This document shows, in pieces, positions 1 to 64,000 of a stretch of 64,000 nt of DNA. Source of the stretch: Melioribacteraceae bacterium. Lineage in GTDB: Bacteria; Bacteroidota; Ignavibacteria; Ignavibacteriales; Melioribacteraceae. The stretch covers positions 62,001-126,000 of the forward strand of contig BQMY01000074.1 in assembly GCA_022181065.1 (NCBI GenBank), in the 5' to 3' direction. The translations under genes were made by a program, and so were the position numbers. The first letter of the stretch is position 1, and each line of letters opens with the position of its first letter. The notes under the pieces were generated by a model, which saw nothing but the letters and a program-made list of their open reading frames with translations, searched no databases and was not told the origin of the DNA.

Positions 1-1
1 A

Positions 2-445
2 TCGACATTTGAATTATTAAAAAAATCCGCAAAACTGGTTTCGGAAGGCTATTTATTACACATCCTTTTCGATAAACTGAATCCCGAGCCACTTTTCACA
101 GGTAAACCTAAAAAAGCTTCCGATGTTGAATATACCTCTTCTCCCCGGATTGATTCCAATTCTGTTAAGATATTGTCAAAAATATTTGAAAACTTCAATA
201 ATGATGGCAAAACAAAATTTGCAATCGTGGCACGGGGAGAGTTGGATCAAAATTATATTTCTCTCATAAAAGAATGCGAAATTAAATATCTTCCTCTTTA
301 TAAGTACGTCAATTCACTTAAAACTGATAATTTCGACCCGAATTACTGGAAAGGGACTAACAAACGTGGCCACTGGAACCATACAACACATCAATTTGTA
401 GGTGAATATCTGGCAAAGTACTTGAAGAATGAATTTATCAATTAA
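2..445 (+). CDS. C-terminal part of an SGNH/GDSL-like hydrolase (5' truncated)
   Basis: The reading frame is open from the window edge to a TAA at 443-445, giving about 147 residues, so this is only the end of a longer protein. The last 40 residues contain D-P-N-Y-W and then G-H-W-N-x3-H, followed by an amphipathic helix. This resembles block V of SGNH-type hydrolases, where Asp and His of the catalytic triad lie near the C-terminus (D-x2-H or G-H-W-N-x2-G-H). The substrate cannot be judged because the N-terminal GDS block is missing. Family assignment is by motif only and moderately uncertain. Confidence 0.5.
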   Translation, partial: STFELLKKSAKLVSEGYLLHILFDKLNPEPLFTGKPKKASDVEYTSSPRIDSNSVKILSKIFENFNNDGKTKFAIVARGELDQNYISLIKECEIKYLPLYKYVNSLKTDNFDPNYWKGTNKRGHWNHTTHQFVGEYLAKYLKNEFIN

Positions 446-766
446 TTTAAAATTCTATAATCGAATTTTAATTCCAACTATAGCCGGAATTTATTCGTAA
501 GAAGATAATTATTTGAAGATCCAACTCCCTAATAATTATACATATTATTGTATGATTTTACATTTCAAAAATATTTTCTTATTATTGGTCAAAACAAAGA
601 TTGAACGAACAGAATAATTAAAATAAGTTTATTGGAAATATTTTTTTTCAATATATAGATTCTTAATAACCAAACTATTTATATCTGCTACACGCTCAAT
701 TACCCACCACATTTTTGGGCTAGCGCCGATTAAGAGTAAGAATTTTGAATTATGTAGGATTGTTTT
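446..766. other. Intergenic region upstream of argR
   Basis: About 320 bases of very AT-rich sequence without a credible gene. It holds one possible ARG-box-like palindrome (462-475) and T-rich runs near 636-650. I see no clear terminator for the upstream gene. AGGA at 753-756 lies about 10 bases before the argR ATG and could serve as ribosome binding site. Confidence 0.5.
462..475. promoter_or_regulatory. Possible ARG box (ArgR operator)
   Basis: The sequence CGAATTTTAATTCC is a near-perfect palindrome and matches 12 of 14 core positions of the TGAATwwwwATTCA ARG-box consensus. It lies about 290 bp upstream of argR, far for a simple autoregulatory operator, and in very AT-rich DNA a chance match is possible. 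Confidence 0.25.
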
Positions 767-1222
767 ATGTCGGCTAAACTAAAAAGACAACAAATAATAA
801 AAACTTACCTTACAACCCGTCTGATTTCCAGTCAGGAACAATTGATTCAGCTTCTTAAAGGAGAAGGGGTATATATCACCCAGGCTACTCTAAGCAGGGA
901 TTTTGCTGACTTGGGTGTTGTGCGGACTTTTGGTGAATATGGCGTAAGGTACGAGCTTAGCGCGGAAGAGGCGGGAATTCAGATATCAAAACTGGTTGGT
1001 CTGGAGATGCTGCATGTAAACGCAAATGAATCAATGGTTGTTATCAGAACTCTTGCAGGAAGAGCGCAAGGTGTTGCCCACTATATTGACCGCTTGAATG
1101 AAAAATTTATCCTGGGCACTATCGGTGGTGACGATACAGTGCTAATCATACCTGATACTGTTGAAAATATCCCAAAGGTTTTGGCGTTTATCAAATCGAA
1201 GATGGAAAATGACGGACATTAA
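767..1222 (+). CDS. argR: Arginine repressor ArgR
   Basis: This 151-residue protein has the full ArgR layout. An N-terminal winged helix-turn-helix (about residues 8-65) carries the signature Q-A-T-L-S-R-D-F. A C-terminal oligomerisation and arginine-binding domain (about 80-148) contains G-T-I-G-G-D-D-T-V, matching the G-T-I-A-G-D-D-T block whose Asp pair contacts arginine in the hexamer. Length is normal for the family (about 150-160). It represses arginine biosynthesis genes when arginine is plentiful. No arg biosynthesis genes adjoin it here, so it acts in trans. It stands alone and is followed by a strong terminator. Confidence 0.95.
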   Translation: MSAKLKRQQIIKTYLTTRLISSQEQLIQLLKGEGVYITQATLSRDFADLGVVRTFGEYGVRYELSAEEAGIQISKLVGLEMLHVNANESMVVIRTLAGRAQGVAHYIDRLNEKFILGTIGGDDTVLIIPDTVENIPKVLAFIKSKMENDGH

Positions 1223-1292
1223 ATTTCTGCGGCGGAAGTTCCCCAAGCTTTCGTTTGAATTTATTCAATCGTGGAATATATAACTCCCGTGC

Positions 1293-1318
1293 AAGTCGGC
1301 AATGCCGGCTTGTTTTTT
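1293..1318 (+). terminator. Rho-independent terminator of argR
   Basis: An 8-bp stem (AAGTCGGC paired with GCCGGCTT, one G-U wobble) closes a 3-base loop AAT and is followed by G then six T. It lies 70 bases after the argR stop codon. Confidence 0.85.
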
Positions 1319-1464
1319 ATCCTTAAAGTCTAAAAAATTATACACAACTGTATTATTTTAACCTCGTAAATATTTTTTTTGCCTACTCCTCCTCTAATTC
1401 ACGCATTTCTTTTTCGGCACACTTTTTTCTACAAGTAAAGCATAATCATCAAGGGAGATAAATT

Positions 1465-2094
1465 ATGCGAAACATTTACTTTATTATTTTTATTCTGATA
1501 CTATTAACTACCATTACACAGGTCGCCGAAAATCAGGAAAAGACCATACCACAAAACTCTTTCAACTTATTTGATGGGGGGAAAGGTGGAATAATTACAA
1601 CCGACGATACAAAAGCTTCACTTGTTGACAAGTTTGGAATTGAAGCGCTGAACGATGAAAGCATCTGGATTGATGAAGGGACTATTGAGGTTAAAGTTAC
1701 AAAATTATTCAAGAATACAAATCCTGTAACCCTGTTCTGGGATAACGACATGACAGTTTCCAAAGTTGTGATCGACGAACTAAATTCGAGTTGGAAGGTC
1801 AATGGTATTGCTTGCGGGACTTCAATCAAAGAACTGGTAAACATAAATAAATCGGGATTCAAGTTTAATGGATTTGGTTGGGATAACGGAGGTGTTGTAA
1901 CAGATTGGGGTGACGGGGAACTTGGTGAACAATTGAGTAATACTCTGATCGAGCTTGGGCTTGATTGGGAAGTTTTAGAAGAAAAAAATATAAATCCCGA
2001 TAAATTTATGGGTGATGGTATAACTCTGAATTCTGATAATACGGAACTTGATCAGCTAAATATCAGAGTGAGCCGAATAGTACTCCAATTATAA
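1465..2094 (+). CDS. Exported protein of unknown function with a GFGWDNGG motif
   Basis: The 209-residue product starts with a hydrophobic signal-like segment (residues 4-20) and is probably exported. GGGAG 11 bases upstream of the ATG supports the start. The mature part is a single compact domain. It opens with a D-D-T-K-A-S-L-V-D-K-F-G block and has a central C-G-T-S-I-K-E-L-V-N-I-N-K followed by F-N-G-F-G-W-D-N-G-G-V-V-T-D-W. Proteins with a comparable 'GTSLKEL..N...F..GFGWDYGG.V' arrangement occur in many bacteria as uncharacterised secreted proteins; that is recollection, not a search result. No catalytic motif is evident and I assign no function. Confidence 0.75.
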   Translation: MRNIYFIIFILILLTTITQVAENQEKTIPQNSFNLFDGGKGGIITTDDTKASLVDKFGIEALNDESIWIDEGTIEVKVTKLFKNTNPVTLFWDNDMTVSKVVIDELNSSWKVNGIACGTSIKELVNINKSGFKFNGFGWDNGGVVTDWGDGELGEQLSNTLIELGLDWEVLEEKNINPDKFMGDGITLNSDNTELDQLNIRVSRIVLQL

Positions 2095-2103
2095 CAAGAT
2101 TTT

Positions 2104-2124
2104 ATCATCGCGTTATACGATGAT
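2104..2124 (+). terminator. Hairpin between two secreted-protein genes, possible weak terminator
   Basis: ATCATCG and CGATGAT form a perfect 7-bp stem around a 7-base loop, 10 bases after the upstream stop codon. Only GTTT follows, so termination would be inefficient. Confidence 0.3.
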
Positions 2125-2181
2125 GTTTAGTAAATTAAAGTTACTGATTTAACTCAAAACGTAAAAAACAGGCAATCTTTC

Positions 2182-3303
2182 ATGAAAACATTAAAATTAC
2201 CTCTTATAACGTTCTATATTCTTGCAATGCTTTTTAGCAATTTGTTCGGCTCTAAAAAAGATGATCTAGAATCAGCCGAGGAAGCAGCGAAAGCGGGTTA
2301 TCTCACTAAAAAAGAATTGAAAATATTCAAATCTGAGCGTGACGTTGATCTGTTAAAAAAACCATATGGCGATATACCTTTGCGTGGTGTGTACAATCTA
2401 ATGGTTTATGATCTGTACCCAAATTCTGAAGAACCTTACCATCTTGAAAAAGAGATATCTGTCGCTGAAGCAATCTGGTTTGCAATGCATTTAAGAGAAA
2501 AAGCTGATGAAATAGAAAAAGGAAATTATCAACACCCGTTCAGGGATATTCCCGAGGAGTACGAAAAATATGTCGGGTATGCTTATGAGAACGAGCTGCT
2601 TCCCAAGTCAATATCAAATAATTTTGTTCCTGATGGGAATATTACTTTTGTACAATACGAAATAATCATGCTGAAAATGTTAGGATATGTTGAAGGAACT
2701 GATTTTACTGAAGAGAATGTAAGAACCCTCGCTCGTGAGAAGGATTTCGATCCACCACCACTTGGCAAAAAAGCTTTTATTAAAGCTAAAGCAGTGGAAA
2801 TGGCAAATTACACCCTTGGTGTAAGTATGAAGGAATCCCACACTATCTATCTGGATTATCTGATCTCGAAAAATATAATCCCCGCCAAGGCAGAAAAATT
2901 TATTTCTGATCAAGCGTACAAACGTTACACATGGGATACACGCGATAATTTTTCAGAGGTTTACTGGAAATATCAGCGAAAATATGATTTTGTGAGATTT
3001 CTTGATTGCAGGAATGGACCCGCTCCAATTCATCCGGCGGTTAGCTGGCCGAACAAAAATGTTACTCTCGACTATGCGGGATATATCAAAATTAAGGAGT
3101 CAGTTCTTGAGGAAAAGTTTATGTACAAATTAGTTAGAGATATTCTTTCTGATTTAAATGTTGATAAAAAGAAAATTGACAAAATGATCTCAAAACTGAA
3201 AAGTGATGGAAAAGCTGACCATATTGATTATTATACCAGAATGATCGATATCAAAAAGAAAAGAAATTACGTCACGATTGATATGTATCTTGAAAATAAA
3301 TAG
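2182..3303 (+). CDS. Exported protein with an S-layer-homology-like segment
   Basis: The product has 373 residues. It begins with a short basic head and hydrophobic core (residues 5-23) typical of a signal peptide. Residues about 120-172 read F-R-D-I-P, then Y-x3-A-Y-E-N-E-L-L-P, then F-x-P-D-G-N-I-T-F-x-Q, and end M-L-G-Y. This is the spacing of an SLH repeat (F-x-D, A-x3-G-I, F-x-P-x3-I-T-R-x-E, L-G-Y). A second, more degenerate unit may follow at about 195-250. The lysine-rich C-terminal 70 residues are not recognised. SLH domains usually bind cell-wall polymers; in a diderm this could be periplasmic or outer-surface anchoring. Domain call by eye, moderate confidence. Confidence 0.65.
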   Translation: MKTLKLPLITFYILAMLFSNLFGSKKDDLESAEEAAKAGYLTKKELKIFKSERDVDLLKKPYGDIPLRGVYNLMVYDLYPNSEEPYHLEKEISVAEAIWFAMHLREKADEIEKGNYQHPFRDIPEEYEKYVGYAYENELLPKSISNNFVPDGNITFVQYEIIMLKMLGYVEGTDFTEENVRTLAREKDFDPPPLGKKAFIKAKAVEMANYTLGVSMKESHTIYLDYLISKNIIPAKAEKFISDQAYKRYTWDTRDNFSEVYWKYQRKYDFVRFLDCRNGPAPIHPAVSWPNKNVTLDYAGYIKIKESVLEEKFMYKLVRDILSDLNVDKKKIDKMISKLKSDGKADHIDYYTRMIDIKKKRNYVTIDMYLENK

Positions 3304-3310
3304 CAGAAAC

Positions 3311-6300
3311 TTACTTACGCAGGGGTAAAGCAATTCGTACTTCGGTACCTTTCCCCTGCTGACTTAATATTTTAATCTTACCTTTATTTTTTGTCACCAT
3401 TTCGCGAACAATGTAAATACCGAGACCCGTCCCCGCCTCATCCCTTGTACCTTTTTTACCGGGAATCGCACCACCTTCTGAATTAAGTTTTTTAAGCAAT
3501 TCAGGCTCCATCCCGACACCTGAATCAATAATTCTTACATCGCATTGCCTACCATTAACCGAGGTTTTTACTGTAACGGTATCATTTTCCGCGCAAAATT
3601 TGATAGAATTTGAAACTGTATTCCGGAATACTGTCTTAATCATATCTCGGTCTGCTGTTATAACTATAGCATCTTCAACAAGATTGATCAGTTTAACCCC
3701 TTTCTGTTCCGCTGATACACTATAAAGATTGAATATATCATCTATAAGCAGCTTGAGTTGTATAAACTCGGGATTATATTCAATTTTATCTGATTGAAGT
3801 CTCGCCCAGTCGAGCAGATTCTCAAGAAGTGAGTACAATGACCGAGCCGACTGATAGATATGTGTTGCTGATGATTCGATATCCTCTTTATTCAACATTT
3901 TCGAATTATTGGCTAATAATTCCGAATATCCCAGCAATGGCAGGAAGGGGTTTTTCAAATCGTGGGCGACTATAGAGAATAACTTATCTTTTGAGGCAAC
4001 AGCCTCTTCCAACAATTGCTTACTATTTAACAAGTCTTTTGTTCTATCATCGACCAGTTTTTCCAGCTTTTTCTGATTGGATTTAACCTTATTGATATTG
4101 TATCGGTAAGTGGCAGTGATAAAGAACAATATCAGCAGCACGAAAGTAATCTTCGCGAGTTTTGTACCCCACCATGGAGGTGTTATAGTTACCGCAAGAG
4201 TAACCCCAACATTATTCCAGACATCATCACCATTACCCCCAATTACCCTGAAAACATATTCACCCGGTTCAAGATTTGTATAAGTTACATTTCTTCTTTG
4301 TCCAGCGTTGGTCCACTCTTCCTCAAGTCCAACAAGCTAGTATTTGTATTTATTCAGATGTGGCGAGGAGTATTCAAGCGCGGAATAAGTAAAATTAAGG
4401 AAGTTTTCACGGTAGTTTAAAACTATTGGTTCAGGATTAGAGGGGTCACCAAACAAATACTTTTTCTTTCCATTAACAAACAGATCAGTCAAAACAACGG
4501 GCGGTGGAACATTATTCGACTCTATATCATCAGGGTGAAAATAATTTACACCATTTACACCACCAAAAAACAATACACCATCTTTACTTTTTGCAGAAGC
4601 ACCACCATTAAACTCATTATTCTGCAATCCATCTTCGCGAGTGAATATTCTTATTTTGCCGGTTTCAGGATCAAACTCATTTAGCCCTCGGTTAGTACTG
4701 ACCCATAATTTACCGTATTCATCCTCAACTATTTCATAAATGGAATTGTTTGATAGACCTTCTTTCTCAGTAATATAACTGAATGTTTTGGTTCCGTAAT
4801 CGTAAAGATTTAACCCTCCACCGTATGTTCCAATCCAGAGTCGTCCTTTCCTGTCTTGGAGAAAATGCCCAACTCTGTAATTATTTATAGTTCTGTTGGT
4901 ACCATCACTTACTATCCTTTTAAAAGTGCCTTTTTCCGGATTGAAGAGATTAAGTCCGTATTGCGTCCCCACCCAAAAATTTCCGTAAGAGTCCACAAAC
5001 AGATCAGTTATTTGGCTGCTGCTCACAGAGGTTGTATCATTAGTGGAATTATAGACTCTGATTTCCCCTGTATCTGCATTATACCTGTTTAATCCAGTCT
5101 CGGTAGCGATATAATAATAGCCGTCTGAATGATGAATCACTTTTAAACAAAAGTTGTATGAGAGCGATTTGGGATCATTTACGCGAGCAACAATTTTATT
5201 TACAGTACGGGTAGATTTATTGAAAATATTTACTCCGCCGCCCCATGTGGATATCCAATAATCGTCACTACCAAAATTTCCAATAAATCTTATCCGTTCG
5301 GATGAAAGTCCATTATTGGTATTCAGCGAAAAAAGTTTTTTCATTTCGCTATTATAAACATCGACTCCTTTGTTAGAGCCAATCCAGATTTCGTTTTGAT
5401 CGTCAATATAGATCGCTTTTACGAAATTATCGCTTAATGAATTATTATCACGTGTTTTATAATAAATGTGATTAAAACTATTCTTTCTTTTAAAGTAGGT
5501 ATTGAGTCCCCCGGAAAAAGTACCAAACCAGAGTGCTCCCTCACGATCTTCAATCAAAGACCATACCCTGTTATCATTAAGGCTGCGGGGGTTTACGGGA
5601 TCATGTTCGATATTATAGAAAAAATCATCTTCGCGATTGTATCTATAAACACCTCCACCATCACTACACACCCATAAAGTTTTTTCTCTATCTTCAAAAA
5701 CAACAGTTATACGTGAATCCCTGATCCCCTTTGTTTCACTAATTCTACTAAATTTTTCTGTATCCCTGTTGAATGTATATAAACCTCCACCGAAGGTGCC
5801 AAACCAGAGAGTACCTGTATGATCTTCCTCAATTGATATAATAAAATTATGCTCCAGACCATTTGGTATTTCAGATTCGACACTAAAATTAACAAATTTC
5901 TCCTCTTCCCTCGAAAAACGGTCAACTCCGGATTTGTGAGAGGATGTCCATAAAAATCCCTGTGAATCTTCAAAGATTGCATAAATTTTATTTTCAATAA
6001 TGGCATGCGGGTCGGAAGGATTTGCGAGGTATCGTTTCATTTCTCCAGATTCTGTGTCGTATTTAATCAGTCCGCCACCCCATGATCCGATCCATAAAAT
6101 TGAATCTTTAGTGAGATACATGCGTTGAATTCGGAGTGACATTTCACCAAATTCATCCAAAAGTCTGCCATGGTAATTTTGAAACTTTGTTGAATCAGTA
6201 ATAAATTTCCCAAATCCTCTTGCGCGAGTACCGAACCATAAATTGCCGTCATGATCTGTTACCAAAGAAGTGATCCAGTTATCAGGAATACTATTTTCTG

Positions 6301-6529
6301 TATCATCACTGATTTTAAATGAGGTTATTTCATACCCGTCAAAACGGTTTAATCCCTCCTGGGTTGCCGCCCAGATAAAACCTGCACTATCCTGAGCAAT
6401 ATCGTGGATAAGGCTGTTAGATAGACCATCCTCAATGGTGATATGATCAAATAATCCGGTTGTTTGTGCAGATGAACCGCCTGTCAAAAGGAGAAATAGA
6501 ACTACTATTTTCACAATCAATATTTTCAA
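3311..6529 (-). pseudogene. Propeller-type sensor histidine kinase interrupted by an in-frame TAG
   Basis: Read through one stop codon, this is a 1,072-codon sensor kinase. In order it has a signal peptide (MKILIVK...SSAQ), about a dozen regulator-propeller (Reg_prop) repeats of the L-W-F-G-T type, a Y_Y_Y domain, a transmembrane segment, a HisKA domain with phosphoacceptor His in V-A-H-D-L-K-N-P-F, and an HATPase_c domain with N-S-I-K-F, D-S-G-V-G-M and G-T-G-L-G-I. Codon 731 (4337-4339) is TAG, in the middle of Y_Y_Y just after N-K-Y-K-Y. The same frame continues for 65 codons with clear Y_Y_Y sequence (L-V-G-L-E-E-E-W, G-E-Y-V-F-R-V, P-P-W-W) into the kinase. A C-to-T or A-to-T change at the first base of CAG or AAG explains it. 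The kinase half could only start internally (GTG at 4141). No response regulator is adjacent. Confidence 0.85.
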
Positions 6530-6768
6530 AACATCATTTAGATTTAATCAAACAAATGCACCGTTATCTATTATCGAAGTCTAACCAAATTTATTTAATA
6601 ATGGAAGTCTCTTAAATCCCGAATTTTAATGTAAAAATTAATCAATTGCATCGAGTGAAAAGCAAAATAAATTTTTCTTTGACAACTTCATGTAAAGGGG
6701 ATAAGTATGCAATGGAAGCAAGGATATGAAGTAAAATCCATTTTAACCAAAAAATTAAGATTCTCTGT

Positions 6769-6832
6769 AAGCTTCTTCTTGTCCCGCCCCACCTCAAATA
6801 TTGGCGGGCAGGCAGGGCTCGAAACTGTAGGA
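6769..6832 (-). pseudogene. Degenerate tRNA-Gln 3' fragment with palindromic insert
   Basis: On the minus strand the T-arm CAGTTTCGAGCCCTG and the acceptor end GCGGGACAA of tRNA-Gln are recognisable, with trailing AGAAGAAGCT as in the intact locus. They are separated by about 26 extra bases that include CCTGCCCGCC and GGTGGGGCGG, an imperfect inverted repeat. The 5' half of the tRNA is absent. Confidence 0.6.
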
Positions 6833-7001
6833 GTAAAGTAGTTAACATCCAATCATAATCGTTTGTGATTGCTGTAATATTGTGAATTAAAAGAATCATC
6901 TAAGAATCTACCTCACCCTTTTACCGCAGCGAACTCTCCCATACGAGAGGCAGCAGGCTGAATCACAGGAGAGGAACATAACTAAACGTTTTATTATTTA
7001 G

Positions 7002-7043
7002 CCCCTTCTCTTGTTTATAGGAGAAGGGGTTGGGGTTGAGGTC
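7002..7043. repeat. Dispersed hairpin repeat, copy 1
   Basis: CCCCTTCTC (7002-7010) and GAGAAGGGG (7021-7029) form a perfect 9-bp inverted repeat, followed by TTGGGGTTGAGGT. A second copy with the same layout lies at 49555-49596. Confidence 0.65.
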
Positions 7044-7049
7044 AGATAC

Positions 7050-7160
7050 TTTAAAAAGAAAAAGCCCTGCATATTTGCAGAGCTTCTTGTTGTCCCGCCA
7101 GGGCTCGAACCTGTCCCGAACGCTTTCGGGATGATCCAGAGTCAGACGTGTTGCATCCCC
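7050..7160 (-). pseudogene. Decayed tandem tRNA-Gln copy 2
   Basis: This 111-bp unit repeats the intact tRNA-Gln unit (7273-7386). It keeps the 3' part of the D arm, the anticodon arm with CTG, the T arm, the 3' acceptor strand and the trailing hairpin. It lacks the 5' acceptor strand and half the D arm. Eight bases after the anticodon arm are replaced by the 18-base palindrome TCCCGAAAGCGTTCGGGA (minus strand). It cannot fold as a functional tRNA. Confidence 0.8.
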
Positions 7161-7272
7161 TTTTAAAAAGAAAAGGCCCTGCATACTTGCAGAGCTTCTT
7201 GTTGTCCCGCCAGGGCTCGAACCTGTCCCGAACGCTTTCGGGATGATCCAGAGTCAGACGTGTTGCATCCCC
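7161..7272 (-). pseudogene. Decayed tandem tRNA-Gln copy 1
   Basis: Nearly identical to the neighbouring decayed copy, with the same missing 5' end and the same palindrome in place of the variable region. The two therefore arose by duplication after the damage. The trailing hairpin (AAGGGCCTT side) differs at few positions. Confidence 0.8.
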
Positions 7273-7275
7273 TTT

Positions 7276-7309
7276 TAAAAAGATAAAGCCCCGCATATTT
7301 GCAGAGCTT
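7276..7309 (-). terminator. Terminator of tRNA-Gln
   Basis: Minus strand: AAGCTCTGC, loop AAATAT, GCGGGGCTT (two G-U pairs), then TTATCTTTTTA. It begins four bases after the tRNA 3' end. Confidence 0.7.
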
Positions 7310-7313
7310 CTTG

Positions 7314-7386
7314 TTGTCCCGCCAGGGCTCGAACCTGGACTCTTCTGATCCAGAGTCAGACGTGTTGCCAATTACACCACAGGACA
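7314..7386 (-). tRNA. tRNA-Gln (anticodon CTG)
   Basis: The minus strand folds into a complete cloverleaf: acceptor TGTCCTG/CGGGACA with discriminator A, an anticodon stem TCTGA/TCAGA around the loop CTCTGGA (anticodon CTG, codon CAG), and T arm CCAGG-TTCGAGC-CCTGG. CCA is not encoded (CAAG follows). It is the only intact copy of a locus with three decayed relatives downstream. Confidence 0.93.
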
Positions 7387-7444
7387 GTTTGTTAGAACAT
7401 GAAATATATAATTGTCCGAATAAAAAATCAATACCGATAATAAT

Positions 7445-7798
7445 CTATTCAAATAATTCGTTGATTTTTTCAATTGGACGAGCTAAAACTGCCTTTTTTC
7501 CTTTTACAACTATTGGTCTTTGTACCAAATCAGGGTACTGTACCATCAAATCAATAATTTCGGAATCACTTTTAACTCCGTTTTTAAGATCGAATTCTTT
7601 ATATTCCTTTGCTCGGCTGCGTAAAAGATCCTTTGCCGGGATTCCCGTTAACGCAAGCAGCTCCTCAATTTTGGATTTTGTAAGTGGCTCAATGTAATAG
7701 TTGATTTTGTCAAACTCAACGCCCTTTTCTTCCAAGAGCGCTACTGTTTTTTTGCAGGTAGTACAAGTTGGTTTTTCATAAACAATAATTTTTTCCAT
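7445..7798 (-). CDS. ArsC-family (arsenate reductase-like/YffB) thioredoxin-fold protein
   Basis: The 117-residue product has the ArsC/Spx fold signature: an N-terminal beta strand then K-P-T-C-T-T-C-K-K (Cys12 and Cys15), with Q-R-P-I-V-V-K-G-K-K-A-V-L-A-R-P near the C-terminus. In glutaredoxin-type ArsC a single Cys reduces arsenate and conserved arginines bind the oxyanion; the R-P-I and A-R-P arginines are present. The C-x2-C pair recalls the Spx/YffB branch, so arsenate may not be the substrate, and no ars genes adjoin it. The ATG at 7798 is preferred to the GTG one codon earlier. Confidence 0.85.
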   Translation of the reverse strand: MEKIIVYEKPTCTTCKKTVALLEEKGVEFDKINYYIEPLTKSKIEELLALTGIPAKDLLRSRAKEYKEFDLKNGVKSDSEIIDLMVQYPDLVQRPIVVKGKKAVLARPIEKINELFE

Positions 7799-7927
7799 CA
7801 CAAAAATTATCCTGTTATTTCTGGATTTTCTATTCTCTTTTTATCTATTTTTAGCTTCCGTTCACAGACATACTAAAGATATAAAATTACAGTAGAAATA
7901 TTAAGTATTTAGGAGATCAGCGACAAG

Positions 7928-10099
7928 ATGTTCATTAATATACCTGAAGTTATTGCTCAAGAATTATCAATACAACCAAAACAAGTTAAAACCGTAATCG
8001 ATTTATTTGATGACGACGCAACCATCCCCTTTATAGCAAGATATCGTAAAGAACATACCGGAGGGTTGGATGAAGACGCATTGAGGATCATTGAAGAGCG
8101 TTTAAATTATCTTACACTTCTTGAAGACCGGAAAGTTACTGTCCTTAACAGTATTGAGGAGCAGGGTAAGTTGACAGAAGAGCTGAGAGACAAGATCATC
8201 GCTGCAATGAAACTTCAGGAAGTTGAAGATTTATACCTTCCCTATAAACCTAAACGTAAAACGCGCGGTACAATTGCCAAGGCTAAAGGACTCGAACCTC
8301 TTGCGCTCTTTATACTTGAAAACCCGCTTTTTGATGGTGACTTCGATGAAATACTCGAAAGTTATATCAATCCTGAAAAGGGTGTAGAATCGAAATCTGA
8401 CGCACTACAGGGAGCGAAGGATATCATCGCGGAAATGATCAGCGAAACAGCCGAAGTTCGCCAGGCAGTCAGGGAATTTCTGCTCGAAAAAGCAGAGCTT
8501 GTTTCTTCCAAAACTGATACTCGTGAAGAAAAGAAGAAACATAAAAAAGACGTATATGAAGTCTATCATGATTTTAAGGCACCTCTTACAAAAATAAAAC
8601 CATATCAGGTGCTTGCAATTAATCGCGGTGAAAGTGAAAACTTCCTAAAAGTAATACTGAGCTATGATTATCCCGGTGTACTTGGAGAAACATTTTACAC
8701 ATACTTCGAGTATGATGAATCTTTCTTCCTTGAACTGCTGATGGAAATTACCGAGGATTCGTTCAACCGACTGATATACCCGTCAATTGAACGGGAAGTA
8801 AGAAATACACTCACCGAAAAAGCAGATCTGCACGCAATAGAAGTTTTTGCTTCCAATTTGCGTCAGTTGTTACTGCAGCCCCCAATAAACGATAGAATGA
8901 TAATGGGAATTGACCCCGGTTATGTCTCGGGTTCAAAAGTTGCCGTAATTGATCAGACCGGGAAATATATTGATGGTACAACTGTTTATCCTCATCCTCC
9001 ACAGAAAAAAATGGATGGCGCCAAAAGAACGATTGTTGATTATGTAAACAAATATAATATTGCTTTGATTGCTATCGGAAATGGCACTGCAAGCAGAGAG
9101 ACCGAATTGATGGTTGCAGAAATAATTCAGGAAAACAATCTGGATTGCCACTATCTGATCGTAAGTGAAGCGGGAGCTTCTGTCTATTCGGCTTCAAAAG
9201 TGGCAAAAGAGGAATTCCCTGAGCTTGAAGCAAGTCAGCGCGGGAATATTTCAATCGCGCGAAGAGTATTGGATCCGTTAGCGGAACTTGTTAAAATCGA
9301 TCCGAAATCTATAGGGGTAGGTTTGTATCAACATGATGTTGACCAAAAATTACTCCTTAAAAAACTTGATGATGTAGTTGTAAGTTGTGTAAACTACGTT
9401 GGAGTTGATGTCAATACGGCATCCGCTTCGCTCTTAACTTATGTATCCGGCCTTAATAAAAGAATAGCCACGAATATTGTTACTTATCGGGATTCTATTG
9501 GAAGATTTCACAGCAGGAAGCAGATACTCGATGTGCCGGGAATTGGTCCGAAACTGTTTGAACAGTCTGCGGGATTTCTTAAGATACCCGGCGGAGATAA
9601 TCCCCTCGATAATACTTTTATACACCCCGAATCTTATGACGGAACTTCTTTGCTACTGAATCAGTGTGGTATTTCACCAACTGAAGTTAAAGACAAAGGT
9701 TCGGTTGTAAAATTATATGTTGATAAAAATGGTAGCCTGAAAACCGCCGAACAGTTGGGTCTTGGTGAGCCAACACTACTCGATATTGTGGAGAACCTCC
9801 TTAAACCCGGTAGAGACCCTCGTGAAGAGATGCCAAAACCTATTTTGCGCAGTGATGTTTTGAAAATGGAAGACCTCGAAGAAGGGATGAAGCTGATGGG
9901 AACGGTAAGAAATATCGTTGATTTTGGTGCTTTCATTGATATTGGTGTTAAACAGGATGGTTTGCTGCACATCTCACAAATGGCAAACAAGTTTGTTAAA
10001 AATCCGTTGGAACAACTTAATGTTGCTGATATAGTTGAAGTAACAATATTAAACGTTGATATCGAAAAAGGGCGAATATCGTTAAGTACGAAAGACTAA
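7928..10099 (+). CDS. tex: Tex family RNA-binding transcription accessory protein
   Basis: The 723-residue protein has Tex architecture: an N-terminal helical region (1-190) with the F-I-A-R-Y-R-K-E motif, a YqgF-like RNase H fold around 320-450 (I-M-G-I-D-P-G-Y), a helix-hairpin-helix region (500-560, V-P-G-I-G-P-K-L-F-E-Q-S-A-G-F-L) and a C-terminal S1 RNA-binding domain (about 650-722, G-A-F-I-D-I-G-V-K-Q-D-G-L-L-H-I-S). AGGAG 12 bases before the ATG marks the start. Length is slightly below the family norm (about 770). Tex binds nucleic acid and influences transcription in other bacteria. Monocistronic. Confidence 0.95.
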   Translation: MFINIPEVIAQELSIQPKQVKTVIDLFDDDATIPFIARYRKEHTGGLDEDALRIIEERLNYLTLLEDRKVTVLNSIEEQGKLTEELRDKIIAAMKLQEVEDLYLPYKPKRKTRGTIAKAKGLEPLALFILENPLFDGDFDEILESYINPEKGVESKSDALQGAKDIIAEMISETAEVRQAVREFLLEKAELVSSKTDTREEKKKHKKDVYEVYHDFKAPLTKIKPYQVLAINRGESENFLKVILSYDYPGVLGETFYTYFEYDESFFLELLMEITEDSFNRLIYPSIEREVRNTLTEKADLHAIEVFASNLRQLLLQPPINDRMIMGIDPGYVSGSKVAVIDQTGKYIDGTTVYPHPPQKKMDGAKRTIVDYVNKYNIALIAIGNGTASRETELMVAEIIQENNLDCHYLIVSEAGASVYSASKVAKEEFPELEASQRGNISIARRVLDPLAELVKIDPKSIGVGLYQHDVDQKLLLKKLDDVVVSCVNYVGVDVNTASASLLTYVSGLNKRIATNIVTYRDSIGRFHSRKQILDVPGIGPKLFEQSAGFLKIPGGDNPLDNTFIHPESYDGTSLLLNQCGISPTEVKDKGSVVKLYVDKNGSLKTAEQLGLGEPTLLDIVENLLKPGRDPREEMPKPILRSDVLKMEDLEEGMKLMGTVRNIVDFGAFIDIGVKQDGLLHISQMANKFVKNPLEQLNVADIVEVTILNVDIEKGRISLSTKD

Positions 10100-10106
10100 T
10101 TTTAAC

Positions 10107-10132
10107 GGGAGTTCTCTAATCAGGGGACTCCC
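10107..10132 (+). terminator. Possible terminator of tex
   Basis: GGGAGTTC pairs with GGACTCCC (one G-U) around a 10-base loop just after the tex stop codon. Only CTTGCCTT follows, a poor U-tract. Confidence 0.4.
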
Positions 10133-10146
10133 CTTGCCTTAATTGC

Positions 10147-10335
10147 TCAGTTTGAGAATCTTTTTATTGCTTTTTCGTGAGTGCTTACAAATAGTATATT
10201 CCCCTTCGCATTGCACTCATAAATAAAATCGAGTAAGCTTTTACTGGAAATATTTTCATAATCGCCGACTATCATACCACTCGATGCGGAAGAAACGTCA
10301 TTTTTCGCGTGTGCGGTGTATTTAACAGACAGCAC
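10147..10335 (-). CDS. Small unrecognised ORF in the toxin position, possibly a truncated toxin
   Basis: A 62-codon frame starts with GTG overlapping the antitoxin stop codon, as toxin genes in such pairs often do. Its first 15 residues (S-V-K-Y-T-A-H-A-K-N-D-V) look like the opening strand and helix of ParE/RelE-type toxins. The remainder (K-S-L-L-D-F-I-Y-E-C-N-A-K-G-N, V-S-T-H-E-K-A-I) does not fit, is too short for a toxin (about 95 residues), and faintly resembles the tail of an ABC ATPase. It may be a deletion fusion. Functional status unknown. Confidence 0.35.
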   Translation of the reverse strand: MLSVKYTAHAKNDVSSASSGMIVGDYENISSKSLLDFIYECNAKGNILFVSTHEKAIKRFSN

Positions 10336-10553
10336 TACCTGTCAAGCAATTTGTTATGTAAGTCGTTCCAGTCCGTAAGTCGTGTAGTTCCGTCTTCGAA
10401 ACTTTTATATCTTTCATCAAGGGCTTTTTTATGCCACTCGGGAACAGGAATATTTTCACTATCTTCTGTTACCGAATCCCATAATAACTCAATCAATTTG
10501 AGTTTCTCTAAATGAGAGAGGGAATTAATATTTCTGGTAAATTCATTTAGCAT
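10335..10553 (-). CDS. Addiction-module antitoxin-like protein (TIGR02574-type)
   Basis: The 72-residue product matches the short addiction-module component family. An N-terminal helix carries I-N-S-L-S-H-L-E-K-L-K-L-I-E-L-L-W-D-S-V, then P-V-P-E-W-H-K-K-A-L-D-E-R, and a D-W-N-D-L-H-N-K-L end. These proteins normally precede a ParE/RelE toxin. The ATG at 10553 is chosen because it gives the usual length (about 70-75); an upstream extension would add 26 residues with no family similarity. The frame behind it is short and atypical, so this may be an orphan antitoxin. Confidence 0.7.
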   Translation of the reverse strand: MLNEFTRNINSLSHLEKLKLIELLWDSVTEDSENIPVPEWHKKALDERYKSFEDGTTRLTDWNDLHNKLLDR

Positions 10554-10649
10554 AATGATCTGCGTTCTGATATCACAATACGAATAATATTCATGAATTT
10601 CTCTTGATTTTTTTTCACCTGCTCGCATCACGAAAAAATACTTCCGACA

Positions 10650-10841
10650 TCATGAATTTAACGTGCCAAAGCATTTATTGTTTTTATTGTTATACCGTTT
10701 GAAATAATCGCACCAGACCGCGAGTTCTTTCCTGCAGGCACCAATAGCATTCGGGTCACTGAATTTTGAGTGCTTGCAAAAATAATCGCAATATTGAGGA
10801 AAATCACTTTTACCGGCTGATTTGTTTACTTTTTTACTCAT
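10650..10841 (-). CDS. Small cysteine-rich protein of unknown function
   Basis: The 63-residue product has no signal peptide. It contains five Cys (residues 18, 22, 36, 44 and 57) in the pattern C-x3-C-x13-C-x7-C-x12-C, within an aromatic-rich stretch (Y-C-D-Y-F-C, V-W-C-D-Y-F). This suggests metal binding or a redox role. AGG about 12 bases upstream of the ATG gives weak start support. It sits between the antitoxin remnant and the divergent GGGP synthase gene. No family recognised. Confidence 0.5.
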   Translation of the reverse strand: MSKKVNKSAGKSDFPQYCDYFCKHSKFSDPNAIGACRKELAVWCDYFKRYNNKNNKCFGTLNS

Positions 10842-10926
10842 AAGTAAAAATACCTAATCATTTTACACTGAATTACTGTAAAGTTTTTTATATTTCGTAC
10901 TTAATATAAAATATGTGCTTAACTTA

Positions 10927-11685
10927 ATGAAAATTCACACTAAAATTTCTGATACGATTGCTACCAAAGGCGCGGCGTATTTTGTGCTAATTGATCCCGA
11001 TAAGATCGATAATGACAAATTCCCCGAATTTCTCGCGTTTTGCTCTAAAGCGGGAGTAGATGCCTTTCTTGTGGGAGGTAGTTTACTTGTCGCCGGTGAT
11101 CTTGAAAAGACAATACGACAAATAAAAGAACATAGTCAGATACCCGTAATAATTTTTCCGGGAGCTGTAGAACAAGTCACAGCCGAAGCCGATGCGTTGC
11201 TTTATATATCGCTAATTAGCGGTAGGAATCCTGAACATCTTTTCGGGAAACATGTGCTCGCTGCTCCATTGATCAAGCGGACAGGTCTTGAACCACTTTC
11301 TACAGGATATATGATTGTTGAATCCGGACGCAGAACTACCGCCGAGTATATGAGTGGAAGCAATCCTATTCCCAGACATAAACCGGAAATAGCGGCTGCT
11401 ACTGCACTTGCGGCAGAATATATGGGAATGAAGTACGTTTATCTTGAAGGGGGCAGCGGTGCTGATAACTCTGTTCCTGATGAAATGGTAAAACTTGTTG
11501 CAGATACCTGTTCTATCCCTGTAATAGTTGGGGGCGGTATAAGAAGCGCTCACGATATCAGAAATAAAATTAAAAGTGGCGCTAAAATTATTGTAACGGG
11601 CAATTATCTCGAAAACCCAAACAACTGGTCACTTATTCAGGAATTTGCCGAAGCGGTGCACAGCCGTGGAAATATTGATCTATAA
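10927..11685 (+). CDS. Geranylgeranylglyceryl phosphate synthase family protein
   Basis: The 252-residue product is a TIM-barrel prenyltransferase of the GGGPS/PcrB family. It has L-I-D-P-D-K near the start, F-L-V-G-G-S, then V-I-I-F-P-G, Y-L-E-G-G-S-G-A (glycerol-1-phosphate binding) and I-V-G-G-G-I-R-S with V-T-G-N near the end (phosphate-binding loops). It joins a polyprenyl diphosphate to glycerol-1-phosphate, making an ether lipid precursor. Bacterial group II members occur in Bacteroidota, and prenyl length is not predictable here. The ATG at 10927 aligns with family starts; a GTG four codons earlier is possible. Two bases separate it from gmhA, suggesting cotranscription. Confidence 0.9.
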   Translation: MKIHTKISDTIATKGAAYFVLIDPDKIDNDKFPEFLAFCSKAGVDAFLVGGSLLVAGDLEKTIRQIKEHSQIPVIIFPGAVEQVTAEADALLYISLISGRNPEHLFGKHVLAAPLIKRTGLEPLSTGYMIVESGRRTTAEYMSGSNPIPRHKPEIAAATALAAEYMGMKYVYLEGGSGADNSVPDEMVKLVADTCSIPVIVGGGIRSAHDIRNKIKSGAKIIVTGNYLENPNNWSLIQEFAEAVHSRGNIDL

Positions 11686-11687
11686 GA

Positions 11688-12287
11688 GTGGAGACACAAT
11701 TGGATATAAAAGAATTTATTACTGCCTCGCTGATTGAAAGCGCTGAAGTAAAACACAAGATAGAAAACGAATGCCAGAACGAAATTGAATTAGCCATCAC
11801 AACTTTAACTAACGCCTTCAGAAATGGTAAAAAGCTCCTGTTGTGTGGTAATGGCGGAAGCGCGGCAGACGCTCAACATATCGCGGCCGAGTTTATGATC
11901 AGACTTGCGCATGACATCGAAAGACCCGCGATTCCCGCGATTGCATTGACAACCGATTCATCAAACCTCACAGCAGGCGGAAATGATATAGGCTACGAAA
12001 ATGTTTTTGCCCGAAACGTTGAAGGTCTCGGTGCTGATGGTGACATACTTATTGCGATCTCTACAAGCGGTAATTCGGGTAATGTCGTTAAAGCGGTTAA
12101 TATGGCTCATAAAAAAGGGATGAAAGTTATTGGTTTTCTCGGTGGAACAGGTGGTAAACTAAAACCACTGGTTGATATTCCAATTGTTATTCCTTCCTCG
12201 AACGTGCAGAGAATTCAGGAAGGACATATAACTGTAGCGCATATTTTATGCGAAACTGTTGAGGTACTATTATACGGAAACAAATAG
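11688..12287 (+). CDS. gmhA: Phosphoheptose isomerase (sedoheptulose 7-phosphate isomerase)
   Basis: The 199-residue product is a single SIS domain with family blocks C-G-N-G-G-S-A-A-D-A-Q-H-I-A-A-E (Ser, catalytic Glu), A-L-T-T-D-S-S, S-T-S-G-N-S-G-N and Q-E-G-H-I-T-V-A-H (catalytic His). GmhA converts sedoheptulose 7-phosphate to D-glycero-D-manno-heptose 7-phosphate, the first step toward the heptose of lipopolysaccharide inner core, so it implies a heptose-containing envelope glycan. The start is GTG, two bases after the preceding stop; no ATG is nearby. Other heptose genes are not in the window. Confidence 0.93.
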   Translation: METQLDIKEFITASLIESAEVKHKIENECQNEIELAITTLTNAFRNGKKLLLCGNGGSAADAQHIAAEFMIRLAHDIERPAIPAIALTTDSSNLTAGGNDIGYENVFARNVEGLGADGDILIAISTSGNSGNVVKAVNMAHKKGMKVIGFLGGTGGKLKPLVDIPIVIPSSNVQRIQEGHITVAHILCETVEVLLYGNK

Positions 12288-12564
12288 TTTTAACATGAAA
12301 AAAGGGTACCGGAGCATCCGAGATCGATGAAAAACCTGGTTGTTGATTTTCACGTCCCCCTTCCCGAAAGTTTTCGGGACAGGTTTGAAGGGGGAAATCA
12401 CTCCGCCATCGGCGGATTTTATGATGGGGGATGACCAAAAATCACAATAAATGCGATAAATCATCCTCCGTCTTCCGACATTCGTCGGAATCCACCTCCT
12501 TCGAAGGAGGAATTTAAAACGAAACGACTTTGTCAAAAGACTGAGGGTGCCGCTACACCCCTTT
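12288..12564. repeat. Cluster of nested palindromic repeats
   Basis: No gene. The interval packs several inverted repeats: CCCCCTTC/GAAGGGGG (12356-12363, 12387-12394) enclosing TCCCGAAAGTTTTCGGGA (12362-12379); TCCGCC-ATC-GGCGGA (12402-12416); a TTCCGACATTCGTCGGAA palindrome (about 12474-12491); and CCTCCTTCGAAGGAGG (about 12495-12510). The TCCCGAAAG..TTCGGGACAGGTT element also interrupts the decayed tRNA-Gln copies. These look like small dispersed intergenic palindromes of the REP/MITE kind. Confidence 0.6.
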
Positions 12565-13182
12565 TTATTTTTTCTTAACCGGTTGTCTCAGAACCGTTTT
12601 CAGCTTCTCCGGGGCTACTTTTCTCGGATCACCCAAATAGATTTCATGATGTAAACCATCCAGGTCATATCCCTCTCCCTCAGCATAATCATGCATTGCC
12701 TTGATAGTTTCATGCTCGTTAGAATATGGTCCAATGTATAAAGTCTGAACTGATATTCCTTCATGATACTTCTCAAATTTCACATCATTAATTCCGGATA
12801 GACCCTTTTTTTCAAAAGCTTTCGCTTTATTGGAATTTATAAAATCCTCTGTGATAAAACCGGGCATATGGATCATGAGTCTCCATTCCCAATTATCTTT
12901 ATTATCCAGCACAAAATCTTCAAAATCTTTTGCCCACCACAATCCTTCAAGAGGCATTACCACAAAATCCGTCATTCCATTTTCTTGCTTTGCCGAAAAT
13001 TTTGCTGTATAAGCAACTGCGTATAAAGCTCCTATAGCCTCTTCGAATTCGGAAGAATTATTGGGATTACCTTTTCCCTCCAGACTTATATAATTAAACT
13101 CCGGTACATCAATTATTTCTATTTTCTTTGAGGATGGTTTGTAAAACTGTTTGAGTTCTTTCTTTAAATCTATTTTTTCCAT
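12565..13182 (-). CDS. GyrI-like small-molecule-binding domain protein
   Basis: The 205-residue product is a stand-alone GyrI-like protein. It opens M-E-K-I-D-L-K-K-E-L-K-x-F-Y and has V-P-E-F-N-Y-I-S-L-E-G-K-G-N-P, G-A-L-Y-A-V-A-Y-T, M-P-L-E-G-L-W-W-A and a closing L-H-H-E-I-Y-L-G-D-P-R-K-V-A-P-E-K-L, a combination typical of Bacteroidota and Firmicutes members. There is no DNA-binding domain, so it probably binds or hydrolyses a small cationic ligand, or senses it for another protein. A strong AAGGAG lies 7 bases before the ATG, unusual for this window. Confidence 0.88.
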   Translation of the reverse strand: MEKIDLKKELKQFYKPSSKKIEIIDVPEFNYISLEGKGNPNNSSEFEEAIGALYAVAYTAKFSAKQENGMTDFVVMPLEGLWWAKDFEDFVLDNKDNWEWRLMIHMPGFITEDFINSNKAKAFEKKGLSGINDVKFEKYHEGISVQTLYIGPYSNEHETIKAMHDYAEGEGYDLDGLHHEIYLGDPRKVAPEKLKTVLRQPVKKK

Positions 13183-13270
13183 TTTTTCTCCTTAATAATT
13201 TCATAATTTACAATCTTAATATTGTGAAACAAAATTTTGAATTCTTGTCAAATCTTGCTTTTTGAATAAA

Positions 13271-14275
13271 ATGAAATTTCGTACAGAAATATCTATTCCG
13301 GGATCCGCAACAAAAATTACTCACAAGGATACCATTTTAACCATTGGCTCCTGTTTTGCGGAAAATATCGCCGCAAAGCTGGAATTTTCCGGTTTTAATG
13401 TTTTGAATAATCCTTTTGGAGTGTTGTATAATCCTGTCTCAATAGCAAACTCTCTCGCAATCATTGCCGAAGCAAGAAAGTTTGATGAAAATGACTTAAT
13501 TCTCAATCAGGATGAATACCACTCTTTTTACCATCACAGTTCCTTTTCTTCTCACGATAAAGATATAATCCTGTCGAATATCAACGACACAACAAATCAA
13601 TTAGCAGGAGAGTTACCCGAAACTAAATTCGCTTTTATCAGTTTGGGTACAGCCTTTGTTTACGAATATATTGAATCAGGTAAGATTGTATCGAATTGCC
13701 ATAAAATTCCGCAATCGCAGTTCAAACGGTTCAGACTCACCCCTGTTGAAGTAAAAAATCATCTAGGAAAGATAATTGACACTTTAAAGACATTCAATCC
13801 GGATATACACATCATTTTTACTGTAAGTCCGGTCAGGCATTTAAAAGATGGGGCTCACGGAAACAATCTCAGTAAGTCGCTCCTCCTGCTCGGGATAGAA
13901 GAGATTACTTCAGCAATCACGAATACCTTTTACTTTCCTTCCTACGAACTATTATTGGATGATCTGCGGGACTATCGTTTTTATGACAATGATCTTGTTC
14001 ACCCTTCTAAAGAAGCAATCAATTATATAAGTGAAAAGTTTTATTCTGCGTTTCTCGATGGCTCAACAATAGAACTTGCAGAAAAAATTGAGCGAATAAA
14101 AACCGCGCAAAATCATAAAGTCAGAAATCCGCATTCTGCCCAATACGAAAAGTTTCTGAATGCCAACATCAAACAGATAGAAAAACTATTGAAAGTGCAT
14201 CCGTTTTTACCCCTTCAGGATGATCTTGCTCACTTTAAGAAAGATTTTGATATTTATTTCACAAATACCAAATAA
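13271..14275 (+). CDS. GSCFA domain protein
   Basis: The 334-residue cytoplasmic product carries the eponymous T-I-G-S-C-F-A-E-N-I motif near residue 27 and later N-N-P-F-G-V-L-Y-N-P. It also has I-F-T-V-S-P-V-R-H, Y-F-P-S-Y-E-L and D-L-V-H-P-S-K-E-A. The GSCFA family resembles SGNH hydrolases: Ser in G-S-C and the D-x2-H near the end (D-L-V-H) would form the active site. The substrate is unknown, with glycan deacylation or acyl transfer usually suggested. The ATG at 13271 is preferred to a TTG three codons earlier. Followed by exported-protein genes, with no obvious operon. Confidence 0.88.
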   Translation: MKFRTEISIPGSATKITHKDTILTIGSCFAENIAAKLEFSGFNVLNNPFGVLYNPVSIANSLAIIAEARKFDENDLILNQDEYHSFYHHSSFSSHDKDIILSNINDTTNQLAGELPETKFAFISLGTAFVYEYIESGKIVSNCHKIPQSQFKRFRLTPVEVKNHLGKIIDTLKTFNPDIHIIFTVSPVRHLKDGAHGNNLSKSLLLLGIEEITSAITNTFYFPSYELLLDDLRDYRFYDNDLVHPSKEAINYISEKFYSAFLDGSTIELAEKIERIKTAQNHKVRNPHSAQYEKFLNANIKQIEKLLKVHPFLPLQDDLAHFKKDFDIYFTNTK

Positions 14276-14316
14276 TTTGCGTTTCTATTTATCCATATTA
14301 ATCCAATTTTAATCCT

Positions 14317-14709
14317 ATGAAATTGCTACTAACTATCTTGACTATTTTTATGATATTCAACTGCGCAGGCTGCGGCTCTGATTCACAACTTGTCTTTGAA
14401 AAAATTGAACAAACCGCAAAAAAAGAATTAACGGGCAAAATAGAGTACTTGTACAATTCCACGGAAGAATATCTTGCGTGTTATTCAAATAAGTATCCTG
14501 ATGGCAAACCGGTTGAGGTAATCGTATTTTCGATGACAGACGGACAAAAAATATTTGAATACAAATTTGATCAGGGAAAAGTTTTTTGGGATCCGAATTC
14601 TGATTATATCCTCATGATTCAGCTAATCCCGGGGATGGTTATGGGTGACGAGGACCCAGAACAATTTTTAACAAAGTATGACGTAAAAACAACAAAATTT
14701 TTAAAATAA
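14317..14709 (+). CDS. Putative lipoprotein of unknown function
   Basis: The 130-residue product has a hydrophobic leader ending N-C-A-G-C-G, where C-A-G-C (Cys19) would serve as a lipobox. The mature part is about 110 residues of alternating beta strands (Y-L-Y-N-S-T-E-E-Y-L-A-C-Y, K-I-F-E-Y-K-F-D-Q). No family is recognised. It ends 15 bases before the large BNR-repeat gene and may be cotranscribed with it. Confidence 0.7.
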   Translation: MKLLLTILTIFMIFNCAGCGSDSQLVFEKIEQTAKKELTGKIEYLYNSTEEYLACYSNKYPDGKPVEVIVFSMTDGQKIFEYKFDQGKVFWDPNSDYILMIQLIPGMVMGDEDPEQFLTKYDVKTTKFLK

Positions 14710-14724
14710 CACACCGGAGTTTCA

Positions 14725-17700
14725 ATGCTCAGAAAAGTTACAATTCCAATTATCATCGCACTTTTTTTCAGCGTGGGATTTTTTATTACTGAAAGACAAT
14801 CTGATAACAACGAATTATCAAGACATGAACAAAAATTACTCGCCGAAAAAGTGAAATATGAAAAATTCCGCAAACACTTTTCACAAAGTTCACCGGAACA
14901 TCTCAGATATAGCGAAAAAATAGAGAAAATTGAACGAAGATTGGAAGGTTACGCAAAATCGGATAAACCGGAAGAATTCGCGCGCATTTTGGCTGAAATG
15001 AAAACCAAACCGGGTGAAAACTCCCCTTCGTATCCGGCCAATTACAGGGTAAAAGAATTTAATAAATCGAGAGCTGCAATAAACAAACGAACATCCGGCG
15101 ATCCACTTCCCTGGGTATCACGCGGTCCCGGGAATGTGAGTGGACGTGTTAGAGGAATTGTGATTGACCCTGCTGACACAACAAATAACACGTGGTTCGT
15201 AGGCTCGGTTGGTGGTGGAATCTGGAAAACTACCGATGCTGGTTCAACATGGCAGGAACTTGCGACCAATCTTCCGGTATTTTCAACTTCTGCAATTGTG
15301 ATGGCTCCTTCCAATACTGATGTTTTGTATGTCGGCACAGGAGAAAGTTTCTTCAATGTTGATGTAATTAATGGTAATGGAATTCTTAAATCGACCGATA
15401 GAGGTAATACCTGGTTCCAGCTGCAATCTACAGCTGAAAATCCTCAGTTTAACAATATTTCAAGGCTTCTGGTTGATCCGAATGACGAAAATATAATTCT
15501 CGCTTCTACCACAACAGGAAGATATAAACTGAATCAAAGCAATTTTTCCGGTATTTTCAAGTCAACCGATGGCGGCGATACATGGACTAATGTTTACACT
15601 GAAACAGAAACTGTAAACGCACGAGTTAAAAAAGTTCTTCATATTATAGCTGATCCAAACGATTTTAACATAATGTACGCAGGTATTGAAGATAAAGGTA
15701 TTTACAAATCAACCGATGCCGGTGATACCTGGTTCAATTCCTCTACCGGAATGAATGATAGAGTTGGAAGATTTGAACTGGCAATATTTCCCGCGAATAC
15801 TTCCAGAATTTACGCGGCCTCTGAGGGCTCTTCCTTTAGCAACTTGTATGTCTCTACAGATGCCGGCGCAACATGGAACCAGACAACCGAGAATGGATCA
15901 GAACCAAACTGGCTCGGTTCTCAAGGCTGGTATGACAATACGATTGTCGCGCATCCTACAAATGAAAATATCGTTTATGTGGGTGGAGTTTATCTTTTCA
16001 AAATAACATTGCTCGCGAATAATAAACGTAATACAACAGAAATGAATACCGGTCCGGTACATGTTGATCACCATAATCTCGTAATTCTTAATGAAACTGA
16101 TGGCGGGTTCAGAATATTAAACGCAAATGATGGTGGATTGGGTCTTTCAGGAAATGGAGATGTTAACTGGACTAAACCAACAGACGGACTTGTAACAACA
16201 CAATTCTACGGTGTTGATAAAAAGCCGGGCGCAAGCGCTTATGTTGGAGGTATGCAGGATAACGGAACATGGCGTTCACCGGAAAATAGTGACACTAATT
16301 CAGACTGGTTCTATCAAATTGGTGGTGATGGCTATGAAACATCGTGGCACTTTGACGATCCCCTAAAAATAATTGGTGGTTATCAGTTTAACGGTTTAAT
16401 GCGCTCAACAGATGGCGGTAATAACTGGCAATCGGCAACTTCCGGTTTATCGGATGAAGGGAGCGGCTCCGCTCCATTTATTACCAAAATTGCCAAATCC
16501 AACCTTGAACCTGACTTGCTGTTTGCCGTTGGGAGCCAGGGTGTGTGGAAATCAACAAACTTCGGTGCGTCATGGATGTCGAGACCAATAACATCAAACT
16601 GGATGGGAAGTTCCTCATTTACTGATGTGAAAATATCGAGAGCTGATCCTGATATTGTCTGGGCAGGATCGAGAATGGACAGTTTCGCCAAGATTTTCGT
16701 TTCAACAGACAGAGGAGAAACTTTCACTCCTTCAACAGTTTATTCTGATGTTCAAATGGGAGGAATATCAGGTATATCCACACATCCGCATGATGCCGAG
16801 ACCGCTTATGTACTTTTCTCATACGCACAAAGTCCTAAGATATTAAAAACAACAGACCTTGGACAAAGTTGGACAGATATTTCCGGTTTTGGTACAAACA
16901 GCGTCAGCTCAAACGGATTCCCGGATGTTGCGGTTTATGACCTTCTTGTTATGCCTCACACACCCGATACCATTTGGGCAGCAACTGAAATTGGTCTTTA
17001 TGAATCAACAGATGACGGCGCTACATGGGCATACGCCGACAACGGTTTGCCTGCTTACCCGATCTGGATGATGACACATGTAGAGGAAGAAGTTGTACTA
17101 GCGACACATGGGCGCGGTGTTTGGTCGGTAAATATTCCGGGGTTAAGTTCAGGTGTAACATACAAACCACTTATAAAATCATTGACTCAAAACCTTGACG
17201 GTTTACTGGAAATAAATGTAGCGTTGAGATCATTATACGATTCCTCACACGTAGTGATAAATGATGAGATGTATGAGTCGGTTCTCGCGAATCTTTCCCC
17301 GGTCGATACTATCTTTTCTGTACCAGTTACGGAGGAAGGCGAAATTACTGCCTATGTTGTCGCTTATAAGGACGGAAATGCTTATCAATCTGTTATCCAG
17401 TCTGTTGATGTAATCCCATTGTTGGAAGCAAGTGAAACCTATACCTCAAACCTTGATGATGCTGCCGATGAATTTATTTCTTCCGGTATTACCGTAAAAA
17501 GTCAGAATGGTTTTGAAGGTATGGCGTTACATTCCCCCCATGATTATGGTAACAACAACAATTACACCGCAATGCTGCGAGTACCGATTATAGTCAAGGC
17601 AACAGATGCTTATCTTAAGTATGAGGATATCGCCATTATTGAACCGGGAGATCCCGGTACTGTTTTCGGAGACCAGTCGTTTTGGGATTACGTTGTCGTT

Positions 17701-18249
17701 GAGGGGACAAAAGATGGTATGAACTGGGTTCCGTTGGAAGATGGATATGATTGCAGATACAATTCTACATGGTCTTCAGCATATAGTGGCGGACAGAACG
17801 GCGCACCTTCAATGTATGTCTCACATGAAATAAATCTGCTCGATACATTTGAGGCAGGAGATAAAATACTTATCCGATTCAGACTATTTGCCGACGCTTT
17901 TGTAACAGGATGGGGATGGGCAATCGATAACATTCAGATACAAGGTGTTTTGAGTGATGTTGATAATATTGACTCTGAACTACCGACAGATTATTCCTTG
18001 TCACAAAATTATCCCAATCCGTTTAATCCGGCAACCACTATCAATTTCGGGTTACCGTCAGATAGCAGAGTCTCACTGAAAGTCTATGATACTATCGGTC
18101 AAGAAGTAGCGACTATCGTTAACAGTAGCCTTAAAGCAGGTTATCATACATACAATTGGGACGCGTCCAGACTTTCGAGCGGTGTTTATATATATCGCAT
18201 TGAAGCTGAAAATTTTGTTCAATCACGCAAAATGATATTGATTAAATAG
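14725..18249 (+). CDS. T9SS-secreted BNR-repeat (VPS10/sortilin-like propeller) protein
   Basis: The 1,174-residue product has an N-terminal membrane segment (residues 4-21) and a charged coiled stretch (28-90). A large beta-propeller region (about 125-810) follows, with many Asp-box/BNR motifs of the form S-T-D-x-G-x-T-W (K-T-T-D-A-G-S-T-W, K-S-T-D-G-G-D-T-W). Next comes a jelly-roll-like region (about 890-1080) and a type A T9SS sorting domain: N-Y-P-N-P-F-N-P-A-T-T-I-N-F at about 1092, G-V-Y-I-Y-R and a K-M-I-L-I-K end. It is exported by Sec, then the T9SS to the surface or medium. Sialidase-like catalytic residues are not evident; BNR propellers bind or cleave glycans or proteins. A relative without sorting domain lies at 50055. 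Confidence 0.88.
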   Translation: MLRKVTIPIIIALFFSVGFFITERQSDNNELSRHEQKLLAEKVKYEKFRKHFSQSSPEHLRYSEKIEKIERRLEGYAKSDKPEEFARILAEMKTKPGENSPSYPANYRVKEFNKSRAAINKRTSGDPLPWVSRGPGNVSGRVRGIVIDPADTTNNTWFVGSVGGGIWKTTDAGSTWQELATNLPVFSTSAIVMAPSNTDVLYVGTGESFFNVDVINGNGILKSTDRGNTWFQLQSTAENPQFNNISRLLVDPNDENIILASTTTGRYKLNQSNFSGIFKSTDGGDTWTNVYTETETVNARVKKVLHIIADPNDFNIMYAGIEDKGIYKSTDAGDTWFNSSTGMNDRVGRFELAIFPANTSRIYAASEGSSFSNLYVSTDAGATWNQTTENGSEPNWLGSQGWYDNTIVAHPTNENIVYVGGVYLFKITLLANNKRNTTEMNTGPVHVDHHNLVILNETDGGFRILNANDGGLGLSGNGDVNWTKPTDGLVTTQFYGVDKKPGASAYVGGMQDNGTWRSPENSDTNSDWFYQIGGDGYETSWHFDDPLKIIGGYQFNGLMRSTDGGNNWQSATSGLSDEGSGSAPFITKIAKSNLEPDLLFAVGSQGVWKSTNFGASWMSRPITSNWMGSSSFTDVKISRADPDIVWAGSRMDSFAKIFVSTDRGETFTPSTVYSDVQMGGISGISTHPHDAETAYVLFSYAQSPKILKTTDLGQSWTDISGFGTNSVSSNGFPDVAVYDLLVMPHTPDTIWAATEIGLYESTDDGATWAYADNGLPAYPIWMMTHVEEEVVLATHGRGVWSVNIPGLSSGVTYKPLIKSLTQNLDGLLEINVALRSLYDSSHVVINDEMYESVLANLSPVDTIFSVPVTEEGEITAYVVAYKDGNAYQSVIQSVDVIPLLEASETYTSNLDDAADEFISSGITVKSQNGFEGMALHSPHDYGNNNNYTAMLRVPIIVKATDAYLKYEDIAIIEPGDPGTVFGDQSFWDYVVVEGTKDGMNWVPLEDGYDCRYNSTWSSAYSGGQNGAPSMYVSHEINLLDTFEAGDKILIRFRLFADAFVTGWGWAIDNIQIQGVLSDVDNIDSELPTDYSLSQNYPNPFNPATTINFGLPSDSRVSLKVYDTIGQEVATIVNSSLKAGYHTYNWDASRLSSGVYIYRIEAENFVQSRKMILIK

Positions 18250-18360
18250 TGCTGAATGATTAGTACAGAGTACGATGGAAATGAACAAAAAGTTGAGACG
18301 GGATATAATATGCGCTGCTGTGTATTCCCGTATTAACAATTTTAATTATAAATATTATGT

Positions 18361-18390
18361 AAGGGCGGGTCTTTGACCTGCCCTTCTTTT
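18361..18390 (+). terminator. Rho-independent terminator
   Basis: AAGGGCGGGT pairs with ACCTGCCCTT (10 bp, one G-U) around loop CTTTG and is followed by CTTTTT. It lies 111 bases after the BNR gene. Confidence 0.85.
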
Positions 18391-18611
18391 TAACTTAAAC
18401 TTTAGACCATTTTTTACGGTCAATGTGCCAGACGTAATATCCTTCATCTTAATTATCTGTCCTGTAATTTCCCTTTAAATAATGTAAATATTCAAATAAT
18501 ATCCTGCAATTCTCTTTATTACTAATCAAAATAAAGTAGTCTTATTTCAAGATATTTTTTATCTTATGATTGGGCAATAAAACCTTTTAATCTTTTTATT
18601 TTTGAAAAACG

Positions 18612-18710
18612 ATGCGAAGAAATCTCTTTTTTGTAATCCTGCTATGGGTTTGTGGGCAAATATATTTTAATCACTATGTTAATTCTCATATAAAAAATAA
18701 AAATAATTGA
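18612..18710 (+). CDS. Possible 32-residue hydrophobic peptide
   Basis: ATG to TGA encodes a basic head (M-R-R-N) and a hydrophobic core (L-F-F-V-I-L-L-W-V), then a polar Asn/Lys tail. It resembles a signal peptide without a protein. There is no clear ribosome binding site. It may be a decayed gene start, a small membrane peptide, or chance. Confidence 0.2.
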   Translation: MRRNLFFVILLWVCGQIYFNHYVNSHIKNKNN

Positions 18711-18762
18711 AAACAGGGCGAGTTTGTCGTACCGCTAAAAATAACAATTTCTACAGGGAACT

Positions 18763-20142
18763 ATGGTTAAATTAATACTAAAAATCGTGCTACTTTTTTG
18801 TTTAGCCGGCAGCACTTTGTCTGCGCAAAAATTTGTAGAGCTTTACAAGGATTTTATTGATCCGGGAGTTATCTCTACCACACAGGAAGCTGTGTATGTA
18901 AATGAAAAAATTGAAAAATTGGGTAAAATCAGTCCAACTCTTATCTATTATTATTTACTGAAGATTAATAATAATAGTAGAGAGACAGATGAGCTGAAAA
19001 AAATCAGATTTTATTATATCAGGCTTTTCAGGGCGTGGGAAGGAATCTTTACTCAGGGTTTATCAAAATGGGTGGAATATGAGTCCGGAAAGGCAGATGA
19101 AAATTACTCCGCGCTGATAGCATCAGAGATAACGGGCTATTTGTCAGATTACGAAGAATATGATGACTTTTACTACATCCCACCCGATACATTACATCCC
19201 AATGATACAACCCATTTTTTCACTTATTTATACAGAAGCGGGGAAAGAGAAGAGTTTTCACCGGGAAAAGATTATAAGTCTCTGGTTGGTAAAATCAGAG
19301 AGGAAAAAGTTGCACAGCTTAAAAAGTACTACGCTGATGATAACCCTGTAAGACGGGAAGAAGAGGCGATAAATTTTGCAGTTGCCAACAGATATCTGTT
19401 TCATGACCGGGCCTCCGGCTTACCTTATATGGTAGTTCCATTTCATGAGTTTACCCAAAAGTTTATCGAACATAAATTCAGGGAGAACAGCGCTATTTTA
19501 GTTGGCGCTTCCGGATATGGAAATCCGTATATAGCAGGAGATGAATTTGCTTATAATTTTGTTGATTATCGCTTCCCTTACCTGAATACAAAAAACACAC
19601 TGAAACTCGAATATACCGCCCAGGCTTCGGTTACAGCCGGATACAAGCATAAACTTAAGAAATATAAAGCACCATTCTCTTATGTAAGCGGAATGGTTTC
19701 ATTTGTGATTTCACATTCAAAGAATTTTGATACAGAGTACCCTACAAATATATCGGTACTTTATAATGAATTTCCTACCCGAAGTTTTTACGGAAATTAT
19801 CTACTAACTATTGAGAATGATTCATATTTGGCTTTTGGTGCCGAAGTGGAAACTCCTCTTTTCTATTTTAATCGAAATTTGTTTATCACAGGGGGATTGG
19901 AAATAAACTACTATTCCATTGGATTTGAAGCAAACATGGAGAGATTTATTATAACTCTGAAAAGCGAAAATCCACTCGATCTCGAAGAGGGAAAACTGGA
20001 AACAAAATATGAGTATAGTAAGATGGAATTATTTCCTTTTATCAGTTTGAAGATTGATTTTTTCCAGCCAGTTTCTGTTTTGATAAGATCACATAATCTT
20101 TCATCTGTTATGTTGTCAGCAATATTTAACTGGGGGATCTGA
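18763..20142 (+). CDS. Putative outer-membrane barrel-like protein, cassette copy 1
   Basis: The 459-residue product has a signal peptide (L-A-G-S-T-L-S-A-Q cleavage). Its N-terminal half (about 25-230) is charged and helical. Its C-terminal half (about 235-459) is alternating aromatic/polar strands (Y-N-F-V-D-Y-R-F-P-Y, K-L-E-Y-T-A-Q-A-S-V-T-A-G-Y), as in outer-membrane beta-barrels, ending N-W-G-I. No family recognised. A gene of the same length and layout occurs at 21779, and each is directly followed by a propeller lipoprotein gene; the gap here is 2 bases. I infer a barrel partner for a surface or periplasmic lipoprotein. Confidence 0.65.
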   Translation: MVKLILKIVLLFCLAGSTLSAQKFVELYKDFIDPGVISTTQEAVYVNEKIEKLGKISPTLIYYYLLKINNNSRETDELKKIRFYYIRLFRAWEGIFTQGLSKWVEYESGKADENYSALIASEITGYLSDYEEYDDFYYIPPDTLHPNDTTHFFTYLYRSGEREEFSPGKDYKSLVGKIREEKVAQLKKYYADDNPVRREEEAINFAVANRYLFHDRASGLPYMVVPFHEFTQKFIEHKFRENSAILVGASGYGNPYIAGDEFAYNFVDYRFPYLNTKNTLKLEYTAQASVTAGYKHKLKKYKAPFSYVSGMVSFVISHSKNFDTEYPTNISVLYNEFPTRSFYGNYLLTIENDSYLAFGAEVETPLFYFNRNLFITGGLEINYYSIGFEANMERFIITLKSENPLDLEEGKLETKYEYSKMELFPFISLKIDFFQPVSVLIRSHNLSSVMLSAIFNWGI

Positions 20143-20144
20143 AA

Positions 20145-21707
20145 ATGAAAGTTAAAAATATAAATATCATACTTCTGCTTGTTCTACTTCTAGTTTTCGG
20201 GTGCGAGAAAGTTGAGGTAACAGAGCCGGGCGAAACAACTCCCGGGCAACCCGTCAATGTTGAAATCACCTCTTACGATGACAAATACATTGTCGTAGAA
20301 TGGGAAAAACCTGAAAGTGGAGCGGAGTATTATGAAATATACTCTAACCTTTACGATAATGGGGAGCTCAATTTTGTTGCACTCGTTGACGGCAATGTTA
20401 CTTCCTACGAGTATCGGATTGGAATCGGGCAAACCGAGTTTGTTGAGATTTACATCAGGTCATACTCCAATAAAAAATTCTCTGAATTTAGTAAAACGCT
20501 TAAAGTATTATTCAACGGTGGAGTAACCTACCGGCTTGACGAAATGGCTGCTGAACCTCAACCGACAATCCTTTGGGATTATAACTTGCCAATATTGGGT
20601 TTCAGGGTCTATGAATTTCAAGCCGATGGAAGCAAAACCCTCAAAGCCGAACTCCCTGAAGATGCTTCCGTTTATTACATCGAAAATCCTGGTGCAAAAA
20701 TTCACCATAGATATTCAGTAGTCCCCTTCGACGGTGTCTCCGAGGGCGATGTAAAAAAATATGTTGACTATAATTACAAATTTATATCAGTTAAACTTAT
20801 TTTCGAGGAGCAGTTATCAGCTCAAAACAAGATGTACGATTGCCGGTTTTTGGATAATGATAATTACCTCGTTGCCGCAGATGATAAGGTGTTTTCATTT
20901 AACAGGAATGACGGTAGCAGAATAACCTACAACACCAGTTCAAATAGTTTTACTACAGTAAATACAATTGATGTAAGTGAGAATAAATCGAGATTTGTTA
21001 TTAGCAACCGCGCCGATAATAAAATCGGGGTGTACACAATTGGTAAACTCGCGCCTGATTTTACTTTCTCAAAACATTCGGCAAATATCACAGGTTTACA
21101 AATTAGTAGCGATGGCACTAAAGTTTACTCTGCAGATACAAATGGTGCTTACATTTGCTGGAGTGTGTTAGATGGTCATGAATATTTTTCTGGAGATATG
21201 GGTAAACCTATTGCTGATTTGCACCTGTCGGAAATTAACAACAAACTAGCATACGCTTTTGCGGATGGTTCATATAAAATCCTTGATGCCGATGCCGGAA
21301 CGATTATAGCGTCAAATACCACAGATGTATTGAATATCATTGATGTTGAACTTGCTGATGAGAAAGATATTATCGCTGTTAAAGGTATAAATAAAACTGC
21401 CATTTATAATTACTCTACCAAAACAGCATTAATTGAAGATGAAGTCGCAGGAAAACCATATCGGATGGGATTCAACGGAAAGGACTTGTTTTTCAATAAT
21501 ATCAACGCGGATAGTTCAAAAATCTATAATCACCAATGGAGTACAATAGTTACTACCACAGGCTATTTCCATGATATACAGGGGATAGAAATTGACAAGG
21601 AAAACGACAGAGTACTTACTTGTGATAGTGAAGGATATATTAACCTCAATTTCTTCGACAATAAGTGGGTGGTGTCTGTTTCGTCCGAAAACAATACTCA
21701 AAAATAG
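20145..21707 (+). CDS. Lipoprotein with Fn3-like and beta-propeller domains, cassette copy 1
   Basis: The 520-residue product has a lipoprotein signal ending L-L-L-V-F-G-C (Cys20). Residues about 35-120 look like a fibronectin-III domain (V-N-V-E-I-T-S-Y-D-D-K-Y-I-V-V-E-W-E, Y-Y-E-I-Y), possibly followed by a second beta-sandwich. From about 225 onward, WD40/YVTN-like blades repeat (K-I-G-V-Y-T-I-G, L-Q-I-S-S-D-G-T-K-V-Y-S-A-D). A propeller on a lipid anchor suggests a scaffolding or binding role. The start lies two bases after the barrel gene stop, indicating translational coupling. Function unknown. Confidence 0.7.
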   Translation: MKVKNINIILLLVLLLVFGCEKVEVTEPGETTPGQPVNVEITSYDDKYIVVEWEKPESGAEYYEIYSNLYDNGELNFVALVDGNVTSYEYRIGIGQTEFVEIYIRSYSNKKFSEFSKTLKVLFNGGVTYRLDEMAAEPQPTILWDYNLPILGFRVYEFQADGSKTLKAELPEDASVYYIENPGAKIHHRYSVVPFDGVSEGDVKKYVDYNYKFISVKLIFEEQLSAQNKMYDCRFLDNDNYLVAADDKVFSFNRNDGSRITYNTSSNSFTTVNTIDVSENKSRFVISNRADNKIGVYTIGKLAPDFTFSKHSANITGLQISSDGTKVYSADTNGAYICWSVLDGHEYFSGDMGKPIADLHLSEINNKLAYAFADGSYKILDADAGTIIASNTTDVLNIIDVELADEKDIIAVKGINKTAIYNYSTKTALIEDEVAGKPYRMGFNGKDLFFNNINADSSKIYNHQWSTIVTTTGYFHDIQGIEIDKENDRVLTCDSEGYINLNFFDNKWVVSVSSENNTQK

Positions 21708-21778
21708 ACGTATTGAGTTAACGGACTAATGCAGAAAATAATTTGTAGAAAAGGAAAACCGTATAAAATGGGGTGAAA

Positions 21779-23152
21779 ATGTTCACAAGACTTTCAACAT
21801 CTCTCTTTTTACTGCTTGTGATAACAATAACAACAGCTGGGCAAAATAATGAGTTACCATTCGTTTCGCTTCTTGGTAACGGATTTAATCAGAAAGTTAT
21901 CAGTAATAGCGAGTATAAAAGCACTTACGAAAATAGTGCGGAAATCAATCCTGCGATAGTTTATCACATGATTAATTTTTATAAAACTACTTCCTCCTAT
22001 GATAATTCCATGAAGGTGATTTATAAAAATATCTTTAATGATTTCACACAATATTTTTTACATTATAATTATGTTACCTTAAGGGACTTTAACAAGTATG
22101 TTGCCGAAAGTCCGTTATCGGTGAGAGAGAGATCAAGAATTAGTTCAATGTTACCCGAGTTAAAGACCGACAGCACTCCTCCGACCAGAAGCATGAATAT
22201 TGAAGTTACAGATACTCTTTGCTTTATTCTTGTCAGCCATTATAAAGACGAATTGTACGGTGGTTACGATAACTCGGCAAATTATGTTCAGGAATATAAA
22301 GAGCTTCTTAAAGGTAAAATTAAATCGGTAAATGATCTGGTTGCCAACAAAAGTGAAAATGATGTGTTGTTTAGCAAAACGTTCATCCGTGGTGTTATTG
22401 AATCTTACACGATGGCTGCAAGTATTGGTGAAACGCCTGATTTTGATTTTTCGATTGAGGAGTTCTGGAAGTATCTTGACAATCAGGAAATGAGCAGGTT
22501 TTCTGTTTTCGCAGGGGTGGAATATGCTCCTCTCGCTGTAAAACAGGAATTCCGCGAAGATTATATACTTACCGATTACAGGGCAGAAGAACTCGCAGTT
22601 CCGAATACATCAATTGTAAATACAGAGTATAATCTGTCGTTTAATGTTGGATTACGTTATAAATTTTCCAACACCAAAGATTATTTCCCATACCTCGATG
22701 CAATGTTTTATTACACTTTAGGTCATACTCAGGATGCGAAAGTAAAATACGATTTCTATACATTTTCAACACCACGATATGAGCTTGATGAAACAACTAC
22801 CGTCTATTATAAAGGGGGAGCAGCAACGGGGAATTCTTCTGAATTTGGTTTCCGACTCCTGACACCTGTTGTTTTTCTCTATAAAGATATATCTGTTATC
22901 GCCGGTGTTGACTTAATTTATAATAAACACGATTATGTAGTTGGTCTGAAGAGGGGTGATGTCACCTTGTCTTATGCTTCCGGTATTGAATCGTTTGAAG
23001 ATGATGATCCGCGCACGATTTTTACACATGAAAAGTTTGCGGTTTCTCCGGTACTCGGTCTCAATTATTCTTTATATGGAATTGAATTATATACTTTTTA
23101 TTCTCTTGAAAATAACATCATTGTCGGTTCAAGATACGGGGTGGAATTATGA
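21779..23152 (+). CDS. Putative outer-membrane barrel-like protein, cassette copy 2
   Basis: The product has 457 residues from ATG 21779 (459 from the GTG two codons earlier). A signal peptide (S-L-F-L-L-L-V-I-T-I-T-T-A-G-Q) precedes a helical N-terminal half containing I-N-P-A-I-V-Y-H-M-I-N-F-Y, comparable to I-S-P-T-L-I-Y-Y-Y-L-L-K-I in copy 1. A strand-rich C-terminal half (about 245-457) alternates aromatic and polar residues and ends R-Y-G-V-E-L. Sequence identity to copy 1 is low but length and layout agree, so the pair are probably old paralogues. It overlaps the next gene by 4 bases (ATGA). Confidence 0.65.
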   Translation: MFTRLSTSLFLLLVITITTAGQNNELPFVSLLGNGFNQKVISNSEYKSTYENSAEINPAIVYHMINFYKTTSSYDNSMKVIYKNIFNDFTQYFLHYNYVTLRDFNKYVAESPLSVRERSRISSMLPELKTDSTPPTRSMNIEVTDTLCFILVSHYKDELYGGYDNSANYVQEYKELLKGKIKSVNDLVANKSENDVLFSKTFIRGVIESYTMAASIGETPDFDFSIEEFWKYLDNQEMSRFSVFAGVEYAPLAVKQEFREDYILTDYRAEELAVPNTSIVNTEYNLSFNVGLRYKFSNTKDYFPYLDAMFYYTLGHTQDAKVKYDFYTFSTPRYELDETTTVYYKGGAATGNSSEFGFRLLTPVVFLYKDISVIAGVDLIYNKHDYVVGLKRGDVTLSYASGIESFEDDDPRTIFTHEKFAVSPVLGLNYSLYGIELYTFYSLENNIIVGSRYGVEL

Positions 23153-24690
23153 AAAAGTTGATTGTTCTATTGTTATTATACTTTTTCGTAGCAGGCTGTG
23201 AAGAAAAAAGCACAGAACCGATCCTTACAAATAAAACCCTCGAAACTGCAATATCCCCGTTAGTATGTTCCTTTACAAAAGAGAATGAAATGAATTTATG
23301 GTGGGAAGATAATTACGATAACGAAACCGGGTACGTAATAAGGCTGGTTTTCGAAAACGGTTCATCTGAAACAATTACAATAAATTCCCCGAATATTACC
23401 CACCAAAAGATTAATCTCGAAAATGTTACGCAACCAATAAGGGAAATACTTGTTAGCGCAATATTCCCGGATAATTTGTCAGTCAGGACTGTGCTTGCAC
23501 TTCCGGAACCGGGTTCTAACTTCTTTCTGACAGAAACAACAGACAACGGTTGTGAATTAAACTGGAATATAGGTGTTGGGCAATTTGATTATGTTTTAAG
23601 TGTGTTTCAAACTGACGGATCACTCTTTCAATCACAGAATTTCAATTCCGGCTCGGGTAAGTTTGGTATTGTACATGACCCGACAAGAAATCTGACTTAT
23701 TCTTTACATGGTACACTTGGAGATTATAATTTCTCATCTGAAGAAATCAATGTAGAACGACATAAGATTAGCGGTAATGGACTTTATGAGAATTTCACAG
23801 GTTTTTCTTATGTGGATGAAATACTGCCACTCTCGGGCAACAGAGCAATAATTAAATCGCCGGACAATTTACAAGTGAATCATATTGAAAGAAAAAGAAT
23901 TGAAGTTCTTGATAGCCTCGTTGATCTTGCAATTCCTCATCAACTAAGAAAAAACATGAGTTTGGCTAGAGGTGAAAATGATATATTTGCTGTATATAAA
24001 GTAGGGTATCGTGAATTATCAATTATTGATGGAAGTGATTTTTCAAAAATAAAGGATGTATATTTTGATAAAAATATTGAGTTTGTAAAAATTCTGGATG
24101 ACATGGTTTACATTGTCAATTCTGATAATAATATTTTTAAAAGTAGCATCCGGAATGGTGTATTATCTCAGGCAGGTTCTTTAACTAACAGCGATAATCT
24201 GTTCAGTGGAAGGGCTGATAATCGATTTTATTATACGTCTAACGGGGGTTGGATAAATCAAACAGACCTTGCGGGTAATGAGTTAAACAAACTAAATACC
24301 GGAGACCCGGCTATAAGTATTCTCGCAATTTCGCCCGATGATAATACCATCGCTGCCGTGAGTTCAACAACAATTCGGTCGATTGATTGCAGTGATATGT
24401 CTGTTATACATGAATTGCCACTTGCAGAAAATGTATATCGATTGAAATTTCTGACAAATGATATTTGTGTTTTACAATCTCCCGATTTGAGTTTTCGTTT
24501 TTATAACACAAAATTAAATTCTTTCAGCATGGTTTATTCCAATTATTCAGGTTCCACTCCTGTTATGGGGAATGATTTTAGCTGGTTTTATGATTCCGAA
24601 GCAAATGAATTCTACACTCATACAAGAGAAAACAAAGTTGTAAAAGGTGAGTTGGCGAATGACTGGTTAGTTATGTATGCAGGCGATTAA
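23149..24690 (+). CDS. Lipoprotein with beta-sandwich and propeller domains, cassette copy 2
   Basis: The 513-residue product has the lipobox Y-F-F-V-A-G-C (Cys17). An N-terminal beta-sandwich resembles Fn3 (L-W-W-E-D-N-Y-D-N-E-T-G-Y-V-I-R-L), and a second covers about 125-195. The rest is propeller-like (L-P-L-S-G-N-R-A-I-I-K, I-L-A-I-S-P-D-D-N-T-I-A-A-V-S-S). Order, size and position mirror the lipoprotein at 20145. Start and upstream stop overlap as ATGA, so translation is coupled to the barrel protein. Its stop codon overlaps that of the convergent methyltransferase gene. Confidence 0.7.
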   Translation: MKKLIVLLLLYFFVAGCEEKSTEPILTNKTLETAISPLVCSFTKENEMNLWWEDNYDNETGYVIRLVFENGSSETITINSPNITHQKINLENVTQPIREILVSAIFPDNLSVRTVLALPEPGSNFFLTETTDNGCELNWNIGVGQFDYVLSVFQTDGSLFQSQNFNSGSGKFGIVHDPTRNLTYSLHGTLGDYNFSSEEINVERHKISGNGLYENFTGFSYVDEILPLSGNRAIIKSPDNLQVNHIERKRIEVLDSLVDLAIPHQLRKNMSLARGENDIFAVYKVGYRELSIIDGSDFSKIKDVYFDKNIEFVKILDDMVYIVNSDNNIFKSSIRNGVLSQAGSLTNSDNLFSGRADNRFYYTSNGGWINQTDLAGNELNKLNTGDPAISILAISPDDNTIAAVSSTTIRSIDCSDMSVIHELPLAENVYRLKFLTNDICVLQSPDLSFRFYNTKLNSFSMVYSNYSGSTPVMGNDFSWFYDSEANEFYTHTRENKVVKGELANDWLVMYAGD

Positions 24691-25532
24691 ATCTTCCACA
24701 CCCCGCATTCGAGCCAGCCTTCCGCGGGGTTGTTGAAGTAGATATTTTCGCCAAGACGGTTTTTCTCCATGGTTTTCATATCGCAGTTTGAAATCCTGAC
24801 ACCGCCGTTGAGGGAAAACAGGTCTTCAATTTCACTTTTGGTATAGGGGTTTATATCCGGGAATTCAGAATATTCATTGATACAATCAAATATTGTATTG
24901 TTTATCTCCCTGGATTCAGATGCCACATCGACCGGTGGAATGAGATATTCTACCATCACAGTATTCTGTAGATTTGTGCTTCGGAAACTTTGGGTGATCT
25001 TCTGCAAATCCTCTTTGGAAAGGAAAAATACCGCGCTTTCCATAACCACTATTAGTGGAAGATCCTGATAATACTCCTTTAGCAAATCACTTATCGCGTC
25101 AAGGATACCATCAGATGATATATCAGCGTTGATACATTTAATTTTTTCTGTGAATTGTGGATAATATTTATCGTACAATTCCTTTTTAGTCTCCATGCCA
25201 AAGCGATCAATCTCCAGGATATGATTTATTTTTTCGAGATGATTCAGGCACAACTCAAGAGGGAGGGTGGATTTTCCGGCAGTCAGAATTACTACGAGAT
25301 GTTCTTTGTCACTATTTTTCAGGAATTTATCGAGATAACTGTTAAAGAAATGTTTACCATTAAGTATCACTTCCTCGTACCAGATACAGATATCGCTGCA
25401 TCTGTCGTAGAGTTCATTACCATTTGAAAGGTCGAGATGACTCATGAAGTTTCTGAGCAAAGTATTGCTCAGCGACTTGCTGCTCCATCGGAAAACCAGA
25501 GCTTCTACCGGTGAAAGCTTTAATTTCTCCAT
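24687..25532 (-). CDS. Class I SAM-dependent methyltransferase, leucine carboxyl methyltransferase-like
   Basis: The 281-residue product resembles LCM/PPM1-type O-methyltransferases. A SAM-binding region has V-V-I-L-T-A-G-K-S-T-L-P-L, then I-L-E-I-D-R-F-G-M-E-T-K-K-E-L-Y (acidic residue after strand 2), C-I-N-A-D-I-S and L-P-L-I-V-V-M-E-S-A-V-F-F-L. Such enzymes methylate carboxyl or hydroxyl groups of small molecules or proteins; the substrate here is unknown. It is the last gene of a four-gene minus-strand unit, one base from the AlkD-like gene. Confidence 0.7.
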   Translation of the reverse strand: MEKLKLSPVEALVFRWSSKSLSNTLLRNFMSHLDLSNGNELYDRCSDICIWYEEVILNGKHFFNSYLDKFLKNSDKEHLVVILTAGKSTLPLELCLNHLEKINHILEIDRFGMETKKELYDKYYPQFTEKIKCINADISSDGILDAISDLLKEYYQDLPLIVVMESAVFFLSKEDLQKITQSFRSTNLQNTVMVEYLIPPVDVASESREINNTIFDCINEYSEFPDINPYTKSEIEDLFSLNGGVRISNCDMKTMEKNRLGENIYFNNPAEGWLECGVWKI

Positions 25533-25533
25533 C

Positions 25534-26226
25534 TCATCTCTTTGACTTTTCCAACAATCTACTTTGAATTTTTGTATTTGTCAACTCTTTAAATGCATCA
25601 CGCCCAATCCACTTTGCTGATTTTAATTCTGATTCTATCAATTCTTCTGAAAGATTTATGGCGAGTGCGTTTAATTCGAGATTTCTTTTCCCAATTTGTC
25701 TTAGAGCCCAGTTAACGGCTTTTTTAACAAAATTGCGCTCATCGAATGAGTACTTTTTTATTAGCTGAAGAAAAGCATGAAAATCTTCATTTTCAAGTTT
25801 CTTATTATGCACCGAATTAACGGCTATCATACTAAATGCGGTTCGCCTGATGAATTCTTCCTCATTCTCAGCCCACTCCGCAATTTTTGATACAGCAAAC
25901 CGCGATTTAACAATCAGATTTACACATGTCTGATCGCAAACATCCCACGAATTGAAATCAGCAACCCATTGGTCAAGTGTGGTACCTTCAAGTTTTTTCG
26001 GTTCAGCGACGATTGATGCCATTATTCTGCATTCATGGTAGCCTGTATCCCAGAGCTCCAGCGCGAGTGAATGATTTTTCCTGAATGGTTTGGCTATTTC
26101 ACGGATATGTTTGACTGATACTCCAAACGCTTTCTCTGTATTTATCCCGAATCGAGCCATACCTTCACGGTTTTTAGAGTTTTCAAGCGCTTTTAATTCT
26201 TCGAGGATAATTTTCAGTTCATTCAT
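25534..26226 (-). CDS. AlkD-like DNA alkylation repair protein (HEAT-repeat fold)
   Basis: The 230-residue all-helical product matches the DNA alkylation repair family: A-R-F-G-I-N-T-E-K-A-F-G-V-S-V-K-H-I-R, then L-A-L-E-L-W-D-T-G-Y-H-E-C-R-I-M-A-S, N-S-W-D-V-C-D-Q-T and F-V-K-K-A-V-N-W-A-L-R-Q-I-G. AlkD is a glycosylase that excises bulky or cationic alkylated bases without flipping them. The W-D-x2-D segment corresponds to the catalytic Trp/Asp region. It lies between the ASCH-like and methyltransferase genes with near-zero spacing, so they share a transcript. Confidence 0.88.
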   Translation of the reverse strand: MNELKIILEELKALENSKNREGMARFGINTEKAFGVSVKHIREIAKPFRKNHSLALELWDTGYHECRIMASIVAEPKKLEGTTLDQWVADFNSWDVCDQTCVNLIVKSRFAVSKIAEWAENEEEFIRRTAFSMIAVNSVHNKKLENEDFHAFLQLIKKYSFDERNFVKKAVNWALRQIGKRNLELNALAINLSEELIESELKSAKWIGRDAFKELTNTKIQSRLLEKSKR

Positions 26227-26227
26227 A

Positions 26228-26659
26228 TCACGCCACTTTTACAGTTTCAATATTTCCGACGGGAAGCCAATCATCCATATTGCCGAATTTACTTTTATCA
26301 ATGGAGAAAGGTGTGAGTATTTCAGGATTTGTGATTTCAACCACCACTAAATATCTTTTACCTTTGAAACGATTAAATTGTTTCGGTTCAAGATTTAATT
26401 TTACTGAATTCTCCTCAAGTATTTGTATAGATTCTTCCTGTGAAAGTTTTGGAGAGTTGAAAACAGATTTTACTTTTGCTTTTGCCGTCACAAGTCCTTC
26501 ACCATTATTCAGGATGAAAAACAATTCATCGTCAGGGAAAACCCTTCCGTAAGGCATCTTCCTCCCCATAGCACCCCTTAAAATCGCGGTTTTGACACCA
26601 TCCACTATTTTATCGTACTCTTTTGTGGACGCATCAAGATATACAACATGATCTGACAC
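26228..26659 (-). CDS. ASCH-like (PUA-fold) domain protein
   Basis: The 143-residue product contains D-G-V-K-T-A-I-L-R early, matching the G-x-K-x4-R signature of ASCH domains. A strand L-F-F-I-L-N and a valine-rich strand A-K-A-K-V-K-S-V-F follow. The C-terminal third (Y-L-V-V-V-E-I-T-N-P) completes the barrel. ASCH domains bind RNA or modified nucleotides; some hydrolyse N4-acetylcytidine. Start is GTG with no ATG in frame nearby. Cotranscribed with the AlkD-like gene one base downstream, a suggestive nucleic-acid-related neighbour. Confidence 0.65.
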   Translation of the reverse strand: MSDHVVYLDASTKEYDKIVDGVKTAILRGAMGRKMPYGRVFPDDELFFILNNGEGLVTAKAKVKSVFNSPKLSQEESIQILEENSVKLNLEPKQFNRFKGKRYLVVVEITNPEILTPFSIDKSKFGNMDDWLPVGNIETVKVA

Positions 26660-26661
26660 AT

Positions 26662-27504
26662 TTACTCCGTTCCGGTTAAATATTTAACTTCATCGATAAC
26701 AAATTTACCATATTCAAAATCGCCCTGTTTGGTGTTCCACTCAACTTTTATTTCAGTTGGTACCATGCAACCCTGAAATTCTTTATAATTTTCATACCAG
26801 ACAGTATATGGAGACTGAATATACCCGGCGTTACTTGTTAAAAACCTGTCCAAAGTTATCGCTTTATATATTAGACCTTCGTCATTGAAAAAAAAGTCCA
26901 TTTTTATGGTATTTTTTTTATCTGTGAATATCATTTTTGAAGAAACCGAATCAATCTCTTCCCATTGCACGTTTTTATTGTTGTACATCGACATTGGGAA
27001 CAGAGGCAACTCGGAAACATATCTGCCAAGAGACGAAATATCCATTTGTTCACCGGTAGCGTCACTGATCGTCAAACTTGAGTTGAGTTTAATGAGCATA
27101 TTTCCGGTACCATTGATATAGCTGTCAATAGCTCTGACCCACAAACCGGGGAGAAAATTTATTTCGCCGTTCCATAAAAATCCGGGTTCACTGATTGTGT
27201 GCTCCTGATTGGCTGTAATTTCTGACCATTCAGCCGCTGCTGATGTTCTGAACAAACCGGATTGTTGTGAGATTACACGTTCTACATAATTAAAATCTTT
27301 CAATACAACTTTTTCCAGATATTTTTTTACCGGTGCGGGAATACCTGAAGTATCCTTAACTATTGGTTCATCATTGTACTGTGATAATAATTTTGTGTAT
27401 TGTTCGTCGTAAAAAGACCCGGTGAAGTAATAACCAAGTAAAATGAGAACAAAAAAGAATAGAATTACTGATCCGATCACACTCAAAACAATCTTTTTCA
27501 TCAT
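26662..27504 (-). CDS. DUF6544-like membrane-anchored protein
   Basis: The 280-residue product has an N-terminal transmembrane segment (about residues 5-27). Its extracytoplasmic domain shows I-P-A-P-V-K-K-Y-L-E-K-V, then Q-Q-S-G-L-F-R-T, W-S-E-I-T-A-N-Q, P-G-F-L-W-N-G, L-P-G-L-W-V-R-A-I-D-S-Y-I-N-G-T-G and L-G-R-Y-V-S-E-L-P-L-F-P. This series is characteristic, to my recollection, of DUF6544. Function unknown; beta-rich, perhaps lipid-binding. It is the first gene of the minus-strand unit and shares a divergent intergenic region with the BatA/VWA gene. Confidence 0.75.
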   Translation of the reverse strand: MMKKIVLSVIGSVILFFFVLILLGYYFTGSFYDEQYTKLLSQYNDEPIVKDTSGIPAPVKKYLEKVVLKDFNYVERVISQQSGLFRTSAAAEWSEITANQEHTISEPGFLWNGEINFLPGLWVRAIDSYINGTGNMLIKLNSSLTISDATGEQMDISSLGRYVSELPLFPMSMYNNKNVQWEEIDSVSSKMIFTDKKNTIKMDFFFNDEGLIYKAITLDRFLTSNAGYIQSPYTVWYENYKEFQGCMVPTEIKVEWNTKQGDFEYGKFVIDEVKYLTGTE

Positions 27505-27538
27505 AACCTCATAGTAGAGTTTTTAATAAAGGAACATT

Positions 27539-27560
27539 CTTATATTTGCACTAATATAAG
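27539..27560. promoter_or_regulatory. Palindromic operator candidate overlapping a TAnnTTTG element
   Basis: CTTATATT-TGCACT-AATATAAG is a perfect 8-bp inverted repeat with a 6-base spacer, in the 109-bp divergent region between the DUF6544 and BatA/VWA genes. TATATTTG at 27541-27548 matches the Bacteroidota -7 element for the plus direction. I see no good -33 element. Confidence 0.4.
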
Positions 27561-27613
27561 AGTCAAATAATTGTTAATTTTAATGCCGAAAATGTTTAAC
27601 TAACAAGGTTTGT

Positions 27614-29698
27614 ATGGTATTTCTGAACCCGACAATTTTATTGGGTCTGTTAGCCTCACTGATTCCCGTAATAATTCACCTGCTAAATTTACGAAAATTA
27701 AAAAGGATTGAGTTCAGTACACTCGATTTTTTAAAGGAACTGCAGAAGAATAAAATCAAAAGAATCAAAATTAAACAATGGATTTTACTCGCTCTTAGAG
27801 TGCTGATAATTTTATTTCTTGTGGCCTCTTTTGCACGTCCGACCCTTGAGTCCACTACTGCGGGTGGTACTTCCGCGGCAAAAACTACTGCGGTATTTGT
27901 ACTCGATGATTCCCCGAGTATGAGTATAATAGGTGATAACGGAAATTATTTTAATTATTCTAAACAAACCATAAAAACTATACTGGAACAATTTAACGAG
28001 GGAGATGAGCTTAATCTGGTAACCCTTTCCGATGGTGGTAAATTCAACTCTGTTAACCGTGATAATTTTATAAACTCACTTGATAATAGCAAAATAACAG
28101 ATGTCTCCGGTTCTGCGTTAAATGCTTTGAATGAGGCGATCTCAACTTTAAGAAATAGTGACAATTTTAACAAAGAAATTTATTTATTTTCTGACAGACA
28201 GATGCACCTCTTCAAGGAGGATTCGGTATTTAAAAACCTTGGTGAAAACCTGATGGATATGAATGCCAGAGCTTACTTTTTTGACGTTTCCGGTTCGGGA
28301 TATAATAACATTGGTATATCGGATCTTAAATCGGTGAATCAAATATTTGAGCTTAATAAATCAATCGGGTTCAGCGCTATTGTTACCAATTACGGCACAG
28401 TGCCTGAAACTAATGTGGTGGCTTCATTATCGATAAATGGTAAAAAAGTATCACGCCAGAGTGTTGATATTAATCCGGGTGAAAGTAAGCTGGTGAATTT
28501 TCAGACTGACCTGGAAAATAGCGGTTTTCTGAATATCACGGCATCAATTGAAAATGATGATTTCGAAAAAGATGATATTTCGTATTTGTCAATTTATGTT
28601 CCGGAAAAGATAAATATCGGATTGTTTTATGGAAAAGAGACAGATATACTCTATCTGAATCCCGCATTATCTGAAGCGGAAGAAAATGGTTCATTCCAAA
28701 TTACGAGGAAACCAATATCACAGCTGACATCGGTTAATCTTAATGATTTTGAAGTTATTATCCTGGTTGGAAGTTTAACTCAGAGTAACACTGACTTGCT
28801 TACAAAATACTCTGAAAATGGTGGCGGGATAATCTGGTTTCCCGCAAGTAGTATGCTAAATTCAGAAAGCTCAGATATCAGTTTACCTCTTGCCGATAAT
28901 ATTCCCGTTACGACAATAAATAGTGAAGAAGGGGTTGAGTATTCCATCACTAATCTCGAGTTATCGCATCCTGTTTTCACAAATTTGTTCCAGCAGGATA
29001 AAAAGCCAAAACCCGCGCCACTAAGATTATTCAGTTTTTTGAAATATCGCGCTCCGGCAGAATTTGTTGAAATAATCAAATTTGAAGATGGTACTCCCCT
29101 TTTGGCAGAAAACAGACTCGGTAAAGGAAAAACATTGATCTTCAATGTTGCGCCGGATCTTAAATCTTCCGATTTTCCTTTGACAGGTATGTTTGCCCCC
29201 CTCGTGAATAAGGGAATTTATTACTTAACGAACACAAACGAAACTGATACGACTTGGTTTGCGGGAAACAAAGTTTCGTTAAATACGTCAAACTACCCTT
29301 ATTCAAATATCAGAGTTGAAAAACCCGACGGGAGTTCTCTTTATTTGCCTGCTGATAGTGTAAAAAACAGAAGCTACCTCGAAATATCGGAAACAGCACA
29401 GTCGGGATTTTACAAACTCTTTTCAGAGGAAAAGCAGATAGACTGTTTTGCTGTTAATGTAGATAAAGTTGAATCACAAACTGTAAAAATATCGGACGAA
29501 GAACTACGCAGTAAACTTGACACGGATGGCTTATCATTTGAGTACCTTACACCGGAAGAGAACTATAAAGAGACAATTGTTCAGGCAAGATTTGGAACAG
29601 AACTTTGGCGATATTTCTTAATAATTGCCCTTGTTCTGGCAGTCATAGAAATGTTATTATCGCGAAACAGTAAAAAAGATTTGGCGGAATTGCAATAA
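27614..29698 (+). CDS. BatA/aerotolerance-type protein with VWA domain
   Basis: The 694-residue membrane protein opens with the BatA N-terminal domain: F-L-N-P-T-I-L-L-G-L-L-A-S-L-I-P-V-I-I-H-L-L-N-L-R (TM1), K-R-I-E-F-S-T-L-D-F-L, and a second TM at about 55-75. A von Willebrand A domain (about 92-265) carries the MIDAS motif D-D-S-P-S-M-S. After it come a beta-sandwich (about 270-330) and a Rossmann-like region, with a last TM at about 665-682. Such proteins accompany MoxR-type ATPases in Bacteroidota, but none is adjacent here. Likely an envelope assembly or stress factor. Confidence 0.88.
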   Translation: MVFLNPTILLGLLASLIPVIIHLLNLRKLKRIEFSTLDFLKELQKNKIKRIKIKQWILLALRVLIILFLVASFARPTLESTTAGGTSAAKTTAVFVLDDSPSMSIIGDNGNYFNYSKQTIKTILEQFNEGDELNLVTLSDGGKFNSVNRDNFINSLDNSKITDVSGSALNALNEAISTLRNSDNFNKEIYLFSDRQMHLFKEDSVFKNLGENLMDMNARAYFFDVSGSGYNNIGISDLKSVNQIFELNKSIGFSAIVTNYGTVPETNVVASLSINGKKVSRQSVDINPGESKLVNFQTDLENSGFLNITASIENDDFEKDDISYLSIYVPEKINIGLFYGKETDILYLNPALSEAEENGSFQITRKPISQLTSVNLNDFEVIILVGSLTQSNTDLLTKYSENGGGIIWFPASSMLNSESSDISLPLADNIPVTTINSEEGVEYSITNLELSHPVFTNLFQQDKKPKPAPLRLFSFLKYRAPAEFVEIIKFEDGTPLLAENRLGKGKTLIFNVAPDLKSSDFPLTGMFAPLVNKGIYYLTNTNETDTTWFAGNKVSLNTSNYPYSNIRVEKPDGSSLYLPADSVKNRSYLEISETAQSGFYKLFSEEKQIDCFAVNVDKVESQTVKISDEELRSKLDTDGLSFEYLTPEENYKETIVQARFGTELWRYFLIIALVLAVIEMLLSRNSKKDLAELQ

Positions 29699-29851
29699 TT
29701 GTGCAATTCTGTTGTTTTTAGCAGATTTTGAATTTAAGTTTTAATGATCATTATGCACCATTTACCGGAGGTTTGGAGAGATGAAAATATAAGAGTCTGT
29801 TTCGACGCGTTATTATGTAATTGATTTTATGAATTTTTATTTAGGTGGTAA

Positions 29852-31117
29852 ATGGGAGAAAGTAATATAAAAATGCCGGAGAAGGCAATTCTTGTAGCAA
29901 TTAATCCTGGCAGGGAAACACTCGACAGGATTGAGGAATATCTTGATGAACTTGAAATGCTCGCCGATACAGCGGGTGCTCAGACCGTTTTCAAGATTAT
30001 TCAACAGAATGAACGTAAAAATCCCGCGTTTTATGTGGGTAAAGGTAAAGCTGAAGAGATAAAAGAACTTGCCGAAATGAACGATGTGAATCTGATTATC
30101 TTTGATGATGATCTCACTCCAACTCAGGTTCGAAACCTCGAAAAACTTACCGAAAAAAAGATACTTGACAGAAGTGGATTAATACTCGATATATTCGCGG
30201 CGCATGCCCGTACAAATGAAGCAAAAACCCAGGTTGAGCTTGCTCAGCTACAATATATGCTGCCCCGTCTCACACGAGCGTGGACTCACTTGTCGAAACA
30301 ATATGGTGGTATCGGTACCAAAGGTCCCGGTGAAACTCAGATTGAAACCGACCGCCGACTCATACGTACCCGTATCGCGAAGTTGAAAGAGAAACTGAAA
30401 AAAATTGAGTCGCAGTCGCAAACTCGTACACTTGGCAGAAAAGGATTTGTAACCGCTTCCCTTGTGGGCTATACAAATGCCGGTAAATCAACAATACTCA
30501 ATCTGTTAACCGAAGCTGATGTACTTGCGGAGAACAAACTTTTCGCGACTCTCGATTCCACTACACGAGCTCTCGAGCTGGATAAGGGTAAAAAAATGCT
30601 GCTAAGCGATACTGTGGGATTTATCAGAAAACTCCCCCACAATCTCGTGGCATCATTCAGAACTACACTAAATGTTGTTAGGGACGCGGATATTATCATA
30701 CATGTTGTTGATGTTTCACACCCCTATTTTGAAGATCATATCAGGGTGGTTGAAGAGACATTACTTGGTCTGAAGTGTGATAAAATCAAGACCATACTGG
30801 TATTCAACAAAATTGACGCTCTCGAAAACAAAGAAAAAATGGAATATGTTAAAAACAAATTCCCTGATTCAATATTAATCTCGGCGGTTAAAGGATTTAA
30901 CATCAGCAAACTGATTGAAAAACTGACCGAAATTTGGGAAGACGGGTTTATTGAAGAACAGATTTCACTTCATATTAACAGGACAAAAACTGTTGCTCAA
31001 ATTTATGAATTGGCTGAAGTGCTCGAAAAAAGGTACGAGGAAGACCGTGTACTAATTACTTTCAGAGCAGATAAAGCAAACGCGAACAAAATTGAGAGAA
31101 TTGTAAATGAAAGCTGA
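29852..31117 (+). CDS. hflX: Ribosome-associated GTPase HflX
   Basis: The 421-residue product shows the HflX N-terminal domain (Y-V-G-K-G-K-A-E-E-I, I-F-D-D-D-L-T-P-T-Q, D-R-S-G-L-I-L-D-I-F), the glycine-rich linker G-G-I-G-T-K-G-P-G-E-T-Q-I-E-T-D-R-R, and an Obg-related G domain: G1 G-Y-T-N-A-G-K-S-T, G3 D-T-V-G-F-I and G4 N-K-I-D. HflX splits and rescues stalled or stressed ribosomes. AGGTGG 5 bases before the ATG supports the start. It overlaps the hutH start by 11 bases, so the two are translationally linked, an unusual pairing. Confidence 0.95.
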   Translation: MGESNIKMPEKAILVAINPGRETLDRIEEYLDELEMLADTAGAQTVFKIIQQNERKNPAFYVGKGKAEEIKELAEMNDVNLIIFDDDLTPTQVRNLEKLTEKKILDRSGLILDIFAAHARTNEAKTQVELAQLQYMLPRLTRAWTHLSKQYGGIGTKGPGETQIETDRRLIRTRIAKLKEKLKKIESQSQTRTLGRKGFVTASLVGYTNAGKSTILNLLTEADVLAENKLFATLDSTTRALELDKGKKMLLSDTVGFIRKLPHNLVASFRTTLNVVRDADIIIHVVDVSHPYFEDHIRVVEETLLGLKCDKIKTILVFNKIDALENKEKMEYVKNKFPDSILISAVKGFNISKLIEKLTEIWEDGFIEEQISLHINRTKTVAQIYELAEVLEKRYEEDRVLITFRADKANANKIERIVNES

Positions 31118-32669
31118 TATTTTAACACTTGATGGTAAATCACTTACTCTTGAACAGATTGATAACTTTATTTTTAATAACCTCAAAGTGGAGTTGAGCG
31201 AAGACTCCAAAGTGAGAGTCGCCAAAGCCCGAGAAATGATAGACAAGTGGGTTGAGGAGGATGTTGTAATCTATGGTGTTACCACCGGATTTGGTGAATT
31301 TGCCAACGTTAAGATATCAAATAGCGATATTGCCAAACTTCAGAAAAACCTGATAATTAGTCATTCGGTGGGGGTGGGTGATCCACTCCCTCCCTTTATT
31401 GTAAAAATTATGATGCTTCTGCGTGTGAACGCTCTCGCAAGAGGACATTCAGGCATCAGACCCGAAACACTTGAACTACTTATCGGGATGATAAACAATA
31501 ATATCATTCCCCTTATTCCATCACAAGGTTCTGTTGGCTCAAGTGGTGATCTGGCACCATTATCACACCTGGTTCTTGCCATGATTGGACTGGGAAAAGC
31601 GCAGAAGTTTGAGGATATCCTCACCGAGTCTTTCAAGGGTGAAGGCAATGATTCCGCGCAATTATTAAAAGAGTCCGGACTTGAACCGGTTGAACTGAAA
31701 GCCAAGGAAGGATTAGCCCTGATCAACGGAACCCAGATGATGACAGCTTTTTCGGCATACATCACCAATCGTGCTGTCGAACTGGCTAAAATCGCTGATA
31801 TATCGGGTGCGCTTACACATGAAGCGTTAAGAGCCACAGATAACGCCTATGATAAACGCCTGCATGAATTACGACCTTACAAAGGGCAAATCGATACTGC
31901 CGATAATATGCTTAAACTAATAAGCGAAAGTGAGATCAGGCAATCACATCTGATTGGGGACGACAGAGTACAGGATTCATACTCAATGAGATGTATTCCA
32001 CAAATTCACGGTGCTTCAAAAGACGCGATTGAATATGTGAAGTCACGAGTGGAGATTGAGATTAATTCCGTTAATGACAATCCGCTGATATTCCCTGAAG
32101 ATGGTGATCACAGAGAAGGTGGTAACTTCCATGGTCAGCCAATGGCACTTGCAATGGATTTTATGAGTATCGCGCTTTCAGAGTTGGCAAATGTTAGTGA
32201 AAGAAGAACAGAAAGACTTGTAAACGGCTCGTTGAGTGCGCTTCCCCGCTTCCTTACAGAGCATGGAGGGTTGAATTCCGGCTTGATGATCGCTCAATAT
32301 ACATCCGCGGCACTTGTTTCGGAAAACAAAACATTGGCGCACCCTGCAAGTGTTGACTCCATTCCCACATCCGCAAATCAGGAAGATCATAATTCAATGG
32401 GGTCGATAGCCGCAAGGAAATGTTATTCTATCCTGAAGAATGTACAGAAAGTACTCGCGATTGAAATCCTTACGGCATGTCAGGGAATAGAATTCTTAAA
32501 GCCGCTAAAATGCGGGAAAGGCACCGAAACCGCATATAAATTCGTAAGAAAATCGGTACCCGCAATAAAAGAAGATCGTATTCTTTACCTTGATATTAAC
32601 AAAGTTACAGAAATGGTTGAATCTGGCTCATTACTCAAAGAAGTAGAGACACAGATAAAACTCAGCTAA
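31107..32669 (+). CDS. hutH: Histidine ammonia-lyase with a Ser-Ser-Gly MIO triad
   Basis: The 520-residue product is an aromatic amino acid ammonia-lyase. Histidine preference is indicated by I-S-H-S at residues 84-87 (Ser-His selectivity pair) and by S-A-N-Q-E-D-H (Glu where phenylalanine lyases have another residue). The enzyme would deaminate L-histidine to urocanate. The electrophilic MIO cofactor forms from an internal Ala-Ser-Gly in most members; here residues 144-148 read G-S-S-G-D, giving Ser145-Ser146-Gly147. The Tyr of Y-G-V-T-T-G-F-G is present. No hutU, hutI or hutG adjoins it. Length is typical (about 510). Confidence 0.92.
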   Translation: MKADILTLDGKSLTLEQIDNFIFNNLKVELSEDSKVRVAKAREMIDKWVEEDVVIYGVTTGFGEFANVKISNSDIAKLQKNLIISHSVGVGDPLPPFIVKIMMLLRVNALARGHSGIRPETLELLIGMINNNIIPLIPSQGSVGSSGDLAPLSHLVLAMIGLGKAQKFEDILTESFKGEGNDSAQLLKESGLEPVELKAKEGLALINGTQMMTAFSAYITNRAVELAKIADISGALTHEALRATDNAYDKRLHELRPYKGQIDTADNMLKLISESEIRQSHLIGDDRVQDSYSMRCIPQIHGASKDAIEYVKSRVEIEINSVNDNPLIFPEDGDHREGGNFHGQPMALAMDFMSIALSELANVSERRTERLVNGSLSALPRFLTEHGGLNSGLMIAQYTSAALVSENKTLAHPASVDSIPTSANQEDHNSMGSIAARKCYSILKNVQKVLAIEILTACQGIEFLKPLKCGKGTETAYKFVRKSVPAIKEDRILYLDINKVTEMVESGSLLKEVETQIKLS

Positions 32670-32670
32670 T

Positions 32671-33984
32671 TTATTTGTCTCTAAAACTCAAGGTCATTGA
32701 ACACCCTTCATACCCGAAGTGTTTTCTAATGAGTTTTTCAACGAATCGCCTGTAACTATCCGGTATATACTTTGCGTCATTTGCAAAAAAGAGAAATATC
32801 GGATAGTATTCACCAACCTGCGTGATGTACCTTATTTTAATCTCCTTGCCGTTAGGAGTAGATGGTGGCGGTGTTTGTCCCAATTCAGGCAGAAGCGTAT
32901 CGTTCAGCTGCTTTGTAGTTATTTTTTTAGCTCTTTCCGCGGCGATTTTCTTCGCAAGATCAAGAAGTTTATAAATTCGCTGTTTTGTGAGTGCGGAAAT
33001 AAATATCACAGGAGCATAATCGACTATGCTCAGTTTTTCTCGAAGTTCCTGTTCATACTTGTAAGCTGTGTTTGTTTCTTTTTCTATCAAATCCCACTTG
33101 TTGATTGCAATGATAATTCCCTTGCGGCGCCTGATAGCTTCTTCAAGAATTCGCATATCCTGCTTTTCAAGACCAACTTCCGCATCAAGCATTAACACAG
33201 CAACATCAGAATCCATGATCGCTTTGAAAGTACGTACAGTTGAGTAAAACTCTACATTTTCCTTTATCCGCGATTTACGCCTTAAACCTGCGGTATCAAC
33301 AAGAACAATCTCTTCACCATAATACTTGATAACACTATCGATACTATCACGAGTAGTGCCAGGGATTTCCGTTACAATACTCCTCTCAATTCCGAGTAAC
33401 GCGTTGGTTAAAGAAGACTTACCCACATTAGGTCTTCCGACGAGGGCAATTCTCAGACGTGTATCTTCGTCTTCACCAGCTTCGGGGAATTTCAGAGTAT
33501 CAATAAGTTCATCAAGAAAATCGCCAAGATTTCTCCCGCTGATGGCAGCAATATCGATTACCCTGTCCATACCGAGGCTGTAAAAATCGGCTGCTTCGTA
33601 TGCCATTTCCGACATGTCAAGCTTGTTGGCAAGGAGAAAAACAGGTTTTTCATACTTGTGTAACAGATTTGCGATAACATGATCTATCGGCGATATACCC
33701 AATCTGCCATCTGTCACGAACAGGATTGTATCAGCTTCTTCCACTGCTATCTGCACCTGTTCACGGATCGCGGACTCAAATCTGTCGTCAGAATCGGGCA
33801 CATAACCACCCGTATCAATCAACCTGAACTTTTTACCAGACCATTCTACCTCTCCATAAATTCGGTCGCGGGTAACACCGCTAATATCATCAACTATCGC
33901 GTTTTTCTGTCCGGTCAACCTGTTAAACAGGGTTGACTTTCCAACATTAGGTCTTCCAACAATCGCTACTAAAGGCGCGGGCAT
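32671..33984 (-). CDS. der: Ribosome biogenesis GTPase Der (EngA)
   Basis: The 437-residue product has two consecutive GTPase domains, each with G-R-P-N-V-G-K-S (near residues 10 and 183), D-T-G-G / D-T-A-G and N-K-x-D (N-K-L-D, N-K-W-D), then a C-terminal KH-like domain (about 355-437, containing Y-R-R-F-V-E-K-L-I-R). Der acts in 50S subunit maturation. It converges on hutH with one base between stop codons. The CDS starts with ATG at 33984, about 20 bases after the preceding operon's terminator. Confidence 0.96.
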   Translation of the reverse strand: MPAPLVAIVGRPNVGKSTLFNRLTGQKNAIVDDISGVTRDRIYGEVEWSGKKFRLIDTGGYVPDSDDRFESAIREQVQIAVEEADTILFVTDGRLGISPIDHVIANLLHKYEKPVFLLANKLDMSEMAYEAADFYSLGMDRVIDIAAISGRNLGDFLDELIDTLKFPEAGEDEDTRLRIALVGRPNVGKSSLTNALLGIERSIVTEIPGTTRDSIDSVIKYYGEEIVLVDTAGLRRKSRIKENVEFYSTVRTFKAIMDSDVAVLMLDAEVGLEKQDMRILEEAIRRRKGIIIAINKWDLIEKETNTAYKYEQELREKLSIVDYAPVIFISALTKQRIYKLLDLAKKIAAERAKKITTKQLNDTLLPELGQTPPPSTPNGKEIKIRYITQVGEYYPIFLFFANDAKYIPDSYRRFVEKLIRKHFGYEGCSMTLSFRDK

Positions 33985-34003
33985 CTTTTATCCTTTTTAA
34001 ATA

Positions 34004-34069
34004 GAAAAAACCGGCATTATTAAAACGTATAAAAGTAATACAATTTTACGATTTAATAAAATGCCGGCT
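34004..34069 (-). terminator. Terminator of the porU operon (long-loop hairpin)
   Basis: On the minus strand CCGGCATT and AATGCCGG, extended by imperfectly paired TTATTAAA/TTTTAATA, form a long stem with a loop of about 25 bases, followed by TTTTTTC. It lies just after the DUF5683-like stop codon and before der. Confidence 0.65.
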
Positions 34070-34073
34070 TAAA

Positions 34074-34928
34074 TTAGAAATTTATTTTAAAGTTTACTCT
34101 CGGAGAATGTTCAGTATAAAAGCCAATATTTTTGCTTTCGATACTCACCTTTGTCTCAATAGATTTATTGTACGCAGAAGCAGACAAGGCAGCATCAACA
34201 GCGCTTGCCAGATGGTTTGTCACAACAATTATGAGAGCTGTTTTCGCAACACTGTAAAAGTCGTTTGCTTTTGCTCTCTCACCGGAATAATATGTAAATC
34301 TTGAGCTGACAGGATCACCAAACTGATAGGGTGTATTTTCATCACCGAAATCATCCCAACCGGGGGCAAACTGACGATATTTACCTATCATTTCATAATA
34401 TTGCTGCTCACCAAATTTATCGAGTGTATGACTGTAATAATCACCGATATCACGTTCCATTTGGTTCAGTACATCCCAGTTGACCTGAGTTTTCGCGGCG
34501 TCATTGAACAGATTTGGATAGTCACCCGGATTTACTTTATTGGTTACAGTCCACAAAGCATAACGCGCTGCAGACCAATGCTGATTGGCGAAATTCTCAA
34601 AGTTTTCCGTTTGTGAATCACCATGACCATTATAGATAATATTAGTGGTGATAGCAGCAGCTTCGATCGCTACAAATAAAGCTGTCTTCCAGTAGCTCCC
34701 AACGTACGCCTCACCTGCACCGGGAACTAGAAATGACATTACTCCGGCAAGAAGTGGAGACTTTTTCCCGGGAGTGCTACCAGATTCATCTCCGGTTGCT
34801 GAATATGTAGAATTAAACGCGATATGGGAATCAAGTAGTAGCTTACCCGATAATTTTTCATTCTCGCTTGTTTGAGCAAGAAAAAGAGAACCCATCGCTA
34901 ATAATAAAATTACTGTTTTATTTAACAT
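34074..34928 (-). CDS. DUF5683-like membrane protein
   Basis: The 284-residue product has a signal peptide (L-L-A-M-G-S-L-F-L-A-Q) and a hydrophobic hairpin: K-S-P-L-L-A-G-V-M-S-F-L-V-P-G-A-G-E-A-Y, then Y-W-K-T-A-L-F-V-A-I-E-A-A-A. This matches the P-G-x-G-x-x-Y...Y-W-K-G-x-x-x-x-x-x-E pattern of DUF5683. A long polar middle contains N-W-D-V-L-N-Q-M-E-R-D-I, and a second hydrophobic helix lies near 230-250. It is the last gene of the porU operon; a link to T9SS is inferred from position only. Confidence 0.7.
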   Translation of the reverse strand: MLNKTVILLLAMGSLFLAQTSENEKLSGKLLLDSHIAFNSTYSATGDESGSTPGKKSPLLAGVMSFLVPGAGEAYVGSYWKTALFVAIEAAAITTNIIYNGHGDSQTENFENFANQHWSAARYALWTVTNKVNPGDYPNLFNDAAKTQVNWDVLNQMERDIGDYYSHTLDKFGEQQYYEMIGKYRQFAPGWDDFGDENTPYQFGDPVSSRFTYYSGERAKANDFYSVAKTALIIVVTNHLASAVDAALSASAYNKSIETKVSIESKNIGFYTEHSPRVNFKINF

Positions 34929-34943
34929 GAATAACCTGTATTG

Positions 34944-37900
34944 TTAAAACGCAAAATCGAACAGGACACCACCATAAAAACGCCATTCTTTGCCGTAGGT
35001 GGCTGTTTCACGGAAGATCTCGATATACCTGTCGAATTCATCAAATGAGTACGCGGCACTAAAAAATATGCTCGTAGGGAATAGATAGAATGAATTCATT
35101 TTAATTCGAACTTCCGCACCAGCGCCTTTCTTAAAGTCGCTGAAATCGGGGAATTCCCCTGTCCACGCATTACCGTAATCAGCAAATACCGACATAAATA
35201 TTTTATCGATATATAACCAGCCGAATCTCTTGTCAATATTTCTCAGCAACGGGAAACGATATGAAAGGTTCATCCAGCCGAGTTCGTTACCACTGACAGC
35301 ATAAAACGGATAAGCTTTCATACCTATCAAGCCGCCAAGATAAAAATCGAAAAAGTCGTCAACAGGAGGTCCGAGGATTGTAGCGCCCCTGAACTGAAAT
35401 GTTAATGTATGATCTTTCCATAAAGGCATATACTCTTTGTAGTTCAGTTCCAGCTTATGGAATTTATATTCCTCAAATGTTTGGAGTAGCTGACCGCTAT
35501 CTTCATCATACTCGTATGAAGGATTGAAATCATTCATCTCATAATTATACTGGAATTCTACTTCCCTTCCCTTGGGATTTATGTCGGCATCCACATTCGG
35601 GAAGAAGTTTTTATGAGTGAATTTCAACTGGAAATTCTTACCAATTAAATAATCATCGCTCGTTGTGGGATATAACTGCTCGGTAAGTGGAATGATAAAG
35701 CTTTCGAGAGTTGAGGAGTATTTACTGTAAATAAATCTGAACTCCAACTCATTTCCTGATGCAAAGATTTTATGTTTAGCCACAAAATCGACTTCAAACA
35801 GATTATAAGTAACATCTGTCGTGACTGTCTGACTCGCGTCGAGCGTATCAAACTCCAAATCTGCCTCGGTGCTTCTGCTAACGCTGTAAAGTTCGAGTGC
35901 AACTTCAGGTTTAATTCCCAAATCGTATAATACCGGTAACCGGTGGCGATATTCGAAAGTCAGGAATAAATCACGCTCGAGTCGTTTATTTATGGCACCC
36001 CCGGCAAAAAAGCCATACCTGTTAAGGATATCATTCGAAGCTACATAAACACCGGGTTTTATTTTATCGAGTCCCGAGTTTGATGTGTTGTAATTATCAT
36101 ACCTGATAAAGGGGAAAAACGTTACATCGGTAAACTGACCTTTATATGGCTGCGGCTCATAGTCGGGTGTTGTTTTATCTTCAAAATTTGTCAGGACGTT
36201 AATATTAAAATTGTCGATATCACCATTGGGCTTCTTCTGTTCAAGAGGCGGATTTTTCAGCCATACATATTGATGTGCCGGATTTACATCACTACTCTTT
36301 TCAGATTTCAATTCGTTGATTTTATAACCGGTTGAGGAATAAGCCGCGTAAACAATATCACCCCTCTCGTTAACATCGGGCATAAAAGCACCACCGGTAA
36401 CGTTGGTCAATCTTTCCTTTTTGCCGGTTTCGAGATTCATTTTATAAACGTTGTAAATCCCGGTCTCGTCACTCGAATAAAGAATGTTCTTTTCATCCAG
36501 ATAAACCGGATTTCTTTCATCATGGCTTTCGTTAAGGATAAATTCGGGAGCACCGCCATTAACCTCTACAATGCCAATATCTCTCCCGTGATGGTATGAG
36601 TAGTCAAAAATTATTTTTGAGCCATCCTTCGAAAATTTCGGGTTATAAACCTGCTCACCCGCATTGAAAAATGTGAGTTCACGTTTATTTTTCCCCTCGG
36701 TATCAACAATAGCAATATTGGCTGTTCCATCTTTCTGGAAAATAAAAGCTATCTTTTTACCATCAGGTGATACTGACGGATTATTGGCTCGGAGTCCGAA
36801 TGTTATTCTTTGGGAATCCTCAGCGTCAACATCGTAAATATAAAGGTCATGGATGTTTGTCCATTTTGGGTTATCTTCGCTAAGTTTTGCGTAAACTATC
36901 TTATTCTGGTTCGGGATAAAATCGAAAGTTGAGCGAACTCCCGGTAGAACCATTTTACTTTTTTCCGTAGCGGGGTCATATTCGTAAATACTTGTCATAA
37001 AGTAGTCAGCGCCTTTATTCGACAAGTAATAAATTTTACCATTATTATATTCGGGATAGAAGTTACCAAAACCTTCTTTCTCAATTCGTTCCCCTTCAAG
37101 CTTATTATCAAGAACGGATTTCATTCTTTTTCCGTAATCTTCCTGCAAGAATGCTTTCCATTCGCCGTAAAGCTCATCGCCATCTTTTCCGATAACTTTC
37201 TCAAAAGCAGCGTCTATTGAGAAGATGTTCCAGTCACCAAGTGCTTCGGTAACTTTTCTCAGTTTATCTTCACCATATTTTTGAGCGATGTACCGAGTAA
37301 GAGCAAATCCGGAGTTATAAACTGATTCATTACCTAGACTCGTTTTACCGAATACACCCATTTCGTTCCATGTTAACATATTATCGTCAAGGACATATGA
37401 ACGAAGGATCATATCGCGATGTGTATCCCAGTTATCGTAATCGAATTCGGTTCTCATATACTGGGCTGTACCTTCAGCAAACCATGCAGGGATGTTTATT
37501 GAAGCCAGAGGATACGATGCTATAAAGTTAGGGAAACCGTAAAGTATATCCGGGCGGCGTTTATCTTCATAATTAAGGAACTGCAGATATACTGCCGGCA
37601 CACGTCTTCCTGCTTTCATGGCAGCTTGTATTTGAACCATGTGTGTAAACTCGTGCGATATCACATTCCTGAGCCAGTGATGCGCTCCACGGAGATCAAA
37701 ATCGAGAGCGGATGCCCAGATTTCAATTTTGTTATCGAAGAAAAATGTCGCGCCGTTCGAATAATCATCAATATCCTTGATGACATAATGAACCATATCA
37801 GGTTCATACTGATATAAAGATGTGATCGGGTTCCAAACCTCATCGGCAATTTTCAGCACAATTTTGGCGCTTCTTTCAGCCTCCTCGTGATAGTGAACCA

Positions 37901-38018
37901 TAACATGTTCACCTTTGATGGTAAGCCAATTATAATCCGGGTCATAATCATTAAACTGCGCGAATGATTTTCCGCCAAGAAACAGGACAAATAAAACTAA
38001 TACTAACTTTCTATTCAC
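34944..38018 (-). CDS. Secreted gluzincin metallopeptidase / TolB propeller / outer-membrane barrel fusion
   Basis: The 1,024-residue product has a signal peptide (F-L-G-G-K-S-F-A-Q). A metallopeptidase domain has zinc motif H-E-F-T-H (residues 122-126) and the downstream W-F-A-E-G (Glu182) expected in gluzincins. A TolB-like propeller (about 310-600) carries blades such as N-P-S-V-S-P-D-G-K-K-I-A-F and S-K-D-G-S-K-I-I-F-D-Y. The C-terminal third (about 640-1024) is rich in amphipathic strands, contains I-G-M-K-A-Y-P-F and ends G-G-V-L-F-D-F-A-F, as in Omp85/surface-antigen barrels with terminal Phe. An outer-membrane-anchored protease is the natural reading. Start is GTG. Fourth gene of the porU operon. 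Confidence 0.8.
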   Translation of the reverse strand: MNRKLVLVLFVLFLGGKSFAQFNDYDPDYNWLTIKGEHVMVHYHEEAERSAKIVLKIADEVWNPITSLYQYEPDMVHYVIKDIDDYSNGATFFFDNKIEIWASALDFDLRGAHHWLRNVISHEFTHMVQIQAAMKAGRRVPAVYLQFLNYEDKRRPDILYGFPNFIASYPLASINIPAWFAEGTAQYMRTEFDYDNWDTHRDMILRSYVLDDNMLTWNEMGVFGKTSLGNESVYNSGFALTRYIAQKYGEDKLRKVTEALGDWNIFSIDAAFEKVIGKDGDELYGEWKAFLQEDYGKRMKSVLDNKLEGERIEKEGFGNFYPEYNNGKIYYLSNKGADYFMTSIYEYDPATEKSKMVLPGVRSTFDFIPNQNKIVYAKLSEDNPKWTNIHDLYIYDVDAEDSQRITFGLRANNPSVSPDGKKIAFIFQKDGTANIAIVDTEGKNKRELTFFNAGEQVYNPKFSKDGSKIIFDYSYHHGRDIGIVEVNGGAPEFILNESHDERNPVYLDEKNILYSSDETGIYNVYKMNLETGKKERLTNVTGGAFMPDVNERGDIVYAAYSSTGYKINELKSEKSSDVNPAHQYVWLKNPPLEQKKPNGDIDNFNINVLTNFEDKTTPDYEPQPYKGQFTDVTFFPFIRYDNYNTSNSGLDKIKPGVYVASNDILNRYGFFAGGAINKRLERDLFLTFEYRHRLPVLYDLGIKPEVALELYSVSRSTEADLEFDTLDASQTVTTDVTYNLFEVDFVAKHKIFASGNELEFRFIYSKYSSTLESFIIPLTEQLYPTTSDDYLIGKNFQLKFTHKNFFPNVDADINPKGREVEFQYNYEMNDFNPSYEYDEDSGQLLQTFEEYKFHKLELNYKEYMPLWKDHTLTFQFRGATILGPPVDDFFDFYLGGLIGMKAYPFYAVSGNELGWMNLSYRFPLLRNIDKRFGWLYIDKIFMSVFADYGNAWTGEFPDFSDFKKGAGAEVRIKMNSFYLFPTSIFFSAAYSFDEFDRYIEIFRETATYGKEWRFYGGVLFDFAF

Positions 38019-38043
38019 AACAAAATTCCGAGTTAAACCAAAC

Positions 38044-41040
38044 TTATTTAATTACGGCAATTTTAATAATTTTTGTAGCAGATCCACCGCTGTTTCCGGT
38101 AACATTAAGGTGGGCAAAATAAACACCACTCTGAATATCCGAAACATTCCACACTGTTTCATTATCAAAACCACCTGTTGCTTCATCACTCAATTCGGCA
38201 ACAAGATCGCCGGCAATATCAAATATTTTAATTTCTACGCTGCTATCGTCGCCTACATAATAACGAATATATGTAACATCTTCATAAACCGGGTTAGGCC
38301 AGTTATAGGCTCTCGCTTCGTCAAACGAAAATTGTTTTGATGTATATGAATCGTTCTTTACGAAGCCGGAATTGTTATTACCACCGTACAATCCGTTCCA
38401 GGCGGAAAGTTCAGAAAGGAAGCCCCCCTGATATGAATAAACCTTACCGTTGGTGCTGATTAAATTGATAAATGTTTCATCAGCACTGTTAACGAATATT
38501 GATGGAGAGGAATATGAAGAAGTACCTAAAGATAATGGATATCCGTCAACTAACTTGCCATCGGTTGTGTTAAAGGCATATATCTTTCCATCTTCGGTCA
38601 CAGAATAGATATAGGTAATTTGATTAACTTTGGCTTTGACAACAGATGGAATTTCAACAAAGTTTTGATTGGTGACTTTTATAGGGAAATGATCAACCGC
38701 GGCACCCGACATATTCCAGGCTCCGATTTTGTCACCTTTGGATACAAACACAGCCAGATTCTCGGGAGAAGCATCACCAACATGCCACAATGCCATTCCT
38801 GTACAGTTCTCAAATTCCCCAAGATTTATTTCTCTGTCATAAACACCATTTTTAAGGATGATTATGTTGTCATCTGTCAACAAAAGAGCCAAATCAGATT
38901 GCGCTGATGAGGTTGAAAGAGTAAATTGTTTGATAGCAGCATCCGCATTGTAGAGAGGATTATTCCCAATTTTGAATTCATTTCCAGAACTGGCAGCTAC
39001 AATCAGATTGGTTGTGCTGTTGTAATTTACACCCAACTGTTCAATTGGAGTATCAAAAAACTTCACCGAATCCTTAATTACAAAAACGTTAGCGTTATTG
39101 GGGTCTATTTCGTAAGTATAAACATATCCATTGCTCGCCCCAATGTATAAATCTGTAATTACAACTGGATTGGTTGACGGAACGAAATGCACCGGAAGAT
39201 CGGTGCGTACATTGTTATACATCAAACTGATTTTATTTTCTGTCACTCCGATAAACCCGGTTCCACCGAGATATGGGAGCTGAACAGGTTTGTATTTGGA
39301 GAAATTAGCTTCATATTTCTGCAGGATACCATTTAACGCATAAACAGATAAAGCGTTATTATTCCAGACCATATAACCATCAGCAGATGTTCCGCCAATA
39401 AATCCACTCAACCCAACCGGGGTATTCGAGTCGAAATTAGGGATGTCAGAAATTGCATTTAAACTAATCCCATTAGACCCGTTACTAACAACAAAACTCA
39501 TTTTATTGCTGATATCGGAGAAGTTATCAAAGGTTATTAAACTGTTTGCGCCATCATTTGAATTGGTATTGGGCTTGGTATCTGCTGAAAAGCGATTTTC
39601 GTAAAGTTCAGATTCATTTGAGGAGTACCAAAGATCATCTTCCGAACCTTCCCCGATCACTTCGTCACCGAAGACAGTAAAAAATCTTTCGCCTATATCC
39701 TGAATACCATCAGCCTCTTCAACGTCAACACCTTTATAATCTTTGTCATTATTTATTGTGTTGGAAGCCAGCTTACTGTATATAATATTTTCATCGATGT
39801 GCCATATAACAACGCCACTACCCGGAACAGCCCAGTCGTATTCATCAACATCTATCACGACACCTTTGGCAGAATCGATTTCAAAACTTTGGAATCCGGT
39901 TGTATCCTGATCAAAGTATAATGTCTCGGTATTACCCTCGGAAATGATGGTGATTGTAACATTATCATTATTAACATCGCGTGCCCGGTTCTCAACAAGA
40001 TAATATTCGCTCTCATTAATCGGGACTTTCAAATATACCGTATCGCCCGGCTCGGCAGCAAGTTTCGCCGCAAGTGAAACATAATTGGTTCCATTCTGAA
40101 CAGTTTCAGGTGTTATCCAGCCAAGATACATTTTTTCCCATGGGGATGGTTCCGGAGGGAATAATCCGCCATAAGTAAAAATTGACTGACCATCCATAAG
40201 AGCAAAACGACCAATTGCGCTCAAGCCGGTTTCAGTATTGAACAGATCAGGCAGACCCATGTGACTTCCGATACTCGCCGCGATCAAACCGTTAATACTG
40301 AGTTCAAGCAGAAATATCCCTGATACAGCATCAATCTCACGCGATTCGGTACACGGTATGATCATTGTGTTATTGATGACGTTCGGGTTACCATTTCCGG
40401 TAAATCCTTCAAATGTATCACCGAGATACTGCTTAAAAGTATTGTTACTCAGATAAACCGAAGGAAGATCACGCTCGTTTCCTATACTTCCCGGAAGTGA
40501 AACATCACGCCCCACACCCGCATGAAAAATGGCGTAAATATCGTAATCGCCAAAATTGATATTGCCGGAATAATTTGCTTCAGCTATTGTCCATACCTCT
40601 TCCGCGAAATCGACCACGTTTTCAAGATCGTCCGATTTTGGCAAAGGAGAATAATTTCGCATCGTTTGCGATACTGTGATGATCTGATCAAAAACAGTAT
40701 AATTAATATCAGCTTGACCATTTGAGACACGGTTAAAATAGTTTTTAGCGAATAGAAGATGGTTCTCAAAATAAGCCTTGTCATGCGGAAGCGGGTCGAT
40801 AATATCTTTTCTGGTGGTGTTTTCACCGGAGTAAATTGAACCGAATTTTCCCGTTCCGAAAGTAGCGCCGTCGTTATCTTCCTGAAATTCAACCATAACC
40901 GCAAGAATATTGTAGGTATTATTGGAAGTCTTTTGTGGCTGAGCCGGGGGGTTCGGGTTTAATTTACCAATAAAAGTCTGGGCAGAAAGACTGCCCAGAC
41001 TTAAAACTAAAACTGCAAGAATAGAATTAAATATTTTCAT
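38044..41040 (-). CDS. M6-like (immune inhibitor A-type) protein lacking the zinc motif, T9SS cargo
   Basis: The 998-residue product has a signal peptide (S-L-G-S-L-S-A-Q). An M6-peptidase-like domain (about 40-400) includes I-L-A-V-M-V-E-F-Q and, at 254-266, A-A-S-I-G-S-H-M-G-L-P-D-L where active M6 enzymes have H-E-x-G-H-x-x-G-L-P-D-L. His, Glu and the second His are replaced by Ala255, Ser256 and Ser259, so it should be catalytically inactive. A propeller-like region follows (about 530-900) with a T9SS sorting domain at the end (N-W-P-N-P, G-D-L-V-A-E-L, S-G-V-Y-F-A-H-L). It starts 6 bases after porV. Confidence 0.85.
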   Translation of the reverse strand: MKIFNSILAVLVLSLGSLSAQTFIGKLNPNPPAQPQKTSNNTYNILAVMVEFQEDNDGATFGTGKFGSIYSGENTTRKDIIDPLPHDKAYFENHLLFAKNYFNRVSNGQADINYTVFDQIITVSQTMRNYSPLPKSDDLENVVDFAEEVWTIAEANYSGNINFGDYDIYAIFHAGVGRDVSLPGSIGNERDLPSVYLSNNTFKQYLGDTFEGFTGNGNPNVINNTMIIPCTESREIDAVSGIFLLELSINGLIAASIGSHMGLPDLFNTETGLSAIGRFALMDGQSIFTYGGLFPPEPSPWEKMYLGWITPETVQNGTNYVSLAAKLAAEPGDTVYLKVPINESEYYLVENRARDVNNDNVTITIISEGNTETLYFDQDTTGFQSFEIDSAKGVVIDVDEYDWAVPGSGVVIWHIDENIIYSKLASNTINNDKDYKGVDVEEADGIQDIGERFFTVFGDEVIGEGSEDDLWYSSNESELYENRFSADTKPNTNSNDGANSLITFDNFSDISNKMSFVVSNGSNGISLNAISDIPNFDSNTPVGLSGFIGGTSADGYMVWNNNALSVYALNGILQKYEANFSKYKPVQLPYLGGTGFIGVTENKISLMYNNVRTDLPVHFVPSTNPVVITDLYIGASNGYVYTYEIDPNNANVFVIKDSVKFFDTPIEQLGVNYNSTTNLIVAASSGNEFKIGNNPLYNADAAIKQFTLSTSSAQSDLALLLTDDNIIILKNGVYDREINLGEFENCTGMALWHVGDASPENLAVFVSKGDKIGAWNMSGAAVDHFPIKVTNQNFVEIPSVVKAKVNQITYIYSVTEDGKIYAFNTTDGKLVDGYPLSLGTSSYSSPSIFVNSADETFINLISTNGKVYSYQGGFLSELSAWNGLYGGNNNSGFVKNDSYTSKQFSFDEARAYNWPNPVYEDVTYIRYYVGDDSSVEIKIFDIAGDLVAELSDEATGGFDNETVWNVSDIQSGVYFAHLNVTGNSGGSATKIIKIAVIK

Positions 41041-41046
41041 TACTTA

Positions 41047-42243
41047 TCAGATACCTCTTGGAAATCCGTTAGTAGTAGGAGTAAGTAAACTTCCCCAACC
41101 TATTTGAAGTGTGAACCTTAATGTTCCTGATAGCGGATGATTTTCACCACCATCAAATACATCTGTTATAAGGTATGAAAAATCAAATCCGTAAATGTCG
41201 TATCTCAGACCCGCACCAAGTGTGATGAATTTTCTGTTACCATAAGATGGATCTTCATAGAAATAACCACCACGAAGAGCAAACATAAAGTCTTCCGGAA
41301 CACCATACCAGTATTCAAGACCCATAGAAGTAACAATATCTCTCAACTCTTCGCTGAAAGGTTCGTCACCCCATGCGGTGAAAACGCTTTCATAAAATTC
41401 AGCTCTTTCTTCTGTTGACTGGGTATCATCATCTGTATCACCACGGAAAGCTTCCCCCTTGTCAACCAATAGTTTTGAGAAATCGAGGGTGTAGGTGAGT
41501 GAATTATACTCATCTTCGAAAATTCTTGTAGCAAACGCGAGGCGGAATTGAGTAGGTATCGGGTCAGCCTGTGCCTGATCAATATAATAGATTTTCGGAC
41601 CAAGATTACTCAAGTTGAAACCGGCTGAAAACTTATTACCTATATCACCAATGAAAGGTATTTCGAACGCAGAAGGTCTCCACATCATACCGAGGTCGAA
41701 TGATACTGAAGTAGCGACACCTTCGCCCTGTTCCTGCGCGGTAGGCTGATCAGCAAGACGTGAGTGGATCAATCTGAAGTTCAATCCCAATCCCCAGTCA
41801 GCGTGAATTTTAGTTGCGTAACCACCGGTAACAGCCACGTCATAAGAACGGAAAGTTCCGATTGGTTCAGGAGAGTTTTCATCAGTTCTTACAAACTCGC
41901 CATAGTTCATATATGTGATACTTGCAGTAACACTACCGCCGAGATCCTCAAGATAGTGTCTGAAAGTTAAATAGTCGTAGAAAAGGTCAAGATTAAACTG
42001 AGGGAGCCAGTTTGAGTGAGTAATACTCGCTTCTGTACCGGAAAGGAAAGCAATACCGGCAGGGTTCCAGAAAATAGCCGAGGAATTGTCAGCGAGAGCA
42101 CCTCCGGATTCACCCATACCACCCGCACGTGAGTCGGGAGACAGCAGCAAAAACGGTACTGCGGCTTCACCCTGGGCAGAAACCTTGTCAGTTAATCCAA
42201 CAAGTGATACGCATATCAAAATCATAAAAACAAAACGCTTCAT
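41047..42243 (-). CDS. porV: T9SS outer-membrane protein PorV
   Basis: The 398-residue product is a PorV/PorQ family (FadL-like) barrel. After the signal peptide come F-L-L-L-S-P-D-S-R-A-G-G-M-G-E and A-D-N-S-S-A-I-F-W-N-P-A-G-I-A, the family hallmark. Strands follow throughout, with L-D-F-S-K-L-L-V and L-R-Y-D-I-Y-G-F-D-F-S-Y near the end. PorV takes T9SS cargo from the SprA translocon and delivers it to PorU at the outer membrane. It lies 47 bases behind porU, the usual order in this phylum. Confidence 0.93.
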   Translation of the reverse strand: MKRFVFMILICVSLVGLTDKVSAQGEAAVPFLLLSPDSRAGGMGESGGALADNSSAIFWNPAGIAFLSGTEASITHSNWLPQFNLDLFYDYLTFRHYLEDLGGSVTASITYMNYGEFVRTDENSPEPIGTFRSYDVAVTGGYATKIHADWGLGLNFRLIHSRLADQPTAQEQGEGVATSVSFDLGMMWRPSAFEIPFIGDIGNKFSAGFNLSNLGPKIYYIDQAQADPIPTQFRLAFATRIFEDEYNSLTYTLDFSKLLVDKGEAFRGDTDDDTQSTEERAEFYESVFTAWGDEPFSEELRDIVTSMGLEYWYGVPEDFMFALRGGYFYEDPSYGNRKFITLGAGLRYDIYGFDFSYLITDVFDGGENHPLSGTLRFTLQIGWGSLLTPTTNGFPRGI

Positions 42244-42290
42244 TTATGTACTCCTCCAAGTAAAAATAAATTGAAAAACAAATTTTTATT

Positions 42291-45200
42291 TTAGCGAATT
42301 ACGGACATTTTTCCAAGGAAATTCTCAGTAACCTGTCCGTCAGTAGTTTCGACAATTAATTTATAAAGATAAGTTCCATTGGCTATCAGGTCGCCATCGG
42401 CATCCCTGCCATCCCAGAATACTCTTACGAACTTATCGGGAATTGCATATTTTTCTATTTCTTTAATTAGTCTTCCGGCAATTGTGTAAACCTTCACTTT
42501 TACATCCACAGCTGAAGAATAATTATGCTGGAATGTAAAGTGTGTCTGTGCCGAAAACGGATTAGGGTAGTTAACTACATCACGGAGAACAAGTCCCCCG
42601 CTGCTGACAACAGTGAAATAAGATTCGTCCGAATTGAAATTGTTGAATACGTCCCATGCATTGACCGTAATAGAATGATCACCCGCGTCCATAGAGCTGA
42701 TATTGTACTCAATGACACCCGATTTACCACTAGCATCGAGATCACCAATGAAGTAGTTGGTTAAATCAAATGAGTTTTCGGCATTCCCGTCAATCACACC
42801 TTCAAGCTTATGCCCGACACCGGTTCCGGTGGTATTCAGACCTGTTTCATCTTCAAGTCTGACAAGCAGTGTAAAATCTTCATTCACGAGGTAAGCGCCT
42901 GATTGATCAAGCTCATCGAAGTAAATCTCAATCTCGGGACCCTTGCCATCATTTGTAACGGTTGTATCAGTACCACCTATGATAATTTTATCGGTGTAGC
43001 CAATACCATCAACCTCGTCATTAAAGAAGTAAACAACTACTTTACCTTGTTTATTCTCGTAAGTAATATCCTTCGGAACAGTAAAGGAGGCATTAAACAA
43101 ACCGTTATTTACTGAAACACGTCCTCTGAATATAACACCGCCCGGTAATTCCATTGACTGAAAATTCAATTCTTTCAGCTCAATTTCCTTGTCTGAATCG
43201 AAGACCGTAATGATTGCTTCACCATTAAAACCGGAGTTAAGAACGGTTGAGTTTTCAGTAAAAACATTTCCCTTGATAGTAGCGGATTGTAGTGCCTTCA
43301 ACTGAACATTTGATGTAAGCGGCTGATTATTGATCTCGGAAATATTTCCTGGTAGTTTTGGCTCATTCAATATTAATGCGGGATCGGTGAAAATGTGGAA
43401 TTTCTCACTGTTTTCATCCACCCCGATAGAACCGGCATTTTTAGCTTTCCAGTAAGCATATCCAACTCTGCGGGGATATTCATCGATATCTTCGCTGAGA
43501 AGATAATTATAAAATTCTTTATTCAGTTGTGAGTTCTGGCTCGCGAATACTGCGCGTGTAGCTGAAAACGCGCCTATCATACCTTTATCACGCATAAAGA
43601 GCATTTCCTCGCTGGCGCTGGTTTTTGCAGGATCATCATAACGTCCGAAGTCACAGGTCGCCGCGGTCAGGAAGAAATATTTGTTGTTGTTCAGCAACGG
43701 CAAGGTAGTAGCTCTTTCGAAAACATATTCGTGAGTCCATGTATCGGGATTACCATGCCCGATAAAGTTGAGCAGCAAAGTTCCATTATTCACAGCATCG
43801 ATAATAGCCTGATTCACAGAGGGTTTCCTTCTGCCTGAACCTGTATTGACAGTAGGGTAAGCCGCTAGATAAATTTTCTGCAGATCGTAATAACTTGGTA
43901 TCCTTGTGTCAGCCAGCTCTTCCGATTGCGATGTATGGAAATACTCTGTAGAACTATCGGACGTTAACTGGTCGTCGGCGATCATTGTGATTTTTGTGCG
44001 CCAGATACCTTTATCGAGACCGGTTTCGTAATTGATGATTTTATCGACAAATATTTCAGCATCTTCGGCGCTGTTTACCGGTATTCTACCGTGAGCAATA
44101 TCGATGTAAAGGTCGTTTCCATTTACGCGAACGTAATAATCATCAGTAGGATAGGCATAAACTTCATTCATTGACTGTTCTGTATGCATTGAAGGAACAA
44201 AATTACTTCCGTAACCTTCGGTATCAAAGAAATCGTAACTGGCATCACCAAAAAGCAAGATATAATCGGGCGACACATTTCTGTAAATATATGCTTCGTA
44301 GATAAAATTCCTTAATGCGGTAGGATCAACCACCCCGAAGTTGTAAAGGTTGAATATATCCTCAATCAGCACCACTTCGGAAGAGATAGGATAAGGGGAA
44401 ATATTTTCACGAAAATCCGCTAATCTTAAAGCCTGATCTTCAAACTCTCCGGATGTTACGATAATATATCGTGAGTCTCCCGTCCTTCCGGTAATAGAAT
44501 TGTTATTTACCGCAACCGGATTAACAATACTTTTGAACTTTTCCGCGCAGGCAGCAATATATTTATTTCGTGTTTCCGCTGATTCACTTCTTATAAATCT
44601 TGCCTGACCACCGCTAAGGGAGGCACCGGTAATTTTCTTCACACTTCTGTAATCTGTAACTTCAAAAATGTGGATATCGGTGTTTGTGAATCCGCTTAGA
44701 GTGTATCGAATGTCCCCGGCAGATGGATCACTGTAAAAAATAAGTTCGTCTTCTACTGAACTGAGCGAGGCACGGTAACCAATTTCAAAGTAGTCAAGAT
44801 AGCCGTTTATGCTCGCGCTGTTGGTGTTGAAGGTAAATTTGAGTACCGAACGATCATCGGGATAACTGGCATTTACCGAAAATGACCCGCTGTTAACCCT
44901 ACCATAATCGAAGGTGGAATATTTACCTATCATGTTTCTGGAAAGAACACGCTCCCCATTTTCATCGATGTATAACAAGCGCGAGTATATAGAGTTGTTA
45001 GCGAAACTGTAATTGTACTTTACCGGTTCATTTTCAATAATGTTCGGCAACGACGTTACGTATGTATGTGATTGAGTTATCGTTGAAAATTCATCACCAA
45101 CAAATAGTCTTCCTGTTTTATACAGATTCCTGCTATTCTCTTCGAAAAAGGCAAAAGCATCGGTTTGGGTTTGTTCAACAGGGTTATTCACGTTTATTGA

Positions 45201-46205
45201 TGATGCCATTTCCATTCTCTCACCCGCTGAATTACCAACAGTTATAAAGTGATAATTTTTATTAGTGAATGGGTGCCGATTCCTGACAATATCTTCAGAG
45301 TCTTTATCAACGCTCCAGAAGTCAACATTCCTGCCGTAAAAGAGGATATAATCTCCGGAGTCGAATGAGCCATCTTCCTCTCCCTGAATCATAATTGGTA
45401 TCTCTTTTTCATCGAAAGAGAGAAAGTCACCAGGGGTTTCGGAGAGCTTCAACCCGCCTGATGAGTAAATTTTAATGTTTCTCGGATCTACATTATCCGC
45501 ATCAATTCCTATAGATGAAAGTTCATCCCTGTTGATTCTGTATATTCCTTCATCGGGTGTTTCAAATTTGTACCAGGTGCCGGAGGCAAGATCATTCTGC
45601 GTGTTGGTCTTGAAGATTTTCTGATGGGGCACACCCCATTTTACCGCGTTTTTCTCATTAACCAGAAGTCCGGAATACCAGCTGCTATTTTCAACTTTTT
45701 CATAACTCCCGGAACTGTTTGGCAGATTTATTCTGAAAACAATTCTTGTATATAATGTAATTTTTTGATTTTCCTGATCATACTTTATCGGGAACACCCT
45801 TGCGGCGGCTACGTTAATATCTTTCATTTTGCCGGAATTGCCGAGTAACAGAATTTCAGGATTGGAGTATTCTTCAATTTCATCGTAGGATGGAGATTTC
45901 AATTCACCATCGAGTTCTTTCTTTTCAGAAATAAGAAGAGTAAAAGTGTTGTTTTCCAGGGATGGAGTACCAAACTGGAAAATTCTGAACTGAGAGGTCG
46001 GATTGGTATTGTAACTGAATCCGTTTTTGAGAATAATATTTTTTACGCCTGCTGCCGAATTATCTACATCATATATATCGAACTGCGGAGAATACTCTAC
46101 CACAACGTGCGAATCGTCTGAGGACAATATCCTGAAATCATTTGATGCGGATAAAAATGAATGTAGTAATACTACTAACAGACATATAAAGAATTTGCTT
46201 TTCAC
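42291..46205 (-). CDS. porU: T9SS sortase PorU (gingipain-like peptidase C25)
   Basis: The 1,304-residue product has a signal peptide and a beta-rich N-terminal half (about 25-560). A gingipain-type caspase-fold domain (about 570-950) carries the catalytic His in F-I-G-H-G-N (His817) and Cys in T-A-A-T-C-D-F-G (Cys851), with D-Y-I-L-L-F-G-D-A upstream. The end is a FlgD-like/T9SS-type domain (N-Y-P-N-P-F-S, G-T-Y-L-Y-K-L). PorU removes the C-terminal sorting domain of T9SS cargo and attaches it to the anchor. The start is GTG, immediately before the signal peptide; first gene of the operon. Confidence 0.94.
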   Translation of the reverse strand: MKSKFFICLLVVLLHSFLSASNDFRILSSDDSHVVVEYSPQFDIYDVDNSAAGVKNIILKNGFSYNTNPTSQFRIFQFGTPSLENNTFTLLISEKKELDGELKSPSYDEIEEYSNPEILLLGNSGKMKDINVAAARVFPIKYDQENQKITLYTRIVFRINLPNSSGSYEKVENSSWYSGLLVNEKNAVKWGVPHQKIFKTNTQNDLASGTWYKFETPDEGIYRINRDELSSIGIDADNVDPRNIKIYSSGGLKLSETPGDFLSFDEKEIPIMIQGEEDGSFDSGDYILFYGRNVDFWSVDKDSEDIVRNRHPFTNKNYHFITVGNSAGERMEMASSINVNNPVEQTQTDAFAFFEENSRNLYKTGRLFVGDEFSTITQSHTYVTSLPNIIENEPVKYNYSFANNSIYSRLLYIDENGERVLSRNMIGKYSTFDYGRVNSGSFSVNASYPDDRSVLKFTFNTNSASINGYLDYFEIGYRASLSSVEDELIFYSDPSAGDIRYTLSGFTNTDIHIFEVTDYRSVKKITGASLSGGQARFIRSESAETRNKYIAACAEKFKSIVNPVAVNNNSITGRTGDSRYIIVTSGEFEDQALRLADFRENISPYPISSEVVLIEDIFNLYNFGVVDPTALRNFIYEAYIYRNVSPDYILLFGDASYDFFDTEGYGSNFVPSMHTEQSMNEVYAYPTDDYYVRVNGNDLYIDIAHGRIPVNSAEDAEIFVDKIINYETGLDKGIWRTKITMIADDQLTSDSSTEYFHTSQSEELADTRIPSYYDLQKIYLAAYPTVNTGSGRRKPSVNQAIIDAVNNGTLLLNFIGHGNPDTWTHEYVFERATTLPLLNNNKYFFLTAATCDFGRYDDPAKTSASEEMLFMRDKGMIGAFSATRAVFASQNSQLNKEFYNYLLSEDIDEYPRRVGYAYWKAKNAGSIGVDENSEKFHIFTDPALILNEPKLPGNISEINNQPLTSNVQLKALQSATIKGNVFTENSTVLNSGFNGEAIITVFDSDKEIELKELNFQSMELPGGVIFRGRVSVNNGLFNASFTVPKDITYENKQGKVVVYFFNDEVDGIGYTDKIIIGGTDTTVTNDGKGPEIEIYFDELDQSGAYLVNEDFTLLVRLEDETGLNTTGTGVGHKLEGVIDGNAENSFDLTNYFIGDLDASGKSGVIEYNISSMDAGDHSITVNAWDVFNNFNSDESYFTVVSSGGLVLRDVVNYPNPFSAQTHFTFQHNYSSAVDVKVKVYTIAGRLIKEIEKYAIPDKFVRVFWDGRDADGDLIANGTYLYKLIVETTDGQVTENFLGKMSVIR

Positions 46206-46308
46206 AAAGACCCCGGTAAATTGTTAAAATTCAATACAGCGCACTTAACCGAACGTATTAAATAATTATAGTAGCAAACTTCTCTATATGAACCCTTTAT
46301 TTTTGTTT

Positions 46309-46340
46309 CAAAGATAGTAAGGCTTTTGGTTTATTGTCAA
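46309..46340 (-). promoter_or_regulatory. Candidate promoter of the porU operon
   Basis: On the minus strand TTGACA (46335-46340) and TATCTTTG (46309-46316) match the Bacteroidota TTTG/TAnnTTTG promoter form. The spacing, TTG to TA, is 21 bases, close to the usual 19-20. Transcription would start about 95 bases before porU. Confidence 0.45.
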
Positions 46341-46403
46341 GTCAATATCAATATGTTCCAAATTTTGACCCTAAATAACCGAATTGTAAAGTTAAAGAAT
46401 AAA

Positions 46404-46973
46404 TTATAAACCGAGCAACTCTTTTTTCTGTTTCATCGCTTCAATGCAGAATTCTATATGCTCATCAAGCGGAATACCAAGTTCCGCGGCTCCATTTGTT
46501 ATATCATCCCTGCTTACTGCTTTCGCAAAACCTTTGTCTTTCATTTTTTTCTTAACAGACTTAACTTTTACCTCATCAATCTGTTTGTTGGGTCTTACGT
46601 AGGTTACTGCTGTTATAAACCCCGCGAGTTCATCACACGCGTACAAAACTTTTTTAAGAAGTGTATCTCTGGGTTCACCGGTATAATCAGCGTGGGAGAG
46701 TATTGTTTTTATAAAATCTTCATCAAAACCTTTTTCCCTGAGAATCCCGGCACCTTTATATGGATGCTCCTCCGCGGTTGGATATTTTTCATAATCGAAA
46801 TCGTGCAGAAGCGCCACATTCGACCAATAAGTTTCATCCTCGCAAAACTTCACCGCATAAGCTGAAACACACGCTTCAACAGCGTATGCGTGTTTAAGTA
46901 AACTTTCACTCTTTGTGTATTCTTCAAGAAGTTTGTTGCAGAATTCCTTGTCACGCATTACATCGGTACTCAT
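46404..46973 (-). CDS. HD-domain phosphohydrolase-like protein
   Basis: The 189-residue product has the HD fold residues: L-K-H-A-Y-A-V-E (first His), A-L-L-H-D-F-D-Y-E (HD pair) and H-P-Y-K-G-A-G-I-L with I-L-S-H-A-D-Y. A conserved C-D-E-L-A-G-F-I-T-A-V follows. Members with this pattern are often labelled HDIG or metal-dependent phosphohydrolases; the substrate is unknown. It overlaps nth by 4 bases, so both are translated from one message. Confidence 0.85.
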   Translation of the reverse strand: MSTDVMRDKEFCNKLLEEYTKSESLLKHAYAVEACVSAYAVKFCEDETYWSNVALLHDFDYEKYPTAEEHPYKGAGILREKGFDEDFIKTILSHADYTGEPRDTLLKKVLYACDELAGFITAVTYVRPNKQIDEVKVKSVKKKMKDKGFAKAVSRDDITNGAAELGIPLDEHIEFCIEAMKQKKELLGL

Positions 46974-47632
46974 TTTTTCTCCTTGCTCTTTTTCTTTTCG
47001 GGATTAAAGGCAGGACACAACGAACCAATAACACACTCATGGCAATTTGGTCTTCTCGCGAAACAGATACGTCTTCCATGTGTAGCCAGCAGATGTGATG
47101 AATCGACCCAGAGGGATTCCGGAAGCAGTTCCTTCAATCTCTCTTCAATTTTATCCGGATTTTTAGAATCTATAAATCCGAGCAAATTTGACAATCTTTT
47201 AACGTGTGTATCTACCGCAATCGCGGGAATTCCAAACGCGTTACCGGCAACCACCGAAGCGGTCTTTCTTCCGACACCGGGGAGTGAATTAAGTTTTTCA
47301 AAATCAGCGGGGACCTCACCATTAAATTTTTCCACCAGCTCAGTACAGCAATTTTTGACCGATTTTGCTTTCTGGCGATAAAAACCTGTGGAAAAAATAT
47401 CCTGTTCAAGCTCTTCACTATCAACTTTAATATAATCCTGCGGAGTTTTATACTTTTTGAATAGATCTTTAGTTACGATATTCACTCTTTCATCTGTGCA
47501 CTGCGCGGAAAGAATCGTAGCAATGAGCAGCTCAAATGGTGAAGTATAATCGAGCGCGGGTTCAACTTTGGGGTACTGCTCCTGAAGCAAGCCGAAGATA
47601 ACCCCGGCACGTTTTTTAACGTCACTTTCCAT
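46970..47632 (-). CDS. nth: Endonuclease III (DNA glycosylase/AP lyase)
   Basis: The 220-residue product has the helix-hairpin-helix L-P-G-V-G-R-K-T-A with catalytic Lys123, the catalytic Asp141 in V-D-T-H-V, and the [4Fe-4S] cluster ligands C-x6-C-x2-C-x5-C (190, 197, 200, 206). It excises oxidised pyrimidines and nicks the abasic site. The ATG at 47632 is preferred to a start 15 codons upstream because it gives the family N-terminus; it overlaps the ferredoxin gene end by 11 bases. A lysine-rich tail follows the cluster. Confidence 0.95.
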   Translation of the reverse strand: MESDVKKRAGVIFGLLQEQYPKVEPALDYTSPFELLIATILSAQCTDERVNIVTKDLFKKYKTPQDYIKVDSEELEQDIFSTGFYRQKAKSVKNCCTELVEKFNGEVPADFEKLNSLPGVGRKTASVVAGNAFGIPAIAVDTHVKRLSNLLGFIDSKNPDKIEERLKELLPESLWVDSSHLLATHGRRICFARRPNCHECVIGSLCPAFNPEKKKSKEKK

Positions 47633-47951
47633 AAAATTTTTCGTCTTTAATGACCAGTCTTTCAACAGGTCTGCCATTTATAAGGTGCTCATTTAATATT
47701 TCATCAACATCGTCAAGAGTTATGTTTCCATACCAGACTTGCTCAGGGTAAACAACCGCTGTAATTCCCCAGGCACAGCCTCCGAGACAGCCTGATTTAT
47801 TAACTTTGACCTCCCGGTGAAGATCGAGTTCCTTGATCTTTAATTTAAGCAATTTCTGAATTTCTTCCGAGTTTTCCAACCCGCACCCTTTGGGTTTTTC
47901 CGCAGTACCCTTGTTGGTACAGATGAATATATGCCTGTCATACCGTTTCAT
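47622..47951 (-). CDS. Thioredoxin-like [2Fe-2S] ferredoxin
   Basis: The 109-residue product carries four Cys in the pattern of thioredoxin-like ferredoxins: Cys11 (F-I-C-T-N), Cys23 (K-G-C-G), Cys55 and Cys59 (S-G-C-L-G-G-C-A-W-G), followed by V-V-Y-P-E-Q-V-W-Y-G. These ligate a [2Fe-2S] cluster and carry electrons. It heads a three-gene run with nth, which also needs an Fe-S cluster, and HD hydrolase. Its partner enzyme is not evident. Confidence 0.9.
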   Translation of the reverse strand: MKRYDRHIFICTNKGTAEKPKGCGLENSEEIQKLLKLKIKELDLHREVKVNKSGCLGGCAWGITAVVYPEQVWYGNITLDDVDEILNEHLINGRPVERLVIKDEKFYGK

Positions 47952-48020
47952 TCAACAGTTTTCCATAAAATTAGGATTTGAATAGGATAACAGATATGAT
48001 AATAGGGGAGTTCAAAAAAG

Positions 48021-48097
48021 TGGTAGCGCGTACGGGATTCGAACCCGTGATCTTCGCCTTGAGAGGGCGATGTCCTGAACCGCTAGACGAACGCGCC
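48021..48097 (-). tRNA. tRNA-Glu (anticodon CTC)
   Basis: The minus strand folds into a cloverleaf: acceptor GGCGCGT/ACGCGCT (terminal G-U), anticodon stem TCGCC/GGCGA around CTCTCAA (anticodon CTC, codon GAG), T arm ACGGG-TTCGAAT-CCCGT, with CCA encoded at 48021-48023. CTTTTTTG directly downstream could terminate transcription. Confidence 0.95.
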
Positions 48098-48141
48098 AAA
48101 TTAAAGAACAAATATATAAAAAAGAGACGAACTTGTAAATT

Positions 48142-49077
48142 TTATTCTGATTTATAAAGTGCTATACTTCTGATCAAAAATTGTTTTACAGTTTCTTTTT
48201 TATAGAAGTAGTACAAAAACAGAATACCGGCTATCAATCCGGGGAAAATTATTAGTCCTGCTTCAGGACCAAACCTGGAGTCACTAACAATTCCGGGAGT
48301 TGTGACAGATGTTTTGAAAAATGATACGAACGCGTCAAATCCGCTAACCGGAAAACTGAATATATTTCCCTGAAAGAAGTTCCAGGTTGTATGCAGCCCT
48401 ATCGGCAGAGCGAGTGAGCCCGTAAGGATATAAGTCAGACCAAAAAACAACCCTATGAGGAAAAGATTAAACGTGCTTAACAGATTGGCAGAAGGATTTT
48501 CGGCATGGAGGAGTCCGAATATTATAGATGTAATTATCCAGGCGGCAATGATGGAATAATTGAATCCGGTTTTATCGGAATGAAAACCCTCAGCTATATT
48601 TTTCAGTTGATATCCCCGACAGAAAAGTTCTTCTGTAATTCCAACCGCGACATATCCCAAGAGTCGTAATACAATTGCTATAACAAAAGGAAGACCTGTT
48701 TCGTTATGCATAAATGAATCAATTTTTATCCACCCTGCGGAAAATTGAATGGCAAATATCAGAATAAATACCCCGGCTCCCAGCGCTAGTCCAATTCCGA
48801 ATTCGGTTATCCATTTCTTGTTGATGAACAATCCAAGTTCTCGAAAATCTCTTTTGTCAAGAATTTTAACAGACAGGAAAACAGTGAGTACTGCTGATAA
48901 AAGGAAAAACAATTCTACAACAAACTCGAAGTAGAAATCACTTGCAATGTAATCCGAGATTAGTGGCGGGATTTCGGTTATCAGGTAATAAAAGAAAACA
49001 AACTGAATCACCACTCTCCAGAAGGAGCGAATTCTGTTTTCTTCGTTGTTGTAAAATATCGAGGAAACTTGAGCCAT
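48142..49077 (-). CDS. CPBP-family intramembrane metalloprotease (Abi/CAAX-like)
   Basis: The 311-residue product has about eight membrane segments and the CPBP motifs: E-E-L-F-C-R (Glu149-Glu150, Arg154), F-G-L-L-H (His191) and H-T-T-W-N (His229, Asn233). These residues form the intramembrane active site of CAAX-type prenyl proteases and related immunity proteins. The frame stays open for 160 further codons upstream, but that part only reads the repeat cluster (W-I-S-T-F-V-E-M-T recurs), so the ATG at 49077 is taken. Substrate unknown. Confidence 0.88.
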   Translation of the reverse strand: MAQVSSIFYNNEENRIRSFWRVVIQFVFFYYLITEIPPLISDYIASDFYFEFVVELFFLLSAVLTVFLSVKILDKRDFRELGLFINKKWITEFGIGLALGAGVFILIFAIQFSAGWIKIDSFMHNETGLPFVIAIVLRLLGYVAVGITEELFCRGYQLKNIAEGFHSDKTGFNYSIIAAWIITSIIFGLLHAENPSANLLSTFNLFLIGLFFGLTYILTGSLALPIGLHTTWNFFQGNIFSFPVSGFDAFVSFFKTSVTTPGIVSDSRFGPEAGLIIFPGLIAGILFLYYFYKKETVKQFLIRSIALYKSE

Positions 49078-49222
49078 TAAAATATATTTTATTTTTAACA
49101 AGATAATATAAATAAGAGAACATGAAAAATGTGTGCTTCTCGTCAATATGTGGAGTTTGTATCTTATGGTTGTGGAATCCAAATATGTTAAGAATTCAAC
49201 CGTAAAGTAGTTTTTTTGATAG

Positions 49223-49535
49223 GTCATTTCCACGAAAGTGGGAGTCCAAAGACTGGTTGCCCGATCAAGCCGGGCATGACTACACTTCTCAATTGTCATT
49301 TCCACGAAAGTGGAAATCCAAAAGACTGGATTCCTGCCTGCGCAGGAATGACAAAGATTTGAATTTCTGTCATTCTCATGAAAGTACGAATCTATTTGGG
49401 GATTTTCAGCAAACTTCAAAACGAGATGTCCAATCAATTCGCTGAGGCGAAGGAGATGACAAAAATTGCTTTCGTCATTTCCGCGAAAGACAAGATAAAA
49501 CTTCTCAATTGTCATCTCCACGAAAGTGGAAATCC
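49223..49535. repeat. Cluster of dRS3-like GTCATTTCCACGAAAGTGGAAATCC repeats
   Basis: Copies begin at 49223, 49295 and 49511 (near-identical, palindromic TTTCCACGAAAGTGGAAA core), with degenerate ones at 49369 and 49474. Between copies lie other palindromes (GCCCG..CGGGC near 49260-49275; TTCCTGCCTGCGCAGGAA at 49331-49348). The design (GTCATT + stem + A-T-C-C-A-A-A-G-A-C-T-G) recalls Neisseria dRS3 and similar repeats of many bacteria. Confidence 0.75.
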
Positions 49536-49554
49536 AAAAGACTGTAAGTAAGTT

Positions 49555-49596
49555 TCCCTTCTCCATTGAATAGGAGAAGGGACTAAGGGTTGAGGT
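49555..49596. repeat. Dispersed hairpin repeat, copy 2
   Basis: TCCCTTCTCC (49555-49564) and GGAGAAGGGA (49573-49582) are a perfect 10-bp inverted repeat with loop ATTGAATA, followed by CTAAGGGTTGAGGT, as in the copy at 7002. Confidence 0.65.
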
Positions 49597-49621
49597 AGAT
49601 TTTTTTAATCTTATTTACAAT

Positions 49622-50047
49622 CTACTTTTCGAGTATAGTTTTGTAAGCCAGAGCGTACATCTGGATTTGTTTGAGCATCGAAGATAGACCGTTTTTTCTG
49701 GTAGGTGACAAATGATTATCAATACCAATCTTTTTAAGAAAATCGGGAGAGGCACTGATTATTTCCGAAGGTTTGTGACCGGAATAGACTCTCAACAGTA
49801 TAGCTATGAGTCCTTTTACAATCATCGCGTCACTATCCGCGTCGAAAACAACTTTACCATCCTTCACGCCGGCATGAATCCACACCTGCGACTGGCATCC
49901 ACTGACTTTGAATTTCTCTTCACGAAATTCCTCAGGATATTCGGAAAGTGATTTACCCAGTTTGATTATATAGGCGTATTTTTCTTCCCAATCCTGAATA
50001 TCCTCAAATTCATTAACTATCTTTTCCTGCGCTTCAATAATGTTCAT
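49622..50047 (-). CDS. sufE: SufE family cysteine desulfurase sulfur acceptor
   Basis: The 141-residue product matches SufE: E-F-E-D-I-Q-D-W-E-E-K-Y-A-Y-I-I-K-L-G, the active-site Cys51 in V-S-G-C-Q-S-Q-V-W, D-A-D-S-D-A-M-I-V-K-G-L-I-A-I-L-L and the L-S-P-T-R-K-N-G-L motif. SufE takes persulfide from SufS for Fe-S cluster assembly. No other suf gene is here. It starts 7 bases after the BNR-repeat gene stop, probably on the same message. Confidence 0.94.
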   Translation of the reverse strand: MNIIEAQEKIVNEFEDIQDWEEKYAYIIKLGKSLSEYPEEFREEKFKVSGCQSQVWIHAGVKDGKVVFDADSDAMIVKGLIAILLRVYSGHKPSEIISASPDFLKKIGIDNHLSPTRKNGLSSMLKQIQMYALAYKTILEK

Positions 50048-50054
50048 ATTATGC

Positions 50055-52922
50055 CTATTTTCCTTTTATTTCCAGTTCAGTAGTAATTTCTTTTTCACCC
50101 AACGTAAAGTTTACGAAATATTTTCCCGGTTCAAGATAAAATTTACCGCTGTCTTTCTTTTCAGGTTTCACGTCTGAATTTAGTTCCGATTTATAATCTT
50201 CAAGTTTATCTTCATCAATTACGAGATGGTATTCGTAATAATTCAACCCTTTATCAGTTTTTACATTTTCCTGATATACAATCAAATCATTTTCAGTTTT
50301 AATCTCAATCTTCAATTCACCACCATCCTTGCTCCAATATGGGAAAGTTACTTTCGGGTCTTCAGGTTCATTCCAGAGCCAGTCCTTGTTACCCCAGCCG
50401 GATGAATATCTTTTAGATGGTGAATTAAGCAATTTGAATTCTTCCGCCATAATTTCAGGTGTCAGCATTTGAAGAAATTCAACATCCGCCACGTAAATTG
50501 AACGTCCATGAGTACCAACTACAAGGTCATTATCTCTGGGGTGAATAACCAGATCATGGACAGGTGCATACGGCATACCGCTGTTCATGCCCACAAATGT
50601 TTTGCCGCGATCAAGTGAAACATACAAGGCGTGATCAGTACCAACATACAAAACGTTTTCATTTGTGGGGTCTTCCTTAATAACATTGACCGGTTCAGCT
50701 GGAATGTTCTCTCCAATCTTCGTCCAGGTTTCACCAAAATCTTCCGAAACATAGACAAGTGACTCAAAATTATCCCATCTGTAGCCGTTCAGGGAAACAT
50801 ACACACGACCTTGAGCAAAACTGGATGCCTCAACTCTGCTAACCCAGTAATCCTGCGGGAGTGTCTTGCTGATTTCTTTCCAGGTTACTCCACCATCTCT
50901 GGTAACATGAATAAGTCCGTCATCACTTCCGGTGTATATCAAGCCAAACTTAAGCGGAGATTCATCAATTGATGTGAGAGTTCCATATGGCACATCCCCC
51001 TTCTTTCCGCCTTTCGTAAGGTCACCGGAGATAACTTCCCAATTTTCGCCATTTTTCATTGAGCGGTGTAACTTGTTTGAGCCGAGATACAATATATCCA
51101 TGTTATGTTTTGAGAGATGGAGCGGGGTTTGCCAATTGAATCTGTATGGGAACTCACCCAATTCGTGCACCGGACGAATAAATTTGTAATCATTGGTTGA
51201 GCGAGTAATTCTGTAATAATAGCCAAACTGATATCCTGTGTATATTATGTCATTTGAGCGTGTATCAATCTGAATTTGCATTCCGTCACCGCCGGAAAGT
51301 TCTTCATAAGGGTATCTTCCCGATTGATGCCAGTAGTCACTTTTCTGATAAGTGGAGGGACCAACCCAAACACCGTTATCCTGCAAACCGCCATAAACAT
51401 TATACGGCTCAGCCATATCAACCTGAACGGTGTAAAACTGTCCGACTGCCGGATTATTGAGTTTTAGCCAGTTCTCGCCACCGTCGTAAGAGAGATTGAG
51501 TCCGCCATCATTTCCGTCAAGTACATGGTTTGGATTCGTCGGGTTTACCCATAATGCCTGATGATCTGCATGAACGTTATCGCCGTTTGCCGAGAAGAAA
51601 GTTTTACCGCCATCTGTTGATTTGATCAGAGGTACACCACCCACAAAAAGTATATTTTCATCGGATGGAGCTACCCGGATTTCCCCAAAATAGTAACCGT
51701 ATGAGTAATAAACCGCATCGAGGTAATCTTCGTGAGTTTTCTGCCAGGTTTTCCCGGCGTCTGTGGATTTATAAACTTCAGCACCGATTACGGGAGTATT
51801 AAACAAATTGTCGTTAGCATCGCCGAGGTAATCAAGTAACGCCTGCGGTTTGATTTTATCCGACTTTACGAGTTTCTTTACTTCTTCGGCGTTATACTTG
51901 CCAGGAAACCCGTTTGATGAAAGGAATTTCTGTAAGTCCTCATCTTTAAGATTAAGAAATTCCGTTTCACTAATATTTTTGAGTGCTTCCTTTGTTACAA
52001 CTGCTTTTTCCTTTTTTTCTTCCGGACGGTGATACTGGTTATCAAGCACAGCGTATAATACATCAGGATTATTTTTGAAGATCGATAAACCAATTCTGCC
52101 AACGCCTTCACCTGTCGGGAAACCGCTATTTTCAGTTGTAAGCAATGACCAGGTATCCCCCATATCGGTGGATTTATAAATACCTGAACCCTCACCCGAT
52201 TCAACAAAATTCCATGCTCTTCTCTCACGATGCCATGTAGCCGCATATAAAATATTTGGGTCGATAGGGTGCTGCTGGAGTTCAATCACTCCGGTATTTT
52301 CATTTATGTATAACGTTTTTTTCCAGGTTTTGCCACCGTCAACAGATTTGAAAACACCTCTTTCAGGAGAGGGTGAGTAGAGAGAGCCCAAAGCTCCAGC
52401 GAGGATCACATCTTTATTGTCGGAGTTGATGACTATATCACCGGTTCTATGGGTTTCCGCAAGTCCGAGGTGCTGCCAGGTTTTACCATCATCGAGAGAT
52501 CGGTATAAGCCATTTCCGGCATAAGAAGAACGACTCGAGTTATTTTCGCCTGTACCGGCATAAAGGATATTGTTTTGCCAGTCAACCGCGATATCACCGA
52601 GAGTCATTACAGGCTGATTGTCAAAAACCGGGGAGAACGTAACCCCGTGATTAGTGGTTTTCCACATCCCGCCGGATGCGTAGGCAACATAAAATATTGT
52701 CGGGTCTGCGGGATTGACAGCAACGTCAACAACTCTTCCGCTCATAACAGTAGGTCCGACATTTCGGAATTTTACATTTTTGAGTACCGATTTATCATTT
52801 AACTCCACTCTTTTCTCGAATGCGTTGATACGCTTTTCAGCCGGAGTAGAATCAACCGCATTCTTATGCTGCGCAGATAAAGAAATGACGAAAGCGATAA
52901 AGAGCAACAAAATTTTATACAT
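50055..52922 (-). CDS. Exported BNR-repeat (VPS10/sortilin-like propeller) protein without T9SS domain
   Basis: The 955-residue product has a signal peptide (I-A-F-V-I-S-L-S-A-Q). It then has R-N-V-G-P-T-V-M-S-G-R-V-V-D-V-A-V and repeated Asp-box motifs (K-T-T-N-H-G-V-T-F, R-S-L-D-D-G-K-T-W, K-S-V-D-G-G-K-T-W) forming one or two large propellers (about 50-800). A C-terminal beta-sandwich (about 850-950) ends E-L-E-I-K-G-K with no sorting domain, so it likely stays in the periplasm. It is a distant relative of the 14725 protein. Comparable proteins are annotated as glycosyl hydrolases, but catalytic residues are not evident. ATG 52922 preferred to a GTG two codons earlier. Confidence 0.85.
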   Translation of the reverse strand: MYKILLLFIAFVISLSAQHKNAVDSTPAEKRINAFEKRVELNDKSVLKNVKFRNVGPTVMSGRVVDVAVNPADPTIFYVAYASGGMWKTTNHGVTFSPVFDNQPVMTLGDIAVDWQNNILYAGTGENNSSRSSYAGNGLYRSLDDGKTWQHLGLAETHRTGDIVINSDNKDVILAGALGSLYSPSPERGVFKSVDGGKTWKKTLYINENTGVIELQQHPIDPNILYAATWHRERRAWNFVESGEGSGIYKSTDMGDTWSLLTTENSGFPTGEGVGRIGLSIFKNNPDVLYAVLDNQYHRPEEKKEKAVVTKEALKNISETEFLNLKDEDLQKFLSSNGFPGKYNAEEVKKLVKSDKIKPQALLDYLGDANDNLFNTPVIGAEVYKSTDAGKTWQKTHEDYLDAVYYSYGYYFGEIRVAPSDENILFVGGVPLIKSTDGGKTFFSANGDNVHADHQALWVNPTNPNHVLDGNDGGLNLSYDGGENWLKLNNPAVGQFYTVQVDMAEPYNVYGGLQDNGVWVGPSTYQKSDYWHQSGRYPYEELSGGDGMQIQIDTRSNDIIYTGYQFGYYYRITRSTNDYKFIRPVHELGEFPYRFNWQTPLHLSKHNMDILYLGSNKLHRSMKNGENWEVISGDLTKGGKKGDVPYGTLTSIDESPLKFGLIYTGSDDGLIHVTRDGGVTWKEISKTLPQDYWVSRVEASSFAQGRVYVSLNGYRWDNFESLVYVSEDFGETWTKIGENIPAEPVNVIKEDPTNENVLYVGTDHALYVSLDRGKTFVGMNSGMPYAPVHDLVIHPRDNDLVVGTHGRSIYVADVEFLQMLTPEIMAEEFKLLNSPSKRYSSGWGNKDWLWNEPEDPKVTFPYWSKDGGELKIEIKTENDLIVYQENVKTDKGLNYYEYHLVIDEDKLEDYKSELNSDVKPEKKDSGKFYLEPGKYFVNFTLGEKEITTELEIKGK

Positions 52923-53033
52923 AACCACACCCCAATCTTAAAGAATTTATTCATATAAATTAAAGAATTTTGGATAAAGTGTGGGAATTATTTGGTTTGA
53001 TATTTGAAGAAGGGTATTAAAATAAAAGGGAGA

Positions 53034-53059
53034 AGAGGCTATCCCCCCGAATAGCCTCT
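53034..53059 (-). terminator. Terminator of the acidic-protein gene
   Basis: AGAGGCTAT and ATAGCCTCT form a perfect 9-bp stem with an 8-base loop, 8 bases beyond the stop codon. The minus-strand tail reads TCTCCCTTTTATTTT. Confidence 0.75.
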
Positions 53060-53066
53060 GTGAAAG

Positions 53067-53939
53067 TTAATCATCATCCTCATCCACAATGATTACTTTC
53101 GTTTTGCCTTTTTTAAGCTGTTTAACTTTCACTTTTATTGAATCACTTATTGAATCAAAATCTTCGTCGAAGATGAATTCAAACTTATGCTCGCCTTTTC
53201 CATTTTTGAAGAACATAGTTTTATGATTATTCCCATGTTTTTTCAGGAATTCATCTGCTTCATCACCTTCATAAACTTTTGTAGATTTATTTCCATCTTC
53301 ATCTTCTGTGGTGACGGTTATTTTTTTATCCCCGTCTTCAATTTCCACTTCAATTTCCATCTCTTTAGAGCCATCCATCATACTACCATCAATTCCGAAG
53401 AATTCGAAATCGCCATCCATTTCAATTCTGTTCATTTTGCCTTCATCTTCAAGCTTTTCGAGGTATTCCTCTGCTTCCTTACCGCGAAGTTCTATAACCT
53501 TTTTCTCGCCATCTTCGTAAAAAACGTCTTTAACATACTTTTCACCATTTTCATCTTTGATGGTAATATCTCTGTCTTCATCAGAAAGTGTGATATTGAA
53601 AGCATCACCATGATCACCCTCAAAAACCATCACTTTTTTCATAATTGAGGTTTTATTGGTATCACCATCTGAAGAAATAAAGATAAACTCCTCTCCGCCG
53701 TCGTCATCAGATTCCATGATCCAGCTAATACCACCTGCACCAAATCTTTTAAGAAGTTTTTCCGCATCTTTTCCTTCAAAAACAACATCACCTTCGGAAG
53801 TAGTTACGACAACTTTTTCACCATTTTTGATTTTTTTAAGTTTATCTTTGAAATTCTCGGGTTTGGATTGAGCAACCAATAGCAATCCGCCAAACAAAGC
53901 AATCATAATAATTGTAATAATTTTAGTTCCTTTACCCAT
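53067..53939 (-). CDS. Acidic periplasmic protein with three internal repeats
   Basis: The 290-residue product has a signal peptide (about residues 6-24) and a strongly acidic, Lys-rich mature part. A motif recurs three times: V-V-F-E-G-K-D-A-E-K-L-L-K-R-F (52-66), V-I-E-L-R-G-K-E-A-E-E-Y-L-E-K-L (148-163) and K-V-Y-E-G-D-E-A-D-E-F-L-K-K-H (221-235). Each is followed by an acidic segment with F-x-F strands, so the protein is a triplicated module of about 75-95 residues. Segment M-E-S-D-D-D-G-G-E-E-F-I-F-I-S-S-D-G-D-T resembles part of the sensor domain of the divergent kinase. Metal or cation binding is a guess. No family recognised. Confidence 0.7.
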   Translation of the reverse strand: MGKGTKIITIIMIALFGGLLLVAQSKPENFKDKLKKIKNGEKVVVTTSEGDVVFEGKDAEKLLKRFGAGGISWIMESDDDGGEEFIFISSDGDTNKTSIMKKVMVFEGDHGDAFNITLSDEDRDITIKDENGEKYVKDVFYEDGEKKVIELRGKEAEEYLEKLEDEGKMNRIEMDGDFEFFGIDGSMMDGSKEMEIEVEIEDGDKKITVTTEDEDGNKSTKVYEGDEADEFLKKHGNNHKTMFFKNGKGEHKFEFIFDEDFDSISDSIKVKVKQLKKGKTKVIIVDEDDD

Positions 53940-54006
53940 TGTGTTCTCCTGAATTGAATTGTTTTAATTAACGAAAGCAAGATAAATTCTTTTTTCAACT
54001 GATTGT

Positions 54007-54042
54007 GTTAATGAAAAGTTAATGAATGTTAAAAAGTGTTAA
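54007..54042. promoter_or_regulatory. Four phased GTTAA repeats, candidate OmpR-type operator
   Basis: GTTAA occurs at 54007, 54018, 54028 and 54038, i.e. spaced 11, 10 and 10 bases, all on one face of the helix. OmpR/CpxR-class regulators bind tandem 5-6 base half-sites at this spacing. The array lies between the divergent acidic-protein gene and the kinase gene, 41 bases before the latter. An AAAACCT/AGGTTTT inverted repeat follows. Confidence 0.55.
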
Positions 54043-54082
54043 AAACCTGATTTTATAAGGTTTTACACTTATTTTAGGACTC

Positions 54083-55621
54083 ATGAAATCAAAGAAAATA
54101 AATACCATAATTACACTTGTTACCTTTTCGGTGATTTTACTTATTGCTGTGCAGATCTATTGGATAACGAATGTAATTTCTATTGAAGAGGAGCGCTTTG
54201 AACGAAATGTGCAGGAAGCATTGATCGATTTCAGCGATAAGATTGATAAAAAAGAAACCTTCAATGTTATCCAACAAAAATTCACATACAATGGAGCCGA
54301 TTTCTTCTTTAAATCCGATAGCGGCGCCAGCGCAAATTTTACGTTTAACACAATTGGACCTAAAGGAAGTAAAGCAGGGGCATACTCTACCACTAATTCT
54401 TCGAACGGACATGTAAGGATTGAGGTTGAGATTAGTGACGACGATGAAGAAGAAAATTTGGTATTCGTTTCCTCCGAAAACCCTGATACTATAGCTATTG
54501 CACAGATTATTGAGAAAAGAACAAAAATTGTAGAGGATGTGGTTGATGAAATGTTTTTTATTAACAGATCATCATCAATTCAGGAACGTTTGGGGAATAT
54601 CAGCATCGACTCCCTGCTCACAAAAGAGTTGACCGAACGTGGAATAAATACAAAATTCACTTTTGGGATCATTGAAGGGAGTGATGACTCCCTCGTATTT
54701 ATTAGTGATGAATATCCGGTGCAGTTCTTGAGAAACACAAACTTCAGAGTGGAATTATTTGATGATGATTTTGAGGCAGAATCCGACTATCTACTGGTTG
54801 ATTTCCCTGATAAAGATGAATATATAATCAGTTCTGTTGTCGGACTACTTTTACTTTCACTTTTTCTCATTCTGCTTATTTCGTATCTGTTTTATTTAAC
54901 TATAAAGATGTTACTTCAGCAGAAGAAACTTACCGAGCTTAAAAATGATCTTATAAATAATATCACGCACGAGTTTAAAACACCAATTTCAACGATACAA
55001 CTGGCGTGCGAAGCCTTAAACGAGCCAAAACTTGTCGTAAATAAGGAATCGGCATCAAGATACACATCGATAATTTCGGATGAGAACAACCGTCTGAAAC
55101 ATATGGTGGACGATATCCTCACAACTGCTTCCCTTGAAAAAGGTGATTATAACCTGAAATGCGAATATTTTGATATAAATGGTGTTCTTACGGAATTGAA
55201 GGAGTACTTCCGGGAAAAACTTCTTGAGAAAGATGGTGATATTACCCTGCGGGCTGACGCGACAAATTTTGTTTATGCTGACAGATTTCACATCAAAAAT
55301 GTGTTTGCCAATCTGATTGAAAACGCATTAAAATATAATCTTAAAGCACCCGAGATCATGATAATATCTCAAAACAGTAAGGATGGTATTGAAGTTTCCG
55401 TGAAGGATAATGGTATTGGTATCGCTAAAAAGGATCTGAATAAAATTTTTGATTCGTTTTACAGGGTACCGACCGGAAATCTGCACGATGTTAAAGGGCA
55501 TGGAGTGGGGCTTAGTTACGTTAAACGGATTATCGAGATACATTCCGGCAAAATTGATGTAAAAAGTAAACCGGGCAATGGAACAGAATTTACGATTTTT
55601 TTACCGGGGTCAAATGAGTGA
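54083..55621 (+). CDS. Sensor histidine kinase
   Basis: The 512-residue product has TM1 (about 8-30), a periplasmic sensor region (about 31-249) rich in Asp/Glu (D-D-D-E-E-E-N, E-L-F-D-D-D-F-E-A-E-S-D-Y), and TM2 (about 250-272). HisKA follows with His296 in N-I-T-H-E-F-K-T-P-I, then HATPase_c with N-A-L-K-Y-N, D-N-G-I-G-I and G-H-G-V-G-L-S-Y-V. It should phosphorylate the regulator whose start codon overlaps its end by 8 bases. The acidic sensor and the acidic protein encoded divergently suggest a shared signal such as cations or envelope charge; inference only. Confidence 0.93.
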   Translation: MKSKKINTIITLVTFSVILLIAVQIYWITNVISIEEERFERNVQEALIDFSDKIDKKETFNVIQQKFTYNGADFFFKSDSGASANFTFNTIGPKGSKAGAYSTTNSSNGHVRIEVEISDDDEEENLVFVSSENPDTIAIAQIIEKRTKIVEDVVDEMFFINRSSSIQERLGNISIDSLLTKELTERGINTKFTFGIIEGSDDSLVFISDEYPVQFLRNTNFRVELFDDDFEAESDYLLVDFPDKDEYIISSVVGLLLLSLFLILLISYLFYLTIKMLLQQKKLTELKNDLINNITHEFKTPISTIQLACEALNEPKLVVNKESASRYTSIISDENNRLKHMVDDILTTASLEKGDYNLKCEYFDINGVLTELKEYFREKLLEKDGDITLRADATNFVYADRFHIKNVFANLIENALKYNLKAPEIMIISQNSKDGIEVSVKDNGIGIAKKDLNKIFDSFYRVPTGNLHDVKGHGVGLSYVKRIIEIHSGKIDVKSKPGNGTEFTIFLPGSNE

Positions 55622-56312
55622 AAACAACAAAATATTACTCGTAGAGGATGATGTTAATCTTGGTACTATCCTTAAAGAATTTCTTGAGATAAAGGGATTC
55701 ACAGTAAAACTGGCATTTGACGGTGATGCCGGTTCGCAATATTTCAAAGGGGAAAAATTCACCCTTATAATCCTCGATATAATGATGCCTAAAAAAGATG
55801 GGTTCACACTCGCAAAAGAGATTCGGGCAAGCAATAAATCGATACCGATTATATTTTTGACTGCTCGCTCAATGCAGCACGATGTAATTGAAGGTTTTAA
55901 ATTAGGAGCGGATGATTACATTACTAAACCATTCAGCACTGAGGAGTTATTTTTAAGGCTGAACGCTATTATGAAAAGGACATACAGTTCAGGTTTACGA
56001 GGAGAGAGTGAAGAATACGAAATTGGGAAGTTTATCTTTAAATATGATGAAAGTTTATTACTCAAGGGAAAAAACGAGCAAAAACTAACCTCAAAGGAAA
56101 ATGAACTGCTGCATATGCTGTGTATGAATATCAACAGCACCATGGAAAGAAAGGAAGCTCTGGAAAAAATCTGGGGTGAGGATAACTATTTCAATGCCAG
56201 AAGCATGGACGTTTACATAACCAAATTGCGCGGTTATTTAAAATCTGATCCGGCAATTGAGATAAAAAATATACATGGAACGGGCTACAGATTGAACTGC
56301 AAGCCCGTTTAA
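55614..56312 (+). CDS. OmpR/PhoB-family response regulator
   Basis: The 232-residue product has a receiver domain (acidic pair Asp12/Asp13, phosphoacceptor Asp55 in L-D-I-M-M-P, Thr83, Lys105 in T-K-P-F) and a winged-helix DNA-binding domain (about 135-230, L-T-S-K-E-N-E-L-L, M-D-V-Y-I-T-K-L-R, I-H-G-T-G-Y-R-L). The ATG at 55614 (ATGAGTGA overlap) is preferred; an earlier in-frame start would add 12 residues unlike the family. The phased GTTAA array is its most likely binding site. Confidence 0.95.
   Translation: MSENNKILLVEDDVNLGTILKEFLEIKGFTVKLAFDGDAGSQYFKGEKFTLIILDIMMPKKDGFTLAKEIRASNKSIPIIFLTARSMQHDVIEGFKLGADDYITKPFSTEELFLRLNAIMKRTYSSGLRGESEEYEIGKFIFKYDESLLLKGKNEQKLTSKENELLHMLCMNINSTMERKEALEKIWGEDNYFNARSMDVYITKLRGYLKSDPAIEIKNIHGTGYRLNCKPV
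56279..56309 (+). terminator. Hairpin spanning the response regulator's last codons
   Basis: AACGGGCT and AGCCCGTT form a perfect 8-bp stem with a 15-base loop that includes the last coding codons. The following sequence is TAAAAATT, not a U-tract, so termination is uncertain. Confidence 0.35.
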
Positions 56313-56315
56313 AAA

Positions 56316-57053
56316 TTAAATATTCATTCTGTGACTCAGGAAAAACGGAAGCATTTTTTTCCACGTAGGCCAATCATGCTTCATATCTCTTCCCCAAATC
56401 TCAAGCTGATGCGGTATATGTTTTGATCTGAGAATATTCGAAAAATATACCGATGCGCCCGGATCTTCATAATCACCTTCACCAGAGGCAATAATTATTT
56501 GCTTTTCATCCTGCATTTCGCGCAGTAATCTCTCATCTGAAAGTCTCGGCATGTAATCAACGGGTGAGTTAAAATAACAATGCTGATCGTAATATCCTTT
56601 GCTGTAGTATTTTATATCATAAATACCGCTCATTCCAATAACACCCTTGAATATATCAGGGTGGCGGAAAAACATATTTACGGCATGATAGGCACCGAGA
56701 GACGCACCCGTATTAACTATAGGTACTAATCCGTTACAATGATTATGAATAAACGGAACCACTTCCGATATTATGTAGTTGTTATATTGCCCGTGACGTA
56801 GTGATTTATGCGGCGGATAGACCGAGTTATTCAACCAGCTTTCATGATTGATATTGCCAATCGAAAAGACTTTAATAATACCATGATTAATAAAATAACT
56901 TATGTCGTCTATCAGCCCGAATCTCTCATATTCAAGGAAATCAGCACCCGCGGTTGGAAACATTAGCAGCGCGTAGCCATAATGACCATAAACCGCAATT
57001 TCCATTTCTTTTTCGAGCGCGGAGCTATACCATTTATGAACTTCTTTGTGCAT
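56316..57053 (-). CDS. Esterase-like alpha/beta hydrolase (COG4947-type)
   Basis: The 245-residue product is an alpha/beta hydrolase of the putative-esterase type. It has F-P-T-A-G-A-D-F-L-E-Y-E-R-F-G near the start, nucleophile elbow T-G-A-S-L-G-A-Y-H-A, M-S-G-I-Y-D-I, A-S-G-E-G-D-Y-E-D-P (acid) and M-K-H-D-W-P-T-W (His). Members of this group are common in Bacteroidota, with unknown substrates. There is no signal peptide. The ATG at 57053 is preferred to a GTG two codons upstream. It converges on the response regulator with 3 bases between. Confidence 0.87.
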   Translation of the reverse strand: MHKEVHKWYSSALEKEMEIAVYGHYGYALLMFPTAGADFLEYERFGLIDDISYFINHGIIKVFSIGNINHESWLNNSVYPPHKSLRHGQYNNYIISEVVPFIHNHCNGLVPIVNTGASLGAYHAVNMFFRHPDIFKGVIGMSGIYDIKYYSKGYYDQHCYFNSPVDYMPRLSDERLLREMQDEKQIIIASGEGDYEDPGASVYFSNILRSKHIPHQLEIWGRDMKHDWPTWKKMLPFFLSHRMNI

Positions 57054-57137
57054 TAGCACTCCAATGACTGATCTATATTACTTATCAATCGTAATCTAAT
57101 CAAAACTACAAAGATATACTATCCTGAATCACAAATA

Positions 57138-57491
57138 TTACTTGAAATTTCTCACCATCGCGGCGATTTCCTGCGCCTGTCTTTGATTAAACTCAAAAGC
57201 AATATTTTTATAGCTAATCAGGTCTATTATCGTACCAATCAAGCATATACCGCCTGTTAGCACATACAAGATACCTAATCCAATCTGGTCAACCACAAAG
57301 CGTTGAATTCCCGCTATTCCTAAAAAACCTACAAGGGTAAGCAGCATAATGGTCTGTGGGTCTTTCCTTCTTACCCTGTAAACATTCGCGAACTGCTGTG
57401 CTTCATCATCACTCATATCTTTTATTAGAGTCTGGACGAATTGTTGTTCCATTCCAACCAATTCAGGCATTAACTGAAGTACATTTGCCAT
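57138..57491 (-). CDS. TM2 domain protein
   Basis: The 117-residue product has a polar N-terminal third and a TM2-type pair of helices: T-I-M-L-L-T-L-V-G-F-L-G-I-A-G-I-Q-R-F-V, then G-L-G-I-L-Y-V-L-T-G-G-I-C-L-I-G-T-I-I-D. Charged ends follow. Function unknown. Its start lies 29 bases inside the upstream DUF2752 gene, so the two are coupled. Confidence 0.85.
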   Translation of the reverse strand: MANVLQLMPELVGMEQQFVQTLIKDMSDDEAQQFANVYRVRRKDPQTIMLLTLVGFLGIAGIQRFVVDQIGLGILYVLTGGICLIGTIIDLISYKNIAFEFNQRQAQEIAAMVRNFK

Positions 57492-57810
57492 TTTTTTTCT
57501 CCCTGTTTAGTAGTTGTTTTAATTTAATCTCTTTGTACGCGATAGATAAAATTCTGTATAAAATTATTAGAAATGCCGGAATCCCGAGTGGATGATGCTC
57601 AAACGACATCAAAAACTCGCCATGCATAAACAATGATATTGCGTTACCAACTCCGCATCCCGGACAAAAATCAATTCCCATCATATTAAATAGACAAAAA
57701 GAAAAATGTTCGCATGCGTATGGATCAATTGAATATAAATAGATCAATCCAACCAACCAGAAAATTGCTTCCAGCTCTCTTCTTTCCAATATTTTTGACA
57801 CGGTTTTCAT
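57463..57810 (-). CDS. DUF2752 membrane protein
   Basis: The 115-residue product has two to three membrane helices and the DUF2752 core F-C-P-G-C-G-V-G-N-A-I-S, preceded by C-x4-S-F-C and followed by H-H-P-L-G-I-P-A-F. The Cys cluster may bind metal or form disulfides. ATG 57810 is chosen since the 11 codons upstream are poor and a leader-like AT tract precedes it. DUF2752 and TM2 genes often pair in Bacteroidota. Function unknown. Confidence 0.85.
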   Translation of the reverse strand: MKTVSKILERRELEAIFWLVGLIYLYSIDPYACEHFSFCLFNMMGIDFCPGCGVGNAISLFMHGEFLMSFEHHPLGIPAFLIILYRILSIAYKEIKLKQLLNREKKNGKCTSVNA

Positions 57811-57978
57811 AATTCTTTTTTCTTTATAAAGATAGACGAACAAAATATAATAAAGTTATCTTCTTAAAAATGATTTTTATTTATCAGGTTTTTCACAATT
57901 TGCTATTTCAGGAACAATTATGCAATATTGTTACTATCAATGAAAGTGTAAAAATGTTTTTTTGTTTTAAAGGAAAAT

Positions 57979-59031
57979 ATGTTGTTCGATAAAATAATAT
58001 TGGGTGTTCCGCTTCAAGACTGGTTAACAGCCGCCCTCATTTTTGTTTTCAGTTTTGGCTTTTTGAAGATATCCACGCACTTCATTACGAAAAAGCTCGG
58101 CAAAATAGCACCAAAAACAGAAAACAAGGTTGATGATACTTTCTACGTTGTATTCAAAAGTACCGGTACACTATTTTTATTCTTAACATCACTTTATCTT
58201 GCCGCACTTTTTCTGGAGCCCGCAGGGAAAACCGCCAGGATACTCGATGTTGGATTTATTCTGGTATTACTTGTTCAAATCGCATGGTGGGGAAATTCAA
58301 TAATAACATTTTTTACAAACGAGTATAAATCACAAAAAATCGATACCGATGGTTCTTCAGTCACCACCTACTCTGCCATTGCATTCACCGTAAAACTTCT
58401 GCTTTTTTCAGCAATATTTTTACTTGCTCTCGACAATCTGGGCTTTAATGTCACTACATTGATCGCGGGTCTTGGAGTTGGCGGTATTGCGATTGCTCTT
58501 GCGGTACAGAATATACTCGGTGATCTTTTTGCCTCTCTCTCAATTGTGCTTGATAAACCGTTCGTACTGGGTGATTTTATAATTGTTGATAATTTTCTTG
58601 GAGTCGTTGAAAAGATAGGATTAAAAACTACCAGAATAAGGAGTCTTTCAGGGGAACAGCTAATTTTCTCCAATAATGATTTACTAAGTAGCCGCATTCG
58701 CAACTTCAAAAGGATGGATGAGCGAAGGGTTGCTTTCAGTATTGGCGTAACCTATCAAACAACTTCAGAACAACTGGAGAAAATACCGGTAATTATAAAG
58801 GAAATAATAGAAAATTCTGAACGCACCCGTTTTGATCGTTCACATTTCAAAGAATATGGCGCGTTTTCTCTTAATTTTGAGTCTGTTTATTATATAGATA
58901 CTCCCGATTTCAATATTTACATGGATATTCAGCAGAAAATCAATATGGAAATTTTCAGAACATTTGAAAAAGAAAAAATAGATTTCGCCTATCCTACTCA
59001 AACGTTATTTATAAATAAAGATGAAGAATAA
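57979..59031 (+). CDS. MscS-family mechanosensitive ion channel
   Basis: The 350-residue product has about five membrane helices. The pore-lining helix shows G-L-G-V-G-G-I-A-I-A-L-A-V-Q-N-I-L-G-D-L-F-A-S (split over about 165-190). The MscS beta-domain follows (F-V-L-G-D-F-I-I-V-D, V-V-E-K-I-G-L-K-T-T-R-I-R), and a C-terminal alpha/beta domain completes it. It opens under membrane tension to relieve hypo-osmotic shock. AAAGGA before the ATG supports the start. The cupin gene follows with zero spacing (TAAATG). Confidence 0.94.
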   Translation: MLFDKIILGVPLQDWLTAALIFVFSFGFLKISTHFITKKLGKIAPKTENKVDDTFYVVFKSTGTLFLFLTSLYLAALFLEPAGKTARILDVGFILVLLVQIAWWGNSIITFFTNEYKSQKIDTDGSSVTTYSAIAFTVKLLLFSAIFLLALDNLGFNVTTLIAGLGVGGIAIALAVQNILGDLFASLSIVLDKPFVLGDFIIVDNFLGVVEKIGLKTTRIRSLSGEQLIFSNNDLLSSRIRNFKRMDERRVAFSIGVTYQTTSEQLEKIPVIIKEIIENSERTRFDRSHFKEYGAFSLNFESVYYIDTPDFNIYMDIQQKINMEIFRTFEKEKIDFAYPTQTLFINKDEE

Positions 59032-59394
59032 ATGCTGTCAGGAATAAATATTAAGGAAAAACTAAGGCAAATAGATGAGCATTGGTCACCGGCAATTATT
59101 GGTGAAATAAATGACTATCATATAAAAGTAGCGAAAATTAAAGGTGAATTTGTCTGGCATAAACATGATGATACCGATGAACTTTTCCTGGTGATCGAAG
59201 GGAATATGAAAATAGCGCTCGGAGATGGTGAGGTTACGCTGGGCAAAGGTGACTTGTATATTGTTAAAAAAGGTATCGAACATAAACCAGTCGCTGAAAA
59301 AGAATGCCATATCGTTTTATTTGAACCGGCGGGAACGGTTAATACCGGTAATGCAGAGTCAGAATTGACCAAAAGAAATCTCTCAAAAATTTAA
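59032..59394 (+). CDS. Single-domain cupin
   Basis: The 120-residue product is one cupin barrel: W-H-K-H-D-D-T-D-E-L-F-L-V-I-E-G (metal ligands His43, His45, Glu50) and the second motif G-D-L-Y-I-V-K-K-G-I-E-H-K-P (His84). Small cupins like this include dioxygenases, isomerases and sensors; the activity cannot be chosen. It starts on the base after the mscS stop codon, so it is translationally coupled to the channel. Confidence 0.88.
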   Translation: MLSGINIKEKLRQIDEHWSPAIIGEINDYHIKVAKIKGEFVWHKHDDTDELFLVIEGNMKIALGDGEVTLGKGDLYIVKKGIEHKPVAEKECHIVLFEPAGTVNTGNAESELTKRNLSKI

Positions 59395-59443
59395 TCCTGA
59401 TTTCAGGGCACGAAAAAATATTAAGATATTTTACTACTTTTTT

Positions 59444-59466
59444 ATTATTCTTGGAAAAAGAATAAT
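59444..59466 (+). other. AT-rich hairpin just upstream of the arylsulfotransferase gene
   Basis: ATTATTCTT and AAGAATAAT form a perfect 9-bp stem with loop GGAAA, ending 14 bases before the start codon. There is no U-tract, so it is not a classical terminator. It might mask or stabilise the 5' leader. Confidence 0.35.
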
Positions 59467-59480
59467 CTTCAAGTGTTGCC

Positions 59481-62009
59481 ATGAAATTTAATTTTAGAGC
59501 CTTACTAATATTTATTACAATTTTTACATCATATTCAGATGCTTCAAATTATCCGCATAACCTGATATACATTCATCCAAAACCGGGTGCAAATGATATT
59601 AGTACCCAATCGCATTTATTATTCAAAGTTGATGAAAACAAATATCAGGAATTCCCCGCGATAGATTACGTCATTCATGTTGAAGGTTCCGAATCGGGTA
59701 AGCATCAAATAAACTATGTGGTATCTGATAACACACTTTCACTAAAAAGTGTGGAGAATTTCTTGCCCGGAGAAATTGTATCGGTGAAAATTGAGTATAA
59801 TAACACCACTTACAAATATAGTTTTACGGTTACCGAAATAAGGGAATACGACCCTGAAGTATTCAAAAAAAGAGATTGTGAGACTAATGATTCCCCATTG
59901 CAAAACACCCCAAATACTGCAGGAGTTGCAAGGGTAATCAATGGAGTCGCCATCCCATCCGATTTCCCTACTTTCAGCTACTCAATCTATGATGAGCAGA
60001 AAGTAGCACCGGGTAAAATATTCCTGAACAACTGGATGGGAAACCCTTACATCGCGATTCTCAATAATGACGGCTCACCTTATTTCTATCAAAAAGTAAA
60101 TGATCGTTCCCGCGATTTTAAAGTCCAGAAAAATGGTATGCTGACGAGAAGACTTCGGAACTCGGAATATGGATTTCTGGCAATGGATTCTTCATATAAT
60201 CGCATCGACTCATTCAAATGCGTAAACGGATATGAGGTTGATGAACACGAACTTTATATGACAGAAGACGGACACTACTTCATGATTGCGCTTGGGTATC
60301 GTACTGTTGATATGAGTCAGATTGTACCCGGAGGGAATTCGAATGCTACCGTTGTTGATAATCATATTCAGGAATTTGATGAAAATCATAATCTGGTGTT
60401 TGAATGGCTAAGTTTTGATCATTTTAATATCGCGGACGCTGTCCATGAAAATTTGCAGGCAAGTTTCATAGACTATGTTCACATGAACTCAATCGCGGTT
60501 GATTATGACGATAATATAATAATTTCAAGCCGCCATCTGGATGAAGTAACAAAAATCGACCGGCAAACCGGTGAGATAATCTGGAGAATGAGCGGTGAAA
60601 ATAATCAATTCCAGTTCATTAACGATAATGATATGCTCGGGTATCAACACTTCGCCCGACCTGTGGAGGGGTCCCCGGATAGTTATATAGTTTTCGACAA
60701 TGGTAATTACCGTCCCCAGCTATACACGAGAGCAGTCGAATTTAAAGTTGACACAACCAACATGACCATCGAGAAAGTGTGGGAATTCCGGCACGATCCC
60801 GAAATTTATACATGGTGGATGGGCAACGCGCAAAGGCTTCCAAACGGGAATACTTTTATTAACTATGCCAATGGCGGTATGCCCAAAGCTGTAGAAGTTA
60901 CTCCCGAGGGTGAAGTTGTTTATGAAGGTGATTTTGATGATTACTATCACTGCTACAGAGCTTTCCGATATGAGTGGGAAAGCGAAGATGATACACCTTA
61001 CCTTGTAGTGGAACCTTTACCGGCAAATGTGACATTAGTCTGCAATCATTTTGGCAAAGAGGATGTTCAGAAGTATATTATCTACCGTGGAACAAATCCG
61101 AATTATCTTTTCCCGATCGATACGGTTGAAACACAAATTGTCGCGCTCACCGAACTAATAAATCACGCAACGTATTATTTCGCGATAAGATCAGTGGATA
61201 ACTCCGGGATTGAAAGTGAAATGTCAAACATTGTATCGGCATATGTAAACATAATTCCGGCAGGTACAAACTATATCCAGAACTGGAATTTTTCCAATGG
61301 TCAGGCAAACTGGGGTTTCGAAACATACGGCTTCGCTCAGGCACAAGGTTTCGTAAATGGTGGAGAATATGTTTTTGATATATCCAATGGTGGAGAAGCC
61401 GCATGGAATATTCAGTTAACACAAGGGAATCTGCCTGTCATAAAGGGAAGAAAATATATACTCGAATTTGACGCGCGAGCTGCGCAGAACAGAACCATTG
61501 AAGTTAAAATCGAAAAAAATGGTGATCCGTGGACCAATTACTCAAAAACGAGCACGGTAATAATTAAACGTCAGATGGAACATCACACATTTGAATTTGA
61601 AATGACAGACGAGACCGATTACCAGGCAAGAATATCATTCAACTGCGGCGTTTACGATGACAATGTTTATATTGATAATATTAACTTTGCTGAAGTTCCT
61701 ACGACCGGAGTGGAAACCGAACCCACAGTCGTAGAGAGGTTTGAACTTCTCGGAAACTACCCGAACCCGTTTAACCCTTCAACGAAAATAAAATTCAGGA
61801 CTCCCGGAGCGGGATATGTTACCGTAAGAGTTTATAATCCGACAGGAGAAGAAGTCAAAGAATTGAACAAGGATGTTACCGGTCAGGGAATCCATGAAGT
61901 ATATTTCGCTACTTTTGAACTTGCCTCGGGTGTTTACATCTATACAGTAGATTTCAAAGGTGATAAGCTCAACCAACGAAGTTCAGGGAAAATGGTGCTG
62001 CTCAAATAG
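59481..62009 (+). CDS. Arylsulfotransferase-like propeller protein with CBM-like domain and T9SS signal
   Basis: The 842-residue product has a signal peptide and an N-terminal beta-sandwich (about 25-125). An ASST-type six-bladed propeller (about 145-505) has V-D-E-H-E-L-Y-M-T-E-D-G-H-Y, H-M-N-S-I-A-V-D-Y-D-D-N-I-I-I-S-S-R, I-D-R-Q-T-G-E-I-I-W-R-M-S-G and Q-H-F-A-R-P. An Fn3-like segment (about 510-590), a jelly-roll carbohydrate-binding-like module (about 595-735) and a T9SS sorting domain (G-N-Y-P-N-P-F-N-P-S-T-K-I-K-F, then G-V-Y-I-Y-T) follow. ASSTs move sulfate between aryl groups using a transient sulfohistidine. A surface-exposed enzyme acting on sulfated polymers is inferred. Confidence 0.87.
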   Translation: MKFNFRALLIFITIFTSYSDASNYPHNLIYIHPKPGANDISTQSHLLFKVDENKYQEFPAIDYVIHVEGSESGKHQINYVVSDNTLSLKSVENFLPGEIVSVKIEYNNTTYKYSFTVTEIREYDPEVFKKRDCETNDSPLQNTPNTAGVARVINGVAIPSDFPTFSYSIYDEQKVAPGKIFLNNWMGNPYIAILNNDGSPYFYQKVNDRSRDFKVQKNGMLTRRLRNSEYGFLAMDSSYNRIDSFKCVNGYEVDEHELYMTEDGHYFMIALGYRTVDMSQIVPGGNSNATVVDNHIQEFDENHNLVFEWLSFDHFNIADAVHENLQASFIDYVHMNSIAVDYDDNIIISSRHLDEVTKIDRQTGEIIWRMSGENNQFQFINDNDMLGYQHFARPVEGSPDSYIVFDNGNYRPQLYTRAVEFKVDTTNMTIEKVWEFRHDPEIYTWWMGNAQRLPNGNTFINYANGGMPKAVEVTPEGEVVYEGDFDDYYHCYRAFRYEWESEDDTPYLVVEPLPANVTLVCNHFGKEDVQKYIIYRGTNPNYLFPIDTVETQIVALTELINHATYYFAIRSVDNSGIESEMSNIVSAYVNIIPAGTNYIQNWNFSNGQANWGFETYGFAQAQGFVNGGEYVFDISNGGEAAWNIQLTQGNLPVIKGRKYILEFDARAAQNRTIEVKIEKNGDPWTNYSKTSTVIIKRQMEHHTFEFEMTDETDYQARISFNCGVYDDNVYIDNINFAEVPTTGVETEPTVVERFELLGNYPNPFNPSTKIKFRTPGAGYVTVRVYNPTGEEVKELNKDVTGQGIHEVYFATFELASGVYIYTVDFKGDKLNQRSSGKMVLLK

Positions 62010-62119
62010 TGCAAAATAACCCCGTAAAAATGTAAATTTTTATACACTTTTATTATTGTTCAAACTTGTAATAGTAATATTTTTTGAGCAAATTCCGTTT
62101 AAACTTTAAGAAGGTTCGA

Positions 62120-62758
62120 ATGAAATTTCTGAAGCTCACTCTGGTAGGAATTCTTGCGGCATTTGTTTTTATTGCTATTTTGGTTGTTGTTGTTTATATA
62201 AAAAACGCATCCTGTTATGAAATGCTGCCTGAACCTCCAAATGATAAAACCACAGTTCATGGTGTTACGACCATTGATGACGCGATTGCAAAAGTAAAAG
62301 AAAAAGATTTAGCATCATGGTCTCTGGTTGATTACTCCCAGAAACTGGTTGCTGAAAAAATGCCATTTTCGCTTTGTAATAATTTTGATATGCCCGAAAG
62401 AGCATTTGAGCGCGGGATGGGTTATAGTTGGCAGCAATCTGCCGCGCTTAAACAGATTCTCGACTCTTTCGGGATTGAGTCAAAACTGGTTCATGCCTCC
62501 GAAGTCAAGATGCCCGCCGACACACTTTACGGGGTTAAACTTGGTGAGAGGATGTCTGGTCATATTTGGCTTCAGGTTACGATAAATGATACTAAAAAAG
62601 ACGTTTGCCCCGGTGATATAGAAAATACCCCCGGTGTAGTCCATTTTTCTCCTGTATCCGAAGTATCCGAATTTGGTGATGTAACAGAAATTATATCATT
62701 TATCGGCTCAGCCTGGGTAAACGCGGAAAAATATCTGGAAATTCAAAGAAAGAAGTAG
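62120..62758 (+). CDS. Transglutaminase-like protein, probable Cys-to-Ser at the active site
   Basis: The 212-residue product has an N-terminal membrane anchor (about 7-27). It then shows the transglutaminase-like order: G-M-G-Y-S-W-Q-Q-S-A-A-L-K-Q-I-L, F-G-I-E-S-K-L-V-H-A, G-H-I-W-L-Q-V (His148) and K-K-D-V-C-P-G (Asp161). The position normally held by the catalytic Cys appears to be Ser103. It could be an inactive or altered papain-like fold. The ATG at 62120 (AAGAAGG upstream) is preferred over a TTG 12 codons earlier. Similar proteins occur in Bacteroidota, functions unknown. Confidence 0.65.
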   Translation: MKFLKLTLVGILAAFVFIAILVVVVYIKNASCYEMLPEPPNDKTTVHGVTTIDDAIAKVKEKDLASWSLVDYSQKLVAEKMPFSLCNNFDMPERAFERGMGYSWQQSAALKQILDSFGIESKLVHASEVKMPADTLYGVKLGERMSGHIWLQVTINDTKKDVCPGDIENTPGVVHFSPVSEVSEFGDVTEIISFIGSAWVNAEKYLEIQRKK

Positions 62759-62780
62759 TCAATAATTCCGAAGAGCAGGC

Positions 62781-63119
62781 TTGTTAAACATAAACGGGAA
62801 AAAATTCAGAGGTGTTTCCAATACTCCCAACGGGGAAGTATCGGGTGACACAATTTTCGTATATTCGCAGGATGGTGATAACATCTCTGCCAAATATTGC
62901 GGCGGCAATATTAAAATCGGGCATCTTCTCGGAAAAATTGAAGAATCCGGGAAACTTAATTTTAACTATCACCATATAAGTGTCAATAATGAACTACATG
63001 CGGGTAAATGTCATTCCACCCCGGAAGTTTTATCCGATGGCAGGATAAGGTTTTATGAGGAGTGGAAATGGTACTCCGATGATCAGTCCGAAGGTAATTC
63101 AATAATTGAAGAAATTTAA
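62781..63119 (+). CDS. Small protein of the family often mislabelled N-acetylglutamate synthase
   Basis: The 112-residue product is a small beta-rich protein: K-K-F-R-G-V-S-N-T-P-N-G-E-V, then T-I-F-V-Y-S-Q-D-G, I-S-A-K-Y-C-G-G-N-I-K-I-G-H-L-L-G and I-R-F-Y-E-E-W-K-W-Y. Family members are commonly labelled 'n-acetylglutamate synthase' but have no GNAT fold, so I do not adopt that function. Start is TTG; the frame is closed by a TAA six codons upstream and no ATG or GTG exists. AGCAGG just precedes it. Confidence 0.8.
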   Translation: MLNINGKKFRGVSNTPNGEVSGDTIFVYSQDGDNISAKYCGGNIKIGHLLGKIEESGKLNFNYHHISVNNELHAGKCHSTPEVLSDGRIRFYEEWKWYSDDQSEGNSIIEEI

Positions 63120-63133
63120 TCCGGAAAAATAAA

Positions 63134-63646
63134 ATGAAGAAAGTTTTGCTGATTATATCAGGACTATTTATCCTGATTCAAATAATCCCCTACGGAAGAG
63201 ACCACGAAAATCCTGAAAGTGTTACCACCCCTGAGTGGGATTCACAAGAGACAAAAGCTCTGTTTGAAAGAGCGTGTAAAGATTGTCATAGCAATGATAC
63301 CGAATGGCCCTGGTATAGCAATATCGCGCCGGCATCATGGCTTGTTCAGCACGATGTAAATGAAGGAAGAGAACACTTTAATGTATCTGCAGGACCAATC
63401 TCCGCGCACCAGGCAATGGAAGCAGTTGAAGAGATTGAAATAGGAAAAATGCCAATGCCGATTTATCTTCCTCTCCACCCGGAAGCAGATTTATCACCGG
63501 AAGAAAAACAAACTCTGATAAACGGAATAAAAAGTACATTCAGGATCGGTGGATATTCCAAAGAATCTACCGAATATGAATCAGAAGATCACGACGATCA
63601 TAAAACCCGTGACAATCACGACGTAAGAAAAGAATCGGAAAATTAA
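63134..63646 (+). CDS. Haem-binding-domain (cytochrome c-like) protein
   Basis: The 170-residue product has a signal/anchor helix (about 4-20) and a haem-binding domain: C-K-D-C-H (Cys48, Cys51, His52), W-P-W-Y-S-N-I-A-P-A-S-W-L and G-K-M-P-M-P-I-Y. This is the Haem_bd family seen in Bacteroidota and Chlorobiota. It is likely a periplasmic c-type haem protein. An acidic and His-rich tail (E-S-E-D-H-D-D-H) follows. It overlaps the next gene by one base (TAATG). Confidence 0.88.
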   Translation: MKKVLLIISGLFILIQIIPYGRDHENPESVTTPEWDSQETKALFERACKDCHSNDTEWPWYSNIAPASWLVQHDVNEGREHFNVSAGPISAHQAMEAVEEIEIGKMPMPIYLPLHPEADLSPEEKQTLINGIKSTFRIGGYSKESTEYESEDHDDHKTRDNHDVRKESEN

Positions 63647-64000
63647 TGACTAATGTTACAGAATATAATAGAATTGCCTGGAACAAACAGGTAAAAGACA
63701 ATAACAAATGGACTCTACCGGTCTCACCGGAATTAATTGAAAACGCAAAAAATGGTGATTGGGAAGTTGTCTTAACACCTACCATACCTGTTCCAAAAGA
63801 ATGGTTTGGTGAAATCAGGGGTAAAAGGATTCTTTGCCTCGCTTCCGGTGGTGGGCAGCAGGGGCCAATATTTTCAGCCGCGGGTGCCGATGTTACAGTT
63901 TTTGACTTATCCGAGGAACAACTTAACAGAGACAGAGAGGTTGCGGAACGTGAAGGGCTTGATATTAAAACTGTTCAGGGTGATATGATAAATCTGTCAG
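63646..64000 (+). CDS. SAM-dependent methyltransferase (3' truncated by the window)
   Basis: The visible 118 residues start at the ATG sharing an A with the preceding stop codon. They contain Y-N-R-I-A-W-N-K-Q-V, W-T-L-P-V-S, then the SAM-binding loop I-L-C-L-A-S-G-G-G-Q-Q-G-P and strand-2 acidic V-T-V-F-D-L-S-E-E-Q-L. This is a class I methyltransferase of the type with C-L-A-S/A-G-G-G. The rest lies beyond the window; substrate unknown. Confidence 0.85.
   Translation, partial: MTNVTEYNRIAWNKQVKDNNKWTLPVSPELIENAKNGDWEVVLTPTIPVPKEWFGEIRGKRILCLASGGGQQGPIFSAAGADVTVFDLSEEQLNRDREVAEREGLDIKTVQGDMINLS

Follow-up and report, generated by a model that had tools for sequence, protein, structure and literature searches.

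Eight-stranded outer-membrane barrels normally lack a wide pore and are usually anchors rather than channels. Members of the OmpA family proper carry a peptidoglycan-binding domain at their C-terminus. The TonB-dependent transporters BtuB and SusC are 22-stranded barrels with a plug domain; their genes adjoin those of the lipid-anchored lipoproteins BtuG and SusD. BtuG, a surface lipoprotein folded as a β-propeller of seven blades, is attached to its barrel (PMC10404256). BamB is likewise a propeller lipoprotein.

A window of 64,000 nucleotides from a Melioribacteraceae bacterium (assembly GCA_022181065.1, contig BQMY01000074.1, positions 62,001 to 126,000 of the forward strand) was analyzed, for which an original prediction had described two consecutive gene pairs, each encoding a barrel-like protein and a propeller lipoprotein, as a duplicated cassette. 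With OmpA, OprF and NspA the first protein, barrel A, has in common the predicted fold of residues 241-459, in which the outer loops are long and the inner turns short, but sequence identity to these proteins is 6-10%. Furthermore, the OmpA family proper has its additional domain at the C-terminus, whereas here the barrel is C-terminal and preceded by a helical periplasmic domain; no OmpA-like peptidoglycan-binding domain was detected by Pfam in 15 members of the barrel family. The arrangement of a barrel gene adjoining the gene of a lipid-anchored lipoprotein is that of BtuB-BtuG and SusC-SusD. In contrast to these large plugged transporters, the barrel studied here is small (about eight strands predicted), neither a plug nor a receptor domain was found by Pfam, and the lipoprotein partner is missing in relatives. 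Lipoprotein A matches Pfam models and PDB chains of WD40-type propeller proteins with residues 235-412, but remains below the Pfam curated cut-offs, is lipid-anchored and has a weak Fn3-like region in front of the propeller. Its weak match to BamB lies far under the cut-off, and it is not conserved even within the bacterial family.

Table 1. Features of the four-gene block and its upstream boundary (positions in the window)
Feature	Coordinates	Strand	Description
Intrinsic-terminator-like hairpin	18361..18385	+	11 pairs, 7 of them G-C, then CTTTTT
Barrel gene A	18763..20142	+	459 aa; signal peptide, helical domain 24-239, predicted OmpA-type 8-stranded barrel 241-459
Lipoprotein A	20145..21707	+	520 aa; lipobox VFGC, weak Fn3-like N-terminal part, probable WD40-like propeller
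Barrel gene B	21773..23152	+	459 aa from GTG; alternative ATG at 21779 gives 457 aa; diverged paralogue of barrel A
Lipoprotein B	23149..24690	+	513 aa; lipobox VAGC, predicted mostly beta; possible Fn3 and propeller

Gene order, coordinates and sizes (459/520 and 459/513 residues) were found as predicted (Table 1). So was the tight spacing within both pairs, a 2-base gap in pair A (20142 to 20145) and an ATGA overlap in pair B (23149-23152); 65 bases lie between the pairs. The hairpin at 18361-18385 is located between the block and the gene of a type IX-sorted protein (14725-18249). Terminator-like sites occurred overall at about the frequency expected by chance (4 versus 3.5 expected); this hairpin has the longest and most G+C-rich stem among them and is the sole one on the + strand. 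With its T run it probably ends the transcript of the preceding gene. The next gene 3' of the block starts at 24687 on the opposite strand. Because a terminator-like hairpin lies upstream and the following gene is on the other strand, the block 18763-24690 probably forms one transcription unit.

The gene at 14725-18249, directly upstream of the block, encodes a repeat protein of 1174 aa with a type IX sorting tail, which matches a glycosylhydrolase model with a score under the model's cut-off. At 41047-46205, a PorV-type protein adjoins a C25 (gingipain-type) peptidase, probably a type IX secretion sortase pair. Positions 59481-62009 encode an arylsulfotransferase-type protein that also contains a carbohydrate-binding module and ends in a type IX sorting tail.

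Barrels A and B were aligned by pairwise BLASTP over the C-terminal half with E 7e-6, and a shuffle test gave a z of about 10. A family profile built without proteins of this genome matched barrel A at 4e-49 and barrel B at 4e-21; it also matched a third copy on the same contig (3e-28), about 80 kb downstream and outside the window (G000:C74:164389-165738; L047:9386-10738). The N- and C-terminal halves of both barrels match the family separately, those of barrel B at 3e-5 and 1e-12, respectively. The claimed kinship of the two first genes is borne out by these comparisons, which identify barrels A and B as true paralogues. In the tree, with long branches and a support of 66/75 at this point, the values are too low to speak for or against a lineage-specific A/B duplication.

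Relatives of barrel A occur in two others among 79 genomes of the same bacterial family, and profile searches raised the number of genomes with the barrel family to 11-12 among the 164 from the order. Further members were found once in the class (G175) and in four genomes elsewhere in the phylum; a match in G275 was rejected as false, as it overlaps a reverse-transcriptase gene. By these searches the family is sparse in the order and has distant relatives in the phylum. Significant sequence matches in Pfam, NCBIfam or the PDB were not obtained, so that the family appears undescribed in the libraries searched, in line with the claim that it is unrecognised. In those parts of the literature on outer-membrane lipoproteins and tandem outer-membrane proteins of Melioribacteraceae and Ignavibacteria that were accessible, nothing apparently bears on this barrel family.

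An AlphaFold2 model of barrel A was built with nine family members as alignment. It reached a mean pLDDT of 64.7 and a pTM of 0.41, with mostly 70-87 in the strand blocks, and is helical over residues 24-239, followed by eight main strands within residues 244-458. Comparison of the C-terminal part by VIA-align yielded Z 14.7 for OprF (4rlc; 2.1 Å over 121 residues), Z 14.5 for OmpA (1qjp; 2.3 Å over 133 residues) and Z 14.5 for NspA (1p4t), well above the values of 7-8 that VIA-align rates as common. Strands 1 and 3 are each followed by a long loop (28-32 residues), strands 2, 4 and 6 by short turns (3-9 residues). Conservation is lower in loops 1-3 (11-13% identity) than in strands 2-5 together with turn 1 (22-31%), and these loops also vary more in length than the central strands. 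The C-terminal half of the first proteins is therefore predicted to be an OmpA-type 8-stranded outer-membrane barrel, for barrel A by the model and for barrel B by profile membership. This prediction agrees with the proposed helical N-terminal and strand-rich C-terminal halves, as far as the first gene is concerned, and supports the reading as an outer-membrane barrel.

Since an even-stranded barrel keeps both ends in the periplasm, the N-terminal helical domain of about 215 residues would be periplasmic. It shows 18.8% identity; no fold match was obtained for it in a whole-model structure search, which was filled by barrel matches. A barrel of eight strands normally offers no wide pore, and hence a transport role of these proteins is unlikely according to the model.

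The barrel genes form arrays in other genomes as well. G046 has a row of three plus a fourth copy elsewhere, and G037 likewise has three consecutive copies. A distant relative, G468, contains a trio (L101:6060-9806) whose first member consists of the helical domain only, without a barrel. Copies 1 and 3 of G046 and the three copies of G037 cluster by genome in the tree with full support, indicating that arrays grew more than once. Two adjacent G037 copies (L007:7982-10945, G037:C714) are identical over stretches of 262 and 83 bp close to the 5' ends of the genes; this near-identical tract comprises about 345 bases, and the rest of both genes is roughly 40-65% identical. It looks like a recent gene conversion within the array or, less probably, an assembly error. 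The window copies show about 15-20% identity to relatives. A copy in G103 (L045:2791-4179) is interrupted by three in-frame stops and is probably a pseudogene. Taken from these alignments and the tree, the barrel family duplicates in tandem repeatedly and diverges fast.

Pairing with a propeller lipoprotein was not observed at any other family locus read. Solo barrels were found in G085, G162, G048, G140, G175, G464 and G476 and as the third copy of the window's own genome, and two separated copies each in G143 and G472. Neighbours scanned with Pfam encoded enzymes, transporters, a PorV-like protein or DUF3857/transglutaminase lipoproteins, or gave no match; in the four phylum-level genomes, neighbours were assessed from ORF lists only. 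A gene for a lipoprotein of about 500 residues directly downstream of the barrel was likewise absent from the loci read, and therefore the missing pairing is independent of lipoprotein similarity. In this sample, in which several contigs are short and the window's genus is represented by one genome, the arrangement of barrel and lipoprotein is confined to the genome studied here. Occurrence of the pairing in relatives had been named beforehand as one of the tests of the original prediction, and a conserved two-part complex is unsupported, as the barrel occurs in relatives by itself or in arrays made up of barrels only. Lipoproteins of another kind were seen near two barrels: a DUF3857/transglutaminase lipoprotein is encoded two genes upstream of the third barrel copy, and two paralogous ones adjoin the G143 barrel (L042).

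Lipoprotein A matched WD40-type Pfam models at 1e-10 (residues 235-412, all under curated cut-offs) and WD40 chains of the PDB at 2e-9; its Fn3 match in Pfam was weak (E 0.075). For lipoprotein B, the best indications were a COPA/B propeller model (E 0.007) and the Fn3-like Tencon (E 0.13), and its structure model was mostly beta with a pLDDT of 38.5 and otherwise unusable. Hence, of the proposed features of the second members, the lipobox was found in both and a WD40-like propeller is probable from the profile matches of A, while propeller and Fn3 domains in B are just suggested. Between the two lipoproteins, BLASTP gave E 0.005 and a global shuffle test a z of 2.4-3.1, as compared to 1.2 and -1.2 for unrelated control pairs. 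Their alignment is co-linear from end to end and includes a TEP motif after the lipobox and a tryptophan near the C-terminus. Judged from these values, a common origin of lipoproteins A and B is marginal; of the proposed cassette, duplication is thus established for the barrel gene and just possible for the lipoproteins.

Full-length relatives of lipoprotein A or B were found neither in 79 genomes of the bacterial family nor in 164 of the order, and a pattern search of genome contigs yielded no relatives of lipoprotein A; weak matches in 22 other genomes span short Fn3-like or WD40-like stretches only. For surface lipoproteins of Bacteroidota a lipoprotein export signal (LES) is described, C-X-K-(D/E)2 or a similar acidic sequence after the lipid cysteine, with an optimum defined for Capnocytophaga canimorsus (PMC5080379). 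Lipoprotein A has CEKVEV at this place and lipoprotein B has CEEKSTE; both are acidic and somewhat similar to the signal but depart from its optimum.

Our preferred explanation, which we hold at about even confidence, is that the barrel serves as an anchor or platform and not as a channel, that each of the two window barrels binds its own co-translated lipoprotein, and that the barrel gene alone is the basic unit. The barrel would hold the helical domain beneath the membrane in the periplasm and display variable loops outside the cell; in this genome, each barrel would bind its lipid-anchored Fn3/propeller protein, as the gene coupling suggests. The family's lone barrel gene would be prone to tandem duplication and quick divergence, and the lipoprotein partner would be a local addition. 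It is also possible, if somewhat doubtful, that the barrels act alone and the lipoproteins are operon neighbours without contact, similar in layout because both are composed of common Fn3 and propeller blocks and not because a cassette was duplicated. All other loci read are solo or barrel-only arrays, the third barrel of this genome is without a propeller neighbour, full-length lipoprotein relatives are missing from the 164 genomes, and the similarity of the two lipoproteins is as low as z 2.4-3.1. However, it is unlikely to be coincidence that each of two barrels has a lipoprotein gene within two bases behind it and that both lipoproteins are almost the same length, and the co-linear alignment with its common TEP motif and tryptophan also argues for more than shared building blocks. 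Anchoring of a co-translated lipoprotein, as preferred here, extends to a further claim that we regard as rather unlikely: a new two-part outer-membrane device in which a helical-domain OmpA-type anchor docks its own Fn3/propeller lipoprotein in two diverged variants, the lipoprotein having been added in this lineage to a barrel family that elsewhere occurs alone or in tandem.

Fast divergence, variable loops, recurrent arrays, the conversion-like tract in G037 and the G103 copy with its in-frame stops would fit a surface-diversity locus, in which phages, predators or attachment partners exert selection on exposed tandem barrels, whose copies provide variation instead of separate functions. 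We consider this improbable; the periplasmic helical domain has diverged like much of the barrel, and selection on loops alone falls short of explaining it. Nutrient uptake in the manner of BtuB/BtuG or SusC/SusD, with the propeller lipoprotein capturing a ligand that the barrel imports, has a precedent in BtuG, but is very improbable for a barrel of about eight strands without plug, whose matches are OmpA-type barrels and in which Pfam found no TonB-dependent receptor domain. The least credible possibility is an assembly accessory of the BamB type that aids barrel insertion: lipoprotein A matches the BamB model weakly (E 0.015), yet it scores 14 bits where the curated cut-off (TIGR03300) is 285, and lipoprotein B does not match. 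Moreover, conservation would be expected of a housekeeping factor, but a full-length relative is missing even in the same bacterial family.

The finding is real but modest: a family of OmpA-type proteins that appears undescribed and is prone to tandem duplication, and no new kind of system. Should the pairs form complexes, they would illustrate the acquisition of a lipoprotein partner by a small anchor barrel. Recurrent tandem amplification together with fast divergence suggests that, in Melioribacteraceae and their relatives, this barrel family is exposed to the cell's surroundings.
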